A DNA stretch of 64,000 nt, from the NCBI GenBank assembly GCA_019753375.1, contig JAIELC010000027.1:1-64000 (forward strand), written 5' to 3'. The translations under genes were made by a program, and so were the position numbers. The DNA is from Sphingomonas sp. Lineage in GTDB: Bacteria; Pseudomonadota; Alphaproteobacteria; Sphingomonadales; Sphingomonadaceae. Of the stretch, positions 1 through 64,000 are shown piece after piece. Below the pieces are notes generated by a model. It saw nothing but the letters and a program-made list of their open reading frames with translations, did not search any database and was not told where the DNA came from. Within the stretch, counting starts at the first letter, position 1. Each line of letters begins with the position of its first letter.

Positions 1-1
1 G

Positions 2-2020
2 GTCGCCAATCGTGGTGAAATTGCTTGTCGCGTGTTCCGCACCGCCAAGCGGATGGGGCTGCAAACCGTTGCGGTTTACTCCGACGCTGATGCGCGCGCA
101 CCGCATGTGCTGATGGCCGATGAAGCGGTGCGCCTGGGGCCGGCGCCAGCAGCGGATTCCTATCTGAAGGCCGACCTCATCCTCGCTGCGGCCAAAGCGA
201 CCGGCGCGGACTGCATCCATCCGGGCTATGGATTTCTGTCCGAGCGCGAGAGCTTTGCCAAAGCGTGCGCCGAGGCCGGGATCGCCTTTGTCGGGCCACC
301 GCCCGGGGCCATCGCCGCGATGGGCGACAAGATCGAATCGAAAAAACTTGCCAAGGCGGCGGGCGTCAACGTCGTCCCCGGTTTCCTGGGGGAGATCGCC
401 GATACCGACGAGGCGGTGACAATCGCCAAGGACATCGGCTTTCCCGTCATGATGAAGGCGTCGGCAGGCGGCGGCGGCAAGGGAATGCGGCTGGCGTATA
501 GCGAGCAGGATGTCCGCGAAGGCTTTGAGGCCACCAAGCGCGAAGGTCTGGCCAGCTTCGGCGACGACCGCGTGTTCATTGAGAAGTTCATCGAAAGTCC
601 GCGCCATATCGAGATTCAGGTGCTGGGCGATCAACAGGGCAATATCGTCTACCTGAACGAACGCGAATGCAGCATCCAGCGCCGCCACCAGAAGGTCGTG
701 GAGGAGGCCCCGTCGCCGTTCGTCACGCCCAAAATGCGCAAGGCGATGGGCGAACAGTGCGTCGCGCTGGCGCGGGCGGTCGGCTATTATTCGGCCGGAA
801 CGGTCGAGCTGATCGTGTCGGGCGCGGATACGACGGGCGAAGGTTTCTACTTCCTTGAAATGAATACCCGGCTTCAGGTCGAACATCCGGTGACCGAGGC
901 GATTACCGGCATCGACCTTGTCGAACAGATGATCCGGGTCGCGGCGGGCGAGGCGCTGCCGTTCCAGCAAGCCGATATCGGCATCAACGGCTGGTCGATC
1001 GAAAACCGTGTTTATGCCGAAGATCCCTATCGCGGCTTCCTGCCCAGCACCGGGCGGCTGATCCGATACAACCCGCCGGAGCATGTGGGGACGCCGTACA
1101 CCGGGGTCGACAACAACGATGCGCGCGCAGAAGCGGATGAGCCCTATGTCCGCGTCGATGACGGCGTTCGCGAAGGCGGTGAGGTCAGCATTTTTTATGA
1201 CCCGATGATCGCCAAGCTGATTACCTGGGCACCGACGCGCCAGCGCGCGATCGAGGCGCAGATCGGGGCGCTCGACGCATTCGAAATTGACGGTCCCGGC
1301 CACAATATCGATTTCCTGTCGGCGCTGATGCAGCATCCGCGCTTTCAGTCGGGCAAGATCACCACGGGCTTTATCGCCGAGGAATATCCCGACGGGTTTC
1401 ACGGCGCCCCTGCCGATCCCGATCTGATTCGCAGCCTGGCCGCGATCGCTGCCTTTGCAGCGACGGCGGAGGCGGATCGCGCGCGCCGGATTGAGGGGCA
1501 ACTGGGCAACCGGTTGCGCCCGCCTGCCGATTGGGTGGTGCGGATTGCGGGCGTCGACCACGACGTATCGCTTGCCGAAGACGAAGTGATTGTCGATGGC
1601 GAAGAAATCGAAATCGCCGCCGAATATACGCCCGGCGACCGGATGATCGAGGCTGACATTGCCGGCGCCGTGCTCAGCATCCGGGTCGCGCGGACCCGTA
1701 CCGGCTTCAGGCTGACGACGCATGGTGCCAGCCATGTCGCGCGCGTGCTGCCCGCGCACGCCGCGCCGCACGCCCGGCATCTGATCGAGAAAATCCCACC
1801 GGATCTGTCGCGCTTCCTGCTGTGCCCGATGCCGGGCCTGCTGATGCGGCTGGATGTCGGTGCGGGCGATAAGGTGGAGATCGGCCAGCCGCTTGCGGTG
1901 GTTGAGGCGATGAAGATGGAAAATATCCTGCGCGCCGAAAAGGCAGGCGTCGTCAAATCGGTCAGTGCGCGCCAAGGCGACAGCCTCGCCGTGGATGCGG
2001 TGATTTTGGAAATCGAATGA
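2..2020 (+). CDS. pccA: Propionyl-CoA carboxylase, biotin-carboxylase (alpha) subunit, 5' truncated by window edge
   Basis: Biotin-dependent acyl-CoA carboxylase alpha subunit, which carboxylates its biotin with ATP and bicarbonate for transfer to propionyl-CoA (entry to methylmalonyl-CoA). The frame is open to the left edge and begins with VANRGEIACRV, normally residues ~7-17 of the family, so only a few N-terminal residues are missing. The GTG at 32 is internal and not the start. Visible domains: ATP-grasp biotin carboxylase with the glycine-rich loop KASAGGGGKG (near nt 460) and the NTRLQVEHPVTE motif; a ~140-residue middle region like the BT domain of PCC; and a C-terminal biotinyl domain with EAMKMEN, whose biotinylated lysine codon is 1913-1915. 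The Sphingomonas-like DGFHGAP stretch after the carboxylase domain favours PCC over methylcrotonyl-CoA carboxylase. The partner beta subunit is not in the window. Confidence 0.88.
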   Translation, partial: VANRGEIACRVFRTAKRMGLQTVAVYSDADARAPHVLMADEAVRLGPAPAADSYLKADLILAAAKATGADCIHPGYGFLSERESFAKACAEAGIAFVGPPPGAIAAMGDKIESKKLAKAAGVNVVPGFLGEIADTDEAVTIAKDIGFPVMMKASAGGGGKGMRLAYSEQDVREGFEATKREGLASFGDDRVFIEKFIESPRHIEIQVLGDQQGNIVYLNERECSIQRRHQKVVEEAPSPFVTPKMRKAMGEQCVALARAVGYYSAGTVELIVSGADTTGEGFYFLEMNTRLQVEHPVTEAITGIDLVEQMIRVAAGEALPFQQADIGINGWSIENRVYAEDPYRGFLPSTGRLIRYNPPEHVGTPYTGVDNNDARAEADEPYVRVDDGVREGGEVSIFYDPMIAKLITWAPTRQRAIEAQIGALDAFEIDGPGHNIDFLSALMQHPRFQSGKITTGFIAEEYPDGFHGAPADPDLIRSLAAIAAFAATAEADRARRIEGQLGNRLRPPADWVVRIAGVDHDVSLAEDEVIVDGEEIEIAAEYTPGDRMIEADIAGAVLSIRVARTRTGFRLTTHGASHVARVLPAHAAPHARHLIEKIPPDLSRFLLCPMPGLLMRLDVGAGDKVEIGQPLAVVEAMKMENILRAEKAGVVKSVSARQGDSLAVDAVILEIE

Positions 2021-2114
2021 AATAGTTGCGATTGTGCAACGGTAATTTGCGCCAATTACAATTTGCGACAAAATTTCGGTGGACCCGGGCGATGCACCCC
2101 GCCACGTTATAGCC

Positions 2115-3590
2115 ATGGTACGTCTTCGCGTTGTTGTTCTTTTGTCTGCGTCATTACTGGTTCAGGCCTGTGCAGTCGGTCCCAATTACCGTCCGCCCGC
2201 AGCAGCCACGCTGGGGGTGCCTGCCAGCTATGCCACGCCCGCTGATCCGGCCGCTGCGCCCGATCTGCAACGCTGGTGGCTGACCTTTAACGACCCTGAA
2301 CTTGACCGGATCGTTGATCTGGCGCTCAAGCAGAATCTGGACATCGCCCAGGCCGTGGCGCGGCTGCGCCAGGCCCGCGAATCCTATGTGCAAAGCCGCG
2401 CGTCGCTGTTCCCCCAGATCGGATCGTCGGCGGGCTATTCCCGCAATATCAACATTCGTGGCCGCACCTTTGGCTCGATTACCAACGCCGGGATCGTCAA
2501 CGAGAACTACTCGATCGCGGCCGATGTTTCGTACCAGCTCGATATTTTCGGCGGCAACAAGCGCGCCGCGCAATCGGCCAAGCGGTCTTATGAAGCGAGC
2601 GGGTTCAGTCTCGCCCAGGTTCAGGCATCCATCGCGTCCGAGGTCGCCCGCAACTATATCCTTGCCCGCGCGGCACAAGCCAATGTCGCCGTCGCCCGCG
2701 GCAGTTTGGCGATCCAGGACGAGAATCTGGAAATTGCCGGCTACCGGGCGAAGGCCGGGCTGGTGTCCTCACTCGATTCGGAACAGTCTCGGGCGCAGCG
2801 GGCCCAGACCGCGGCTAACGTCCCCAGCCTTGAACAGAGTTTCGAACAGGCCGCCAACCGGCTGGGCGTGCTGACGGGCCAGGCACCCGGGGCGTTGAAG
2901 GCTGATCTTGCGGCCAGTGCGCCGATTCCCGATGGGTCGGGTAGCGTGGCGGTCGGGGTTCCCGTCGATGTTATTCGCTTGCGCCCCGATGTCCGTTCCG
3001 CCGAACGCAGTCTGGCGGCGGCAACCGCCGAAATCGGGGTCGCGCAGGCGCAGCTTTATCCGCAATTGTCGCTTGGCGGCAGCATCAGCTCTAACGCGTC
3101 GATGATCCAGAACGTGACCGACATCATCACCGGCCGCGTGTTCGCCAACATCGCGCAGACAATCTTTGACGCGGGCCGGAACAAGTCGGTCATCCGGCAA
3201 CGCCGCGCCGCTGCCGAACAAGCCTTTGCAAGCTATAAGAGTTCCGTCCTCTCGGCGCTTGAAGACGTCGAAAACGCGCTGACGGCGCTGCACACCGCCG
3301 AAACCCGGCTGACCGAGCTTCAGGTTGCGGTCGATGCGTCCAGCAACGCGGCAACATTGGCACGGTTGCAATACCGGTCCGGCCTTGCCGACATCACCAC
3401 GCTCAACAATTCCGAAGCATCCTTGCTGTCGTCGCAAAGCGGCTTGTTGGGCGCGCGATCGGACAAGGCGCAGGCGCTCGTCCAGCTCTACCTTGCGCTG
3501 GGCGGGGGCTGGGATCCGAACGCACCCCCTCCAACGGCCGAACCGCTGAAGCGCGGTGATGGTCAGCCCGAACATTTGCAGGAACCATGA
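2115..3590 (+). CDS. RND/MacAB-type efflux outer-membrane lipoprotein (NodT family, TolC-like)
   Basis: Outer-membrane channel component of a tripartite exporter, 491 aa from the ATG at 2115. That start gives a clean lipoprotein signal (MVRLRVVVLLSASLLVQAC, lipobox V-Q-A-C) followed by AVGPNYRPP, the hallmark N-terminus of NodT-type lipoproteins. A GTG 36 nt upstream would add a charged leader and is less likely. The body has the duplicated outer-membrane-efflux repeat with long alpha-helical stretches (LRQARESYVQSRASLFPQIG and, in the second half, IRLRPDVRSAER, both typical). The stop overlaps the start of the adaptor gene (ATGA), so the four genes 2115-6871 form one operon. The substrate cannot be read from sequence. 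Confidence 0.9.
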   Translation: MVRLRVVVLLSASLLVQACAVGPNYRPPAAATLGVPASYATPADPAAAPDLQRWWLTFNDPELDRIVDLALKQNLDIAQAVARLRQARESYVQSRASLFPQIGSSAGYSRNINIRGRTFGSITNAGIVNENYSIAADVSYQLDIFGGNKRAAQSAKRSYEASGFSLAQVQASIASEVARNYILARAAQANVAVARGSLAIQDENLEIAGYRAKAGLVSSLDSEQSRAQRAQTAANVPSLEQSFEQAANRLGVLTGQAPGALKADLAASAPIPDGSGSVAVGVPVDVIRLRPDVRSAERSLAAATAEIGVAQAQLYPQLSLGGSISSNASMIQNVTDIITGRVFANIAQTIFDAGRNKSVIRQRRAAAEQAFASYKSSVLSALEDVENALTALHTAETRLTELQVAVDASSNAATLARLQYRSGLADITTLNNSEASLLSSQSGLLGARSDKAQALVQLYLALGGGWDPNAPPPTAEPLKRGDGQPEHLQEP

Positions 3591-4960
3591 TGGCAGACGC
3601 AACCGCATCAAACCTTGACGATTTCCTGGGCGTGCGACCGCAACCGGCCTGGCGCGGCTATATCAAATGGGTGTTGGTCGCGATTGGTGTGGTGCTGCTG
3701 GTGCTGCTCGCGCTTCGGATTTTCAGCGGCGGGCCTAAGCCTCAATATGCTACCGAAACCATTGCGCGCGGCGATCTGACCGTGTCGGTGTCGGCAACCG
3801 GCAAACTCGCCCCGACCAACCAGGTCGATGTTGGGTCGGAATTGTCAGGGCTGGTCACCAAGGTGGCGGTCGATGTCAACGATCACGTGACCAAGGGGCA
3901 GGCGCTGGCGCTGGTCGATCCATCGCGGTTTCAGGATGCGGTCAACCAGTCGCAAGCCTCACTGAACGCCAATGTCGCCGCGGTCGCGCAACAGCGCGCC
4001 ACGCTGGCGCAGGCACAGGCGACGCTGGCCCGGTTCCAGGACGTCAGCAAGCTTTCGGGCGGGCGCGTGCCGGCCAAGACCGAAATGGATCAGGCCATTG
4101 CCGATCGTGACCGTGCGCTGGCCAATGTGCGGGCGGCCGAAGCCAATGTCGTGTCGGCGCGCGCGGCGCTGTCGTCGAACGAAACCCAATTGGCCAAAAC
4201 GGTGATCTATTCGCCGGTCAACGGCGTCGTCCTCGCGCGCCAGGTGGAATTGGGACAAACGGTCGCGGCGTCATTCAACACGCCCACGTTGTTCGTGATC
4301 GCCGAAGATTTGTCGCAGATGAAGCTGGAAGTACAGATTGACGAAGCCGATGTCGGCGAAGTCCGCGAAGGTCAGCCCGCCAGTTTCACCGTTGATGCAT
4401 TTCCCGGCCGGAAATTCCCCGCCAAGATCACCCGGGTTGATCTGGGATCGAACCTCAGCGCCCAAAGCAGCACCGCGAGTACCACGACGACCAGCCAGCA
4501 GGTGGTCTCCTATGGCGCGACGCTGGCGGTGGCCAATCCTGAACAACGGCTGCGCCCGGGGATGACCGCGACTGCCGATATTACGACGACAGCCAAGACC
4601 AATGTCCTGCTTGTTCCCAATGCGGCGTTCCGCTTCAAGCCGAGCGATGCAGCCAAACAGGGCGGTGGTATCGCGTCAGCCTTTGGCCCGCCGCGATTCC
4701 GGCGTGGCAATGAAGACAAGGGCGCCACCGTCAGCCGTGGCGGCCGTCAGCAGGTTTATGTGCAGCAGGCGGATGGCAGTCTGCAACAAGTGTCGGTCGT
4801 GACGGGCGACACCAACGGTCAGTTTACCGAAGTGGTTGGCGGCGATCTGAAAGCCGGCATGCAGGTCGTGACCGGCGAACTCGCCGCCGGCGCCACAGCC
4901 GGGGCCCGTCGATCGGCCAGCGGCCAGCGGCGCACCAGCGGGGCAAGCGGTGGCCAGTAA
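3587..4960 (+). CDS. Efflux periplasmic adaptor subunit (MacA/HlyD family)
   Basis: Membrane-fusion protein linking the inner-membrane ABC transporter to the NodT-like channel, 457 aa. It has a short cytoplasmic N-terminus, one transmembrane segment (about residues 25-46, rich in V/L), a split biotinyl-lipoyl-like domain (VDVGSELSGLVTKVAVDVNDHVTKGQALALVD and, after the hairpin, VIYSPVNGVVLARQVELGQTV), an alpha-helical hairpin with many A/Q residues between, then beta-barrel and membrane-proximal domains. A Ser/Thr-rich insertion near residues 290-305 is a variable loop. It overlaps the preceding stop by 4 nt and the following ATPase by 11 nt. The order adaptor-ATPase-permease matches MacAB-like systems in which MacB is encoded as two proteins. 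Confidence 0.9.
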   Translation: MMADATASNLDDFLGVRPQPAWRGYIKWVLVAIGVVLLVLLALRIFSGGPKPQYATETIARGDLTVSVSATGKLAPTNQVDVGSELSGLVTKVAVDVNDHVTKGQALALVDPSRFQDAVNQSQASLNANVAAVAQQRATLAQAQATLARFQDVSKLSGGRVPAKTEMDQAIADRDRALANVRAAEANVVSARAALSSNETQLAKTVIYSPVNGVVLARQVELGQTVAASFNTPTLFVIAEDLSQMKLEVQIDEADVGEVREGQPASFTVDAFPGRKFPAKITRVDLGSNLSAQSSTASTTTTSQQVVSYGATLAVANPEQRLRPGMTATADITTTAKTNVLLVPNAAFRFKPSDAAKQGGGIASAFGPPRFRRGNEDKGATVSRGGRQQVYVQQADGSLQQVSVVTGDTNGQFTEVVGGDLKAGMQVVTGELAAGATAGARRSASGQRRTSGASGGQ

Positions 4961-5663
4961 GCCCCCCTTGATCGCGATGCACGGCGTCACCAAGGTCTAT
5001 GGATCGGGGCCGACCGCGTTTCAGGCGCTCAAGGGGGTTGATCTCGAAATTCAGGGCGGGGATTTCGTTGCGGTGATGGGTCCGTCGGGGTCGGGCAAGT
5101 CCACCACGATGAACATCCTGGGCTGCCTGGATGTCCCCTCGGCGGGGATCTTCACGTTTCGCGGCGTCCATGTCGAAGCGCTCGACCGCGATCAACGTGC
5201 ACTGCTCCGCCGCAAATATCTGGGCTTTGTCTTTCAGGGGTTCAACCTGCTCGCCCGCACCACGGCGCTGGAAAATGTCGAGCTTCCGTTGCTTTACCGC
5301 GGTGACGGCAAGCAGGAGCGCCACGATACCGCGATGGCCGCGCTCGACAAGGTCGGGCTGGCGGACTGGTGGGATCATACCCCGGCTGAATTGTCGGGCG
5401 GGCAGCAACAGCGCGTGGCGATCGCGCGGGCGATCGTCACCAATCCCGACGTGTTGCTGGCGGATGAACCGACCGGCAATCTTGATTCGGAACGATCGGT
5501 TGAAATCATGGAATTGCTGACCGATCTCAATCGAACCAGCGGGATTACGGTTCTGATGGTCACGCATGAGGCCGAAATGGCGGCGTTCGCCCGGACGATC
5601 ATCCATTTCAAGGATGGCCTGGTGGAACGCACCGAAACCGGCATGCTCGCGGGCGCCCACTGA
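4950..5663 (+). CDS. ABC transporter ATP-binding protein (MacB/LolD-like)
   Basis: Nucleotide-binding subunit, 237 aa, energising the exporter. Walker A GPSGSGKST at about residues 46-54, Q-loop (VFQGFNL), ABC signature LSGGQQQRVAIARA, Walker B VLLADEPTGNLDS and the switch histidine in MVTHE. The N-terminal MHGVTKVYGSG...FQALKGVDLEI pattern and the TMNILGCLD segment are those of the MacB/LolD branch. The GTG start at 4950 overlaps the adaptor gene by 11 nt; an ATG at 4977 would shorten it by nine residues and cannot be excluded. Its stop overlaps the permease start (TGATG), implying coupled translation. Confidence 0.92.
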   Translation: MASKPPLIAMHGVTKVYGSGPTAFQALKGVDLEIQGGDFVAVMGPSGSGKSTTMNILGCLDVPSAGIFTFRGVHVEALDRDQRALLRRKYLGFVFQGFNLLARTTALENVELPLLYRGDGKQERHDTAMAALDKVGLADWWDHTPAELSGGQQQRVAIARAIVTNPDVLLADEPTGNLDSERSVEIMELLTDLNRTSGITVLMVTHEAEMAAFARTIIHFKDGLVERTETGMLAGAH

Positions 5664-6871
5664 TGCTGGGGACGACTTTGCTCCTCGCCTTGCGATCAAT
5701 TGCGCGGCACAAGCTTCGCTCGTTTCTGACGACGCTGGGGATCATTATCGGCGTCGCTGCAGTGGTGACGATGGTAACGCTGGGCAAGGCGACCACGGTC
5801 GCGGTTCAGCAATCGATCTCCGCGCTTGGGACCAATATTCTTCAGGTTCGCCCTGGGCAGGGCTTTGGCCGCGGCGGTGGCGGTCCGCGTCCGCCCGATT
5901 TCAAATCGGAAGACGCGGTGGCAATCCGCCAGCAAATTGCCGGGGTAAAGGCCGTTGCCCCGGAAGCGCAATCGGCGGCGACCGCTATCTATCAGGGCGC
6001 CAATTGGTCGACGACCGTCAATGGCACCACCAACGACTATTTCACGGTCCAGCCATGGCCGCTTGCCGCGGGGCGGTTGCCCACCGAACAGGAACAAGCG
6101 GCGGGAAAAGCGGTCTGCCTGCTGGGCAATACGGTGCGCAAGAATTTGTACCGCGACAGCGATCCGCTGGGCACGCGCATGCGGCTTGGCGGCATCAGCT
6201 GTGATGTGATCGGGACGCTGTCGACCAAGGGCCAGCAGGGATTTGGCGCCGACGCCGATGATATCGTGTTCATGCCGCTCAAGACCGTGCAGCGCCGCCT
6301 GACCGGCAACCGCGATCTGCGCGTCATATTGGTGGGCGTCGATCAGGCCTATTCATCGGCCAAGGTGCAGGATGTGCTGACTGATTTGCTGCGCGAACGC
6401 CGCAACATCACGCCCGGCAAGGATGATGATTTCTTCATTTTCGATACCACGCAGATCTCGGCGACGCTGACGTCGACGACGACATTGCTGACGGGGATTG
6501 TATCCGCGGTCGCGGGGATCAGCCTGGTGGTGGGGGGCATTGGCATCATGAACATCATGCTGGTTTCGGTAACCGAGCGCACCCGCGAAATCGGCATCCG
6601 GCTCGCGATCGGCGCGGTGGCCCGCGAAGTGCTGACCCAGTTTCTGGTTGAGGCGATTGCGCTGTCGTGCATCGGGGGGCTGATCGGGCTCGTGCTTGCG
6701 CAATTGGTCGTCGCCATTCTGGTGCCGATCCTCAAGGTCGCCTGGCTGTTCGATCTGCAGATCAACCTGGTCGCGTTCGCGATTTCGGCGATCATCGGCG
6801 TCGTATTCGGCTATTTCCCGGCACGGCGCGCAGCCAGCCTGAACCCGATTGATGCGCTGCGCCACGAATAG
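5663..6871 (+). CDS. ABC transporter permease (MacB_PCD/FtsX type)
   Basis: Membrane subunit of the MacAB-like exporter, 402 aa. One N-terminal transmembrane helix (RSFLTTLGIIIGVAAVVTMV, around residues 17-40), a large periplasmic domain of about 220 residues with a Gly/Arg/Pro-rich stretch just after the helix, then three C-terminal helices beginning with the FtsX motif VVGGIGIMNIMLVSVTERTREIGIRLAIGA. The C-terminus ends in FGYFPARRAASLNPIDALRHE, typical of the family. Last gene of the efflux operon; the next gene lies on the opposite strand and converges on it. Confidence 0.93.
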   Translation: MLGTTLLLALRSIARHKLRSFLTTLGIIIGVAAVVTMVTLGKATTVAVQQSISALGTNILQVRPGQGFGRGGGGPRPPDFKSEDAVAIRQQIAGVKAVAPEAQSAATAIYQGANWSTTVNGTTNDYFTVQPWPLAAGRLPTEQEQAAGKAVCLLGNTVRKNLYRDSDPLGTRMRLGGISCDVIGTLSTKGQQGFGADADDIVFMPLKTVQRRLTGNRDLRVILVGVDQAYSSAKVQDVLTDLLRERRNITPGKDDDFFIFDTTQISATLTSTTTLLTGIVSAVAGISLVVGGIGIMNIMLVSVTERTREIGIRLAIGAVAREVLTQFLVEAIALSCIGGLIGLVLAQLVVAILVPILKVAWLFDLQINLVAFAISAIIGVVFGYFPARRAASLNPIDALRHE

Positions 6872-6877
6872 GGCTTA

Positions 6878-6892
6878 CCGACGCCCGGTCGG
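6878..6892. terminator. Weak hairpin between convergent permease and mocA-like genes
   Basis: CCGAC and GTCGG arms around a five-base GC loop in the 40-bp space separating two converging genes. There is no T-run, so intrinsic termination is only a possibility. Confidence 0.25.
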
Positions 6893-6911
6893 GACGCCGG
6901 GGCGACCGCTT

Positions 6912-7487
6912 TCACCCCAGGCTGCGCAGCTGCTCGAGTTCCTTGGTCGTATCGATGTCGATCAATTCGCCGGGCGGCGCGGTGATGTGGCGGCCGTTGC
7001 GGATCAGTTCTCTGCCGCCCTGGTCGCCATGGCTGGCGGCAAGCTCAGAAAAGCGTCCGGCGGCAAATAGGGCGGGGGGCATTGTTCGGGCGCCATCGCT
7101 TGACGCAATGACCGAATCTGCGCGCTCGCCAGCATCGAGCAGGTGGAGAAAATGCATCGTCGAGACGCGCGGCATATCGGCCAGCGCGACCAGCATTGCC
7201 GCGGCGCCCAAATCCTGTGCGGCTGCCACGCCAAGCTTTAGCGAGCTCGACAATCCGTCCTCGGGTCGATGATTGACGATAACCCGGTATCCCAGCGCGC
7301 CAAAGTCGAGCGCGGTATCGGACACGATCGCCACGCGCCCGATGAACGGAATCGGACGCAGCGCAGCGACGGCATGCAGGGCAAGCGGCTTGCCGCGCCA
7401 ACTCGCCTCCAGCTTATCAGCGCTGCCGAAGCGTAATGATCGCCCGGCCGCCAGCAGCACTAATACTGTACGGTTGGCGGCAATCAT
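6912..7487 (-). CDS. MocA-like molybdenum-cofactor cytidylyltransferase (NTP-transferase family)
   Basis: 191-aa nucleotidyltransferase of the MobA/MocA family. The nucleotide-binding loop LLAAGRSLRFGSADKL is close to the N-terminus and the metal-binding LADMP motif lies near residue 104. Proteins of this size beside XdhC and a xanthine-dehydrogenase-type enzyme usually add CMP to molybdopterin, giving the dinucleotide cofactor of that enzyme family. It is the last gene of the five-gene minus-strand operon 6912-12250, 20 nt after the XdhC-like gene. CTP rather than GTP specificity is inferred from context. Confidence 0.82.
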   Translation of the reverse strand: MIAANRTVLVLLAAGRSLRFGSADKLEASWRGKPLALHAVAALRPIPFIGRVAIVSDTALDFGALGYRVIVNHRPEDGLSSSLKLGVAAAQDLGAAAMLVALADMPRVSTMHFLHLLDAGERADSVIASSDGARTMPPALFAAGRFSELAASHGDQGGRELIRNGRHITAPPGELIDIDTTKELEQLRSLG

Positions 7488-7507
7488 TGCGGGTCAGACA
7501 TGGCGGT

Positions 7508-8452
7508 TCAGGCGTCAACCCGGGCGTGGAACGCCTGGATCATCGCAGCAGCAATCGACAAGGCTATTTCGGCCGGGCCGATGGCACCGATATCAAGGCC
7601 GACCGGGGCATCGATCCGGTCGAGATCAGCGTCGCTGACCCCCACGGCACCCAATCGTTCGCGTCGGGCGGCGTGGCTGCGGCGCGATCCGAGCGCACCT
7701 ACATAGGCGGTTGGCCGCGCCAATGCGGCGATCAGCGCAGGGTCATCGATTTTGGTATCGTGGCTTAACGTGACCACCGCTGTCGATGGGCCAGGGGCGA
7801 GGGCGTCGATGGCATCGTCCGGCCAGCGATCATCCAGCGTCACGCCGGGGAAGCGTTCTTCGGTTAGAAAGCGCGCGCGCGGATCGATGATGGTCGTTGC
7901 GATGCCCAGCTCGCGGGCAAGTCCTGCCAGCGCCTGAGCGATCTGCACCGCGCCGACGATCAGCAAGCGGCGTGGCGGATCATAGCGGTTGGCAAAGGCC
8001 ACGCCTTCCACTGCGCGCAGGCTGCTTTGCCCGGTGTCCAGATCGGTATGCACGGTCAGCGCACGGCCATCGGCCCGCGCCTCCGCAATCCGATCAAATA
8101 ATTCGGGATCGAACCCGGTCGCGGATACCGGCTGCACCATGACTTCAATCTCGCCGCCGCAGGGCAGGCCGACTTCCCAGGCCGCGGCATCGGCCACGCC
8201 GTAGCGTTTGCGCACGAACGGTGCGCCGGCGATGACATCGGCAGCGGCCTGCATGATGTCGCTTTCAACGCATCCGCCCGATACCGAACCTTCAAACCGG
8301 CCGTCGCCATGGACCAGCATATGGCTGCCGCGCGGTCGCGGCGCCGATCCCCAGGTGGAGACGACCGTCGCCAGCGCCATCGGCGCCCCTTTCCACTGCG
8401 CGGCAGCAGTCAGGACGGAATCATTGTCGGCCATCGGTTTCATCCTGATCAT
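7508..8452 (-). CDS. XdhC/CoxI-family molybdoenzyme maturation factor (PaoD-like)
   Basis: 314-aa protein with the two XdhC modules: an N-terminal XdhC/CoxI segment (ALATVVSTWGSAPRPRGSHM, then a GSVSGGCVE motif) and a C-terminal Rossmann-like segment (RLLIVGAVQIAQALAGLARELG...TIIDPRARF) ending in YVGALGSRRSHAARRERL. XdhC proteins bind molybdenum cofactor, promote its sulfuration and insert it into the partner enzyme. Here the partner is the large subunit encoded just upstream. In-frame ATGs at 8443 and 8434 are alternative starts. A 107-nt spacer carrying a hairpin separates it from that subunit. Confidence 0.9.
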   Translation of the reverse strand: MIRMKPMADNDSVLTAAAQWKGAPMALATVVSTWGSAPRPRGSHMLVHGDGRFEGSVSGGCVESDIMQAAADVIAGAPFVRKRYGVADAAAWEVGLPCGGEIEVMVQPVSATGFDPELFDRIAEARADGRALTVHTDLDTGQSSLRAVEGVAFANRYDPPRRLLIVGAVQIAQALAGLARELGIATTIIDPRARFLTEERFPGVTLDDRWPDDAIDALAPGPSTAVVTLSHDTKIDDPALIAALARPTAYVGALGSRRSHAARRERLGAVGVSDADLDRIDAPVGLDIGAIGPAEIALSIAAAMIQAFHARVDA

Positions 8453-8485
8453 TGCCGTGGCGATTGCGGCGCGAAACCGGCAAAT

Positions 8486-8520
8486 GCAATCCAGTCAGCG
8501 CCCGGCGCCTGCTGGATTGC
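8486..8520. other. Stem-loop in the spacer between the Moco subunit and xdhC-like genes
   Basis: Perfect 9-bp inverted repeat (GCAATCCAG / CTGGATTGC) with a 17-nt GC-rich loop. No T-run follows in the direction of transcription (minus). It could stabilise the upstream message or reduce read-through into the two maturation genes. Confidence 0.55.
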
Positions 8521-8559
8521 CACCGGCCGTTTGCCCTCGCAACGGCATGGTTACACCAT

Positions 8560-10767
8560 TCAAACCGGCGGCAAGCCGCCCAAGATCTTGTCGAGCGTGA
8601 GCGGGAAATCACGCACACGCACGCCGCACGCATTGTAGATTGCGTTGGTTACCGCGGCGCCCGCCCCGGATATTGTCAATTCGCCCAGACCCTTGACGCC
8701 GATCGGATTGGCATGCCGGTCAATGTCCTCGATAAAGTGTACATCAAGCGGCGGCACATCGGCATGGACGGGGATGTGATACTCACCCAGATCGTGATTG
8801 ACGAATTGGCCAAAGCGCTGGTCAAGCACGGCTTCTTCCATCAGCGCATAGCCGATGCCCCAGATCATCCCGCCGATCGCCTGGCTGCGCGCCGTTTTGG
8901 CGTTCAGGATGCGCCCGGCTTCAAACACGCCGGTCATCCGTCGTACCCGGACTTCGCCGGTCACCGCATTGACCGCCACTTCCGCAAATTGCGCGCCATG
9001 CGCCGCCTGGCTGTAGGTCCGCGCGTTCGATCCCTGGCTGATCTTACCCATTGCAACAATCGGCTGACCCTGCGTCAGCTCGCTCAGCGGTACCCGGCGG
9101 TTGCCGGCAATGGCGTGACCATCTTTCAGCGTCATATCCTCGGGCGTCGTGCCCATCCGCTCGGCCAGCACGGCCACGATATCCTCGCAAGCCAGTGCCA
9201 CCGATGATCCCGCGCTGGCAGCGCCAAAGGACCCGCCCGATCCGGCGCCCGGCGGCAGATCGGTATCGCCCAGCTTTACCTCGATACCCGGCATGGGCAG
9301 GCCAAGCGCTTCGCCGGCGATCTGCGCGAGCACGGTATAGGTGCCGGTACCGATGTCGGTCATGTCGGTTTCAATCAGCGCGCGCCCGTCAGGCGTCAGT
9401 GTCACGCGGGCTTGCGAATCGACCAGCAGGTTGATCCGCACCGCCGCCGCCATCCCCATGCCGATCAGCCATTCGCCCTCCCGGACCTGACCCGGCGTTG
9501 CGACGCGCTTATCCCAGCCAAAACGCTTTGCGCCTTCGTCCATGCACGCAACCAGCTGGCGCGTCGAAAATGGCGCGCCGGTGAGTGGATCGACGGCAGG
9601 TTCGTTCTTTTTGCGAAAGTCGATCGGGTCCATGCCCAGCTTTTCAGCGAGTTCATCCACCGCCGTTTCCAACGCCAGCATGCCTACCGCTTCGCCCGGT
9701 GCCCGCACCGCGCCGGCCGCGACCATATCAAGCGTTACCACCTTGTGCGTAAATTGGCGGACCGGCGCATCATAAAGCGCCAGCGTGCCAAGCGCGACGG
9801 GCTCCATAAAGCCGCCATGGGGGCATTGGCTGACCACGCTGTCATGGCCCAGACCGGTCAGTGTGCCGTCGGCGGTGGCCGCCAGCCGGATACGCTGCTG
9901 CGTATCAGTGCGGCGATAGACATTATGGAACAACTGCGCGCGTGCCATTGCGATCTTGACCGGGCGCCCGATTTTCTGGGCGGCGATCGCCGCCAAGATC
10001 GCATCGGGACCAAGCATCTTCGCGCCGAACCCGCCGCCGATATAGGGTGAGTAAATCCGCACCTTGTCGGCATCGACGCCGACGCATTTGGCCAATACCT
10101 GTTTGGCGACCGACAGGATCTGCAGGCTCGAATGCAGCGTCAGCTTGCCATCATCCCATACCGCGACGGAGGCGTGCGGCTCCATGGCTGCATGGACCTG
10201 ATTGGGGGTCGTATAGGTGGCATCGACCGATACGGCGGCGTCCGCCATCGCCGCGTCCAGATCGCCCTTGCGGATGTCCTGCAGGCGTGAATCCCTGGGC
10301 GGACCGCTCGCCCCGGGAATGCCGCCAATCGTGTCATACCGGCCGGGTTCGCGGTCGATGCTCACAATCACGGCCTTGGCGGCGGCGCGCGCGGCTTCAA
10401 AGCTTTCGGCCACCGCCACGCCAACAATCTGATCATAATGATCAACAGACGCGGTGCCGCTGGGTGGCGGGCCAAAACCGGCGGCTTGCTGTGGGATGCG
10501 GGGGTCGTCGACGATCACGTCGATCACGCCCGGCAATGACCGCGCGGCATCGGTATCGATATCGGTGATCTTGCCCTTGGCGATCGGCGCCGTGATCAGA
10601 TAGCCGTAGGCGACCTGGCCATCGACCTGATGTTCATACCCATAGGTCGCGGAGCCCGAGACTTTCAGCGCGGCTTCGTAACGATCGAGCGGCTTGCCCA
10701 ATATACCCTGCACGCCGCGATCAAGCGCGATCGGGGTATGGTCGGCATTCATTACATAATCGGCCAT
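8560..10767 (-). CDS. Xanthine-dehydrogenase-family molybdopterin-binding subunit (PaoC/YagR-like aldehyde oxidoreductase)
   Basis: Catalytic large subunit, 735 aa. Family features: the N-terminal domain DRGVQGILGKPLDRYEAALKVSG, the IGGGFGAKM loop, a PGAGSGGSFGAASAGS cofactor-binding stretch, and near the C-terminus GVKGLGELTISGAGAAVTNA, whose Glu corresponds to the conserved catalytic glutamate of this family. Length and subunit order match the E. coli PaoABC aldehyde oxidoreductase, which oxidises (aromatic) aldehydes to acids. No export signal is visible in this subunit. Its ATG overlaps the stop of the FAD subunit (TAATG). The actual substrate is inferred only from family resemblance. Confidence 0.9.
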   Translation of the reverse strand: MADYVMNADHTPIALDRGVQGILGKPLDRYEAALKVSGSATYGYEHQVDGQVAYGYLITAPIAKGKITDIDTDAARSLPGVIDVIVDDPRIPQQAAGFGPPPSGTASVDHYDQIVGVAVAESFEAARAAAKAVIVSIDREPGRYDTIGGIPGASGPPRDSRLQDIRKGDLDAAMADAAVSVDATYTTPNQVHAAMEPHASVAVWDDGKLTLHSSLQILSVAKQVLAKCVGVDADKVRIYSPYIGGGFGAKMLGPDAILAAIAAQKIGRPVKIAMARAQLFHNVYRRTDTQQRIRLAATADGTLTGLGHDSVVSQCPHGGFMEPVALGTLALYDAPVRQFTHKVVTLDMVAAGAVRAPGEAVGMLALETAVDELAEKLGMDPIDFRKKNEPAVDPLTGAPFSTRQLVACMDEGAKRFGWDKRVATPGQVREGEWLIGMGMAAAVRINLLVDSQARVTLTPDGRALIETDMTDIGTGTYTVLAQIAGEALGLPMPGIEVKLGDTDLPPGAGSGGSFGAASAGSSVALACEDIVAVLAERMGTTPEDMTLKDGHAIAGNRRVPLSELTQGQPIVAMGKISQGSNARTYSQAAHGAQFAEVAVNAVTGEVRVRRMTGVFEAGRILNAKTARSQAIGGMIWGIGYALMEEAVLDQRFGQFVNHDLGEYHIPVHADVPPLDVHFIEDIDRHANPIGVKGLGELTISGAGAAVTNAIYNACGVRVRDFPLTLDKILGGLPPV

Positions 10768-11747
10768 TATTTGCCTCCCGTCAGGTCGCGCAGCGTTGCG
10801 ATCAGCGTGCGCCGCATCAGCGGTATCTTGAAGTCGTTATGCCCATGGCCGCGTGCGGTGCTCAGCAGCACATCGGCGGCGGCTTCAAAAGCCGCGGTCG
10901 TCGGCGCCTTGCCGATCAGCGCTGCCTCCACAGCGGCGTCGCGCCATGGTTTGGTTCCAACCCCCCCAAAGGCGAGCCGGGCCGACGTGATCACGCCGCC
11001 TTCAACCGCGATCGCCCCGGCGACCGAGATCAGCGCAAAGGCATAGGAAGCCCGGTCGCGGACCTTGCGATACATCTGCATCCCGGCCGGCGCGGGTGGC
11101 AGCTCGACATGCGTAATCAACTCGCCGGGCCGCAACACCGTTTCGGTGGCGGGCGTCGCGCCCGGCAGGCAATGGAAATCCGCAAGCGCGATCCTCCGCC
11201 GGTCGCCATCCGGGTTCAACGTGACAATGACCGCGTCGAGCGCGAGCAGCGCGACAGCCATGTCGCTGGGATGCGCGGCAATGCAGGCCTCGCTCGTCCC
11301 CAGCACCGCGCTATTGCGGTTATGCCCGCCCTGCGCCGCGCAGCCGGTGCCCGGCGCCCGTTTGTTGCAGGCCATCACGGTGTCGTAAAAATAGGCGCAA
11401 CGCGTCCGTTGCAGCAGATTGCCGCCCACGCTTGCCTTGTTGCGCAATTGTGGCGATGCCCCGGCCAGCAGGGCCCGCGCGAGCAGCGGATACGCCGCCC
11501 GCACTTGGGCATTAGCCGCAAGATCACTGTTGGTCACCAGCGCGCCGATCAGCAACCCGCCACCGGCGGTTTGCGCAACATCGGCCAGGGGCAACCGGCT
11601 GATATCGATCAGCTTTGCGGGGGTCGCGATCTGCAGCTTCATCAGATCGAGCAGGTTGGTGCCGCCCGCAATGAACTGCGCCTCCGGCCCTGTAGCGGCC
11701 ACCGCGGCTTCGGGGCTTTGTGCTTTTACATAGTCAAATGTTTTCAT
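10767..11747 (-). CDS. FAD-binding subunit of PaoABC-like molybdoenzyme, with extra Fe-S cysteines
   Basis: 326 aa from the ATG at 11747 ([15 protein letters not shown]), chosen because it overlaps the 2Fe-2S subunit stop by 4 nt; a longer upstream frame lies inside that gene. FAD-binding motif [15 protein letters not shown] near residue 28 and the second pyrophosphate loop [14 protein letters not shown] cysteine set C-x9-C-x8-C following NLLQRTR matches the insertion that binds a [4Fe-4S] cluster in PaoB (YagS), absent from ordinary xanthine dehydrogenases, so this is a PaoB-type subunit. It passes electrons from the Moco/2Fe-2S centres to an acceptor. Confidence 0.9.
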
Positions 11748-12250
11748 GCGCCCGCTACCTCGGCAATCGCGTCGACGATGTTGGGATAGGCCGAACAGCG
11801 GCACAAATTGCCGCTCATTCGTTCGGAAATTTCCGCTTTGCTCAGGTCCGCTTTGCTCAGGGGTGCCGCGTCAAGGCTTTCACTCGCATGGCTGGCCCAA
11901 CCGGCGTCGACCTCTGCGAGCATCCCCACCGCCGAGCAAATCTGGCCGGGCGTGCAGTAACCGCACTGATAGGCGTCGTGACGCACAAAGGCGGTTTGCA
12001 TCGGGTGCAGGTCGTCGGCCGCGCCGATCCCTTCTATCGTCACAATGTCATCATCCTGATGCATCACCGCCAGGGTGAGACAGGCATTGATCCGGCGACC
12101 GTTGACCAGGACCGTGCACGCGCCGCACTGGCCGTGGTCACAGCCCTTTTTTGTGCCGGTCAGATGAAGATGCTCGCGCAGCACATCGAGCAGCGACGCA
12201 CGGATATCGGGCTCGGCCTGATAGGCCTTGCCGTTGATGGAAAAATGCAT
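11744..12250 (-). CDS. 2Fe-2S subunit of PaoABC-like molybdoenzyme
   Basis: 168 aa from the ATG at 12250 ([15 protein letters not shown]). N-terminal plant-type [2Fe-2S] domain ([16 protein letters not shown] ... NAC) and C-terminal helical [2Fe-2S] domain ([10 protein letters not shown] ... NLCRCSAY). Unlike E. coli PaoA there is no twin-arginine leader from this start: the 177 upstream codons that stay open do not resemble one and overlap the next gene antisense. The complex may therefore be cytoplasmic. First gene of the operon; its promoter must lie in or near the 84-bp gap shared with the divergent glpQ-like gene. Confidence 0.9.
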
Positions 12251-12334
12251 CGGGACAACCCCTCCTGAACGGTAGCTGGAAAGCAGGCTTTGGATTATGA
12301 CACTGAAGATAGGATCAGCGGGATGGATTGCCAT

Positions 12335-13423
12335 ATGAAACCGGTTTGGCGGCGCTTGCGCAAGAGGGTTTTCGGGGCATGGCTGCTGTTGGTGCTGGCG
12401 CCCGTCGCGGCAAAGGGGCAGGATGCCCCGGTGGTCAAAGCGCTTACGTCCCCGCCAATCGTAATTGCCCATCGCGGCGCCAGCGGCTGGCGGCCCGAAC
12501 ATACCATTGCCAGCTATGATCTGGCGATCAGCATGGGTGCTGACTTCATCGAGCCCGATCTGGTGTTGACCAAAGACAATGTGTTTGTCGCCCGGCACGA
12601 AAATGACATTACCGGGACGACCGACGTGGCCAGCCACCCGGAATTCGCGGCGCGCAAGAAGACCAAGATCATCGATGGCGAAAGCCATAGCGGCTGGTTC
12701 ACCGAAGATTTCACGCTGGCAGAGCTCAAGACGTTGCGCGCCCGCGAACGCCTGCCACTCATCCGGGCGGGCAACACCCAATATGATGGGCAGTTCCAGA
12801 TCCCGACGCTGGCCGAAATCATCACCCTGGCCAAGACCCGGTCAAAGGAAACCGGCCGCACCATCGGTATTTATCCCGAAACCAAACACCCCAGTTATTT
12901 CGCCTCGATCGGCCACCCGATGGAGGCGCGGCTTGTTGCCCAGCTCAAAGCGGCTGGGTGGAGCACGGCGGCGGCGCCGGTTTTCATTCAGTCATTCGAA
13001 GTCAATAATCTGAAGGCGCTGCACCGGATGACCGGCATCCGCCTGATTCAGCTGATGGATGCAACCGGCGGTCCGGCTGATGGCGCACAACCCAGCTATG
13101 CGGCGATGGCGACCCCCGGCGGGCTGGAGCAGATTGCAACCTATGCCTATGGGATCGGGCCCAACAAGGCGATGATCCAGGACGGCGATGCCCTGCCAAC
13201 CAATCTCATCATTGATGCCCACAAGGCTGGCTTGCGCGTCCATCCCTGGACCTTCCGGGCCGAAAACATGTTCCTGCCGCCAAGCATGCGGGTTGGCGAG
13301 TCGCCTGCGGAGCACGGTCAGGTCGAAAAGGAAATTCGCCGCTTCATCCTGCTTGGCGTCGACGGGTTTTTCACCGACTATCCCGACATTGGCGTCGAGA
13401 CGCGCAAGGCGATGGCGCGTTAG
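12335..13423 (+). CDS. glpQ: Periplasmic glycerophosphodiester phosphodiesterase (GlpQ-like)
   Basis: Hydrolyses glycerophosphodiesters to glycerol-3-phosphate and alcohol. 362 aa from ATG 12335, which gives a signal peptide (MKPVWRRLRKRVFGAWLLLVL..., cleavage near VAAKG). GDPD motifs: IAHRGASGWRPEHT (catalytic His and Arg), GADFIEPDLVLTKD (metal-binding Glu/Asp) and VARHENDI with the second catalytic His. Length and the insertion after the EPD motif fit the longer periplasmic GlpQ class rather than cytosolic UgpQ. In-frame ATGs at 12290 and 12323 would spoil the signal peptide. The stop overlaps the convergent NADH dehydrogenase stop by 4 nt. Confidence 0.9.
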   Translation: MKPVWRRLRKRVFGAWLLLVLAPVAAKGQDAPVVKALTSPPIVIAHRGASGWRPEHTIASYDLAISMGADFIEPDLVLTKDNVFVARHENDITGTTDVASHPEFAARKKTKIIDGESHSGWFTEDFTLAELKTLRARERLPLIRAGNTQYDGQFQIPTLAEIITLAKTRSKETGRTIGIYPETKHPSYFASIGHPMEARLVAQLKAAGWSTAAAPVFIQSFEVNNLKALHRMTGIRLIQLMDATGGPADGAQPSYAAMATPGGLEQIATYAYGIGPNKAMIQDGDALPTNLIIDAHKAGLRVHPWTFRAENMFLPPSMRVGESPAEHGQVEKEIRRFILLGVDGFFTDYPDIGVETRKAMAR

Positions 13424-14784
13424 TCGCTAGTTCCGTCAGCCGGCATCGGCGCGGCGGGAGAGGATATGGTGGGCGGCGCAAGGGGCTTACCGGCCCAGGT
13501 CACGCCCGATATCCCGTCGCCGATACCGGTTATCAACCGGGCACCGCGATCAAAGGTCAGATAATGCCACACCCACTGCGCGCCGACGATCAATCGCGCA
13601 CGGAAATCGGTCAGGTAGAATATGTGCGCGGTTGACCAGACCAGCCAGGCGGGAAAGCCGTGCAATTTGGCGCGGCCGAAATCGGCAACCGCTCGCTTGC
13701 GGCCGATGGTCGCCAGATTCCCGTAATTCTTATATCGGAACACCGCGCCGGGCGTCTTGCCCACCGCTTGTGCCTTGATCTGACGCGCCACAAACTGGCC
13801 CTGCTGTTTGGCCGCGGGGGCAACACCCGGCACGACCCGGCCGTCGGCCGTGGTCAGCGATGACGTATCGCCGATGACGAAAATCTCGGGATGGCCGGGG
13901 ACGGTCATGTCGGGGCGGACGATCACCCGGCCCGCCCGGTCGGCATCCGCGCCCAGCCAGCTGGCGGCGGGCGATGCCTGAACGCCCGCCCCCCACACGA
14001 TGGCTGCAGCAGGAATAACCTCATCGCCGACGGTCACGGCATCTTCGCTAATGTCCGTCACGCGAGCGCCCAGCCTGACATCGACGCCCAGGCCCATCAG
14101 CGCGCCCAGGGCATGCGCGGACAAATCGGGTGGAAAGGTCGCCAGCACGCGATCGCCCGCTTCGATCAGCATCACCTTCACGCAGTTTGCCGAAATATGG
14201 CGGAAATCCATATCGGCGGCGTGACGGGTCAACTCGGCGATTGCGCCCGCCATTTCCACCCCGGTCGGTCCGCCGCCGATGATGACGAAATTCAGATGCT
14301 GCGCGCGGGTGTCGGGGTTTTCCTGTCGCTCGGTCTCGGCGCGCTCCATCGCGATCAGCACCTTGGAACGCACGCGGACGGCATCGTCGATCGTCTTGAT
14401 GCCCGGCGCGAACGCGGCCCAATCATCACGCCCGAAATAGCTATGCCTCGCGCCGGTCGCGATCACCAGCATATCATAGGGTAGCATGCTGCCACTTGCG
14501 AGCCGAACCTGTCGGGCCGCCTTGTCGACGCCGACCGCATGGTCCAGCAAGACGCGGGTATGGCGATGGCCGCGCACCACGGCGCGGATCGGGGCTGCGA
14601 TTTCGGCCGGGGATAAAGCTGCGGTCGCGACCTGGTACAGCAGCGGTTGAAACAGGTGGTGGTTCTGGCGATCAACGATCGTTACGTTGACGCCCGCGCC
14701 GCGTAATCCGCGTGCCACCGCCAGCCCGCCAAAGCCGGCGCCAATGATTACGATTTCCGGCGGGACAGCACGCTTAGGGGTCAT
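13420..14784 (-). CDS. ndh: NAD(P)/FAD-dependent oxidoreductase, type II NADH dehydrogenase (NDH-2)
   Basis: Single-subunit, non-proton-pumping NADH:quinone oxidoreductase, 454 aa from ATG 14784. Two Rossmann folds: FAD-binding EIVIIGAGFGGLAVARGL at the N-terminus and NADH-binding FVIIGGGPTGVEMAGAIAEL near residue 165, plus the FVIGDTSSL motif that contacts FAD. The quinone-site region (AAKQQGQFVA) and an amphipathic, partly hydrophobic C-terminus (VWSTAHIFYLTDFRARLIV) suggest peripheral inner-membrane binding. The frame stays open upstream but that part is low-quality coding sequence. The gene name is by family resemblance. Confidence 0.88.
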   Translation of the reverse strand: MTPKRAVPPEIVIIGAGFGGLAVARGLRGAGVNVTIVDRQNHHLFQPLLYQVATAALSPAEIAAPIRAVVRGHRHTRVLLDHAVGVDKAARQVRLASGSMLPYDMLVIATGARHSYFGRDDWAAFAPGIKTIDDAVRVRSKVLIAMERAETERQENPDTRAQHLNFVIIGGGPTGVEMAGAIAELTRHAADMDFRHISANCVKVMLIEAGDRVLATFPPDLSAHALGALMGLGVDVRLGARVTDISEDAVTVGDEVIPAAAIVWGAGVQASPAASWLGADADRAGRVIVRPDMTVPGHPEIFVIGDTSSLTTADGRVVPGVAPAAKQQGQFVARQIKAQAVGKTPGAVFRYKNYGNLATIGRKRAVADFGRAKLHGFPAWLVWSTAHIFYLTDFRARLIVGAQWVWHYLTFDRGARLITGIGDGISGVTWAGKPLAPPTISSPAAPMPADGTSD

Positions 14785-14822
14785 GACCACGTGTTTAGCG
14801 CACAATGATCGCCGGCGCGCGT

Positions 14823-15602
14823 CTAACAGGTGCCGGAATCGCCGGGCAACGGTGCGTTGTTGCCGGCAAGCACGCCGCCAATCGCTTCCAAAACCTGCGC
14901 GCGCCACTGAACGCCGACATGGCTGCTGCGAACCTCTATGTCGCGCATCCCCTGATGCTCGGGCGCGCGACAGGCATAGCCGTTGACCAATCCGTCGCTC
15001 CGGCTCCAAATCGCCGTTGTCGGGACAGGCAGGGGCACCGCACATTCCGCGGCCAGGCGACGCACATTGGCGCTTTCAATCCGCTCACCACTGACCAGTT
15101 CAAACGCGCGCCAGACATTGGTTGCGTGCGCCGGTCCGGCAAATGGCGAACTGACAGTAATCACCTCGCGCACCAGATCGGCCCTTCGGTGGGCAATGAA
15201 CCGCGCCATAATACCGCCAAGACTGATGCCGATCAGCGTTACCGGCTGCCCGGTATCGGCCGCAATTGCTGCGATTCGGTCGATGAGCCGGTTTCCATCG
15301 GGTCCGATGGTGCGTTGGCCAAGATTGCGGCCAAGTGCCCAGCCATAGGGGCGATAACCAACGGAGCGAAGATACCGGCGCAGAAACACGTTGCTTCGAT
15401 CAGTGTTGAAAAGTCCGGGTAGGATCAGCACCGGTCTATCGTCACCAAACCGATCGCGCGTCAGCCGGTAGCGGCGCAATCCATATTCAACCATTCCCCA
15501 GGCAGCGCGGGGCAACTCAACCGCCATCAAGTGGCGCGGAGGCGCCAAAAGAACGTCGGACGCGGGGGCTAAACTGCTCGTTTCCTGCATGGTATCGATC
15601 AT
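14823..15602 (-). CDS. Alpha/beta-hydrolase (lipase/esterase-like)
   Basis: 259 aa from ATG 15602. Hydrolase-fold signals: beta-strand VLILPGLFN, nucleophile elbow GISLGG (Ser within G-x-S-x-G), a possible acid in WSRSDGLV and His in SSHVGV near the end, the usual Ser-Asp-His order. Substrate unknown. The start is uncertain: ATGs at 15590 and 15527 are also in frame, and the first lies only 14 nt from the divergent phhA start, leaving no room for separate promoters. The later start would still keep the whole fold. Confidence 0.75.
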   Translation of the reverse strand: MIDTMQETSSLAPASDVLLAPPRHLMAVELPRAAWGMVEYGLRRYRLTRDRFGDDRPVLILPGLFNTDRSNVFLRRYLRSVGYRPYGWALGRNLGQRTIGPDGNRLIDRIAAIAADTGQPVTLIGISLGGIMARFIAHRRADLVREVITVSSPFAGPAHATNVWRAFELVSGERIESANVRRLAAECAVPLPVPTTAIWSRSDGLVNGYACRAPEHQGMRDIEVRSSHVGVQWRAQVLEAIGGVLAGNNAPLPGDSGTC

Positions 15603-15616
15603 GATAGAGTATTTGC

Positions 15617-16498
15617 ATGGTACGCGACACACTTTTGGATAATCCGCGCGCGGGCGCCAATGGCGACTGGACGATTCCGCAGAATTGGGGGGATTTTACC
15701 GCTGAGCATCATGCCACCTGGGACACGTTGTTTGCGCGCCAGGCCAGGTTGTTGCCCGGTCGCGCGTCGCAGGCCTATTTGCGCGGGCTTGATGTGCTCA
15801 AACTTTCCAAGCCCGGTATTCCGGACTTTGAAGAGCTTAGCGATCGGCTGATGAAGCTGACCGGGTGGCAGGTTGTGGCCGTGCCGGGACTGGTCCCCGA
15901 CGATGTGTTCTTTGATCACATGGCCAATCGACGCTTTGTCGCCGGCAATTTCATCCGCCGCCCCGACCAGCTCGATTATCTGCAGGAGCCCGATGTTTTT
16001 CACGATGTGTTCGGCCATGTGCCGATGCTCGCCGATCCGGTCTTCGCAGACTATCTTGTTGCTTATGGTCAGGGCGGGCAGCGGGCGCTGCAGCTCGGCG
16101 CGCTCAAGCAATTGTCGCGGCTATATTGGTACACGGTTGAATTCGGCCTGGTCGAGGAAGCGGGCGGCCTGCGCATCTACGGATCGGGCATCGTGTCGTC
16201 GGCCTCGGAAAGCCGCTTTGCGCTCGACGACCCCAGCCCCAACCGGATCGGCTTTGATCTGCGGCGGGTGATGCGCACCGAATACCGGATCGACGATTTT
16301 CAACAGAATTACTTCGTTATCCCCAGCTTCGATGCGTTGTTGCGGGTCACGGTCGAGACCGATTTTGCGCCGCTGTACGAGGAACTGCTGGCTCAGCCCG
16401 ATATCGCCATCGCCACCATCCTGCCGGAAGACCGTGTGATTACGCGCGGCACCCAGGACTATGCCCGCGCCAAGGACAATGCGGCTAGGCCAGGCTAG
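15617..16498 (+). CDS. phhA: Phenylalanine 4-monooxygenase
   Basis: Converts phenylalanine to tyrosine using iron, tetrahydropterin and O2. 293 aa, the size of monodomain bacterial enzymes. The iron facial triad is visible as H129 and H134 in PDVFHDVFGHVP and E175 in WYTVEFGL. The preceding HMANRRFVAGNFIRRPDQLDYL segment is also diagnostic. No pterin-4a-carbinolamine dehydratase gene lies beside it. It ends 72 bp before the convergent prmA stop. Confidence 0.95.
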   Translation: MVRDTLLDNPRAGANGDWTIPQNWGDFTAEHHATWDTLFARQARLLPGRASQAYLRGLDVLKLSKPGIPDFEELSDRLMKLTGWQVVAVPGLVPDDVFFDHMANRRFVAGNFIRRPDQLDYLQEPDVFHDVFGHVPMLADPVFADYLVAYGQGGQRALQLGALKQLSRLYWYTVEFGLVEEAGGLRIYGSGIVSSASESRFALDDPSPNRIGFDLRRVMRTEYRIDDFQQNYFVIPSFDALLRVTVETDFAPLYEELLAQPDIAIATILPEDRVITRGTQDYARAKDNAARPG

Positions 16499-16570
16499 GC
16501 CAAGCTGGGGCGCTCGGCTTGCGGCCCTGATATGGGGTACGCCAGCAATCGCCCGTCGCTGATCTAAATC

Positions 16571-17533
16571 CTAACCCCGCACCCGCAAGCGCAGGATCGT
16601 CCAGTCGCCCAGCACGATCCTGCTGGCGACGCGGCAGTGCTGGCGACGATAGGCGCGGGCAACCGCATCGGCCTGAATATTGAGCAAGCCAGCCAGCACG
16701 ATCTGCGTGCCGGGGAGCCCAATCGCCGCGATGTCGGGCGCCAGATCGATCAGCGGGCCGGCCAGAATATTGGCAATGATCAGGTCATAGGGCGCGCGAC
16801 GCTGCACCAGCGCATTGTCGGTGCCGTCCGCTACCGCAACCGCGACCCGACCCTGGCGCTGGCCGATCCCGACGCCGTTGATGACGGCGTTTTCCTCGGT
16901 CACGTCGATCGACACCGGGTCGATGTCGGTCGCCGTCGCATAGGCCCGTGGCCAAAGATGCAGCCCGGCAAAGGCCAGCAGGCCGGTGCCGGTGCCGATA
17001 TCGATAAGGTTGTCGACCCGCGTCCCCGCGCGTTTCATCGCATCAAGCATCATCAGGCAGCCGGTAGTGGTCTGATGATGCCCCGTACCAAACGCCCGGC
17101 TCGCCTCGATCCGGAATGCGCGCGCGCCTGCAGGCACGCCACCCTGATAGGCACTGGTATGCACAAAGAAGCGCCCGGCACGCACCGGCTCCAGCCCTGC
17201 CTGACTCAGCGTTACCCAATCATCAGCCACAACCTTTTCCAGCGCCGCTTTCGCCTTGCCGGCACTTGGTACCAGCCCTCGCACGGCGGCAATCGTTGCT
17301 TTGTCGGGCTTCGCCGCGAAATAGGCGTCCAGCCGCCAGTCCTCATTGTCGTCAAGGGTCGTTTCGCGCGTCAGCAGCACCGGTGTAGGGTCGAGATGCG
17401 ACAGCGCATCCATGTCCACCTCAATCGCTTCTGCTTCCGCCCGGGTACAGGGCAGGGTGAGTTTCCAGCTGTCGCTCGCGGCAGCAGCTGGCGCGCCGCC
17501 GGCGGTTTTTACGCGCGCGCGTTTAGCGGACAT
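16571..17533 (-). CDS. prmA: Ribosomal protein L11 methyltransferase
   Basis: SAM-dependent methyltransferase that trimethylates L11. 320 aa with a variable N-terminal substrate-recognition region and a C-terminal class I methyltransferase fold: RAFGTGHHQTTTGCL, then SAM motif I LIDIGTGTGLLAFAG, acidic ATDIDPVS, and the catalytic-loop sequence DLIIANILAGPLIDL typical of PrmA. The start codon (ATG at 17533) lies inside the 3' end of the SDR gene (11-nt overlap), so the two are co-transcribed. Confidence 0.9.
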   Translation of the reverse strand: MSAKRARVKTAGGAPAAAASDSWKLTLPCTRAEAEAIEVDMDALSHLDPTPVLLTRETTLDDNEDWRLDAYFAAKPDKATIAAVRGLVPSAGKAKAALEKVVADDWVTLSQAGLEPVRAGRFFVHTSAYQGGVPAGARAFRIEASRAFGTGHHQTTTGCLMMLDAMKRAGTRVDNLIDIGTGTGLLAFAGLHLWPRAYATATDIDPVSIDVTEENAVINGVGIGQRQGRVAVAVADGTDNALVQRRAPYDLIIANILAGPLIDLAPDIAAIGLPGTQIVLAGLLNIQADAVARAYRRQHCRVASRIVLGDWTILRLRVRG

Positions 17534-18221
17534 AGCTTGCCCCGTTTACGTCGATCACCGTGCCGGTCATCGATGGCGGGGCCTCCAGCGCCAGGAAGTG
17601 GGCGGCAATCGCGACCTCGTCGGGCATCGCGACGCGGCCCAGCGGAATATCGGCGAGCAATTTGTCGCCGCCACGGCTTGCCAGATAGTCTTCCGCCATG
17701 CCCGTCATCGTAAAACCCGGACAAATCGCAAATGCCAGAATGCCCTGCGCAGCATAGCCGCGCGCAATGGACTTGGTCATGCCGATCATCCCGGCCTTGG
17801 ATGCCGCATAATGCCAGTGCTGGGGCGAATCACCGCGATACGCAGCACGGCTGGCGATGTTGATGACGCGTCCGCTGTGGCCTGTATCCTGCCAGTGACG
17901 GACCGCGAAGCGGCAAAGCTCAGCCGATGCGGTCAGGTTGATCCGCATTGTCCGGTCCCAATTGGCGACCCAGTCGGCATCATCCTGTTCGATCGGATTG
18001 GCTTCAAAAACGCCGGCATTGTTGATCAGCACGTCAATCCGGCCGTCGAGCCGATCCAGGGCGTCGCGCCACAATTGTGCAGGGGCCGCGGGATCGGCAA
18101 AGTCTGCCGCGACGCCGGTTGCCGTGCCGTGGCCGATCAGGCGGATGTCAGGCTTGTCGAGACGAGCGGCGATCGCCGCGCCAATGCCGCGCGACGACCC
18201 GGTCAAAAGAATATGGGTCAT
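17523..18221 (-). CDS. SDR-family oxidoreductase (3-oxoacyl-ACP-reductase-like)
   Basis: 232 aa short-chain dehydrogenase from ATG 18221 (MTHILLTGSSRGIGAAI); the frame is open further upstream without a better start. Cofactor loop TGSSRGIG, NNAG motif (VLINNAGVFE), catalytic Ser in INIASRAAYRG and Y-x3-K in HWHYAASKAG. Resembles FabG-like reductases with NAD(P)H. The substrate cannot be inferred, and prmA downstream gives no functional hint. Confidence 0.85.
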   Translation of the reverse strand: MTHILLTGSSRGIGAAIAARLDKPDIRLIGHGTATGVAADFADPAAPAQLWRDALDRLDGRIDVLINNAGVFEANPIEQDDADWVANWDRTMRINLTASAELCRFAVRHWQDTGHSGRVINIASRAAYRGDSPQHWHYAASKAGMIGMTKSIARGYAAQGILAFAICPGFTMTGMAEDYLASRGGDKLLADIPLGRVAMPDEVAIAAHFLALEAPPSMTGTVIDVNGASYVR

Positions 18222-18258
18222 GCAGCCTTCTACGCCTTCTGAGCGGCGGGTAAAAGGA

Positions 18259-19629
18259 TCAGGCGGCGACGCTGGCAGAGAAGCCGTCGGCGGCACCTTT
18301 TAGGCCGGCAAGCCGATCGTCAACTTCGCCGAAATTGCGTTCGAGCAGATCGATCTCGCTGGCCACGCTTTCAGTGTCTTCGCGAATCGCGGCGATGGTG
18401 TTCGACATCGAATCGGCGGCCAGCGCGGTTTCATCGACCGATGCCGTGATGGCGGTCACGGTCTGCGCCTGCATTTCCATCGCCATGCGGATTTTTTCGG
18501 CCGACGCCTGCACCTCGTTCACCGTTGTGCGGATCGATGCGTTGGTTTCAACCGTTGACCTGGTGGCTGACTGAATAGCGGCAATCTTGGCGGCGATATC
18601 GTCGGTCGCGCGCGCGGTCTGGTTGGCGAGGCTTTTGACTTCCTGCGCGACGACCGCAAAACCGCGACCAGCATCGCCCGCGCGGGCGGCTTCGATCGTG
18701 GCGTTCAGTGCCAGCAAATTGGTCTGGCCGGCGATGTCGCGGATCAGCCCCAGAATTGATTCGATCGATTTGGCGTGGTCGGACAGCGTTTCCGACATGC
18801 CGACCGCTGCCCCTGCCTGCGTCGACGCGCGCGTCGCGATTGCGGCGGCCAGTTCGACCTCTGACCGGGCATCCTCGATCGCGCGGATCAGCCCGGCTGC
18901 GGTCTGCGCGGCTTCGCGCATGGCCGCCGCCGATTCATGCGCGGCATTGGCCATTTCGGATGTTTTGCCCAGCATGCCGCGCGCCGATCCGGATGCTCTG
19001 GTCGCCTGAACGCGAATGCGATTCCCCAAGGCCGCCGTCCCGTCGATCGATGCGCCGATGCTTTCGCGGAATTGTTCGGACCGCATCTGACGCTCGCTCC
19101 GCGCCAGTTCGGCGTCGGTTGCGCCCAGGTGCGACGCCATTACGTCCGCCTCAACCAGTGCCAGCCGCTGGATGATATCGCTGATGGCGCGCATTTTGCC
19201 GCAATCGCCCTCGAGTCGCGGTTCGATCAATTCCAGTGTCTTGGCATGCGCAAAGGCCAGCGACGACAATAGCGAGTCGAGCGGGACGTTGACGCGGTGC
19301 GAATCGATGGCGTGGCGATGCGCCATGCCGACCCATTCTTCGTCGAACGGGCTCTTATACTTCAGCAGCGTATAGCGTGCGCTGCGGGCGATCCGCTTGG
19401 CCAGCGACGCATCGTCGATCATGGCCCGCAGATGCCGCGCGGCGGGCAGCGCGAGATAATGTTCCCAAAAAGCCGTTGCGATCTGGGAGGTGCAATCCGC
19501 GATCAGCGCGGTGATTTCGGCGCAGACCGGACGTATTGCCCGATCCCAGTCATAATCACTGACACGATCGGCGATGTTGCGTCCGCCGTCGCTCCAGCCG
19601 CCTAGCGTCTCCGCATGCGTCTCCGCCAT
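18259..19629 (-). CDS. Soluble methyl-accepting chemotaxis protein with globin-like N-terminal sensor (copy A)
   Basis: 456 aa with no transmembrane segment. Residues ~25-175 resemble a protoglobin/globin-coupled-sensor domain: the [22 protein letters not shown] stretch lines up with the F-helix region of HemAT-type sensors, with H111 as candidate haem ligand. Residues ~200-450 are the MCP signalling domain, with the hairpin tip sequence [21 protein letters not shown]. It would pass an O2/redox-type signal to a CheA array. Second gene of a two-gene unit, 19 nt after copy B. Haem binding is inferred, not shown. The signalling-domain DNA is almost identical to that of copy B. Confidence 0.82.
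18562..18786 (-). repeat. 225-bp direct repeat, copy A (MCP signalling domain)
   Basis: Base-for-base identical to 19952-20176 when read through. It forms the core of a gap-free, offset-1390 similarity running roughly 18350-18930 versus 19740-20320, with scattered mismatches outside the core. It encodes the conserved hairpin tip of the chemoreceptor. Confidence 0.9.
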
Positions 19630-19648
19630 GTCGGTGCCGTCCTCTCGG

Positions 19649-21007
19649 TTACGCTGCGACCTTGGAAATGAAATCGCTAGCGGTCGTCTTCAGCGCGCCG
19701 AGGCGGCCGTCAAAAGCGTCAAAGCCGCGGCCGACATTTTCGATCTCGCTGGCCACGCTTTCGGTGTCTTCGCGAATTGCGGCGATGGTGTTCGACATCG
19801 AATCGGCGGCTAGCGCAGTTTCATCGACCGACGCGGTGATGGCGGTCACGGTCTGTGCCTGAACTTCCATCGCGCTGCGGATTTTTTCGGCGGAGAATTG
19901 TACTTCGGCAACCGTGGCCCGGATCGACGCGTTGGTTTCAACCGTTGACCGGGTGGCTGACTGAATAGCGGCAATCTTGGCGGCGATATCGTCGGTCGCG
20001 CGCGCGGTCTGGTTGGCGAGGCTTTTGACTTCCTGCGCGACGACCGCAAAACCGCGACCAGCATCGCCCGCGCGGGCGGCTTCGATCGTGGCGTTCAGTG
20101 CCAGCAAATTGGTCTGGCCGGCGATGTCGCGGATCAGCCCCAGAATTGATTCGATCGATTTGGCGTGGTCGGACAGTGTTTCCGACATGCCGACCGCTGC
20201 CCCTGCCTGCGTCGAGGCGCGGGTCGCGATGTCTGCGGCTGCCTCGACTTCGGACCGGGCATCCTCGATCGCGCGGATCAGCCCGGCTGCGGTCTGCGCG
20301 GCTTCGCGCATGGCGACCGCCGACTGTTCGGCGGCGGCAGCGACTTCGGATGTCTTGTCGAGAACGCTTTTGGTCGATCCCGACGTCCGCGCGGCCTGAT
20401 GGCGCAATTCGGTGCCTTCCTGGGATACGCTTGCCACCATGGCGGCAATGCCGTCGCGATATTCATTGGCCAGACGATCGCGCGCGACCTGATTGCTGTG
20501 ATCGCGATAGGCATTGTAGATCGCGACCGTAATATCGCCTTCCAATGCGGACAGCCGCAACAAGGTATCGATCATCACCGCTTTTTTGGGTTCGCCGCTG
20601 GGGACATTGCGGACGATCACCGCCAGGGCGGCGCGGTCGGATGCGTTGATCATTGACAGCAGTGCCATTGGGGAAACGTGCGCCGCATAGGCGGCCGCCA
20701 CCGAACGCTCGATCGATTCGACCCAGGCGTGGCCGGCGGTATCAAGAAACCGGTCGCGCAGGAACCGACAGCCAATGTCGATCATCTGCTCTTCGTCTTT
20801 GGCAACAAAACTGCCCTGATCGGCAAAGCAGCGCTTCCACTGATCCCAATAGGCGGCAGAGACGGCGCGGACGTCGGGCTCGATCGCGCCCCAGGTATCG
20901 CGACTTGCGGTCGCCAGCGACCGGTCGAAATCAAATACCCGCAAGCGACCTTCAAGGTCGCACGCTGCGGCTACCGATCCAAGAACAGGTAGGTCGTTGG
21001 TGGGCAA
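19649..21007 (-). CDS. Soluble methyl-accepting chemotaxis protein with globin-like N-terminal sensor (copy B)
   Basis: 452 aa, no transmembrane segment. The TTG start at 21007 is supported by a GGAGA Shine-Dalgarno six bases upstream. The N-terminal ~175 residues are much diverged from copy A but keep the same globin-like layout: [13 protein letters not shown] with H110 aligns to H111 of copy A, and the preceding helix has the W/F pattern. The MCP signalling domain follows and is nearly identical to copy A, with the tip [21 protein letters not shown]. First gene of the pair. Divergent from sdhC across 223 bp. Confidence 0.82.
19952..20176 (-). repeat. 225-bp direct repeat, copy B (MCP signalling domain)
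   Basis: Identical to 18562-18786; flanking single-base differences occur at 18561/19951 and 18787/20177. Silent sites are also identical, so selection on protein alone does not explain it. Confidence 0.9.
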
Positions 21008-21143
21008 GGGTAATCTCCACGCAAGCGCAAATTGGTTGATCCGAAAACGCTGTACCCTTGGTTGCTACCCCGATTTGGTTAAGGCGAAGTTAGAATCAGG
21101 GCTGATTGCTCCAGAATTGCTGCCGTCATCGGTGTCGATACCA

Positions 21144-21164
21144 ACGGGCGCGTATTTCGCCCGT
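21144..21164. promoter_or_regulatory. Inverted repeat in the sdhC / chemoreceptor divergent region
   Basis: Perfect 7-bp arms ACGGGCG / CGCCCGT around a seven-base loop, 66 bp upstream of the sdhC start. It could be an operator or an untranslated-leader hairpin; nothing else of note is seen in this 223-bp gap. Confidence 0.35.
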
Positions 21165-21230
21165 CCGCGCGCTTGCCGCGCGCCTAGTCGGTGCCTAATA
21201 GGGCCGCATTGTCCAGTGAAGGATATCGCC

Positions 21231-21647
21231 TTGGCATCGCAACGTTCCTCTTCCCGGCCGCTTTCGCCGCACCTGACCATCTGGAAATGGGGCCCGCATA
21301 TGCTGGTTTCCATTCTGCACCGCGCCACGGGCGATGGCATGGCGCTGGTCGGATCGGTCCTGTTTGTGTGGTGGCTGGCGGCGTTGGCCGCGGGTGAAGC
21401 GGCCTATGCCCAGTTCATCGACATTTTCACGGTGTCATCGGGCGCGCCCAACATCATCGGCTATATATTCGGCATTGGCCTAACCTTGTCGTTTTTCCAG
21501 CACATGAGTTCTGGCATCCGTCACTTCGTGCTCGACACCGGCGCGGGCTATGAACTGAAGGGCAACCGGCGCGGCGCGCAGGGTACCATCGTAATTTCGG
21601 TCGTATTGACCGCGGCCTATTGGGCCTATCTGATCATGGGCAGCTGA
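21231..21647 (+). CDS. sdhC: Succinate dehydrogenase cytochrome b556 subunit
   Basis: Membrane anchor of complex II, 138 aa. The start chosen is TTG 21231, giving MASQRSSSRPLSPHLTIW, the usual N-terminus of the family; GAAGGA lies 7 nt upstream. A GTG at 21216 lacks a ribosome site. Three transmembrane segments. RPLSPHL and the SILHRATG quinone-site motif precede the first, and the haem b ligand is the His in SGIRHFVLD. Begins the sdhCDA operon; sdhB is 6.6 kb away. Confidence 0.92.
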   Translation: MASQRSSSRPLSPHLTIWKWGPHMLVSILHRATGDGMALVGSVLFVWWLAALAAGEAAYAQFIDIFTVSSGAPNIIGYIFGIGLTLSFFQHMSSGIRHFVLDTGAGYELKGNRRGAQGTIVISVVLTAAYWAYLIMGS

Positions 21648-21649
21648 TT

Positions 21650-22045
21650 ATGGGAACCGGAACAGAACTCGGCCGTGTGCGGGGCCTCGGATCGTCAAAG
21701 GATGGCGCCCATCACTGGTGGCATCAGCGGGTAACCGCGGCGGCCAATTTGCTGTTGATGCTGTGGTTTCTGGCGTCGATGGCGCGTTTGCCATCGCATG
21801 ATTACGCATCCTTGGTGCTCTGGCTTGGATCGGCCTGGGCGGCGGTGCCAATGCTGCTGCTGGTCCTCAGCGTGTTTTATCACATGCGGCTCGGGCTGCA
21901 GGTGCTGCTGGAAGATTATGTCCATGGCGCCGGGCGCTATGCGCTGATGCTGCTGCTCAATTTCTTCACCATCGGGCTTGGGGCAATCGCTGCCTTTGCG
22001 ATCCTCAAGCTTGCTTTCACTGCCTCGACGGGAGCCGCGCTGTAA
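21650..22045 (+). CDS. sdhD: Succinate dehydrogenase hydrophobic membrane anchor subunit
   Basis: 131 aa from ATG 21650, 2 nt after the sdhC stop. Three hydrophobic helices follow a short N-terminus with [10 protein letters not shown]. The [19 protein letters not shown] segment is the signature of alphaproteobacterial SdhD, the His being the likely haem or quinone-site residue. An upstream in-frame ATG at 21620 lies inside sdhC. Overlaps sdhA by one nucleotide. Confidence 0.92.
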
Positions 22046-23847
22046 TGGCCGATGCGTACAAGATCATCGATCACACCTATGACGCTGTTGTGGTCGGCGC
22101 GGGCGGATCGGGCCTGTGCGCAACCATGGGCATTGCCGAAGCGGGGTTGAAAACCGCGTGCATCACCAAAGTATTCCCAACCCGCAGCCACACGGTCGCG
22201 GCGCAAGGCGGCATTGCCGCCAGTCTGGGGAACAATACGCCCGATCACTGGACGTGGCACATGTACGATACCGTTAAGGGATCGGACTGGCTGGGGGATC
22301 AGGACGCCATTGAATATATGGTGCGGGAAGCACCCGCCGCAGTGTACGAGCTGGAACATGCGGGCGTACCGTTCAGCCGCAACGATAATGGCACCATCTA
22401 TCAGCGCCCATTTGGTGGCCATATGCAGAATATGGGTGAAGGCCCGCCGGTCCAGCGCACTTGCGCCGCTGCCGATCGGACCGGCCATGCGATGCTCCAC
22501 GCGCTGTACCAACAAAGCCTGAAGTACGACGCCGATTTCTTCATCGAATATTTCGCCCTCGATCTGATCATGGAAAACGGCGTCTGCCGGGGCGTGGTGG
22601 CGATGTGCATGGAAGATGGGTCGATCCACCGTTTTCGCGCGCATTCGGTTGTTCTCGCGACCGGTGGCTATGGCCGCTGTTATTTCTCCGCGACCAGCGC
22701 ACACACCTGCACCGGCGACGGCAATGCAATGGTGCTGCGCGCCGGGTTGCCGCTGCAGGACATGGAATTCGTTCAGTTCCACCCCACCGGCATCTATGGC
22801 GCCGGCGTGCTGATTACCGAAGGCGCGCGCGGCGAGGGCGGGTATCTGACCAATGCCGAGGGCGAGCGCTTCATGGAACGCTATGCCCCCAGTGCCAAGG
22901 ATCTGGCCAGCCGCGACGTCGTATCGCGCTGTATGGCGATCGAGATCCGCGAAGGGCGCGGTGTTGGCAAGGAAAAGGACCATATCTACCTGCACCTTGA
23001 CCATATCGATCCAAAGGTGCTGGCAGACCGGCTGCCCGGCATTACCGAAACGGGCAAGATTTTTGCCGGTGTTGATCTGACGCGCCAGGCACTGCCGGTG
23101 GTGCCGACCGTTCATTACAATATGGGCGGCATCCCAACCAATTATCACGGTGAGGTCGTGCAGTTGAAGGATGGCGATCCCGACGCGGTCGTCCCCGGGC
23201 TGTACGCGGTCGGCGAAGCGGCCTGCGTGTCGGTCCACGGCGCCAACCGGCTTGGGTCGAATTCGCTGATCGATCTGGTGGTGTTCGGCCGGGCAACCGG
23301 GTTGCGGATCAAGGAAACGCTCAAGCCCGGCACACCGCACGCGCCGCTCCCCAAGGGATCGGAAGAAATGGCGCTCGCGCGGCTTGATCACTTCCGCAAT
23401 GCCAGTGGTGGCACCCCGACCGCGCAAATCCGTCAGGCGATGCAGCGCACGATGCAAAAGCATTGCGCGGTGTTCCGCGACAATGCCCTGCTCGGCGAAG
23501 GCCAGAAGCAGGTAGCGGAAATCTATAAGTCGCTGGGCGATGTCGGCATCACCGACCGCAGCCTGATCTGGAATACCGATCTGATCGAAACGCTGGAGCT
23601 CGACAATCTGCTCGCGCAAGCGGTGGTGACGATCGAATCCGCGGCCAACCGCAAGGAATCGCGCGGCGCGCACGTGAACGAGGATTTCCCCGATCGCGAC
23701 GACAAGAACTGGATGAAGCACACCATCGCCAATTTTGATGGCTGGGGCGGCAAGGGCGGCACGACCAAGATCGATTACCGCCCCGTCCACGACTACACGC
23801 TGACCGAGGAAGCCGAGTACATCAAGCCGAAGAAGCGGGTGTATTGA
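22045..23847 (+). CDS. sdhA: Succinate dehydrogenase flavoprotein subunit
   Basis: Catalytic subunit oxidising succinate to fumarate, 600 aa. N-terminal FAD fold [21 protein letters not shown]49 in [10 protein letters not shown] is the covalent FAD attachment site. Substrate-site motifs [22 protein letters not shown], including the catalytic Arg, and [19 protein letters not shown]. The C-terminus [24 protein letters not shown] is standard. The gene after it is not sdhB but a C13 peptidase. Confidence 0.97.
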
Positions 23848-23958
23848 GGCTCGGTCGCGGCCCGGCTAGTCCATCCAACAGTTTTTCTTCGCTGCTGATT
23901 GATTGACACGTCGCGCCGTGCCGATTGAAGTGCCCGCAAGGGCATATAGGGGCACGGC

Positions 23959-24954
23959 ATGCGATTTGTGGGTACGGGGCGGATCATGCTTGCAGGCGCG
24001 TTTGCGCTGGTTGCGGCGTCGGCGGTGGCGCAGAGCGGCGGCTATCAGGCGCCGCGTCACGGCCTGCCCGCGCCCTTTCTGAAGGCGCTCGATCCTGCCG
24101 AAGTGATTCGTTACGCCGATGCCGGCATCCAGATCGAGCATGATCACCCCGCCACCTGGGCGCTTGCCGAGCATCGCCGTCTGGACAAGGCGCTGGCTGC
24201 ACTTCAGCCGCAGCGCAAGGGCGTGGTCGACGCCTATGTCGTTGCCGTGGCGCTCGATAGCGACCCCAATTTCGGCAAGGAAGCCCGCGAAGCGGCGCGG
24301 GTGCTGGGCCGCCGGTATGATGCCGCCGGTCGCACCATCGTGCTCGCCGGTTCGGACGGCGCGGCGGACAGCGATCTGCCGATGGGATCCCCCGATCATA
24401 TCAGTGCTGCGCTCAGCCGCGTGGCCGAATTGATGGACCCGGCTGAAGATGTGCTGGTGCTGTACACCACCAGCCACGGCGCGCCGCTGGGCATCGTCTA
24501 TAATGATGCCGACCAGGGCTTTGGGATCATTTCCCCCACCCGGTTGGCCGCGCAGATCGAAGGCCTCGGGATCAAACGGCGCGTGGTCATCCTGTCGGCC
24601 TGTTACGCCGGGGTGTTCGTGCCAGCGCTTGCCGGTCCCGACACCGCGGTGCTGACCGCCGCGTCGTCGGACCGCACTTCCTTTGGGTGCCAGGCCGATA
24701 ATGACTGGACCTTTTTTGGCGATGCGCTTGTCAATCATGCGCTTCGCAAGGCGCAGCCGCTTGATGCGGCGGCGCGCGAAGCGGCGGCACTGATTGGCCA
24801 ATGGGAAGCCAAGGGCAAGCTGACCCCGTCACAGCCACAGATTCAGATCGGCGCCAATGCCGCGTTGTGGCTCGCCATCCTCGATAAGCGTACACCGCGT
24901 GAGACGAGTGCGTCGGTCGGTCGGCCCGCGATAACGCTGCTCGATCAGCCATAA
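23959..24954 (+). CDS. C13-family (legumain-like) cysteine peptidase, exported
   Basis: 331 aa. Signal peptide (MRFVGTGRIMLAGAFALVAASAVAQ) followed by a domain of the caspase-haemoglobinase fold. The catalytic dyad is visible as H173 in TTSHGAP and C215 in LSACYAG, 42 residues apart after hydrophobic strands, as in peptidase C13. YNDADQGFGIISP between them is a likely substrate-binding loop. Periplasmic or secreted; specificity unknown. It stands alone between sdhA and creD. Confidence 0.82.
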   Translation: MRFVGTGRIMLAGAFALVAASAVAQSGGYQAPRHGLPAPFLKALDPAEVIRYADAGIQIEHDHPATWALAEHRRLDKALAALQPQRKGVVDAYVVAVALDSDPNFGKEAREAARVLGRRYDAAGRTIVLAGSDGAADSDLPMGSPDHISAALSRVAELMDPAEDVLVLYTTSHGAPLGIVYNDADQGFGIISPTRLAAQIEGLGIKRRVVILSACYAGVFVPALAGPDTAVLTAASSDRTSFGCQADNDWTFFGDALVNHALRKAQPLDAAAREAAALIGQWEAKGKLTPSQPQIQIGANAALWLAILDKRTPRETSASVGRPAITLLDQP

Positions 24955-25074
24955 CGCCGCCGCGCGGCGCGCCTGCACATCCTCTGCACATCTCCTCCTC
25001 CATAGCGCCATTGGCTTTTGGGTCCGCGCATCGCCACTGGAATTGGCCGACTGTCACAACAGGAGGCTCAGTCC

Positions 25075-26478
25075 ATGGTTCGACGATTTGGCGACACCGA
25101 ACGATCACCCGGTGCCAGAATGCTGTTCGCGGCGTTGGCCGCGATGGCGCTCGTGATCCCGCTCTTCACCGTGTATCTGCTGGTTTACGACCGGCAATCG
25201 CAGTCCAAGACCGCGCAGGCGAGCATCGTGCAGGGCTGGGGCAGGCCGCAGCTGATCGATGGCCCGGTGCTGGTTATCCCCTATTGGGAAGACAGCACCC
25301 AGACGATCACCGAAAAAGGGCGCACGATCGTCAAACCAGTGCGTACCGAACGGGAACTGGTTATTGCGCCGGATACAGCGACGCTCGACACCAGAATGCG
25401 GCCCCAACGGCTCAAGCGATCAATCTATCAGGCTGTTGTCTATGAAGCCGAGAATAGCGGGCATGCACGCTTCGCCATGCCTGCGGCACTGGCCCGGCTG
25501 GGTATTGCCGTTGACCAGCTGGCGCTTGACCGGGCCGAACTGCGGTTCGGGTTCAGCGATGCACGTGGACTGTTTGGGCCGCGACCGGTGGTCAGCGCCA
25601 ATGGACGATCGCTCAATCCTGAAACCGGGCGGTCCTCCAGTAATGGGGGCGCGGGTTTCCACAGCCTGATCGATGCCACGGCGCTGCCGAACACGCCGAT
25701 CGACATTGACTATCGCTATGCGCTTCGTGGCAACGCGTCGCTCACGCTTGTGCCGCAGGCAGGGGATACACGCTGGATCGTCCGGTCGCCCTGGCAAAAC
25801 CCCAGCTTCACCGGGGATTTCCTGCCGGCATCGCACCCGCAATCGGCAAAGGGTTTTGTCGCGACCTGGCAGATCGGCAATCTTGCGCTTGGCCGCCCGC
25901 TGGTCAGCATTGGCGATTCCGATCGCCCGGGCGCGGCGCCGTCGGACGCGCTGTTGGCATTACCATACGGCGACCCGGATCGAACCGCGGGCGGCGCGCG
26001 GGTTGAGCTGATCACGCCGGTTGATCTTTACGATCAGATCAACCGATCGGTGAAATATGGCTTTTTGTTTATTGGCTTCACCTTTGCCGCGCTGCTGATG
26101 TTCGACGTGGTTGGCGGGGTCCGGGTGTCCGCAATCGAATATCTGCTCGTGGGCATGGCGCTGGTCCTGTTCTTCGTCATGCTGCTGGCTTTTTCCGAAG
26201 TGGTTGGCTTTGCAACCGCCTATGCGGGTGCTGCTGCCGCGATCATCGCGTTGATCACCGCCTATGCGGCATCGGTGCTGAAAAGCTGGCGTCGCGCCCA
26301 GGCGATCGGGTTGATGCTGATCGGCCTCTATGGGGTGCTGTACGTGCTGCTCAGCCTTGAAGCCTATGCGCTGATGGTGGGATCGCTGCTGCTGTTTGTG
26401 GCGCTGGCGATGGTCATGTACCTGACCCGTCATCTCGACTGGAGCGGTCGCGAGGAAGAAGCGGCAACCTCCGGCTGA
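25075..26478 (+). CDS. creD: CreD-family inner-membrane protein
   Basis: 467 aa from ATG 25075, with AGGAGG at 25061-25066 as ribosome site. One N-terminal transmembrane segment (LFAALAAMALVIPLFTVYLLVY), a long periplasmic beta-rich domain of ~280 residues, then a cluster of about five helices starting at SVKYGFLFIGFTFAALLMFDV, the CreD hallmark. In enterobacteria CreD belongs to the CreBC regulon and affects envelope and colicin tolerance; no creBC genes are here. Ends immediately next to the convergent lldD-like stop. Confidence 0.88.
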   Translation: MVRRFGDTERSPGARMLFAALAAMALVIPLFTVYLLVYDRQSQSKTAQASIVQGWGRPQLIDGPVLVIPYWEDSTQTITEKGRTIVKPVRTERELVIAPDTATLDTRMRPQRLKRSIYQAVVYEAENSGHARFAMPAALARLGIAVDQLALDRAELRFGFSDARGLFGPRPVVSANGRSLNPETGRSSSNGGAGFHSLIDATALPNTPIDIDYRYALRGNASLTLVPQAGDTRWIVRSPWQNPSFTGDFLPASHPQSAKGFVATWQIGNLALGRPLVSIGDSDRPGAAPSDALLALPYGDPDRTAGGARVELITPVDLYDQINRSVKYGFLFIGFTFAALLMFDVVGGVRVSAIEYLLVGMALVLFFVMLLAFSEVVGFATAYAGAAAAIIALITAYAASVLKSWRRAQAIGLMLIGLYGVLYVLLSLEAYALMVGSLLLFVALAMVMYLTRHLDWSGREEEAATSG

Positions 26479-27627
26479 TCAACGCCAGCGAAGATTGGCG
26501 CGCGTCAGGTCGCTTACCTGGCGCGCGCCCATCAATTTCATGTCGCGTTCGATTTCGCTGCGCAGATTGCCCAATGTCCGCTCGACGCCCGCCTGCCCCG
26601 CAGCGGCAAGCGCATACAGGTACAGCCGCCCCCCTGAACAGGCCGTGGCCCCGACACTCAGTGCCTTCAGCACATGGCTGCCCCGGGTAATGCCGCCGTC
26701 ACAGATCACGTCGATCTTGTCGCCGACCGCGTCGACGATTTCCGCCAGCTGGTCAAAGGGGGCACGGCTGCCATCCAGTTGGCGGCCGCCATGGTTCGAC
26801 ACCATGATCGCGGTGGCGCCGATATCGACCGCGCGGCGCGCGTCTTCCACCGACATGATCCCTTTCAGGCAAAACTGGCCGCCCCAGTCGGCACGGATCG
26901 CTTCGGCGGTTTTCCAGTCCAGCGACTGATCGAGCATTTTGGTGAAATAGTCGCCGACCGACATCGACTTGCGCGATCCTTCGTCAAGGTAATCCTTCAG
27001 GTTGGACAGCTCAAATGGGTCGCGGAACAGGTAATTGAGCGTCCACCGCGGGTGCATGGCAAAGCTGAGTGCGGAACCCGGGGTCAGGCGCGGGGGCGAT
27101 GTGAAGCCGGTTCGCAAACAGCGTTCGCGGTTGCCCCCGACGATCGTGTCGACGGTCAGCGCGATCGCGTCGAACTTCGCCGCCTTGCACGCCGCAATCA
27201 TCGCGGCATTCAGGCCCTTGTCCTTATGGACGTAAAGCTGAAACAGCTTGGGGCTGCTGATTGACTGGCCGATTTCGGCGATACTGACCGTGGCGAGCGA
27301 GGAAATACCGAACCAGGTGCCAAATTTTTCGGCGGCGGCGGCCACCGCGCGCTCGCCGCGCCAATGGAACAGCCGCTGCAGCGCAGTCGGCGACAGGAAC
27401 AGCGGCATCGCAATCCGCTTGCCCATCACCGTGACGCTCATGTCGATGTCTTCGACGCCCGCCAGCACATTGGGGACCAGATCGCAGCTTTCATACGCCG
27501 CCGTGTTGCGCCGCCGGGTGACTTCATCGTCGGCCGCGCCGTCGATGTAATGGAACACCGGCCCGGGCAGCCGCGCGCGTGCCAGCCGCCGGAAATCGTC
27601 GATATTGTGGCAGTCGTTAAGCCGCAT
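26479..27627 (-). CDS. FMN-dependent alpha-hydroxy-acid oxidase/dehydrogenase (LldD-like)
   Basis: 382 aa TIM-barrel flavoenzyme oxidising an L-2-hydroxy acid, most likely L-lactate. N-terminal [28 protein letters not shown]-contact region [23 protein letters not shown], and the catalytic-His motif [11 protein letters not shown] followed by [16 protein letters not shown]. Substrate distinction (lactate versus mandelate or glycolate) is not possible by eye. Divergent from crtI across 153 bp. Convergent with creD, the two stop codons abutting. Confidence 0.88.
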
Positions 27628-27780
27628 CGCTCTGGGCTAGGCGGTGAGGGCAGCGAGGGCAAGCGCTCTCCACCAGCGACCGCGCTCGGCATCGCCAACG
27701 CCGGCGCCGGGTACGGTCTTGAGGCCGGGGTGGCATCTTTGGCTTTGAACTCTTGCGCCGAACCGCTTAGCCGGGACGAT

Positions 27781-29430
27781 ATGAGCGACACCAACTCCCG
27801 CAAGACTGCTATCGTAATTGGCTCCGGCATCGGCGGCATTGCCTGCGCGATCCGCCTGCAAAGCCTGGGCTTCGATACCAGCTTGCTCGAAAAACTCGAT
27901 GCACCGGGCGGCCGCGCCTATGTTCGCCGTGCCGAGGGCTTTACGTTCGACATGGGGCCGACGGTCTTGACCGTGCCGCACTTCATCGAAGAGTTGTTCA
28001 GCCTTGAACGCGATCACGCGATGCTCGGCCTGCCTGATTTCCCGCCGGAAATCCTGGGCGATGACAAGCGCATCACGAGCGGCATCAGTGGCGGACCCAA
28101 CACAAGCCGTTATCTGGAAATCATCCCGATCCTGCCGTTCTACCGCATCTATTTCGACGATGGCACTTTCTTTGATTACGATGCCGATCCGGTGCGCGTG
28201 CGCGAACAGATCAAGGCATTGGCGCCCGAAGACCTCGACGGCTATGAACGCTTCCACGAAGCCGCCCGGGCGATTTTCAATCGGGGGTTCCTCGAACTTG
28301 GCTACACCTATTTCGGCAATGTCGGCCGGATGCTCGGCGTGGTGCCCGATCTGCTCAAGCTCGGCGCGGTCCAGCCGCTGTTTTCGCTGATCAAGAAGTA
28401 TTTCAAGTCCGACAAAATGCGCCAGGTGTTCAGCTTTGAACCCCTGCTGGTGGGCGGCAACCCGATGAAGGTGCCCGCCATCTATGCGATGATCCATTTC
28501 GTCGAAAAGACCTGGGGCATCCATTTCGCGCGCGGCGGTACCGGCGCGCTGGTCGCCGCAATGATCACCAAATTCGAGGAAATGGGCGGCACCACGCGGC
28601 TGAATGCAGGCGTGACGCGGATCAATGTCGAAAAGCGCGGCGGCAAGCGCGTTGCAACCGGGGTGACGCTGGAATCGGGCGAAACGATTGCCGCCGATCT
28701 GGTGGTCTCGAACGCCGATTACGCGACGACGTATATGAAGCTGATCGACAAGAAGCACCGCACGATCAACCGCGACGCGCTGGTCAAGTTCCGCAAGCAG
28801 TCAATGTCGCTAATGGTGATCTATTTCGGCTATCGGAAGCAGGCGGGCGATCCCGATCTGCAGCACCACAACATCATCCTCGGGCCGCGCTACGAGGAAT
28901 TGCTGACCGACATCTTCGAGCGGAAAATTCTCGCGCCCGATTTCTCGCAATATCTCCACATCCCCACGCTCACCGACCCGAGCCTCGCGCCCGAGGGGCA
29001 TCACGCGGCCTATACGCTGATCCCGGTGCCGAATAATCACAGCGATCTCGATTGGAGCAAGGTCGGCGAAGGCTTCAAGGACAAGGTGCTGACGTTCCTC
29101 GAAGAGCGCGGCTATATTCCCAACCTGAAAGAACGGCTGGTGTACGAAAGTTTCGTCACGCCCGATTATTTCGAGCAGGTGCTGAGTTCGTACGTTGGCA
29201 ATGGCTTTGGCGTCGAGCCGGTGTTGACCCAGACAGCGTTCTTCCGCCCGCACAACCGCAGCGAGGATGTGTCCAACCTTTATCTGGTCGGCCAAAGCAC
29301 CCAGCCCGGCGGCGGGACGCCATCGGTGATGATGTCGGCAAAGATGACCGCGCGTGAAATCGCCAAGGATTTCGCGGTCGATCCGGCGGTGGTCAACGGC
29401 GTCCCGGAGCCGCTGTCGGTCGCAGCATAG
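27781..29430 (+). CDS. crtI: Phytoene desaturase (CrtI family)
   Basis: Carotenoid biosynthesis: desaturates phytoene to neurosporene or lycopene. 549 aa from ATG 27781 ([16 protein letters not shown]); upstream open frame overlaps lldD antisense. FAD-binding [16 protein letters not shown] at the N-terminus, then [27 protein letters not shown], and the C-terminal carotenoid-dehydrogenase signature [24 protein letters not shown]. No phytoene synthase (crtB) or other crt gene is adjacent. Confidence 0.94.
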
Positions 29431-29458
29431 CGCCCGCTGCGCCAGCTATCGTCATCAC

Positions 29459-29495
29459 GGCGCTGCGCGCCCCCGGCACCAGCGCCGGGAGCGCC
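29459..29495. terminator. Nested hairpin between converging crtI and SDR genes
   Basis: Outer arms GGCGCT / AGCGCC enclose inner arms CCCGGC / GCCGGG, in the 72-bp gap between two convergent stop codons. Position and symmetry suit a bidirectional terminator, though there is no T-run on either side. Confidence 0.5.
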
Positions 29496-29502
29496 CATTG
29501 CG

Positions 29503-30246
29503 TCAAATCGTAAAGCCGCCGTCGATATCGATCAGCGCGCCCGTGATGTAGCTTGCCTCATCGCTCGCGAGGAAGGCGGCAAGCGCGGCGACTTCATCGG
29601 CCTTGCCATAACGGCCAAGCGCGGTGAGGGGGGTCAGCACACTGGCAAACGGACCTTCGGCAGGGTTCAGATCGGTATCGATCGGCCCCGGCTGGATGAC
29701 ATTAACCAATATGCCGCGCGCACCCAGATCGCGCGCCCAGCCGCGCGCCAGCCCGGCGACCGCAGCCTTGGTGGCGCCGTAAACCGCACCGCCCTGAACC
29801 GGCATGCTATGCGCATTGATGCTGCCGATAATCAGGATCCGGCCGCCATCGTTCAGATGTGGCATGGCTGCCTTGGTACCGTGATAGACGCCGTCAACGT
29901 TGATCGCGAACATCCGTTCGTAGGACGCAGTGTCCTCGACCGAAACCGGAGCGAAATCAGCGACGCCGGCGTTGTGGACAAGAATATCGATCTTGCCGAG
30001 CATCGCGGCAGCGTCGTTGATGGCGCGCTCGGTTTCGACCCGGTCGCCGGCATTGGCCTTGATGGCCGACCCCTTGCGGCCCGCCGCGGTGATCGCGGCA
30101 ACCACCTGATTGGCGGCGTCCTGATTACCGGCATAGGTAATGACAACGTCGGCGCCTTCAGCGGCCAGCCGCTTGGCGATCGCGGCGCCAATGCCGCGTG
30201 CGCCGCCTGTGACGAGGGCGGTCTTGCCTTCAAGTTTCTTGGTCAT
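29503..30246 (-). CDS. SDR-family oxidoreductase (FabG-like)
   Basis: 247 aa from ATG 30246. NAD(P) loop ALVTGGARGIGAAIAKRL, LVHNAGVAD, catalytic Ser in ILIIGSINAHS, Y-x3-K in GAVYGATKAAVAG, and C-terminal ASYITGALIDIDGGFTI, all classical SDR features. Related to 3-oxoacyl-ACP reductase or glucose dehydrogenase types; the true substrate is unknown. Divergent from sdhB across 198 bp. Confidence 0.85.
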   Translation of the reverse strand: MTKKLEGKTALVTGGARGIGAAIAKRLAAEGADVVITYAGNQDAANQVVAAITAAGRKGSAIKANAGDRVETERAINDAAAMLGKIDILVHNAGVADFAPVSVEDTASYERMFAINVDGVYHGTKAAMPHLNDGGRILIIGSINAHSMPVQGGAVYGATKAAVAGLARGWARDLGARGILVNVIQPGPIDTDLNPAEGPFASVLTPLTALGRYGKADEVAALAAFLASDEASYITGALIDIDGGFTI

Positions 30247-30444
30247 GGATGCGTTCCTTCTGGTCGGACGAAAGCGGCCCAACGCCGTCCCGTTCGCTCT
30301 TGCGGGAAATGGGCCCGCGCGGCGGGCAATCAATAGACGAACGCAGGATGCACTGTCGGATGCAAAATTTACACCAGCTAGCATTTGCGGGGCGGCGCGC
30401 GCTTGTGTATCGGACGGGCACGCAATGAAGGGAAGACGCTAGCA

Positions 30445-31230
30445 ATGGCCGAGTTCGCGCTGCCGAAAAATTCCAGGATCACGTCTAACGGCAAGTCTCA
30501 TCAAGCGACCGGCGATGCGAAACGCATCAAGAAATTCAAAATCTATCGCTATGATCCCGATAGCGGCGCCAATCCGCGCTATGACCGGTTCGAGGTCAAT
30601 CTGGACGAGTGCGGTCCGATGGTACTCGACGCGCTGATCAAGATGAAGGCCGAGCAGGATTCGTCGCTGACTTTTCGTCGATCGTGCCGCGAGGGGATTT
30701 GCGGATCGTGCGCGATGAACATCGATGGCACCAACACGCTCGCCTGCACCAAGGCGATCGAGGATGTGAAGGGCGAGGTCCAGATCACGCCCTTGCCGCA
30801 TATGGAAGTCATCAAGGATCTGGTCCCCGACTTCACCCATTTTTACGCCCAATATGCCTCGATCAAGCCGTGGCTGCAGACCGTCACGGCCCCGCCCAGC
30901 GGCAAGGAACGACTGCAGTCGCCCGAAGATCGGTCAAAGCTTGATGGATTGTACGAGTGCATCCTGTGCGCCTGCTGCTCGACGAGCTGCCCCAGCTATT
31001 GGTGGAACAGTGACAAATTTCTTGGTCCGGCTATTCTGCTGCAGGCCTATCGCTGGCTGGCCGACAGCCGCGACGAAATGACCGGCGAGCGGCTCGACGA
31101 GCTGGAAGACCCCTTCCGGCTGTATCGGTGCCACACGATCATGAACTGCGCGAATGTTTGCCCCAAGGGGCTCAACCCCGCCAAGGCGATCGCGGAGATC
31201 AAGAAGATGGAAGTAGAGCGAGTCGCCTGA
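30445..31230 (+). CDS. sdhB: Succinate dehydrogenase iron-sulfur subunit
   Basis: 261 aa. [2Fe-2S] ligands in CREGICGSC ... LAC, then [4Fe-4S] ligands in [11 protein letters not shown] and the [3Fe-4S]/[4Fe-4S] ligands in [20 protein letters not shown] 30445 chosen, giving MAEFALPKN. Carries electrons from SdhA to quinone. It is separated from sdhCDA by five other genes, two of them on the opposite strand, so it must have its own promoter in the 198-bp region upstream. Confidence 0.97.
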
Positions 31231-31241
31231 TCGGGACATTT

Positions 31242-31703
31242 GTGTCGGACGCTCCCCACTTCACCTATGCACCGGCGCCCGATCATCCCGGCTGGATGAC
31301 ATGGCAACTCGCGGACACGACACGGTTCAACAGCCTGTTCGGACCGTTACTGCTCAAGGTTGAGGATGGCGTCGCACGGGTACGGATGACCCCGGCGCTG
31401 ATCCATGCCAATCTGTCGGGGCGCATGCATGGCGGCGCGCTGCTGGGCTTTATCGATATTGCCCTGTTCGCGGCGTCGCGGGGCTTTGGGCTGATTCAGG
31501 CGGGGACGTCGGTCACCGTTGATCTTTCGACACAGTTTATGGGCGGTGCGCGGATTGGCGAGCCTGTCGAGGTGCAGGTCGAGCTGCTGCGCCAGACGCG
31601 CCGATTGCTGTTCCTGCGCGGTCTGGTGGTCCAGGATGCCGATAATATCGCGTCGTTTGGCGCGACGATCCGCAAGCCGACGGGGGATGGTGCGGCCGCA
31701 TGA
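31242..31703 (+). CDS. PaaI-family hotdog thioesterase
   Basis: 153 aa from a GTG at 31242 (VSDAPHFTYAPAPDHPGW). Hotdog-fold acyl-CoA thioesterase signature: LSGRMHGGALLGFIDIALFAASRGF, with the HGG motif, then VTVDLSTQFMGGARIGEPVEVQVELLRQTRRLLFLRG. Hydrolyses an acyl-CoA of unknown chain type. 11 nt after sdhB, and its stop overlaps the zapE start, so probably co-transcribed with both. Confidence 0.82.
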   Translation: MSDAPHFTYAPAPDHPGWMTWQLADTTRFNSLFGPLLLKVEDGVARVRMTPALIHANLSGRMHGGALLGFIDIALFAASRGFGLIQAGTSVTVDLSTQFMGGARIGEPVEVQVELLRQTRRLLFLRGLVVQDADNIASFGATIRKPTGDGAAA

Positions 31704-32812
31704 CCTTTGTCATTGATCGCTACAACCAGCTGATCGCGGCGGGCGAATTGCGGCCCGATCCCGAACAGCAGGCCGCGGTTCTTCGACTGGCGGCGGTTGC
31801 GACTGAATTGGAAGCGACGCCGCCGCGCGGATCGGTCTTGTGGCGCGCCTTAGGGCGGCTGCCCGATCCACCGCGCGGCGTTTACCTGTGGGGTGGGGTC
31901 GGCCGCGGCAAATCGATGCTGATGGATCTGTTTTTCAGCTGCGTCGACATTCGCCGCAAACGCCGCGTGCATTTTCATGAATTCATGATCGAAGTGCATG
32001 CGCGCATCGCGCAGGAGCGCGAGAAAGAGGCCGGCGATCCGATTGTGCCGGTTGCCACCGCGATGGTTGGCGAAGCGCGGTTGCTGGCCTTTGATGAAAT
32101 GGTGATCAACAATTCGGCGGATGCGATGATCCTGTCGCGGTTGTTCACCGCGATGTGGGCGCGCGGGCTGACCGTGGTCGCAACATCCAACCGCCCGCCC
32201 GGCGACCTCTACAAGGACGGGCTGAACCGCGAACATTTCCTGCCCTTTATCGCGTTGTTGCGCGACAAGACCGATGTGATCGGCCTGAACGGCCCGACCG
32301 ATTATCGCCGCGACCGGCTGGGGCCGATGGATTTATGGCACGTCCCCAATGGCCCGGCCGCGACCGCCGCGCTGTCGGCGGCGTTTTTCCGGCTGACCGA
32401 TTACCCGCCCGAAGACCGCGCGCATGTGCCGACCGAGGATATTCCGGTCGGGCAGGGGCGCACGCTGCACGTGCCCAAAAGCCTGAAGGGCGTGGCGGTA
32501 TTCAGTTTCAGGCGATTGTGCGGTGAACCGCGCGGCGCGTCTGATTATCTGGCGATCGCGCGGCGCTTTCACACCGTTATCATTGTGGGTATCCCCCGGC
32601 TCGGCCCGGAAAACCGCAACGAAGCGGCGCGCTTCGTCACCTTGATCGACGCGCTATATGAAAACAGCGTCAAACTGATTGCGGCGGCCGATGCGCCGCC
32701 CGAGCAATTATACCGCGCGGGCGACGGCGCGTTTGAATTTGAACGGACCGTCAGCCGGCTGAAGGAGATGCAGTCGGACGCGTATCTGGCGCGCGGTCAC
32801 GGAATCGGTTGA
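31700..32812 (+). CDS. zapE: AFG1/ZapE-family cell-division ATPase
   Basis: 370 aa. Walker A GGVGRGKS at residues 65-72, Walker B LLAFDEM, sensor-like VVATSNRPPGDLYKDGLNR and the family sequence REHFLPFIALL. ZapE binds FtsZ at the constricting ring in E. coli; the mitochondrial homologue AFG1 acts on respiratory-chain subunits. Here it lies directly after sdhB and a thioesterase. Its 3' end overlaps the convergent acyltransferase by 62 nt. Confidence 0.9.
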   Translation: MTFVIDRYNQLIAAGELRPDPEQQAAVLRLAAVATELEATPPRGSVLWRALGRLPDPPRGVYLWGGVGRGKSMLMDLFFSCVDIRRKRRVHFHEFMIEVHARIAQEREKEAGDPIVPVATAMVGEARLLAFDEMVINNSADAMILSRLFTAMWARGLTVVATSNRPPGDLYKDGLNREHFLPFIALLRDKTDVIGLNGPTDYRRDRLGPMDLWHVPNGPAATAALSAAFFRLTDYPPEDRAHVPTEDIPVGQGRTLHVPKSLKGVAVFSFRRLCGEPRGASDYLAIARRFHTVIIVGIPRLGPENRNEAARFVTLIDALYENSVKLIAAADAPPEQLYRAGDGAFEFERTVSRLKEMQSDAYLARGHGIG

Positions 32813-33893
32813 ACAGCGTCGCCAGCCGCGCGCGCAGCCACGGTTCTGGCCAGCGCGCAATCGCCCAGGCGAGCAGCAGCATTAGCAAAACCGTCAGCGC
32901 CTGTGCGACGCGCAGCGGCACATTGTGTCCCAGCAACGTGGCGATCACGACGGCGCCGGCGTCCTGATGGATCAGGTAAAGCGGATACGTCATCAACCCG
33001 ACCGTGCGGGCGGTGCCGGGGGATATCCAGCGAGAAAGCGGTGTCTGCAGGTGCGGGGCCAATATCACAACGCCCAAAGCAACCAGAAAAATGCCCTGTG
33101 CCGTGCTGCCGGATACTGCGACGGCCATTGCCGCCTCGCGGCCCTCGCTGTGGGCGCTGATCTCGATAAGCGCCGCCGCCGTCAGCACGACCATCAATGC
33201 GCCGCGCGCAGGACCCAAGGGCCGGGTGTGGATCGCGGCAATCATCATGCCGAGCGCAAAGAACACGCCATAAGGCAGCAGTAATAAGGTTGCGGCTTGA
33301 TTGGACATGACCGCAAGCATCAGCGTGGGCTGGAAAAGCGTGGCTAGCCATCCAGCTGCACTGACGAGGCCAAGCACCCAGGCGAGCTGTTCTATCCTCT
33401 GCGGTGTCCCATGGCTGCCCAACGTTATCGCCACCGCAAGGTAGAAAAAGGTCTCGACGCCCAACGTCCAATAGACATCGTCGATCTGGTTGCCGATCGG
33501 CCAGAATGCCACGGACCGCAGCCAATCAAAGCCAATGGCAGGACCAAAATGGCCGCTGGCCGCGAGCATTGCAAACGTGACCGTCGCGCATATCCAGACG
33601 GCGGGAACCAAGCGTAAGAATCGCCGTCGCACAAATGAACGCCAGTCGGCTTGTAGTGCGGATCGGGCGATTACCAGACCCGAAATCACGAAGAATATCT
33701 CTACACCGACCCACCCGACCCGGCTGATCGCCATCCCCGAATTGGCCTCGCCATAGGACGTCAGCACAGACGCCGCGTGGTTGCTGGGTGACAGCCAATA
33801 TCCCACGTCGACATGGTAGACGACAACCAGCATTGCGCAGGCAAAGCGGATCATATCAATCGCAATGATTGGCTCGGATCGTTTGCCTCGCAT
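32751..33893 (-). CDS. Acyltransferase 3 family integral membrane protein (OafA-like)
   Basis: 380 aa with about ten hydrophobic segments. Motifs of family 3 acyltransferases: IDMIRFACAMLVVVYHVDV, with the conserved His of the first helix, and VGVEIFFVISGLVIARSA, followed by RRFLRLVPAVW. These enzymes O-acylate sugars, peptidoglycan or exopolysaccharide from a cytoplasmic acyl donor. Target unknown and no polysaccharide cluster is nearby. The last 20 codons overlap zapE tail to tail. Confidence 0.88.
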   Translation of the reverse strand: MRGKRSEPIIAIDMIRFACAMLVVVYHVDVGYWLSPSNHAASVLTSYGEANSGMAISRVGWVGVEIFFVISGLVIARSALQADWRSFVRRRFLRLVPAVWICATVTFAMLAASGHFGPAIGFDWLRSVAFWPIGNQIDDVYWTLGVETFFYLAVAITLGSHGTPQRIEQLAWVLGLVSAAGWLATLFQPTLMLAVMSNQAATLLLLPYGVFFALGMMIAAIHTRPLGPARGALMVVLTAAALIEISAHSEGREAAMAVAVSGSTAQGIFLVALGVVILAPHLQTPLSRWISPGTARTVGLMTYPLYLIHQDAGAVVIATLLGHNVPLRVAQALTVLLMLLLAWAIARWPEPWLRARLATLFNRFRDRAPDTRPTASPSAG

Positions 33894-33991
33894 TCGGGAC
33901 GGCCTAACCGGGCAGGTTTAAGATCGGGTTGCCAGTGGCGTCGTCAAGCGCGACAAAGGCGCACGTGAGTTTCGGCAAAGGGGGGAACAGC

Positions 33992-34318
33992 ATGCTCGTC
34001 ACCACCACGGAAAATGTGCCCGGCCATGCCGTCCGCGCGACGTTGGGGCAGGTCTTCGGCGTTGTTGTGCGCAGCCGGGGGATTGGCGGCAACATCACCG
34101 CCAGCCTGCGCTCGATCGTCGGGGGTGAAATCACCGAATATACCCAACTGGTCGAAGAAACCCGGCGGCAGGCGATTGACCGGATGATCCATAATGCGGT
34201 GCTGATGGGCGCAAACGCGGTGGTGATGATGCGGTTCGATTCGGGTGAGATTGCGCAGGCGATGAACGAAGTGATCGCCTATGGCACCGCTGTTATCCTT
34301 GATCCGGTGCCTGAGTGA
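33992..34318 (+). CDS. YbjQ/UPF0145-family protein
   Basis: 108 aa from ATG 33992 (MLVTTTENVPGH), with GGGGGA about ten bases upstream. The whole length matches the compact YbjQ family: TLGQVFGVVVRSRGIGGN, a central acidic GGEITEYTQLVEETRRQAIDRM helix and GANAVVMMRFDSGEI. The family is sometimes annotated as heavy-metal-binding; the role is not established. Translationally coupled to the next small gene (TGATG). Confidence 0.85.
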   Translation: MLVTTTENVPGHAVRATLGQVFGVVVRSRGIGGNITASLRSIVGGEITEYTQLVEETRRQAIDRMIHNAVLMGANAVVMMRFDSGEIAQAMNEVIAYGTAVILDPVPE

Positions 34319-34611
34319 TGCTGCGCAACGCCGTGCTGGCCTTTGCCGTCCTGCTCGCCGGCATCGGCATTGCGGGGCTGGTGGTCGACGGATCGACCTT
34401 TCCGTTCCTGCTGATGGCGCTGGTCATTCTGGGTGGCACGCTGTTCGAGCGCCGCCGGTACGGCGCGGCCGCAATGCGCGCGCCGGTCGGCCCTGCGTGG
34501 AAGGCGACACCGGAACGTTTTGTCGATGAATCGGGGGTTGCCGTGCGCGTCTGGTTCAACGCCGCAACCGGTGAACGACGCTACGTCGCAGACGATTCAG
34601 CACCCGACTGA
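34318..34611 (+). CDS. Small membrane protein of unknown function
   Basis: 97 aa from ATG 34318. Two short hydrophobic helices in the first 45 residues (NAVLAFAVLLAGIGIAGLVV and FPFLLMALVILGGTLF), followed by an Arg-rich boundary FERRRYG and a ~45-residue soluble tail with WFNAATGERRYV. No family recognised. The overlap with the ybjQ-like gene suggests a shared message and perhaps a shared task. Confidence 0.65.
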   Translation: MLRNAVLAFAVLLAGIGIAGLVVDGSTFPFLLMALVILGGTLFERRRYGAAAMRAPVGPAWKATPERFVDESGVAVRVWFNAATGERRYVADDSAPD

Positions 34612-34618
34612 CGGCGAC

Positions 34619-35722
<1,104 letters not shown>

Positions 35723-35723
<1 letters not shown>

Positions 35724-36373
35724 TGCGCGCCGTTGTGATTGCCCTTAGCATAGCCGTAACGTCATCTGCGGCTGCTCAATCCCTGACACTGTCCAGCAAG
35801 CGCGGAGAGCCCGCTATAGTCGGTGGCGGAACTGTACTGGGCGAGAATCTCGGCGTCACTTCGCAATCCCCACAGCAAATTGTCGCACAGTTTAAGAGCC
35901 TTTGTTTGCCTGATCCTGCAAACGTGGATGCGAAGATACTGATACAACAAGGATTTACTGAGAAGCCTGTTCAATTGGCCGGTCCACCCGCATCCGCGAA
36001 TGCCCTGACGCATTGGGTTAGCCCAGTTGCTACCGTGGCATATTGGCGAGGGGATACAGCCGCATTCAAGGGGCAGGCGGTGGCAGTGCCAAGTCGAGCT
36101 GCGCTGATAACAGGCCCTTTCAGCGCATTCGGTCCGCGCGATACGCAATGTACCTTCGTAACGAACGTGGCCGATTTCGAACAAGCCAAATTGGTCACTG
36201 AAGCACTCAGTGCAGATTTGGGTACGCCTTCGAAACTCGTCGTCAAAAACACATTTGCCGATGGTTTTTGGGCCACGACGAATGGAACCACGACAGTCTA
36301 CTTCAACACGCCGACGACACGAAATGGACCGCAGCCCATACATATCGCGGCGCTTGTGAAAGCATCCAAATGA
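35723..36373 (+). CDS. Exported hypothetical protein, AT-rich, embedded in the TCA operon
   Basis: 216 aa from ATG 35723, no family recognised. A signal peptide is clear ([19 protein letters not shown]), giving a periplasmic protein with two cysteines (SLCLPD and DTQCTF, possible disulfide), an [17 protein letters not shown] segment and a Thr/Asn-rich C-terminus. GC is far below the neighbours: two 60-base lines counted by hand (35881-35940 and 36181-36240) give 47-48 percent. It overlaps mdh upstream (TGATG) and sucD downstream (ATGA), so it is translated as part of the operon despite foreign-looking composition. Confidence 0.72.
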
Positions 36374-37254
36374 GCATCCTCGTCGACAAGAATACCAAGG
36401 TCATCACCCAGGGCATGACCGGGGAAACCGGCAGCTTTCATACCAAGGCAGCGCTCGATTACGGGACGCAGATGGTCGGTGGCGTTACGCCGGGCAAAGG
36501 CGGGACGACGCATCTCGATCTGCCGGTGTTCAACACGGTCGAGGAAGCCGTCGCCAAGACCGGCGCGACCGCCAGCGTCATCTACGTGCCGCCACCCTTT
36601 GCCGCCGATTCGATCCTTGAGGCCATCGACGCGCAGGTGCCACTGATCGTGACGATTACAGAGGGTATTCCGGTACTCGACATGGTCAAGGTCAAACGCG
36701 CGCTGTCGGGCTCCAGGTCACGGCTGATCGGTCCCAACTGCCCGGGCGTGCTGACGCCCGGCGAGTGCAAGATCGGCATCATGCCGGGCAGCATCTTTAA
36801 AAAGGGATCGGTCGGCGTTGTCTCGCGATCGGGCACGCTGACCTATGAAGCCGTGTTCCAGACCAGCAACGCCGGGCTTGGCCAGACGACGGCGGTCGGC
36901 ATCGGCGGCGATCCGGTCAACGGCACCAACTTCATCGACGTGCTCGAACTGTTTCTCGCCGATGATGCGACCAAGTCGATCATCATGATTGGTGAAATTG
37001 GCGGATCGGCCGAGGAAGAAGCGGCGCAGTTCCTGCGCGACGAGGCAAAGCGCGGCCGCAAAAAGCCGATGGCGGGCTTTATCGCCGGCCGCACCGCGCC
37101 GCCCGGGCGACGAATGGGCCATGCCGGCGCGATCGTGTCAGGCGGACAGGGCGGCGCCGAGGACAAGATCGCGGCGATGGAAGCCGCCGGCATCAAGGTG
37201 GCGGATTCGCCCAGCGAACTCGGCACGACCTTGCTTGCGGTTTTGAACGGGTGA
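36370..37254 (+). CDS. sucD: Succinyl-CoA synthetase (ADP-forming) alpha subunit
   Basis: 294 aa from ATG 36370. CoA-binding N-terminal fold ([35 protein letters not shown]), [21 protein letters not shown], and the phosphohistidine region [19 protein letters not shown]. Works with SucC, but no sucC is found beside it or anywhere in the window, so the beta subunit must be encoded elsewhere. Start overlaps the stop of the AT-rich orphan by 4 nt. Confidence 0.95.
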
Positions 37255-37259
37255 GATTT

Positions 37260-37308
37260 CCCTCTCCCAATCGGGGAGGGGGATACCAACGCGTGTCAGC
37301 ATGCTGAC
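37260..37308. repeat. Palindromic elements in the sucD-sucA spacer (proximal part)
   Basis: Two adjacent symmetric elements: CCCTCTCCC facing GGGGAGGGGG across AATC (37260-37282, one bulge), and a perfect 14-bp palindrome GTCAGCATGCTGAC (37295-37308). The first resembles pyrimidine/purine-rich intergenic repeats common in alphaproteobacteria. Confidence 0.55.
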
Positions 37309-37414
37309 GGGCACAGATTGGATGAGGGTCGGGGCGCGCGCGGTTGGCGGGCGGCTTTTACCCTCACCAGCTTCGACAGGGTCCGCATCGGGTATGCGAA
37401 CCACGTCTGCGCAA

Positions 37415-37436
37415 CCCTTTCTCCGCAGAGAAAGGG
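37415..37436. repeat. Perfect hairpin directly upstream of sucA
   Basis: CCCTTTCTC-CGCA-GAGAAAGGG: nine paired bases and a tetraloop, ending 18 nt before the sucA start. Likely RNA structure controlling mRNA stability or initiation at sucA. Confidence 0.65.
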
Positions 37437-37454
37437 ATGAGAAGGACAAAGACC

Positions 37455-40388
37455 ATGGGCTATGAAGGCCAGGATTTCGAAGCGCTTGCCGGATCGGTAA
37501 GCCCGGCATTCATCGAGTCGCTTTACGCGCGGTACAAGGCATCGCCCGACAGCGTCGAGCCGGCATGGCGGGCGCTGTTCGACGGGCTTGACGGGACGCC
37601 GCAAGCACCAAGCTGGGGTCATCCCGGCTGGCCCGGCAGCGCAACCGACGATCTGACCTCGGCGCTCGATCCGACCCAGATGGAGCCAGCGCCCAAGCCA
37701 ACGAAAAGCGGCGCGCCCAAGGCTGATGTCGCGCCCGTCGCCGCGCCGCAGCTCGATGTAACGCAGGCCGCGGCCGACTCGATCCGCGCGATGATGCTGA
37801 TCCGCACCTATCGGGTGCGCGGGCATCTGGCCGCCGATCTCGATCCGCTGGGCATTGCCCACCATGATCTGCCCGCCGATCTGACTCCCGAATATCACGG
37901 CTTTTCGGGTGCTGACCTTGATCGTCCGGTCTATCTTGGCGGCACGCTGGGCATGCAATGGGGCACCGTGCGCCAGATCGTCGAGATCCTGCGCCGCAAT
38001 TACTGCGGCAAGGTCGGCCTGGAATATATGCATATCGCCGATGTCGAGGAGCGCCGCTTCCTGCAGGAGCGGATGGAGGGCCAGGACAAGGCGATCGAAT
38101 TTTCGCCGATGGGCAAAAAGGCGATCCTCAACAAGGTGATCGAAGGCGAGCAGTGGGAGAAATTCTGCGCCCGCAAATATGTCGGCACCAAACGTTTCGG
38201 GCTTGATGGCGGCGAATCGATGATCCCCGCGCTTGAAGCGGTGATCAAATATGGCGGTCAGTTTGGTATCCGCGAAATTGTCTATGGCATGGCGCATCGC
38301 GGGCGACTGAACGTGCTGGCGAACGTGATGGCCAAGGCGTACCGCGTGATCTTCCACGAATTCGGCGGGGGTTCGGACAATCCGGATGATGTCGCGGGTT
38401 CCGGCGACGTGAAATACCATCTCGGCACCAGCACCGACCGCGAATTTGACGGCATCAATGTCCATATGTCGTTGGTTGCCAACCCATCGCATCTGGAAGC
38501 CGCCGACCCGGTCGTGCTCGGCAAGGTGCGCGCCATTCAGACGATTGCGGGCGATCTGGCCGATCACAGCGGCTCGCTGCCGGTGCTGATTCACGGCGAC
38601 GCGGCGTTTGCCGGGCAGGGCATCGTTTGGGAATGTCTGGGTTTTTCGGGAATTCGCGGCTATAATACGGGCGGTTGCCTGCACTTCATCATCAACAACC
38701 AGATCGGCTTCACGACCAGCCCGCAATTTGCGCGGTCCTCGCCCTATCCGTCCGACGTGGCCAAGGGTGTTCAGGCGCCGATCTTCCACGTGAATGGCGA
38801 TGATCCCGAAGCGGTGACGTTCGCGTGCAAGATGGCGATCGAGTTCCGCCAGCGCTTCAAACGCGACATCGTTATCGACATGTGGTGCTATCGCCGCTTT
38901 GGCCATAATGAAGGCGACGAGCCAAGTTTCACGCAGCCATTAATGTACGACCGCATCCGTAAGCATCCGCCGGTCAGCGATGTCTATGGCAAGAGACTGA
39001 TGGAGCAGGGCGTGGTCGATCAGGCATGGATCGACGGCGCGGTCAAAAGCTTCAACGACCTGCTTGAGGGCGAATTTGAAGCGGGCGCCAGCTATAAACC
39101 CAACAAGGCGGACTGGTTTGCGGGCCGCTGGTCAGGGCTGCACGCCCCCGCCGACGCGGAAAGCGCGCGGCGCAATGTAGAAACCGGCATCGACAAAAAG
39201 CTGTTCGATGCGCTGGGTCGCACGCTGACCACGGTCCCCGACACGGTGAAAATCCACAAGACGCTGGGCCGCGTGATCGATGCCAAGCGCGAGATGTTCA
39301 ATTCGGGCACCAATTTCGACTGGGCAACCGGCGAAGCGCTCGCGTTCGGATCGCTGCTGTCCGAAGGCTACGGCGTCCGCCTGTCGGGTCAGGACTCGGG
39401 GCGCGGGACCTTCAGCCAGCGTCATGCGGTGTGGGTCGATCAGACCGATGAGCACAAATATGTGCCGCTTCAGACCATCGAGCATGGCAGCTTCGAAGTA
39501 CTCGACAGCCCGTTATCGGAATATGGCGTGCTCGGCTTTGAATATGGCTATGCCCTTGCCGATCCAAAGACATTGGTGCTGTGGGAAGCGCAATTTGGCG
39601 ATTTCATGAACGGCGCGCAGATCATGATTGATCAGTTCATTGCCGCCGGCGAAGCCAAATGGCTGCGGGCCAACGGCCTCGTGATGCTGTTGCCGCACGG
39701 TTATGAAGGGCAGGGCCCTGAGCATAGCTCGGCGCGGATCGAACGCTTCCTTCAGCTCTGTGCGCAGGACAATATGCAGGTCGCCAATTGCACGACACCG
39801 GCGAATTATTTCCATCTGCTGCGGCGCCAGATGCACCGCCCGTTCCGCAAGCCGCTGATCGTCTTCACGCCGAAATCGCTGCTGCGTCACAAGCTGGCGG
39901 TATCGAAGGCAGAAGATTTCCAGGGCGAGGCACATTTCATGCGCATCCTGTCTGATCCGGCGGCGCCGGCGGACAAGGACGTCAGGCGCCTGGTGCTGTG
40001 TTCGGGCAAGGTGGCGTATGACCTGATGGAGGCACGTGACGCGGCGGGCGACACCAGCACCGCGATCGTGCGCCTGGAACAGCTTTATCCCTTCCCGGGG
40101 GATCCGCTTACCGTCCGGCTGAAGCGCATGGCCGCGCTGGAAGACGTGGTGTGGGCGCAGGAAGAACCAAAGAATAACGGCGCATGGAGCTTTGTTGAAC
40201 CGTTTATCGAGGAAAGCCTTGCCGCTGCCAAGACACAGGTCGCCCGGCCCCGTTATGCGGGCCGTGCTGCCTCTGCTTCGCCCGCAACGGGACTGATGAA
40301 ACGCCACCAGATGGAACAGGCCGCGCTTGTCGCCGACGCCCTGGGGCATAATGTTCGCGGGGAAATCCGGCGGACAAGAAAGACCTGA
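37455..40388 (+). CDS. sucA: 2-oxoglutarate dehydrogenase E1 component
   Basis: Thiamine-diphosphate-dependent decarboxylase of the oxoglutarate complex, 977 aa from ATG 37455 (MGYEGQDFEALAGSVSPAFIESLYARYK); in-frame ATGs at 37344 and 37437 lie in repeat-like spacer sequence. Typical segments: RTYRVRGHLAADLDPLG, GMAHRGRLNVLANV, GDAAFAGQGIVWE, the TPP-binding NNQIGFTTSP region, and the C-terminal LLPHGYEGQGPEHSSARIERFLQL. Followed after an 88-nt structured spacer by sucB. Confidence 0.97.
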   Translation: MGYEGQDFEALAGSVSPAFIESLYARYKASPDSVEPAWRALFDGLDGTPQAPSWGHPGWPGSATDDLTSALDPTQMEPAPKPTKSGAPKADVAPVAAPQLDVTQAAADSIRAMMLIRTYRVRGHLAADLDPLGIAHHDLPADLTPEYHGFSGADLDRPVYLGGTLGMQWGTVRQIVEILRRNYCGKVGLEYMHIADVEERRFLQERMEGQDKAIEFSPMGKKAILNKVIEGEQWEKFCARKYVGTKRFGLDGGESMIPALEAVIKYGGQFGIREIVYGMAHRGRLNVLANVMAKAYRVIFHEFGGGSDNPDDVAGSGDVKYHLGTSTDREFDGINVHMSLVANPSHLEAADPVVLGKVRAIQTIAGDLADHSGSLPVLIHGDAAFAGQGIVWECLGFSGIRGYNTGGCLHFIINNQIGFTTSPQFARSSPYPSDVAKGVQAPIFHVNGDDPEAVTFACKMAIEFRQRFKRDIVIDMWCYRRFGHNEGDEPSFTQPLMYDRIRKHPPVSDVYGKRLMEQGVVDQAWIDGAVKSFNDLLEGEFEAGASYKPNKADWFAGRWSGLHAPADAESARRNVETGIDKKLFDALGRTLTTVPDTVKIHKTLGRVIDAKREMFNSGTNFDWATGEALAFGSLLSEGYGVRLSGQDSGRGTFSQRHAVWVDQTDEHKYVPLQTIEHGSFEVLDSPLSEYGVLGFEYGYALADPKTLVLWEAQFGDFMNGAQIMIDQFIAAGEAKWLRANGLVMLLPHGYEGQGPEHSSARIERFLQLCAQDNMQVANCTTPANYFHLLRRQMHRPFRKPLIVFTPKSLLRHKLAVSKAEDFQGEAHFMRILSDPAAPADKDVRRLVLCSGKVAYDLMEARDAAGDTSTAIVRLEQLYPFPGDPLTVRLKRMAALEDVVWAQEEPKNNGAWSFVEPFIEESLAAAKTQVARPRYAGRAASASPATGLMKRHQMEQAALVADALGHNVRGEIRRTRKT

Positions 40389-40389
40389 T

Positions 40390-40457
40390 GTCCGATCCCT
40401 GCGTTCCTGCGAACGCAGCGTTTCGGACCGCAACCCTTGGCTCCTGCCGGCGCAGGA
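40390..40457. repeat. Two stable stem-loops in the sucA-sucB spacer
   Basis: Stem-loop one: CTGCGTTC-CTGC-GAACGCAG (40399-40418), itself enclosed by GTCCGA (40390-40395) and TCGGAC (40423-40428). Stem-loop two: TCCTGC-CGGC-GCAGGA (40442-40457), ending 19 nt before the sucB start. These look like REP-type elements. Confidence 0.65.
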
Positions 40458-40476
40458 ACACAGCAGGAAGTAGAAT

Positions 40477-41688
40477 ATGGCAACCGAAGTCAAAGTGCCC
40501 GTTCTGGGTGAATCGATCACCGAAGCAACTTTGGGCGAATGGCTCAAGCAGCCCGGCGATGCGGTCGCCCTGGATGAACCAGTCGCCAGTCTGGAAACCG
40601 ACAAGGTTACGGTGGAAGTCGGCGCGCCTGCCGCCGGCGTGATGGGCGAGCACGCCGTCAAGGTCGGCGACACGGTCGAAGTTGGCGCGATGATTGCGAC
40701 GATCGAGGCAGGCGGTGCGGCCGCTGCCACCCCAGCTGCAGCGCCGGTTGCCCCGGCGCCCGTCGCAGAGCCCACCGGTGATGCGGCCCCTGCCGCCTTG
40801 TCGCCCTCGGTGCGCCGCGCGGTGCTCGAAACCGGGGTTGATCCGTCGACCGTTACCGGCACCGGCAAGGATGGCCGGCTGACCAAGGACGACGTGCTTG
40901 CGGCGGCCAGCACCCCGGCTGCGGCAGCGCCTGCGGCCCCCGCCGCTAGCGTCGGTACCTCCCTGCCGAGCGCGGCCACCTCGGGCGCGCGCAAGGAAGA
41001 ACGTGTCCGCATGACGCGGCTGCGCCAGACCGTCGCCAAGCGACTGAAGGACGCCCAGAACACCGCTGCGATGCTCACCACGTTCAACGATGTCGACATG
41101 ACGGCGGTGATCGAGGCGCGCGCCAGGTACAAGGATCTGTTTGAAAAGAAGCACGGCGTCCGGCTGGGCTTTATGGGCTTTTTCGTGAAGGCCGCCTGCC
41201 TCGCGCTGAAGGATGTCCCCAGCGTCAACGCGCAGATCGACGGCGACGAGATCGTTTATCATGACTATGCCGATATTTCGGTTGCGGTCTCCGCCCCCAA
41301 CGGCCTTGTCGTTCCCGTCATCCGCGATGCCGACCAGCTGAGCGTTGCGGGCATCGAAAAGACAATCGGCGATTTTGGCAGGCGCGCCAAGGACGGCACG
41401 CTCAAGATGGAAGACATGAAGGGCGGCACCTTCACCATTTCCAACGGCGGCGTTTTCGGCAGCCTGATGTCGACGCCGATCATCAACCCGCCGCAGTCCG
41501 CCGTGCTGGGTTTGCACCGCATCGAAGACCGTCCGGTCGTCAAGAACGGCCAGATCGTCGCGCGTCCGATGATGTACCTCGCGCTCAGCTACGACCACCG
41601 TCTGATCGACGGGCGGGAAGCGGTGACGTTCCTCGTCGCGCTCAAGAATGCGATTGAGGACCCGACCCGGATCTTGATCGATTTGTGA
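40477..41688 (+). CDS. sucB: 2-oxoglutarate dehydrogenase E2 (dihydrolipoamide succinyltransferase)
   Basis: 403 aa core of the oxoglutarate dehydrogenase complex. N-terminal lipoyl domain ([22 protein letters not shown], lipoyl-lysine in [11 protein letters not shown] near residue 43), Ala/Pro-rich linker, peripheral-subunit-binding domain ([33 protein letters not shown]), a second linker, then the acyltransferase domain ending in the catalytic [16 protein letters not shown]. All domains present and in normal order. Confidence 0.97.
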
Positions 41689-41722
41689 TTGGTTCTTCGG
41701 AACACCCAACCGAAACCAAAGT

Positions 41723-41742
41723 GCGCCTGCCAACGCAGGCGC
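41723..41742. repeat. Perfect hairpin in the sucB-lpd spacer
   Basis: GCGCCTGC-CAAC-GCAGGCGC, eight paired bases and a tetraloop, 68 nt before lpd. Its arms share the CCTGC/GCAGG core with the sucA-sucB element, suggesting a dispersed repeat family. Confidence 0.65.
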
Positions 41743-41809
41743 CCAGGGCCCAATTTCTGCCCTGAAAACCCTGAGTTGCTGCTTGGGCAGGAACGCGACG
41801 GAGTGAACC

Positions 41810-43210
41810 ATGGCTGACTATGATTTCGACGTCCTGATCATCGGCTCTGGCCCCGGTGGCTATGTCGCGGCGATCCGCGCCGCGCAGCTCGGGCTGAAGA
41901 CCGCGTGTGTCGAAAGCCGCGAGACACTTGGCGGGACCTGCCTCAACGTCGGGTGCATCCCGTCCAAGGCGATGCTCCACGCGTCCGAATTCTTCAACGA
42001 TGCGGCGAACGGGATGATGGCGAAGCTGGGCATCAAGCTGGGGTCGGTCGAGCTCGATATGGACGCGCTCCATGCGCAGCGAAAGGATGCGGTCAAGCAG
42101 CTCACCGGCGGCATCGCGTTCCTGTTCAAAAAGAACAAGGTCGAATGGCTGAAGGGTCATGCCAGATTCACCGGCACCGACACGGTCGATGTGGCGGGCA
42201 CCAGCTACCGCGCAAAGAATATCGTCATTGCCACCGGATCGAGCGTGACCCCGCTGCCCGGCGTCGCGGTCGATAACACCGCGCAAGTGATCGTCGATTC
42301 GACCGGTGCGCTTGAGCTGGCGAAGGTACCCGAACATCTGGTCGTTATTGGCGGCGGCGTTATCGGGCTCGAGCTGGGATCGGTGTGGAAGCGGCTCGGA
42401 GCGAAAGTGACCTGTGTCGAGTATCTCGATCAGATCCTGCCCGGTTTCGACGGCGAGGTTCGCAAGGAATCGAACAAGGTTTTCAAAAAGCAGGGCATTG
42501 AATTCAAGCTGTCGACCAAGGTCACAGGCGTCATGGTGCACGATGGCAAGGCCACCGTCACGGTCGAACCCGCCGCCGGCGGCGCGGCCGAGACGATCGA
42601 AGCTGATTGCGTTCTCGTCTCGATCGGCCGCAAGCCCAATACCGATGGGTTGAACCTGGAAGTCACCGGCATCACCCCCAACAAACGCGGTCAGATCGAA
42701 ATCGATCACAGCTTTAAAACCGGCGTTCCCGGCATCTGGGCGATCGGTGATGTCGTCCCCGGCCCGATGCTGGCGCACAAGGCCGAGGATGAAGGAATTG
42801 CGGTGGCCGAGAATATCGCCGGGCTGACCGGTATCGTGAACCACGATGTCATCCCGTCGGTCGTCTATACCTGGCCCGAAATCGCGGGCGTTGGCCTGAC
42901 CGAAGAGCAGGCGACAGAAAAGGGCGCGGTTAAAATCGGCAAATTCCCGATGCTCGCCAACAGCCGGGCCAAGACCAACCACGAACCCGACGGTTTTGTG
43001 AAAGTAATCGCCGACGCCAAGACTGATCGTGTGATCGGCGTCTGGATGATCGCCAGTGTCGCCGGATCAATGATCGCGCAAGCGGCGCAGGCAATGGAAT
43101 TCGGCGCGACGAGTGAGGATATCGCCTATACCTGCCACGCGCATCCGACGCATGCCGAAGCGTTCAAGGAAGCGGCGATGGGCGTGCTGGGCAAGCCGAT
43201 TCATATTTAG
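41810..43210 (+). CDS. lpd: Dihydrolipoyl dehydrogenase (E3)
   Basis: 466 aa flavoprotein that reoxidises the lipoyl group of E2 and reduces NAD. FAD loop VLIIGSGPGGYVAAIRAAQLG, redox-active disulfide C44/C49 in GGTCLNVGCIPSK, NAD-binding VVIGGGVIGLELGSVWKRLG, second FAD motif WAIGDVVPGPMLAHKAEDEG, and C-terminal His-Glu pair in CHAHPTHAEAFKEA. Last gene of the TCA cluster; the next gene converges. Confidence 0.97.
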   Translation: MADYDFDVLIIGSGPGGYVAAIRAAQLGLKTACVESRETLGGTCLNVGCIPSKAMLHASEFFNDAANGMMAKLGIKLGSVELDMDALHAQRKDAVKQLTGGIAFLFKKNKVEWLKGHARFTGTDTVDVAGTSYRAKNIVIATGSSVTPLPGVAVDNTAQVIVDSTGALELAKVPEHLVVIGGGVIGLELGSVWKRLGAKVTCVEYLDQILPGFDGEVRKESNKVFKKQGIEFKLSTKVTGVMVHDGKATVTVEPAAGGAAETIEADCVLVSIGRKPNTDGLNLEVTGITPNKRGQIEIDHSFKTGVPGIWAIGDVVPGPMLAHKAEDEGIAVAENIAGLTGIVNHDVIPSVVYTWPEIAGVGLTEEQATEKGAVKIGKFPMLANSRAKTNHEPDGFVKVIADAKTDRVIGVWMIASVAGSMIAQAAQAMEFGATSEDIAYTCHAHPTHAEAFKEAAMGVLGKPIHI

Positions 43211-43232
43211 CGGCGCCTGCCGCGTTGCCGGG

Positions 43233-43637
43233 TCAGCTGGTCGGCTTTGCCATCAGCTTTTGCAGCGCCTGAATTGCTGCTGCACCGACGGCGTTGATCA
43301 TCGCGTCAGCCTCGAACGCGGGGCGCGGCGGTTCGTCATCGATGATCACGGCTTCTACCGTGCGTGCGGAGGGACGGGGCCCCTGGCCCGCTGTGGTCTG
43401 CGCATGCCTGTCCTTTGAACGGACCGCATTGGCGACGATGGCCGCGATCCCGGCCGTTGCGATTTCGCGCGTCGCCGCATCGCGCAGTGCCTCGATGCCC
43501 GTTTCAATCAGCCGCTCACCCGATTTGCGGAGCTCCTTGGGGAGTTTTACTGTGCCGATCTTCTTCGGCAGTTTGACCCGTCCGGTCTTACCCGGCGTAG
43601 CGGCAGCCTTTGCCGCCTTGTCTTTCTTTCGACTCAT
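43233..43637 (-). CDS. Small lysine-rich hypothetical protein
   Basis: 134 aa, no family recognised. The first ~40 residues are Lys/Ala-rich with VKLPK twice (GRVKLPKKIGTVKLPKELRK), giving strong positive charge. A helical Ala-rich middle follows (IEALRDAATREIATAGIAAIVANAV), then a Pro/Arg linker and a C-terminal helix (DAMINAVGAAAIQALQKLM). The basic tail suggests nucleic-acid or polyphosphate contact, or granule association, but this is inference. The start at 43637 is preceded by a palindrome overlapping a plausible promoter. Confidence 0.6.
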   Translation of the reverse strand: MSRKKDKAAKAAATPGKTGRVKLPKKIGTVKLPKELRKSGERLIETGIEALRDAATREIATAGIAAIVANAVRSKDRHAQTTAGQGPRPSARTVEAVIIDDEPPRPAFEADAMINAVGAAAIQALQKLMAKPTS

Positions 43638-43648
43638 GGCGCCCTCAC

Positions 43649-43674
43649 TACTGTATTATTTGTACAATACAGTA
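43649..43674 (-). promoter_or_regulatory. Candidate promoter overlapped by a 9-bp-arm palindrome, upstream of the lysine-rich gene
   Basis: TACTGTATT (43649-43657) and AATACAGTA (43666-43674) form perfect arms around eight bases. Read on the minus strand, a TTGTGT (-35-like, 43675-43680) and a TAATAC (-10-like) lie across it, so a protein bound here would block transcription. This is the most AT-rich patch nearby. The regulator is not known. Confidence 0.5.
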
Positions 43675-43817
43675 ACACAACCTGCGAGTCGAGAGACTTG
43701 TGAACCGGGAGAAGGCGAACGCTGGCGTTCGATGGCGACGTAGCCGTTTCGCCGGTCGATAATGCCGATGCGGACCAGATCCAGTGTCGCCGCGGTACCG
43801 GCATTCTTCAATACCAT
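43656..43817 (-). other. Short open frame, possible gene remnant, in the 346-bp gap
   Basis: 53 codons from an ATG at 43817 with regular coding look at its start (MVLKNAGTAATLDLVRIGIIDRRNG), running into the palindrome at its end. No family recognised and no ribosome site seen. The rest of the gap 43638-43983 holds the palindromes listed separately and nothing else I can identify. Confidence 0.2.
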
Positions 43818-43953
43818 GGTCGCAGCGAGGGATGGGCGAGGGGGGGAGGCCCGGAGTCAAGGCAGAGGGAGCTACGCCGACTCGTGCCGCGACCATGATA
43901 TCGTTAGCGAAGTTATGAGAGGTCAAGTGATTGTTCTATACGGGTTTTCGACC

Positions 43954-43965
43954 GTAATCGATTAC
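43954..43965. promoter_or_regulatory. GTAATCGATTAC palindrome just downstream of the LOV-HTH gene
   Basis: Perfect 12-bp palindrome 19 bp past the LOV-HTH stop codon. It shares its ATCGAT centre with a second palindrome on the other side of that gene. It may be a binding site, or chance. Confidence 0.3.
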
Positions 43966-43983
43966 CACCCGGTTACCAATGTG

Positions 43984-44607
43984 TCATAGTCCGGCTTCGA
44001 CGGCCAATCGGATCATATCGGCGGTGGTCGGTGTACCCAGCCGGTCCATCAGGATCGCGCGGTGCATTTTCACCGTTTTTTCCGACAAGCCCAGTTCGCC
44101 GGCAATCTGCTTGTTCAGCAACCCACTGGCGACCAGCTTGAGCACTTGCCACTGGCGTTGCGACAGCGATTTGACGAGTTCGGCCGCCTTCATCCGCCGC
44201 ATGCTGCTGGGCGTCGGGGATCCGGCCTCAATCTCGATCTGCGATCCGAGGAAATAGACCAATTCGTCGTCCTCGTCATAAAGCGGTGCCACCAGTACCG
44301 CGTTCCGAAACGGCGTACCGTCGCGCTTGTAGTTCAGGATTTCGACCAGAATGGGTTTGTGTTCACGCACGCTGCGGCTGATCTGTTGGGACAACCAGGG
44401 CTCGGTCGCCGGACCCGACAGGAATCGGCAATTGCGGCCGATAACATCTTCACGCGGATAGCCGGTCAATTCGCAAAACGCGTCGTTGCAGGCGACGATC
44501 GGATTGTCGGGCTGGCGCGGATCACTGACCACCGACGCGATCGGGCTATCATAGACCAGCCGCGTCAGCCGTTCCATCGTGGGATTTTCGTGCGTCAGTG
44601 ACGCCAT
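43984..44607 (-). CDS. LOV-HTH blue-light transcription factor (EL222-like)
   Basis: 207 aa. A PAS/LOV domain (residues ~12-127) with the flavin-adduct motif [10 protein letters not shown]60 being the photoreactive cysteine, and [34 protein letters not shown], very close to Erythrobacter EL222. A short linker, then a LuxR-type HTH ([35 protein letters not shown]). In EL222 blue light forms a cysteinyl-flavin adduct that frees the HTH to dimerise and activate transcription. The layout here is the same, so light-gated DNA binding is a strong inference. Divergent from uvrA across 294 bp. Confidence 0.93.
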
Positions 44608-44719
44608 TACGCGTGATGCCCCATTGTTTGAACTCGTCGGCTACCATCCCCCAATGGCAGTGTGGATGTCGCAACAATGCCAGTCTTAGGGGACTGACGC
44701 CCAAAAAGCCAATGCTGCT

Positions 44720-44733
44720 TTACATCGATGTAA
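44720..44733. promoter_or_regulatory. TTACATCGATGTAA palindrome in the LOV-HTH / uvrA divergent region
   Basis: Perfect 14-bp palindrome, 113 bp upstream of the LOV-HTH start and 168 bp upstream of uvrA. A candidate operator for a dimeric regulator; whether the LOV-HTH protein itself binds cannot be told. Confidence 0.4.
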
Positions 44734-44878
44734 GCAACCCAGCCTTTCTGCGCAATGCGCGCACCAAATCGGCCGCCCGGCAACACCCGCTCGCGATCGG
44801 GCGGGGCAACGGATTGCCCCGAATCCCGGGTGGCGGGGCGCCGGCGGCATCCCTATCTGGGGACTGGAACTTCCAACA

Positions 44879-44893
44879 GAACATAAGTAGAAC
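44879..44893 (+). promoter_or_regulatory. LexA (SOS) box upstream of uvrA
   Basis: GAAC-ATAAGTA-GAAC matches the alphaproteobacterial LexA consensus GAAC/GTTC-N7 direct repeat exactly, and a third GAAC sits eight bases earlier (44867-44870). It ends eight bases before the uvrA ATG, so the transcript leader must be very short. Confidence 0.78.
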
Positions 44894-44901
44894 TTCGCTC
44901 T

Positions 44902-47841
44902 ATGCTGACTCACATAAGCGTTCGCGGCGCGCGCGAGCATAATCTTAAAGACGTTTCGGTGGATATTCCGCGCGACACGCTGACGGTCATTACCGGCCTG
45001 TCTGGCTCGGGCAAGTCGAGCCTGGCGTTCGACACCATCTATGCCGAAGGGCAGCGCCGCTATGTTGAATCGCTGTCGGCCTATGCGCGCCAATTTCTTG
45101 AAATGATGCAAAAGCCCGATGTCGATCATATCGAGGGACTGTCCCCGGCGATCAGCATCGAGCAGAAGACGACCAGCCGAAACCCGCGCTCGACTGTCGC
45201 GACCGTGACCGAAATCTATGATTATATGCGGCTGTTATGGGCGCGGGTTGGGATTCCCTATTCGCCCGCCACCGGTCTGCCGATCTCGGCACAGACGGTC
45301 AGCCAGATGGTCGACCGGGTCATGGCGCTGCCCGAAGGTACCCGGCTGTATCTGCTTGCGCCGGTGGTGCGCGGCCGCAAGGGTGAATATCGCAAGGAGC
45401 TGGCGGAGTGGCAAAAGGCCGGCTTCACCCGCGTCCGCATCGATGGCGACCTGTACGAAATTGATGAAGCCCCCGCGCTCGACAAGAAATACAAGCACGA
45501 CATCGAAGTCGTTGTAGACCGGCTGGTCGTTGGCGCCGACATCGCGACGCGGCTGGCCGACAGTTTTGAAACCGCGCTGAAGCTGGCCGACGGGCTGGCC
45601 TTTGCCGATCTGGTCGATGGCGTCGTGCCGGGCCGTGAGGATGAGGCGCTCGACGCCGGCCAGATGAAAGGCGCGGGCATCCCGCCCAACCGCATCGTGT
45701 TCAGCGAAAAATTCGCCTGCCCCGTATCAGGTTTCACCATCGCCGAAATCGAACCCCGTCTGTTCAGCTTCAACGCCCCGCAAGGCGCGTGCCCGGCGTG
45801 CGACGGGCTGGGCGAAAAACTGCTGTTCGACGAAGACCTTGTTGTTCCCAACCACGCGCTCAGCATCAAAAAGGGCGCGGTCGTGCCCTGGGCGAAATCG
45901 CAACCGCCCAGCCCCTATTACATGCAGGTACTGGGCAGCCTGGCGCGCGAATTCGGCTTCAGCCTTGATACCCCCTGGCAGGATCTGCCCGGCGACGTGC
46001 GGCTGATCATCCTCTACGGCACCGGCGGCAAGCCCGTCACGCTGACTTTTGTCGACGGGCGCAAGACCTATGACGTGAAAAAGCCGTTCGAGGGCGTGAT
46101 CGGCAATCTCAACCGCCGCATGCTCAGCACCGAAAGCGCGTGGATGCGCGAGGAACTGAGCAAATATCAAAGCTCCGCTCCGTGCGAGGTGTGCGGCGGC
46201 GCGCGGTTGAAGCCAGAGGCGCTGGCGGTCAAAGTCGGCATGCGCGACATCAGCAGCATCACCCATTTGTCGGTGGTCGATGCGCTCGACTGGTTTCAGG
46301 CCATTCCGGCTGATTTGTCGCCGCAACAAAACGCCATCGCCGAACGCATCCTGAAGGAGATTCTCGAACGGCTTGGCTTTCTCAACAATGTCGGGCTCGA
46401 TTACCTCAACCTTGATCGCACCAGCGGCACGCTCAGCGGCGGCGAAAGCCAGCGCATCCGGCTTGCCAGCCAGATCGGCAGTGGGCTGTCGGGCGTGCTC
46501 TATGTGCTCGATGAACCCAGCATCGGTCTGCACCAGCGCGATAACGACATGCTGCTCGCCACGCTCCGCCGGCTGCGCGATCTGGGCAATACCGTGCTGG
46601 TCGTCGAACATGATGAAGACGCGATCCGGTCTGCCGATTACATCCTTGATATGGGCCCCGGCGCGGGCGTGCACGGCGGCGACGTGGTTGCGCGCGGCAC
46701 ACTGGCGGAGATCCTCGCAACCACCGGCAGCGTCACCGCCGATTATCTGAACGGCACGCGCGAAATCCCGGTGCCGGCCAAGCGCCGCAAGGGCAATGGC
46801 AAGAAACTGACCGTCCACGGCGCCACCGCCAATAATCTGCGCGGCGTTACCGCCGGCATCCCGCTGGGCACCTTTACCTGCGTCACCGGCGTATCGGGAT
46901 CGGGCAAGTCGAGCTTCACGATCGACACGCTCTACGCCGCCGCTGCCCGCACGCTCAACGGCGCGCGGCTGATCGCGGGTAAGCATGACAAGATCACCGG
47001 CCTCGAATATTGCGACAAGGTCATCGATATCGACCAGTCACCCATCGGCCGCACCCCGCGCAGCAACCCGGCCACCTATACCGGCGCCTTTACCTCGATC
47101 CGCGACTGGTTCGCCGGCCTGCCCGAGGCGCAGGCGCGGGGCTATAAACCCGGCCGCTTCAGCTTCAACGTCAAGGGCGGCCGCTGTGAAGCCTGCACCG
47201 GGGACGGGCTGATCAAGATCGAAATGCACTTCCTGCCCGATGTCTATGTGACGTGCGATGTCTGCCACGGCGCGCGCTATAATCGCGAGACGCTGGAAGT
47301 GAAGTTCAAGGGCATGAGCATCGCCGACGTCCTGAACATGACGGTTGAGGACGCGGTGGAATTTTTCAAGGCAGTGCCCCCCATCCGCGACAAGATGGCG
47401 ATGCTCGCCGAAGTCGGGCTGGGCTATGTCAAGGTTGGCCAGCAAGCCACCACCCTGTCGGGTGGCGAAGCACAGCGCGTCAAACTTGCCAAGGAACTCG
47501 CCCGCCGCTCCACCGGGCAAACGCTCTACATCCTCGATGAACCGACCACCGGGCTGCATTTCGAAGACGTCCGTAAACTCCTCGAAGTGCTCCACGCGCT
47601 GGTCGAACAGGGCAATACCGTGGTGGTGATCGAACATAATCTCGATGTCATCAAGACCGCCGACTGGGTGCTCGATCTGGGGCCGGAAGGCGGCGTAAAG
47701 GGCGGCGAGGTTGTGGCCGAGGGGACGCCCGAACAAGTGGTCAAGGAACCCCGCAGCTTCACCGGCCAGTATCTGAAGCCGCTGTTGGAACGAAAGGCCT
47801 TAACGGCGCGGTCGAAGCGCGAAGAGGTGGCGGCGGAGTGA
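44902..47841 (+). CDS. uvrA: Excinuclease ABC subunit A
   Basis: Damage-recognition ATPase of nucleotide excision repair, 979 aa. Starts [20 protein letters not shown] as in the family. Two ABC modules: Walker [10 protein letters not shown] (residues 32-40) and GVSGSGKSS (~664), each with its signature ([28 protein letters not shown]). Zinc-finger cysteines in [25 protein letters not shown] and CDVCHGARY. No Shine-Dalgarno is seen, and an SOS box abuts the start. The last ~280 bp recur at 48584-48860. The C-terminus ([12 protein letters not shown]) differs from the one encoded by that copy. Confidence 0.97.
47533..47811 (+). repeat. Direct repeat, left copy: 3' end of intact uvrA
   Basis: Pairs with 48584-48860. 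Offset 1051 at the left, 1049 after a 2-base deletion in the right copy. Similarity stops exactly at GGCGCGG before the two copies take different C-terminal codons. Confidence 0.9.
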
Positions 47842-48386
47842 GTTACCGCCCGGAATTCGAAGCCGCCCTCCGCCTGCTCGCTCGAGCCAGCGAGGCAATG
47901 GTGGCACGCGGTTATCAACGCCCAATCCTTGTCGGCGGCGCGGCGGCAGAATTCTGGTCGACCAGCGCGGTCAGCACCGGCGATTTTGATCTCTGCACAC
48001 CGCGCCAGTCCGAACTTGAGGAAGAATTGCAGCGTCTCGGTTTCGTCAAACCGTCCGGACCGGGTATGGCGACGCGGGGCTGGATACATCCTGATCTGGT
48101 TTTGGGTTTTGAAGTCGTTGCCGACGTGCCGATGGACGGCACCGTCGATGCGGCGCGCATCCGCCTCGTTCAGCCTGTTGGTGAGACCGCGCTGTTCCGG
48201 GTGATTTCGGTTGAAGACCTGATCGCCGATCGCATGGGCCAATATGCGTCCGGCACGGCGCGCGACCGGCTTGATCAGGCGCGCTTGCTGCTTGCTCTTC
48301 ATCCCGATGCCGATCTGGAGTATCTCGATCGGCGGATACGCGAAGAAAGCGATGGCGATTATGGCGTCAAGGACATGCAAGGCTGA
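47838..48386 (+). CDS. Nucleotidyltransferase-fold protein (DUF6036/AbiEii-like), possible toxin
   Basis: 182 aa from a GTG overlapping the uvrA stop (GTGA). The [11 protein letters not shown] loop followed by STGDFDL fits the G-G...D-x-D metal site of minimal nucleotidyltransferases. Later, [28 protein letters not shown] resembles the helical segment of AbiEii/DUF6036-type proteins. Such proteins often act as toxins or as partners in two-gene systems. The exact family is uncertain and enzymatic activity unproven. It forms a unit with the 51-codon gene 16 nt downstream and would be read from the SOS-controlled uvrA promoter. Confidence 0.65.
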
Positions 48387-48402
48387 CGTTGCGGAGGGGC
48401 AG

Positions 48403-48558
48403 TTGCCAGTCATCGACATGGCAGCAATGGGTCAGCGCATCGCCGCGCGCAAAGCCGCTCTTGGCTTGCCCGATCTGCCCCGCAACAGCGGCAAGCGCCG
48501 CACGGCGAGCAAGCAGGCGTTGCTCAAAGCGATTGAGGATGCGGGTGGAGATTGGTGA
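48403..48558 (+). CDS. Small 51-residue protein, partner of the nucleotidyltransferase-like gene
   Basis: TTG start at 48403 supported by GGAGG five bases upstream; an ATG at 48418 would give 46 residues. Basic and helical: [19 protein letters not shown], then [23 protein letters not shown]. No family recognised. Close spacing to the preceding gene and small charged character resemble an antitoxin or accessory subunit; this is inference. It ends 25 bp before the second uvrA 3' copy. Confidence 0.5.
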
Positions 48559-48583
48559 GTTTAGCAAGCTGGCACCCCAATTT

Positions 48584-48875
48584 CTCGATGAACCAACCAC
48601 TGGCCTGCATTTCGAAGACGTCCGTAAACTCCTCGAAGTGCTCCACGCGCTGGTCGAACAGGGCAATACCGTGGTGGTGACCGACCATAATCGATGTCAT
48701 CAAGACCGCCGACTGGGTGCTCGATCTGGGGCCGGAAGGCGGCGTAAAGGGCGGCGAGGTTGTGGCCGAGGGGACGCCCGAACAAGTGGTCAAGGAACCC
48801 CGCAGCTTCACCGGCCAGTATCTGAAGCCGCTGTTGGAACGAAAGGCCTTAACGGCGCGGGCAGCGGTCGGATGA
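48584..48875 (+). pseudogene. uvrA 3'-end fragment, frameshifted duplicate
   Basis: 277 bp nearly identical to 47533-47811. It begins mid-gene (CTCGATGAACC), carries a few substitutions in the first 60 bases (ATCGAA to ACCGAC among them) and a 2-base deletion near 48690 that breaks the frame. Past the repeat the original uvrA frame runs into GCAGCGGTCGGA and stops at 48873-48875, i.e. a C-terminus TARAAVG, probably an older natural end of uvrA here or in a donor. No start site, so not expressed as protein. Confidence 0.88.
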
Positions 48876-48912
48876 AATTGACGCCTGCCGATACGCCCAG
48901 CAAGATGCGCGC

Positions 48913-49131
48913 ATGACAGCGCGCGTGGTTATCGATCCGGAAGTATGCGGCGGTCGGCAGATCGTCGCTGGCACACGCATGCGGGTCAGCGACGTGCTCG
49001 ATGCGTTAGCGTCATCCGTCAGCATGGAGGAATTGCTCGGCGATTTTCCATATCTGACGCGCGAAGATGTCATCGCTTGCCTTACCTATGGCGCCCGCGC
49101 GGTTGATCATGCGGTGGTGCAAGCCGCCTGA
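48913..49131 (+). CDS. DUF433-family antitoxin-like protein
   Basis: 72 aa. Short beta strand and HTH-like helices with the family sequence [30 protein letters not shown], then a [22 protein letters not shown] helix. DUF433 proteins are antitoxins paired with PIN-like DUF5615 toxins encoded just downstream. Here the partner starts at 49131, overlapping the stop by one base, but is cut short after about ten codons, so this is an orphan antitoxin. Confidence 0.85.
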
Positions 49132-49194
49132 TGCGGTTGCTGGTCGATGCCCAGCTTCCGCTTCACCGATGCCACCGTGATCATCCGCGCCTCT
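49131..49194 (+). pseudogene. Truncated DUF5615 (PIN-like) toxin start fused to a fragment of the SRAP gene
   Basis: Opens with [10 protein letters not shown], the usual N-terminus of DUF5615 toxins, in the expected position after DUF433. From 49150 the DNA instead matches the SRAP gene at 49994-50038 (43 of 45 bases) in another frame, and no toxin domain follows. The join lies at the shared CCCAGC-TCCG, suggesting microhomology recombination. Confidence 0.7.
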
Positions 49195-49244
49195 ACCAAA
49201 CGCGCGTGGCTTTTGCGCGTGGACCTAAGGCGATCCCGCCTTCA

Positions 49245-49523
49245 TTACAGGCCCACGGCCTTGCGCAGCGCCTCGTTCATCCGTCCCTGCCAGCCCGGCC
49301 CACCCTCCCGGAATTTGGCGATTACATCAGGGTCAACCCGTAACGTCACCTGCTGCTTCGCCACGCCGCGGATCGGCGGGCGGCCCGCCGTGCGCCACGC
49401 GCCGGGGCGGATGACCTGATCGCCGACGCGCACTTCGGCGCTGTCGAACATCTCCTGAGTCCATTCGGGCGCGTCGTCGGGGTCAACCCAGCCGCTGGCC
49501 AAACCAGCTTTGTTCTCGCTCAT
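49245..49523 (-). CDS. brnA: BrnA-family antitoxin
   Basis: 92 aa. The C-terminal half is a ribbon-helix-helix-type segment KQQVTLRVDPDVIAKFREGGPGWQGRMNEALRKAVGL, typical of BrnA/DUF4415, and the N-terminal half with WTQEMFDSAEVRVGDQVI is the toxin-contact part. Its ATG lies inside the 3' end of brnT (41-nt overlap). BrnA neutralises BrnT and represses their joint promoter. Confidence 0.85.
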   Translation of the reverse strand: MSENKAGLASGWVDPDDAPEWTQEMFDSAEVRVGDQVIRPGAWRTAGRPPIRGVAKQQVTLRVDPDVIAKFREGGPGWQGRMNEALRKAVGL

Positions 49524-49755
49524 TGCATTTCCTCATCGAAATAACGCGACGACCGGTTTTGGTCTCCGCCCACACTACCATCACCAGTCGTTCGTCGAGC
49601 AGGCCAAAAGTCTGGAACCGGGCTTCCGCATAATCGAACCGGTCATCCGGTTGCGTATAGGTCAGCCCCGCGAACAGCCGCGGCGCATCGGCGAAATCCA
49701 GACCGCGCTCGGACAACGTCTTCTTGCGCTTGGCAGGGTCGAAACTGATCTCCAC
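49483..49755 (-). CDS. brnT: BrnT-family ribonuclease toxin
   Basis: 90 aa, GTG start at 49755. BrnT pattern: ISFDPAKRKKTLSERGLDFADAPRLF, DDRFDYAEARFQTFGLLDERLVMVVW, and C-terminal RVISMRKCNEREQSWF with the conserved Arg/Lys cluster. A RelE-like fold RNase that inhibits translation. Toxin precedes antitoxin, the normal BrnTA order. A good promoter lies immediately upstream. Confidence 0.87.
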   Translation of the reverse strand: MEISFDPAKRKKTLSERGLDFADAPRLFAGLTYTQPDDRFDYAEARFQTFGLLDERLVMVVWAETKTGRRVISMRKCNEREQSWFGQRLG

Positions 49756-49763
49756 ATGCCTGA

Positions 49764-49792
49764 ATATGTAGTTACGGAATTAGACTTGTCAA
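49764..49792 (-). promoter_or_regulatory. Predicted brnTA promoter (leaderless-like)
   Basis: On the minus strand TTGACA (49787-49792), 17-bp spacer, ACATAT (49764-49769). The expected transcription start falls within a base or two of the GTG start at 49755, and no Shine-Dalgarno is seen, so leaderless translation is likely. Confidence 0.5.
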
Positions 49793-49882
49793 TTCTCGGG
49801 GCCTGACGGCGCTTTGGCGACGCCGCCCGACGCCGGGCTTGAGCCTCGATTGTGCCGCGCAAAATCGTTAGGCTGCCCGGTC

Positions 49883-50539
49883 ATGTGCAATGAAGCTGCT
49901 CGCCGCATCGCTCTGGGTCAGCTCCGCGATGATTGGTCGCAACTGAAGATCCCGCTGCGTTTTCCGGAGGGCGCGCCCAACATGGCGCCCTTGCCCAGCA
50001 TCCGCATCACCGATGCCACCGTGATCATCCGCGCCTCTGCCGAAGGCGCGGCCCCCGGCGTTGGGCTTGGCGCTGGCACCGGGCTTGCCGCCGAACTCGT
50101 CTCACGGCGGTGGAGCTGGCCGATGGGCGGCAAAATGGGCAGCAAGCCGCTGTATAACTACCGCAGCGAGGGGCGCAGCTTTGCCAATAGCGCGACCGGC
50201 GGGCGCTGCCTGATCCCGGTGGATGGTTTTTATGAATTCACCGCGCCCGTTGATCCGGCGCAGAAGCGCAAGACCAAATGGATCTTCACCCCCGCGCCCA
50301 ATGGTCCGCTAGCGGGTGACTATCTGTGCATCGCCGGGCTGTGGCGCGCCGATGCGGCGGTGGGGGAAGCCTTTACGATGCTCACCTGTGATCCCGGCCC
50401 CGATGTCGCGCCCTATCATGCGCGGCAAGTGGTGCTGATGCCGCGCGCGCATTGGGGCGACTGGATTGGTGGGGTGGTGCCCTCTGCCGATCTTATCGCA
50501 CCGGCGGCGGCGGGGTCGTTGCTGGTCGCGCGGGTGTAA
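49883..50539 (+). CDS. SOS-response-associated peptidase (SRAP / YedK-HMCES family)
   Basis: 218 aa from ATG 49883, chosen so that the essential cysteine is residue 2 (MCNEAARR): SRAP proteins crosslink Cys2 to abasic sites in single-stranded DNA. Other family parts: WSWPMGGKMGSKPLYNYRSEG, GRCLIPVDGFYEF, and a His in APYHARQVVLMPRAHWGDW. An upstream in-frame ATG at 49814 would bury the cysteine. Lies in the same accessory stretch as uvrA and the toxin-like genes. A 45-bp part (49994-50038) is duplicated at 49150-49194. Confidence 0.9.
   Translation: MCNEAARRIALGQLRDDWSQLKIPLRFPEGAPNMAPLPSIRITDATVIIRASAEGAAPGVGLGAGTGLAAELVSRRWSWPMGGKMGSKPLYNYRSEGRSFANSATGGRCLIPVDGFYEFTAPVDPAQKRKTKWIFTPAPNGPLAGDYLCIAGLWRADAAVGEAFTMLTCDPGPDVAPYHARQVVLMPRAHWGDWIGGVVPSADLIAPAAAGSLLVARV
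49994..50038 (+). repeat. 45-bp SRAP segment duplicated at 49150-49194
   Basis: 43 of 45 bases identical; the two differences are T/A changes in the first 15 bases. It encodes PSIRITDATVIIRAS in SRAP. Confidence 0.85.
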
Positions 50540-50608
50540 GGCGCGAGAGAAGGCGCAGGGTTTTTCAGCGCGGGCGATGGCGCGCTGGCGTCGGCAGGAC
50601 AAAGAAAT

Positions 50609-50649
50609 GCCCCGGCGGTGCGACACGGGGGGGTGTGCGCCGCCGGGGC
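50609..50649. terminator. Long GC hairpin, bidirectional terminator candidate
   Basis: Arms 50609-50626 and 50633-50649: GCCCCGGCGG pairs with CCGCCGGGGC, then, after one bulge, ACAC with GTGT. It lies between the SRAP stop and the convergent hexad-repeat gene. The remainder of the 167-bp gap shows nothing else. Confidence 0.6.
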
Positions 50650-50706
50650 CTTCTGATGGCCGAAGGGGATCTTGCCACCAGGAACCGGATTTAGGGGAAG
50701 ACGCGA

Positions 50707-51033
50707 TCAGTGCGGCTTGGCTTTCGACGCGTCGTCATGGTTCATCATCGCATTATCGGTGTGCACCGAATCGCCTGCCTGCATTGCGTCGCCGGCCTTC
50801 ATCGCGCCATCGCTGTGCATCGCATCGCCTGCGTGCATCGAATCGGCGTGCGCCATGTCGTGCGCCTTGCACTTGGCATCTTTGGCGGCAGCAGCGGGGC
50901 TCAATTTGGCGCAATGCGCCTTGATGGCGGCGGCTTGCTGGGCGGTGTGGGCGGCGGTGTGGCTGGCAAAGCCGGGGGCGCCGATGATCATGCTAAGCGA
51001 CAGGGCGGCGGTAGAAAAAAGCGCGCGGGTCAT
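50707..51033 (-). CDS. Exported His/Met-rich hexad-repeat protein (MXKDX-repeat-like)
   Basis: 108 aa from ATG 51033, with GGAGAG upstream. Signal peptide (MTRALFSTAALSLSMIIGAPGFA), a short region with two cysteines (AHCAKL, AKCKAH), then about seven imperfect six-residue units of the type H/K-A-G-D-A-M, ending in MNHDDASKAKPH. Resembles the small periplasmic MXKDX-repeat proteins, whose role is unknown. Repeated His, Met and Asp suggest metal (copper-like) binding, which is inference. Low complexity makes homology uncertain. Confidence 0.65.
   Translation of the reverse strand: MTRALFSTAALSLSMIIGAPGFASHTAAHTAQQAAAIKAHCAKLSPAAAAKDAKCKAHDMAHADSMHAGDAMHSDGAMKAGDAMQAGDSVHTDNAMMNHDDASKAKPH
50745..50852 (-). 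repeat. 18-bp coding repeats in the hexad-repeat gene
   Basis: Roughly six imperfect 18-bp units (for example GTGCATCGCATCGCCTGC on the plus strand) encode the six-residue periodicity, so copy number could vary by slippage. Confidence 0.65.
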
Positions 51034-51310
51034 GGCAATCTCTCCTGGATTGGCCGGACTGCATGGCCCGACATCCGCCATTCGCTCGCGCGCGCGGATT
51101 GGTTACACGGCGGTGTGCCGCGCGCGCGCCTTTTTTGCCGGGCAGGGGCGGTCTATTTGCTAAATCACCACAAAAGGCGCATAGCGCACTCGCTACAGTC
51201 GCAAATCGACGGTCTCTGGCGCTTTGCGGCTCCTCTTTCCTTCTTTCCCTGCTGCCAAGGCACCGGGCGTTCCGGTCGTCGGCACGCCCCCCAACGAAGA
51301 AGGAATGGTT

Positions 51311-51523
51311 ATGGCTATCACGGGCACCGTGAAGTTTTTCAACGCCGACAAGGGCTATGGTTTTATCGCGCCCGATGGCGGCGGCAATGATGCCTTTGTG
51401 CACATCACCGCAGTAGAGCGCGCTGGCCTCACCACGCTACGTCAGGATCAGCGCGTGACGTACGAGCTGGAAGAAGACAAGCGCGGCAAGATGGCGGCGG
51501 CCAATTTGTCGGCAATCGACTAA
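51311..51523 (+). CDS. cspA: Cold-shock protein
   Basis: 70 aa. RNP1 KGYGFIAPD and RNP2 AFVHITAV on an OB fold starting MAITGTVKFFNADKG. The start ATG 51311 has AGAAGGA seven bases upstream; ATG 51305 is too near it. An RNA chaperone. The 277-bp space upstream, which has no other gene, probably includes a long 5' leader, as is common for cold-shock mRNAs. Confidence 0.93.
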   Translation: MAITGTVKFFNADKGYGFIAPDGGGNDAFVHITAVERAGLTTLRQDQRVTYELEEDKRGKMAAANLSAID

Positions 51524-51572
51524 GCAATCATCGGCCGGTCTGATGATCGGCTGACTGATCTGCCGTTACCGG

Positions 51573-51608
51573 CGCCCCGACCTTTTCGCACGACGGATGG
51601 TCGGGGCG
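51573..51608. terminator. 10-bp-arm inverted repeat after cspA
   Basis: CGCCCCGACC and GGTCGGGGCG, perfectly paired across 16 bases, 50 bp past the cspA stop. Probably terminator or 3' stabilising stem; no T-run. Confidence 0.5.
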
Positions 51609-51646
51609 TCGTTCGCTCCTCTCAAGATACCAGGAAGGACCGCCGG

Positions 51647-51937
51647 ATGAGCAACGACGCCGCCTTCTACCGCGCTCGCGCCGAAGCCGAGCAGGCCAAT
51701 GCGCAGGCCGCCACGCTGGACAATGTCCGCGATCGCTGCACGCGCGCCGCCCATGCGTGGGAACAAATGGCCGAACGCGCCGAACAGACACGAGACCAGC
51801 GCCTGGTTCGCGAAGGCGCCGCTGCGCGCGCGCGGGTCGATGCGCTGCTAGATACCGAAATGGCGGCGGCGACCGCGGCTGATGAGACCGCCTCGGTCGA
51901 TCATGAATGGCCCGAAAGCGCCCACGCCGACGGCTGA
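51647..51937 (+). CDS. Small coiled-coil hypothetical protein
   Basis: 96 aa with AGGAAGGA before the ATG. Almost entirely helical and Ala/Arg/Glu-rich (AAFYRARAEAEQANAQAATLDNVRDRCTRAAHAWEQMAERAEQTRDQR...), consistent with a short coiled coil. No membrane segment or signal. No family recognised; its position after cspA gives no functional hint. Confidence 0.6.
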   Translation: MSNDAAFYRARAEAEQANAQAATLDNVRDRCTRAAHAWEQMAERAEQTRDQRLVREGAAARARVDALLDTEMAAATAADETASVDHEWPESAHADG

Positions 51938-52044
51938 CCATTGGGTGGCGGCGCGCAGGCGGGCGTTCCTGCTGCGCTCCGTCCATGCAACCAATTGGGT
52001 TGGTCGCGCATTGATCCTGTATCGCAATGACCAGGAGAAAAACG

Positions 52045-52449
52045 ATGCGCGTCCTTGCCTTGGGGATGCTGGCGGCTGCCTGCACGCTGACCGGCTGTGC
52101 CACCGATGATGGCGGGCGGCCCGGCTATGCCAGCTATCGCCACTATGATTATAACCGGCCCGACCCGCACTATAACGGCTATTATGCCGATCATTATTAC
52201 CGCGACGACACGTCCTATCGCGAACGCCGTTTGCGCCGGAATGACCGCGTCTATCGCGGCCAGGACGGCCGCTATTATTGCCGCCGCTCAGATGGCACCA
52301 CCGGCCTCATCGTCGGCGGTATTGCAGGCGGTTTGCTGGGCAATGTCATCGCACCCGGTGGCTCCAAGACCCTCGGCACCTTGCTGGGTGCGGCTGGCGG
52401 CGCGGCGATTGGCAATGCTGTCGACAAGGATCAGGTGACATGCCGGTAA
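52045..52449 (+). CDS. Glycine-zipper 2TM-domain lipoprotein
   Basis: 134 aa from ATG 52045 after AGGAG. Lipoprotein signal MRVLALGMLAAACTLTGC, a long Tyr/Arg/Asp/His-rich region (RHYDYNRPDPHYNGYYADHYYRDD...), then a glycine-zipper hairpin GLIVGGIAGGLLGNVIAPGGSKTLGTLLGAAGGAAIGNAV. Related to SlyB/Rick17kDa-type outer-membrane lipoproteins, thought to support envelope integrity. Confidence 0.82.
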   Translation: MRVLALGMLAAACTLTGCATDDGGRPGYASYRHYDYNRPDPHYNGYYADHYYRDDTSYRERRLRRNDRVYRGQDGRYYCRRSDGTTGLIVGGIAGGLLGNVIAPGGSKTLGTLLGAAGGAAIGNAVDKDQVTCR

Positions 52450-52458
52450 TCTAATTGA

Positions 52459-53472
52459 TCAGCGCAGCGGCTTGCCTGAGTCCTTCCATTTGTCGAGGAT
52501 CTGGCTGTCCGCTGCGTTGGCGCCGGGTGCGGTGTCCCCGGGCTGGTTGGCCGGCCCGGGCGCCGGCGGCGTTAAGGTTCGAGCCGCATTGTCCGCATAA
52601 TCGTTCGCAGCAAGGCTGCTGGTCGGGATCGCGGTCATCATAAAGGCGGCCAATGTCCGCTGATCGCCTGGCCCTGCCGGATTGGACGGGCGGGGATGGG
52701 GGCCGGGTTCTGGTTCGCCCCCGCGATAGACCTGGCGAAATGCCTGGGGTGTTCCCCAAAATCCCTGCCACCGGTGAAAAAAATGCGCGCCGATCGCGGC
52801 CGTCATCACCATGTGCCGGTTCCACGCCGGGGTGACGGCATAGGTGTGATAGTGCGTCGCCATGCCAACCGGGGCATAGACATATCCCGATAGGGCATCG
52901 GCCGCGACCCCGGCGGCGCGCAGCCATAAAGCCCGGTTACGCGCCCGCGCCATCGATCCGTCGCACGCATAGGAAAACTGGCAGCCGGCATGGTCGCTGC
53001 CCTGATAGATGACGCCACAGACGGTTGCCGGAAACGCCGGGTGGCGGACCCGGTTCAGGATCACCTGCGCAACCGCGCGCTGGCCGCCGTCGGGCTCGTT
53101 CGCGGCTTCAAAATAAATGGCGTCGGTCAGGCAACTCAGCGCTCTTGCGCGGTCAGTTACAGAGGCGGCGCGCATGGAAAAGGGCGGTGCCGGATGGATG
53201 CTGGCATCGGCGGGCAGTCGATCGGCGCCATCGCTGCTGCCCGGGGCTGCTGCGTGTCCGGCATCGGTCGCATAGAAGGAGGCCGCGCCGGGAAAATGAT
53301 CCTCAGCTTCATAACCGCGCAAGGGGGATGCGCTCCCTTCGGCGGCAATTGGGTGGGCGATGATCGCACGAATGGCGGCCTGCGCAGAATAGCCGACACC
53401 GGCCAGCACCGGCAGGGCGATCAGCCAAACCCGCATCCGTTGCAACGTGCGCTGTTGCTGCAAAAACACCAT
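52459..53472 (-). CDS. Cell-wall hydrolase, SleB family
   Basis: 337 aa with an N-terminal membrane anchor or signal (RVWLIALPVLAGVGYSAQAAI). Hydrolase_2/SleB domain around residues 108-225: CLTDAIYFEAANEPDGGQRAVAQVILNRVRHPAFPATVCGVIYQG, with the conserved catalytic Glu, then CQFSYACDG and ATHYHTYAVTPAW. These are peptidoglycan lytic-transglycosylase-like hydrolases. The C-terminal ~100 residues are Pro/Ala/Gly-rich and disordered. In-frame Met 13 is an alternative start. Confidence 0.87.
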   Translation of the reverse strand: MVFLQQQRTLQRMRVWLIALPVLAGVGYSAQAAIRAIIAHPIAAEGSASPLRGYEAEDHFPGAASFYATDAGHAAAPGSSDGADRLPADASIHPAPPFSMRAASVTDRARALSCLTDAIYFEAANEPDGGQRAVAQVILNRVRHPAFPATVCGVIYQGSDHAGCQFSYACDGSMARARNRALWLRAAGVAADALSGYVYAPVGMATHYHTYAVTPAWNRHMVMTAAIGAHFFHRWQGFWGTPQAFRQVYRGGEPEPGPHPRPSNPAGPGDQRTLAAFMMTAIPTSSLAANDYADNAARTLTPPAPGPANQPGDTAPGANAADSQILDKWKDSGKPLR

Positions 53473-53626
53473 CTACCGCTCCACCACGGCTCCAACACGC
53501 CGCTGAACGGTCAGGCGATAGCCGATTCCAACGGGGCCCGCGCCACCGCATTTCGGCGTGTCCCACCACGAAACGGTTGATGGTTAACGTCGTTCGTGGT
53601 GGCCCGTATTGCCCCGACAGGCGCGC

Positions 53627-56500
53627 TCACTTCATGGTCGGGCTGTCCAGATCAAGGCTGCTGGCGGGAATGACTTCCAGTCCCGGATAGGCCTTGCGCA
53701 GGTCATCGACGAACAATTTGGAATCGCCCACCACCACAATGCTGGCTTGCGATGGATCGAGCAGCCGGGCCGCTGCCGCCTGCACCTGATCGGGCGTCAC
53801 GCCTTCGATCGACGGCGTAAACGCCTGTATTTCGGTCAGCGGCACACCGGTGGTCACATAGCTGCCAATGATTCCCGCAATGCCCCCGTTGGTCTCTGCG
53901 GCCCTGCCAAAGCCGCCAATCAGCACGGCCTTGCGCGTTTCGAGTTCGGCGGCCGAGGTCGGTTCCGTCCCAAGCTTCTTCATCTCGCCGACGATCAACG
54001 CAACGACTTCGGTCGCCGATGGGTTCTTGGTCTGCGTGCTGGCCGAAAACGGGCCGGGTTGCCGGCGCGCATCAAGTCGACTGCCCGCCCCATAGGACAG
54101 CCCGCGCTTCACGCGAATTTCCTGATTCAGGCGCGATGAATAGCCGCCACCCAACGTCGCATTGGCAACCGCCGCCGGATAATAATCGGGATTGCTGCGG
54201 GCGATTCCTGCGCGGGCGACAACCACGCCGGCCTGTCCGGCGCCGGGGAAATCAACGACAATCACGCGCGGCGCTGCGGTGGTCGTGGCGCCTGCCGCTG
54301 GCATTGTCCCCGATCCGGCTTTCCAGCTCCCGAAATTGGCGTCGGCCAGCGTCCTGGCCTGGGAAAGCGTAACGTCGCCGACCATGACCAATGTTGCCTG
54401 GTCGGGCCGCCAGCTCGCCGCGTAGTTTTTGACAACGTCGTTCCGTGTTATCGCAGCCAGCGATTTTGGGGTACCCGAAAGCAAATGCCCATAGCCGCCA
54501 TTGCCGAACACCGCGCGCTGGGCGACAAACGACGACAGTCGGGCCGGGTCCTTCAATTCAACGCCTACCGCGTCGATCGCCTGGGTTCTCGCGCGATCAA
54601 TCTCGTCCTGGGCAAAGGCCGGATGCTGGGTAACATCGGCAAGGATCGCGATCGCTTTTGCGGCTTGATCGGATTTCACCCCGACATCGACCGAGCTTGA
54701 ATCCCAGCCTGCATCGCTGCTGATCGATCCGCCCAATGATTCAATTTCCTGGGCAATCCGGGTTGCAGAGCGGGTCGCGGTGCCTTTGGTCATCAGCGTT
54801 GCCGCAAGGTTGCCAAGACCGGCGCGATCAAGGGGATCGGCAGCACCACCACTTGGGACAATCACCGACGCGGTCACCAGCGGCAGATCGTGCTTTTCGA
54901 CCACGATTACCCGCAGGCCATTGGCCAATCTGGTCTCAACCGGCGTCGGCAGTTGCGCCGAGATGGCGGCGCCGGGCGGGGGCGGCAGCACACGGTCGGC
55001 TGGCGCCGCCGGGGTTACGATCTCGATGTTGCCCGGGGCCTTCAGGTCGGCAACGGCAACCGTCGGCGCAATTGTGATCTTGTCGCCCTTGGCGGTATCG
55101 GCTTCGGTGGCGGCGGGCAAATAGCGGATCGTCGCTGCGCCATTTTCGACCAGATATTTGCGCGCGACCCGCTGGATATCGGCGGCCGTTACAGCGTTGA
55201 TCTCGCTGAGCTGGCGGTCCGCTGCCTCTGCATCGCCATCGATGATCACCGCCTGGGCGATGCTGGATGCCTTGCCGTCGGCGGTTTCGCGCGACCGCAA
55301 CGTGCCGGTTAGTATCTCGTTCTTGGCTTCGTTCAGTTCGGCCACCGACACCGGCGTTGTCCGCAGCCGGGCCAGTTCCTTCCTGAGTGCAGCCTCGCCG
55401 GCGTCGACCGATTTCCCGCCTGCCAGGATGACATACGCAGCAAGCGCCCCGGTCGACTGTTTGGAATCCAGAAACGTGCCCGCGCTCTGGGCAACCTGGT
55501 CGCGGTAGACAAGGGATTCGTACAGACGGCTGCTTTCGCCCGCGGACAATATTGCGTTGAGCACGGCGAGCGGTGCGGAATCCGGGTCGCTATCCGCCGG
55601 GATTGCGAAACTCATGAGCACCGCCGGCAACGGCGTATTCTGTTCATACACCGTCTTGCTGACCGGTGTCTTGCGCGCCGGCTCGGTCGCCGTCACGCGC
55701 GGGATCGGGCGATCGGGCCGTTTGATGGGCGCAAAATATTTGTCCACCCAGCTGTCGAGCTCTGCCGGGTTAAAATTGCCCGCGACGACGAGCACGGCAT
55801 TATCGGGCCGGTAATAGGTGGCATGAAACGCGCGGACATCGTCGATCGATGCCGCTTCCAGATCCTCGATGCTCCCAATCCCGGGACGTGCATAGGGATG
55901 GGTCGAATAGCTGATTTCAGGAAAATAGAGGTAGAAGAGTTTGCCATAGGGCTGGGCGAGCACGCGCAGTCGCAGCTCTTCTTTCACCACATCGCGTTCA
56001 GAGGCAAAACTCTTGGGATCGACCACCAGGCTCGACATCCGCTCTGCTTCAGCAAACAACAGGCGCTCAAGGTGATTGGCCGGAATGGTCTGATAATAGT
56101 TGGTATAATCATCATTGGTCGACGCATTGTTGAATCCGCCAACGTCCTCGGTCAGCCGGTCAAACGCCTCATCGGGCAGGTTCCGGGTTGCCTTGAACAT
56201 CAGGTGTTCAAACATATGGGCAAAGCCGGATTTGCCCTTCGGATCATTTTTTGATCCGACATTATACCAGACCTGTACCGAGACCGTTGCCGTGCCGGTG
56301 TCTCGCACCGCATAGACCTTCAGTCCGTTTGGCAGCGTGCGTTCGGTATAGGCAAGCGGCTTGACCAGCGGCTTGACCGGTTGCTTGACCAGTGGCGGGA
56401 TCGCGGCCTTTGGCGCAGACTTTTTGGCGGGCGCGGCGATGGCGGGGGCGAACGGCAGGGCGGCAGCGCCCAGCATCAGGGCGGCACGGGTAAGGCGCAT
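53627..56500 (-). CDS. M16-family zinc metallopeptidase, fused two-half (four-domain) form
   Basis: 957 aa. Signal peptide (MRLTRAALMLGAAALPFAPAIAA). The inverted zinc motif H-x-x-E-H is at H95-E98-H99 in FAHMFEHLMF, with the downstream Glu in the NHLERLLFAEAERMSSL helix. A second M16 half begins near residue 490 (ETRLANGLRVIVVEKHDLPLVTASVIVPSGGAADPLDRAGLGNLAATLMTKG) without a zinc motif, the normal inactive half. Bacterial operons often encode the halves separately; here they are one chain. Periplasmic; likely degrades peptides. Downstream end of the minus-strand queuosine cluster. Confidence 0.92.
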   Translation of the reverse strand: MRLTRAALMLGAAALPFAPAIAAPAKKSAPKAAIPPLVKQPVKPLVKPLAYTERTLPNGLKVYAVRDTGTATVSVQVWYNVGSKNDPKGKSGFAHMFEHLMFKATRNLPDEAFDRLTEDVGGFNNASTNDDYTNYYQTIPANHLERLLFAEAERMSSLVVDPKSFASERDVVKEELRLRVLAQPYGKLFYLYFPEISYSTHPYARPGIGSIEDLEAASIDDVRAFHATYYRPDNAVLVVAGNFNPAELDSWVDKYFAPIKRPDRPIPRVTATEPARKTPVSKTVYEQNTPLPAVLMSFAIPADSDPDSAPLAVLNAILSAGESSRLYESLVYRDQVAQSAGTFLDSKQSTGALAAYVILAGGKSVDAGEAALRKELARLRTTPVSVAELNEAKNEILTGTLRSRETADGKASSIAQAVIIDGDAEAADRQLSEINAVTAADIQRVARKYLVENGAATIRYLPAATEADTAKGDKITIAPTVAVADLKAPGNIEIVTPAAPADRVLPPPPGAAISAQLPTPVETRLANGLRVIVVEKHDLPLVTASVIVPSGGAADPLDRAGLGNLAATLMTKGTATRSATRIAQEIESLGGSISSDAGWDSSSVDVGVKSDQAAKAIAILADVTQHPAFAQDEIDRARTQAIDAVGVELKDPARLSSFVAQRAVFGNGGYGHLLSGTPKSLAAITRNDVVKNYAASWRPDQATLVMVGDVTLSQARTLADANFGSWKAGSGTMPAAGATTTAAPRVIVVDFPGAGQAGVVVARAGIARSNPDYYPAAVANATLGGGYSSRLNQEIRVKRGLSYGAGSRLDARRQPGPFSASTQTKNPSATEVVALIVGEMKKLGTEPTSAAELETRKAVLIGGFGRAAETNGGIAGIIGSYVTTGVPLTEIQAFTPSIEGVTPDQVQAAAARLLDPSQASIVVVGDSKLFVDDLRKAYPGLEVIPASSLDLDSPTMK

Positions 56501-56599
56501 CTAGGAAAGCTCCGCTAGATCGTTGGAATGGCCGGCAGGGTGGCCGGGTGCATCAGGCGAGTCAATCGGGCCATTGGCATGGCCGGCAGCCAAAGGTGG

Positions 56600-56806
56600 C
56601 TACTTCTTGCGGGACGAATTGACGTACAGCATTGCTGCGGCCAGTGCCGCCGACCCAACGCCGATACCGATACCGATCGACAGCAATGGCCAGCTGCCCT
56701 TTTTCTCTTCGGCAGCTTTCGCCTGGGTTTCTGCGGCCGCTTCGCGCACCCGTTTTGCTTCATGCGCCGCCGCTTCGATTTCGTTCATTTCGGGCTCGTC
56801 GGACAC
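56600..56806 (-). CDS. Small membrane protein of unknown function downstream of tgt
   Basis: 68 aa from a GTG at 56806, selected because AAGGAG lies eight bases upstream, inside the end of tgt. Charged helical N-terminus (EPEMNEIEAAAHEAKRVREAAAETQAKAAEEKK, coiled-coil-like) and one C-terminal transmembrane helix (WPLLSIGIGIGVGSAALAAAMLYV) ending in basic residues, i.e. a tail-anchored topology. No family recognised. It starts one base past the tgt stop, so it is co-translated with tgt. Confidence 0.65.
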   Translation of the reverse strand: MSDEPEMNEIEAAAHEAKRVREAAAETQAKAAEEKKGSWPLLSIGIGIGVGSAALAAAMLYVNSSRKK

Positions 56807-56807
56807 G

Positions 56808-57959
56808 CTACCTACTCCTTGGTTCTCTGTTTTCGCTACCATAGGCCGCTCGAAAGTCTTTGGCGAATGCTGACAGCGTCTGCGCGGCAATCGCGGTGCG
56901 CAGATCGGCCATTAACGTCTGGTAGAACCACAGATTATGTTCGGTCATCAACATTGCACCCAATATTTCACCGGCGCGGACCAGATGGTGCAGATAGGCG
57001 CGGCTAAAGCTTGTACAGGCAGGACAGGCGCAGCCGGGATCGAGCGGTCCGCGATCCTCGGCAAATTTCGCGTTACGGATATTGATGGGCCCCGTGCGGG
57101 TAAACGCTTGCCCCGTACGGCCGGACCGGGTTGGTAACACGCAGTCAAACATGTCGATGCCGCGTTCGACGGCACCAACAATGTCATCCGGCTTGCCAAC
57201 GCCCATCAGATAGCGTGGACGATCGACGGGTAGCTGATCAGGCGCATAGTCAAGGCAGCCAAACATGGCGTCCTGCCCCTCGCCAACGGCCAGGCCCCCT
57301 ACGGCATAACCATCAAAGCCGATATCGATCAGGGCATCGGCGCTTGCCTTGCGCAACCCCTGGTCAAGCGCGCCTTGCTGAATGCCGAAAATCGCATTGG
57401 AGGCGGCATGGTCACTGCCGGCATCAAATGCGTCGCGGCTCCGTTTCGCCCAGCGCATCGATCGTTCCATTGCCGCCGCCTGCACCTCTCGGGTCGATGT
57501 GGTTGGCACCAGCTCGTCAAAGGCCATGACGATGTTCGATCCCAGCAAGCGCTGAATTTCAATCGATCGTTCAGGGCTCAGCGTGTGGCGGGACCCGTCG
57601 AGGTGGCTTTTGAACGTTACCCCATCCTCGCTGCGCGTCGTCAGGTCAGACAGGCTCATCACCTGATACCCGCCGCTGTCGGTCAGGATTGGACGCGGCC
57701 ATTGCATAAAGTCGTGCAGGCCCCCCAGCCGGGCGATCCTTTCCGCGCCGGGTCGCAGCATCAGATGATAGGTGTTGCCCAGAATAATATCCGCCCCGGC
57801 GGCGCGCACATCGGCGGGCTTGACGGCTTTGACCGTTGCCGCCGTGCCGACGGGCATGAAGGCCGGTGTCCGGATAACGCCGCGCTGCATCACGATGTCG
57901 CCGGTGCGCGCTTTGCCATCTGTGGCATGGATAGAGAATTGAAAGCGGGGATTCGTCAT
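56808..57959 (-). CDS. tgt: tRNA-guanine (queuine) transglycosylase
   Basis: Exchanges G34 of GUN-anticodon tRNAs for preQ1 on the way to queuosine. 383 aa. Catalytic Asp in [13 protein letters not shown] and nucleophile Asp in [18 protein letters not shown]; Zn ligands C-x-C-x2-C...H in [20 protein letters not shown] 57959 overlaps the HAD gene stop (ATGA); a GTG one codon earlier is possible. Works with QueA, encoded upstream in the same cluster. Confidence 0.96.
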
Positions 57960-58681
57960 CACGCGGTTACGCGGACCTCATCCAGAATATGCGCCAGCAC
58001 TTCTGCAGGGTCGGTAAAGAAATAATGCGGATTGCAGGCGGACAGCGCGTCCTTGTTGGCATATCCCCACAGCACCGCGCCCGCCGTTACGCCGACCTTG
58101 GCGGCGGCCGCCATATCACGCGTCTCGTCACCGATGCAGATCGCCTGATCGATGGGAATTTTGCTGCGCTTCAATACCCGGCGGAACAGTCGTGCTTTTC
58201 CAAACAGCGATGCGCCGCATTCGAAATGGCTGATCCGCGCGGCGATCTCCGGTCCCAGAATCTTGCGTGCGTTGGTTTCGGAATTCGACGTGACCAGCGC
58301 CAGCCTGATGCCCGCTGCATATAAAGTGTCGATCATCGCCGGAACGCCGTCGAACAGCGCGATCATATGCGCCTGCTTGCCAAGCTGGGCGTGCAAATAT
58401 TTGGCTATTGCCGGCAGTTTCCAGCGCGGAATGCCCAGCGACTTGATCACGGCCCGACTCGTTTGGCCGCGCAGCGTTTCGATTTCATCGGGATTGATTT
58501 TTCGGAACTTGAACCGTTCGGCAAGCTCATCGGCCTTGCTCAGAAACCAGTCACCACTATCGGCCAACGTCCCGTCAAAATCGAACAGGACCAGCTGATA
58601 TCGATGCCCGCCGCCCTGTGCGGCCGGGTAAGCAATCGCGTCGCGATCGCCTGATACAGGGTGACTGCCGGCTCGGCTCAT
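57959..58681 (-). CDS. HAD-family phosphatase (phosphoglycolate-phosphatase-like)
   Basis: 240 aa. HAD motif [14 protein letters not shown], motif [11 protein letters not shown], Lys in [11 protein letters not shown] and motif [19 protein letters not shown]; an alpha-helical cap between motifs I and II as in Gph-type enzymes. Substrate unknown. Overlaps the EF-hand gene by 4 nt and tgt by 1 nt. The first ~27 residues are poorly conserved-looking, so a later start is possible. Confidence 0.85.
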
Positions 58682-59187
58682 TGGGGCAATGGTCCGCCGC
58701 GTCGCTTTCTGCTGCGTTCTTCGATGCCCGATCCGCCAAAACGGCGTGCGCCGTCCAGCGTCAGCAACTCGCTACGCACCAAAACGCCATCTTTATTGCG
58801 ATCGAGCCGGTCAAAAATCGTCATGATCTTTGCCTGCAATTCGCTCAGGGTAATGCGGTTATCATTGTCCGTATCGGTCTCGAACGGGCTGGGCAGCGCG
58901 TTGCGATCCCCCAGCCAGCGTTCGGCCCAGTCAGAAAAGTCGATATAGCCCAGCGAGCCCTTGCCGCTGGTATCGATGCTGCGAAAGGACCGTTCAATCC
59001 CGGCGATGCATTCCGCGCGGGTGGCACGTCCATCCCCATCGCTATCGAAACCGGCCAGCATCACGGCGACGGGTTCGGCCATGATCGTCGACGATGGCGG
59101 CTGCCCCAGCGGCGGCAGCGTGCCCCGGTCCTGCGCGGCAACGGGCGCGGCAATGATCAGCAGCAGGGCGGTGGTGAGGATACGCAT
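58678..59187 (-). CDS. Exported EF-hand calcium-binding protein
   Basis: 169 aa. Signal peptide MRILTTALLLIIAAPVAAQ, then up to four EF-hand loops: FDSDGDGRATRAE, DTSGKGSLGYIDF, DTDNDNRITLSEL and DRNKDGVLVRSEL, with acidic residues at positions 1, 3, 5 and 12 mostly kept. The basic C-terminus [12 protein letters not shown] is unusual. A periplasmic Ca2+ binder, lying between queA and the HAD gene and overlapping the latter. Confidence 0.87.
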   Translation of the reverse strand: MRILTTALLLIIAAPVAAQDRGTLPPLGQPPSSTIMAEPVAVMLAGFDSDGDGRATRAECIAGIERSFRSIDTSGKGSLGYIDFSDWAERWLGDRNALPSPFETDTDNDNRITLSELQAKIMTIFDRLDRNKDGVLVRSELLTLDGARRFGGSGIEERSRKRRGGPLPQ

Positions 59188-59214
59188 TGGGACATCCCTT
59201 TCGGGGATTAACGG

Positions 59215-60240
59215 TCAGGGCACAAGCAAACAGGCATCGCCGTAGCTGTAAAATCGATAGTCTGCGTCGATGGCGTGGCGGTAGGCCGCTTGCATGCGGT
59301 CGGTTCCCATCAATGACGACACCAACATGAACAGCGTTGATCTGGGCAAGTGGAAATTCGTCAGCAAGCCGTCGATCCCCTTGAATCGATAGCCCGGCGT
59401 AATGAAGATATCGGTGTCCCCCTCAAACGGCCGGATTACGCCGTCTTCACCCGTCGCGCTTTCGAGGAGCCGCAGCGAGGTCGTGCCGACGGCGATAACG
59501 CGACCGCCCCGCGCCCGCGCCGCGTTTAGCGTGTTCGCCGTGACCGGATCGATTCGGCCCCATTCCGCGTGCATCCGGTGATCATTGGTATCGTCTGCCT
59601 TGACCGGCAGAAAGGTCCCGGCGCCAACATGCAGCGTCAGCGTCGCATGCGAGACGCCGGCGTTGGCAAGCGCGGCCAATAGGTCGGGCGTGAAGTGAAG
59701 CGCGGCGGTCGGCGCGGCCACTGCCCCGGCTTCGCGCGCGAACATCGTCTGGTAATCGGTCGCGTCGCGCGCATCGGTTGGGCGCTTCGACGCGATGTAC
59801 GGCGGCAACGGCATGCGCCCGGCGCGCTCGAGCAAAAGCTCAACCGGATCGGATCCGGCAAAGGTCAGGGCGAGGCTGCCATCAGAGTCCCGTTCGCTGA
59901 CGGTTGCGAGAACGTCGTGCCCAAAGTCGACGACATCGCCGTCGCGCAGGCGACGTGCGTTGCGGATAAAGGCGCGCCAGCGCCGCGGGCCTTCGCGCTT
60001 GTGCAGCGTGGCACCGATTCGCGCATCGCCGCGACGGCCTTCCAGCTGGGCCGGGATAACACGGGTATCGTTGAAGACCAGGATGTCCCCCGCGCTGAGC
60101 AAACCCGGCAGATCGCGCACGATCGAATCGACGTGGCTATTTTGGGTGACCACCAGCAATCGCGCCGCATCGCGCGGCGACACGGGTCGCAACGCTATCC
60201 GCTCCGGCGGTAGATCAAAGTCGAACAGATCGACCTTCAT
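59215..60240 (-). CDS. queA: S-adenosylmethionine:tRNA ribosyltransferase-isomerase
   Basis: Transfers the ribosyl moiety of SAM to preQ1-tRNA, giving epoxyqueuosine. 341 aa. Family sequences: [24 protein letters not shown] at the start, [72 protein letters not shown], and [20 protein letters not shown] near the end. First queuosine gene of the cluster; tgt is the third gene downstream. Confidence 0.96.
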
Positions 60241-60287
60241 GCGCTATCCATTGATCGTCAGTCGTCACACCCGGCGGGAAAGATGGC

Positions 60288-61010
60288 TCAGCGACGCCGC
60301 TTTCCGACGGTCGCGGGCTTTGCAGGCGCAGGTTTAGGCGCAGGCGCTGCCTTGGGCGCAGCCGCCGCGTCGGTCAGCGACACCGGCGGACCCAGCGCGG
60401 CCGGGGCCTCGGGCGCCGGGGGGACATAGGCAGGGGGGCTGTCGGCCGCGATATAGGCATGCAAAATGCGCGATGGATTGGCGGGCGGCTCACCCCGTTC
60501 GACCTCGTCGACATAGGCCATGCCGTCGATCACCCGGCCGAATACGGTATATTTCTTGTCCAGCTTCAACGTCGGCTGAAAAACGATGAAAAACTGGCTG
60601 TTGGCGCTGTCATCGCTTTCGGCGCGGGCGGCGGACACCGCACCACGGACGTGCGGCAGGTAATTAAACTCTGCCTTCAGGTCGGGCATCGGCGATCCGC
60701 CCGTGCCATCACCCTTCGGGTCGCCGGTCTGGGCCATGAAACCTTCGATGACGCGGTGGAATTTCAACCCGTCATAGAAATGCTGCCGCGTCAGCGTCTT
60801 GATCCGCTCGACCGTTTTGGGCGCGACATCGGGGCGCAACAAAATCGTCACCCTGCCGCCTGTCGACAGATCGAGCAGCAGGATATTTTCCAGATCGGTC
60901 ACCGCCGGCGCCGGCGTGCGCCCTGGCACCGGAACAATCTCTGTCTGCGCGAGCGCGGGAAGGGAAAACAGGCAGGCCAAGGCCGCGCCAACACCAATAA
61001 GAAAACGCAT
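60288..61010 (-). CDS. Peptidyl-prolyl cis-trans isomerase, cyclophilin type, periplasmic
   Basis: 240 aa from ATG 61010 with a signal peptide (MRFLIGVGAALACLFSLPALAQ). Cyclophilin core residues ~55-190: FYDGLKFHRVIEGFMAQTGDPKGDGTGG, ARAESDDSANSQFFIVFQPT, YTVFGRVIDGM. The catalytic Arg (FHRVI) is present; the strand before has the usual F-to-Y variation. A Pro/Ala-rich C-terminal tail ends in basic KRRR. Assists periplasmic folding. Confidence 0.9.
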   Translation of the reverse strand: MRFLIGVGAALACLFSLPALAQTEIVPVPGRTPAPAVTDLENILLLDLSTGGRVTILLRPDVAPKTVERIKTLTRQHFYDGLKFHRVIEGFMAQTGDPKGDGTGGSPMPDLKAEFNYLPHVRGAVSAARAESDDSANSQFFIVFQPTLKLDKKYTVFGRVIDGMAYVDEVERGEPPANPSRILHAYIAADSPPAYVPPAPEAPAALGPPVSLTDAAAAPKAAPAPKPAPAKPATVGKRRR

Positions 61011-61100
61011 CACGTCCCCGTCGAGAGTCTGTTGATGTCCGCGCTTAGAGCATAACCCGCATTGCGCCAAACTGAACCTGCGCCCGCTGCCGGTCGTGCC

Positions 61101-61607
61101 TTAACTGCCCTTGCGACCGATTTCCGTCACGCGGGCCCGGACGTCCGCATCAACCGCCGGCGGCACAAATTTACGGATATCGCCGCCGTACATGGCGATC
61201 TCCTTGACCCAGCGGCTGGCAATTGGCTGCAGGGCGACGTCGGCCATCAGGAAAACCGTCTCGATCCGGCTGTTGAGCTGCTGGTTCATGCCCGTCATCT
61301 GATATTCATATTCGAAATCGGTCACCGCGCGCAGCCCGCGAACGATAACGCCGGCGCCTTCGCGTTCGGCAAAGTCCATCAGCAGCGAATCAAACGCCAC
61401 CACATGAATTTCACCGCCGATATGGGCGACTTCCCGCTGCACCATTTCCATTCGTTCAGCGAGCGTGAACATCGGTGATTTGCTGGGATTGGTGGTCACG
61501 CCGATAACCAGACGATCAACCAGCTTTGCCCCGCGACGAATGATATCAAGATGACCCAGCGTCACCGGATCAAAGGTGCCGGGGTAAACACCGGTGCGCG
61601 GCGTCAC
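61101..61607 (-). CDS. coaD: Phosphopantetheine adenylyltransferase
   Basis: Fourth step of CoA synthesis. 168 aa, the family size. GVYPGTFDPVTLGHLDIIRRGAKLVD with the (T/H)xGH nucleotidyl-transfer motif, VIGVTTNPSKSPMFTLAER, and VVRGLRAVTDFEYEYQM near the middle. Start overlaps the ispA stop by 4 nt. Confidence 0.95.
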   Translation of the reverse strand: MTPRTGVYPGTFDPVTLGHLDIIRRGAKLVDRLVIGVTTNPSKSPMFTLAERMEMVQREVAHIGGEIHVVAFDSLLMDFAEREGAGVIVRGLRAVTDFEYEYQMTGMNQQLNSRIETVFLMADVALQPIASRWVKEIAMYGGDIRKFVPPAVDADVRARVTEIGRKGS

Positions 61608-62503
61608 CGGTCACGTTCCAGCGTGTAGCGTGCAATGTCGCGCAACAAATCTGCTTCATGGCCATAGCCATGCAAATGCTGGATCGCCTGATCGACCAGC
61701 ATTTTGGCTTGCTCGCGCGCGCGATCGACACCCAGCAGGCTCAGGAATGTCTCCTTGCCAGCGTTCTGGTCCTTGCCCACGCGCTTGCCCATTTTCTCTT
61801 CCTCGCCCTCATAATCGAGCAAGTCGTCGGCAATCTGGAACGCCAGGCCAACATCGCGGGCATAGCCGCGCAGGCCGGTCCGGCCTTCCGGTGGGACCTT
61901 GCCCAGAATCGCGCCGGCCTCAACCGAACTGGCGATCAGCGCGCCCGTTTTCATCGCCTGCAGCCGGGTAATCGTTGGCAGGTCAAAGCTGGCCTTTTCG
62001 GCTTCGATATCCATCATCTGGCCGCCCGCCATGCCGGTTGGTCCGGCCGCGAGCGCAAGGTCAAGCACCAGTTCGGCCCGGACGAACGGATCGGGGTGCG
62101 TTTCGGCTTCCGCCAGCACTTCAAAGGCCAGGGCATGCAGACAGTCGCCCGCCAGGATTGCGGTCGCTTCGCCGAACACCTTGTGGACCGTTGGCTTGCC
62201 GCGGCGCAGATCATCATCATCCATCGCCGGCAGATCGTCATGGATCAACGAATAAACATGGATGCACTCGATCGCGATTGCCGCGCGCGCCGCCGCTTCG
62301 CGCGCGACGCCAAACAGGCGGGCGGTTGCAAACACCAGCAACGGCCGCAGCCGCTTGCCGCCACCGATCGCCGCATGGCGCATGGCGCGATACAGGTCGG
62401 CGCGCGGATCGTCCGGCACCGTCAACAGCAGGTCAAAGCGGCGATCAATCTCCACCGAAACATCGGCCAGCGCGTCACGGAGCGAAGAGGACGTCTCGAT
62501 CAT
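61604..62503 (-). CDS. ispA: Polyprenyl (farnesyl/geranylgeranyl) diphosphate synthase
   Basis: 299 aa isoprenyl diphosphate synthase. First Asp-rich motif HDDLPAMDDDDLRRGKPTVHK, with the D-D-x-x-x-x-D spacing of bacterial FPP synthases, and second motif FQIADDLLDYEG. Supplies C15/C20 diphosphate for quinones, undecaprenol and, with CrtI, carotenoids. Lies nine bases after xseB, the usual xseB-ispA order. No dxs follows; coaD does. Confidence 0.93.
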   Translation of the reverse strand: MIETSSSLRDALADVSVEIDRRFDLLLTVPDDPRADLYRAMRHAAIGGGKRLRPLLVFATARLFGVAREAAARAAIAIECIHVYSLIHDDLPAMDDDDLRRGKPTVHKVFGEATAILAGDCLHALAFEVLAEAETHPDPFVRAELVLDLALAAGPTGMAGGQMMDIEAEKASFDLPTITRLQAMKTGALIASSVEAGAILGKVPPEGRTGLRGYARDVGLAFQIADDLLDYEGEEEKMGKRVGKDQNAGKETFLSLLGVDRAREQAKMLVDQAIQHLHGYGHEADLLRDIARYTLERDR

Positions 62504-62511
62504 TCAGTTGG

Positions 62512-62757
62512 TCAGCCTGCAGCAAAAGGGGTGGTGCCGACGGCGCGGCCATCATTATCCAGTTTAATCGCTTCTATCCGCGCTTGTGCTGCGTCCAGTC
62601 GATCGGCGCAACGTTGTCTGAGAATACTGCCTCGCTCGTACAGACGGATCGAATCGTCAAGGGGCGCGTCGCCGCGCTCGAGCAGACCGACAATCTGCTC
62701 CAGTTCCTTCAACGCTTCTTCAAACGTCAGTTCTTCGACGGGACGCCCGGGTTCCAT
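62512..62757 (-). CDS. xseB: Exodeoxyribonuclease VII small subunit
   Basis: 81 aa from ATG 62757 (MEPGRPVEELTFEEALKELEQIVGLLERGDAPLDDSIRLYERGSILRQRC...), the family pattern throughout: two helices, with the L-x-x-S-x-x-x-Y-x-x-G stretch. Partner of XseA, which is not in this window. Upstream in-frame codons to 62856 do not fit the family. Confidence 0.93.
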   Translation of the reverse strand: MEPGRPVEELTFEEALKELEQIVGLLERGDAPLDDSIRLYERGSILRQRCADRLDAAQARIEAIKLDNDGRAVGTTPFAAG

Positions 62758-62862
62758 GCCGCCGCTATGGGCCACGCGGGCAATGGGGGTCAAGCGGGCG
62801 CTTGATCCCAATGTGACGCTAATGCCCGCCGGGTTTGCGCGCGTCGGCGGCCCCACGGGTGT

Positions 62863-64000
62863 TTATGGGGTGCTCAGAACCTCGGCGACCAGGTCCTTGC
62901 GGCTAAGTTTGCCGATCATCGTCTTGGGCATGGTTTCGCGTACAACGACAGCATCGACCTGTTCGTGCTTGCCAAGCTGTGGGTTGACCCAGGACTTCAG
63001 CGCCTCCCCATCCACATCGGCGCCTTCGTTCAACGTCACATAGGCGCGCGGATGTTCGCCGCGATACCTATCGGGAATGCCGATGACCAGCGTCTCTTTA
63101 ACAGCCGGATGCCGGTATAAAATCGCTTCGATCTGGCTTGGAAAGACCTTGAACCCGCCGACCGCGATCATGTCCTTCAACCGGTCAACGATCCGGATAA
63201 ATCCGTCATCGTCGATCTGCCCGACATCGCCGGTGCGAAGCCATTTTGTGCCTGCCGCATCGGTGATGAACACGTCGGCATCCGCGTCCGGCCGGTTCCA
63301 ATAGCCCTTCATGACCTGCGGGCCAGCGATCACGATTTCGCCGGGTTCGCCGTCCGGGGCAGGGCGCGAGGGATTTTCTTTGTCGACCAGATGGACGCGC
63401 GTGGCAGGAATTGGCTGGCCAATCGTGCCGGGCTTTCCCTCTGCCTCATAAGGATTGGCGGCGACCACCCCGGAACTTTCAGACAGGCCATATCCTTCGA
63501 CCAGCTTGGCGCGCGTTATCGCTTCAAAGCGCACCTTCAATTCAGGCGGCAGCGGCGCGCCACCCGAAATACACACGCGAAGCCCGGAAAAATCGGTCTT
63601 GGTGATCGCCGGATTGTCCAGCAATGCTTGGTACATTGTGGGCACGCCCGGGATCGATGTTGCCTTGGACCGCGTGATCGCGGCCAGCGCCTGCGCGGCA
63701 TTGAAACGCGGCAGCATGATGATGCAGCCGCCATTGGCAACCGTGCGATTGAGCACGCAGGTATTTGCGAAGACGTGGAAAAGCGGCAGCACTCCCAGAA
63801 TGCGGTCGGCAAGGCCGGGGTTGGGATCAAGCGCCACAATCTGGCGTGCGTTTGCGGTCAGATTCTGGTGCGTCAACATCGCCCCCTTGGGCGTGCCGGT
63901 GGTCCCCCCGGTATACTGGATCAACGCCACATCCTCTGCCGGATCGATGGCCGGCTCAGGAAATGTGCCATCATTGGCGATCAGCGCCGAAAATGCGGTG
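62863..64000 (-). CDS. fadD: Long-chain fatty-acid--CoA ligase (AMP-dependent synthetase), 5' end beyond window
   Basis: Activates fatty acids to acyl-CoA through an acyl-AMP. The frame runs out of the right edge, so the N-terminal part is missing. Visible: P-loop YTGGTTGTPKGAMLTHQN, A5 motif GYGLSESSGVVAANP, GEIVIAGPQVMKGYWNRPD, adenylation loop WLRTGDVGQIDDDGFIRIVDRLKDMI, and the C-terminal lysine in TMPKTMIGKLSRKDL. The FadD name is by resemblance; chain-length preference is not readable. Confidence 0.9.
   Translation of the reverse strand, partial: TAFSALIANDGTFPEPAIDPAEDVALIQYTGGTTGTPKGAMLTHQNLTANARQIVALDPNPGLADRILGVLPLFHVFANTCVLNRTVANGGCIIMLPRFNAAQALAAITRSKATSIPGVPTMYQALLDNPAITKTDFSGLRVCISGGAPLPPELKVRFEAITRAKLVEGYGLSESSGVVAANPYEAEGKPGTIGQPIPATRVHLVDKENPSRPAPDGEPGEIVIAGPQVMKGYWNRPDADADVFITDAAGTKWLRTGDVGQIDDDGFIRIVDRLKDMIAVGGFKVFPSQIEAILYRHPAVKETLVIGIPDRYRGEHPRAYVTLNEGADVDGEALKSWVNPQLGKHEQVDAVVVRETMPKTMIGKLSRKDLVAEVLSTP

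Follow-up and report, generated by a model that had tools for sequence, protein, structure and literature searches.

The uvrA locus of the Sphingomonas sp. DNA analysed here (hereafter the window, a stretch of 64,000 nucleotides) raises the question of how a two-gene cassette can come to lie between an intact repair gene and a second copy of that gene's own 3' end. Small defence genes that lack an integrase are common and their movement is poorly explained. In the window, the intact uvrA gene (979 aa) runs from 44902 to 47841 on the + strand, as do all the genes and repeats described below, and is preceded just 5' by a GAAC-N7-GAAC direct repeat (44879..44893, a motif match to which no strand is assigned) that represents a predicted LexA/SOS box. 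The uvrA stop codon is overlapped by the GTG start of an ORF of 182 aa (47838..48386), which is predicted on the basis of the ORF and a predicted model to be a MenT/AbiEii-like nucleotidyltransferase (NTase). It is followed after 16 nt by p51 (48403..48558), the conserved partner of NTase, recognized as an ORF of 51 codons with a TTG start and a Trp-stop end. Beyond a joint of 25 nt (48559..48583) the 3' part of uvrA recurs as a displaced or duplicated fragment, and the next cargo on the 3' side is a DUF433 gene (48913..49131; PF04255, E 2.5e-20).

An earlier sequence-only reading of this region had described the uvrA 3' end as duplicated around 1.05 kb downstream with a 2-bp deletion, and our repeat search agrees with that description. 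The first copy (47533..47811) lies within the intact gene and the second at 48584..48860, where 47533-47641 matches 48584-48692 at 95% identity and 47642-47811 matches 48691-48860 at 100% (170/170). The start-to-start spacings of the two repeat halves are 1051 and 1049, which implies the 2-bp deletion in the fragment. The whole repeat covers 279 bp at 97% identity, and chance is far too weak to give such a repeat. Beyond it the C-terminal codons differ, as had also been remarked: the intact gene ends in SKREEVAAE plus stop (47812..47841) and the fragment in TARAAVG, of which AAVG plus stop (48861..48875; stop at 48873-48875) is specific to the fragment. The mechanical ORF list likewise bears out that the copies enclose just the NTase-like gene and the 51-codon gene, all remaining ORFs between them overlapping one or the other, and the insert is without an integrase, NTase and p51 being its sole genes. 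The five substitutions and the 2-bp gap between the copies all fall within the first 110 columns, and the clean run of 169 columns (p = 0.024 under a uniform placement model) is a weak sign that conversion may have taken place between the two. When this stretch was searched in its own genome (an assembly of 2.6 Mb in 158 contigs, 88% complete), the only hit apart from the self-match was the ABC repeat within uvrA, at 67%. The same architecture was found in other assemblies, including the single-contig genome G033, and in G142 the gene order is also NTase, p51 and a diverged uvrA fragment, with BrnA, BrnT and SRAP later on.

The association between NTase and uvrA was evaluated in a genus sample of 151 genomes drawn from 295, in which 34 genomes, the window's genome counted, contained an NTase match. 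For 23 of the 27 other matches that covered at least 150 of the 182 residues, uvrA was found directly 5' on the same strand at no more than 0.3 kb; the other four had NTase at another position or on a contig that lacks uvrA, and an in-frame stop was present in three of the 27. Among named loci, whose titles include Sphingomonas, Sphingobium, Novosphingobium, Qipengyuania and Sandarakinorhabdus, 55 of the best 80 (of 143) have a co-directional uvrA at most 6 kb 5' of NTase, in some cases separated from it by 1-3 kb of other sequence, and p51 adjoined NTase in 79 of the same 80. The named loci without uvrA on the 5' side (18 of 25 inspected, by their longest ORF; some of the 25 have short upstream sequence) share no common single neighbour, and small groups among them do have one in common; the same inspection also took in six loci with uvrA 1-3 kb away. 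We further observed remnants of NTase or p51 close to uvrA in L083, L084, L088, L156, L171 and L188. The overlap of the NTase start with the uvrA stop occurs at constant spacing in many species.

Fragments of the uvrA 3' end are found in other genomes as well. The search covered 136 loci, namely the window plus 135 others among the 151 genomes, and at E < 1e-4 it placed such a fragment 3' of an intact uvrA in 21 of them. The fragment in L146, one weak match at a distance of 10 kb, is likely due to chance. Within 2.5 kb behind the intact gene the count was 20 of 129 loci, versus 0 of 40 for uvrB (Fisher p 0.004), where the uvrB control used 40 query ends and the uvrA count 136; drawing 40 uvrA loci at random, each time with the corresponding 40 ends as queries, gave 5, 7, 8, 8 and 12 loci with a fragment. 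A control with other genes within the fetched loci yielded 4 of 87 for five clusters and 27 of 53 for a sixth, C0, which was set aside as we ascribe its count to the ill-defined ORF ends of length-based calling, and uvrB is the cleaner control.

With respect to the cassette itself, a fragment follows straight behind p51 in 5 of the best 80 of 143 named loci. Considering a set of 90 loci (the window, 78 named loci and 11 hand-picked genus loci, part of the latter chosen for a known fragment; two pairs have the same sequence), uvrA-like sequence was present within 300 nt past p51 in 11 and exceeded 130 nt in eight, versus 5 of 87 loci with matches of 27-35 nt for a control stretch; a fragment was not seen within that distance in the other 79. 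The eight long fragments begin 0-63 nt past the p51 stop, at differing positions of uvrA, and in G244 uvrA-like letters, read by eye, follow directly after that stop. G033 has two uvrA fragments, one past p51 and one 10 kb on, as expected for repeated events. Certain joints recur: one at q378 of the uvrA stretch in four genomes, and a second type near q262-300 in several. Furthermore, one recoded uvrA end has a hairpin joint of which 5 of 295 genomes each contain a single example, in four cases right behind uvrA; in the fifth, G028, hairpin and uvrA are on different contigs, the former at the beginning and the latter at the end. The notion that this hairpin is a dispersed repeat was dropped on account of its single occurrence in each of these genomes.

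Which of the two uvrA ends is the foreign one differs between genomes. In G056, the part of uvrA that precedes the breakpoint has its nearest match in G026 (92.3%), and relative to that same genome the displaced fragment of 106 nt shows 96.2% and the intact end 52.5% identity. Similarly, uvrA of G012 (a fragmented assembly) is nearest to G145 (92.6%), with 93.9% for the displaced 66-nt fragment and 68.7% for the intact end. As shown by these similarities, the intact end came in and the old end was pushed aside in both genomes. The genomes that best match foreign ends of the G056/G012 type have uvrA bodies near the genus median (0.852-0.889 vs medians of 0.852-0.875). In G060 and G140 the intact end is the vertical one, and probably likewise in G051. 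The two copies in the window are around equally near to every relative compared, and G142 does not tell them apart, so that a replacement copy is not distinguishable there. The sequence-only reading had proposed that the cassette brought along a replacement uvrA end, which thus agrees with G056 and G012 and disagrees with G060, G140 and probably G051, while the equidistant copies in the window point neither way. The empty site that it had predicted did not turn up: none of the uvrA tails listed for the genus loci that were retrieved ends in TARAAVG. No empty or donor site was found among the closer relatives of the window; relatives with a single-end uvrA exist, but these are not close.

To specify how the cassette is inherited, NTase and uvrA distances were compared over the 39 loci with an adjacent uvrA. 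They correlated with a rho of 0.11-0.28, whereas in the same loci the two halves of uvrA correlated at 0.81 and those of NTase at 0.54. A vertical operon as the sole explanation was rejected on the basis of these correlations. Several pairs of loci are 6-9% apart in uvrA and 41-45% in NTase. Between L218 and L260, uvrA differs by 6% and NTase by 43%, and the last uvrA stretch by just 1.7%, which suggests that the NTase-p51 pair moves and that the uvrA end need not move along. That the uvrA 3' end is transferred along with the allele of NTase as a general rule was tested twice and not seen. Along uvrA, the correlation with NTase distance shows no rise at the 3' end, and among species with similar uvrA bodies the divergence of the uvrA tail was 0.150 in 20 pairs with NTase alleles 28-45% different and 0.152 in 26 pairs whose alleles are similar; the cassette therefore does not need to be accompanied by a new uvrA end. 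Judged by these comparisons, uvrA ends and cassettes are generally not co-inherited. The case in which all relatives carry the arrangement and diverge vertically, which had been raised along with the first description of the locus, is not what was observed, given the presence of NTase in 34 of 151 genomes and its discordance with uvrA.

The NTase sequence gave zero matches in Pfam and NCBIfam at E values up to 1 and a weak match to AbiEii in PADLOC (E 0.02). Its predicted model contains the nucleotidyltransferase toxin fold that is common to the toxins of MenT/AbiEii toxin-antitoxin systems, and the same fold is also present in ANT(2''). We therefore predict NTase to be a toxin-like nucleotidyltransferase of the MenT/AbiEii kind. 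For p51, nothing above cut-off was obtained in Pfam, PADLOC or NCBIfam. Carriage of the cassette by phages or plasmids was set aside, as a search of viral contigs confirmed zero relatives and a plasmid search yielded two weak matches.

The direct repeat GAAC-N7-GAAC, which we take to be the LexA/SOS box of the alphaproteobacterial type, was found within 200 bp 5' of uvrA in all 47 testable named NTase loci and in none of 47 stretches inside uvrA. NTase and p51 are thus predicted to form part of the uvrA transcription unit and to be SOS-induced together with uvrA. That the cargo stands under an SOS-controlled uvrA promoter had been put forward before; an SOS-type box and the overlap of the NTase start with the uvrA stop are indeed there, and co-expression is a prediction from the two.

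The sequence-only reading had also suggested a survey for other cargo at the uvrA end. This survey was run, on ORFs called from length and conservation alone, and revealed varying and often defence-like genes at that place. The uvrA-proximal set (119 of 199 ORFs listed, from 86 loci without NTase, widely conserved clusters left out) matched 388 PADLOC models and a distal set of 119 ORFs matched 8, where the contrast is somewhat tilted in that the distal ORFs, from 4.5-9 kb in the same 86 loci and of nearly equal total length, were drawn at random without the cluster filter. These counts refer to model matches rather than systems: a single protein had matches to 58 models, and no model matched more than 8 of the 119 ORFs. 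The proximal matches include AriA, PtuA, GajA, Old and dCTPase, and Pfam annotations include AAA_15, GmrSD_N, NACHT, RVT_1 and DNA methylase, besides domains that are not defence-like, e.g. FecR. The share of ORFs belonging to clusters of at least 5 genomes was 31% in the first kb, 56-66% at 1-6 kb and 31% again at 8-9 kb, and this dependence of conservation on distance is weak evidence of local turnover behind uvrA. Of 108 loci without NTase, 39 have the first ORF behind uvrA in the opposite orientation, which places that cargo outside the uvrA transcript.

Taken together, the data are best accommodated by a homology-anchored, integrase-free hotspot for defence-like genes at the 3' end of uvrA, which we consider probable. 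Incoming DNA from another sphingomonad would pair and cross over with uvrA in its conserved 3' part, and the other end would be joined illegitimately just past p51, inside the uvrA end of the recipient; an illegitimate second joint is suggested by the variable fragment starts and by joints 0-63 nt past the p51 stop, both of which were seen. The donor end would keep uvrA whole and the recipient end would remain as a dead fragment, as the similarities show for two relatives. The cassette would then be part of the uvrA transcription unit behind the SOS-type box, consistent with the observed box and start overlap and the predicted co-expression. Further cargo would arrive at the same place, and the composition of the region behind uvrA is consistent with a turnover hotspot. 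Several observations count against this explanation: the closer relatives of the window show neither an empty nor a donor site, uvrA ends and cassettes are generally not co-inherited, the intact end is vertical in G060, G140 and probably G051, 79 of the 90 NTase loci show no fragment, a purely illegitimate right joint leaves its closeness to p51 unexplained, the two recurring joint types would also be expected from a site-specific process, and much of the cargo in loci without NTase (39 of 108 first ORFs) is on the strand opposite to uvrA. One may go further and picture a self-perpetuating dock without integrase, in which uvrA homology flanks each insert, cargo moves to any uvrA by ordinary recombination and same-strand newcomers become SOS-wired, but this extension is tentative and rather doubtful. 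If the hotspot reading is true, same-strand cargo would be tied to the SOS response, and a core gene whose own end serves as anchor would give a fixed address for finding new systems across an order.

The alternatives should be weighed against the same data. NTase and p51 could be an ancestral pair of the sphingomonad uvrA operon, inherited vertically and often lost, with the fragments as unrelated local duplications. The constant spacing of the start/stop overlap in many species and the remnants of NTase or p51 next to uvrA in several genomes fit such an origin, but the NTase/uvrA correlation falls far below that between the uvrA halves (0.11-0.28 vs 0.81), several pairs that are 6-9% apart in uvrA are 41-45% apart in NTase, and in four genus genomes NTase is distant from uvrA or its contig has no uvrA, and we regard such an origin as unlikely. 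For the window by itself, a recent local event that duplicated the uvrA 3' end in tandem, or a duplication made in assembly, has the 170 identical nucleotides out of 170, the overall identity of 97% and the incomplete host assembly of 158 contigs in its favour. Considering that the copies differ by five substitutions, a 2-bp gap and their ends, that G142 shares this gene order and has a diverged fragment, and that fragments occur past p51 in other species, this explanation appears quite improbable.

An intact gene followed by cargo and a displaced end is also the arrangement seen with target-restoring islands, and the locus could thus derive from a site-specific integrative element with its attachment site in the uvrA 3' end, which restored uvrA and whose integrase was lost afterwards. 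The hairpin joint (single in each of five of 295 genomes, four times right behind uvrA) and the q378 joint shared by four genomes agree with such an element. The two recurring joint types would fit a fixed core at the joints, as integrase islands have; among the NTase loci, however, the fragment starts are scattered along uvrA, and the window cassette consists of NTase and p51 only, with no recombinase between the copies. We consider this origin very unlikely.

The hotspot at uvrA, as favoured above, has parallels among known systems. In the literature searched, no description of the uvrA 3' end as a docking site was found; an abortive-infection study in Pectobacterium reports a phage protein that binds UvrA, and the uvrA locus is not its subject (PMC5377504). 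For rhs genes, displacement of the C-terminal tip has been described, and the driver proposed is homologous recombination within the core by way of a circle (PMC2935791). Like in rhs, an intact gene has a variable end and displaced 3' pieces of the same gene lie downstream, with varying core length and with intervening genes carried along; unlike rhs, uvrA is a housekeeping repair gene and not a polymorphic toxin with an immunity partner, the cargo behind the gene varies and the displaced end looks dead. The displacement of T6SS effector-immunity genes in Vibrio cholerae has been attributed to what is perhaps homology-facilitated illegitimate recombination (PMC5361080), and it shares with our proposal one homologous anchor, one illegitimate joint and an old 3' part that is shifted downstream, with arrays built by repetition; here, however, the anchor would be uvrA, the cargo is defence- or toxin-antitoxin-like and there is no apparent reason to keep the displaced part. 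The insert in the window is flanked by 279-bp direct repeats of its target, uvrA, which resembles the insertion of restriction-modification units with long target duplication (Nobusato 2000, as cited in PMC3031569), in that a small defence-like unit lies between long and variable direct target repeats, but differs from it in that a single target gene serves repeatedly, in many species and for different cargo. Exchange through flank homology has been proposed for the core defence hotspots of Pseudomonas aeruginosa (PMC10250203), where variable defence cargo likewise adjoins conserved genes, whereas in our case the flanking gene is itself scarred by recombination.

A recoded uvrA 3' end is marked by a hairpin-bearing joint, which lies directly behind uvrA in four of the loci compared with the window (L089, L116, L119 and L143) and which was also recovered from contig 12 of a fifth genome (G028). 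A pattern search of the 295 genomes, allowing at most two mismatches, gave no further match to this joint.

Within the window, a short open reading frame at 49131-49343 runs into a 59-nt piece that resembles part of the SRAP gene. According to the repeat search of the window, this piece (49148-49206) is 92% identical to the interior of the SRAP gene (49992-50050), and thus constitutes a second partial gene duplication within the same interval. A BrnA/BrnT toxin-antitoxin pair is placed between the piece and the SRAP gene, on the minus strand (49245-49523 and 49483-49755), and BrnA/BrnT-like matches were found again in many loci of the genus, about 1-5 kb behind uvrA.

In locus L197, the open reading frame upstream of the predicted nucleotidyltransferase gene resembles a nucleotide-binding defence protein, as judged by eye from the sequence. 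The record RPSH01000002.1 (L218) is titled Bacillus sp., but both its uvrA and its nucleotidyltransferase gene are Sphingomonas-like, and it is probably a mislabelled or contaminated assembly.

Another uvrA 3' fragment was observed about 10 kb behind uvrA in the single-contig genome G033 (locus L058). This second fragment is 91% identical to the uvrA of another genome of the genus (G047), as compared to 87% for the uvrA of G033 itself.
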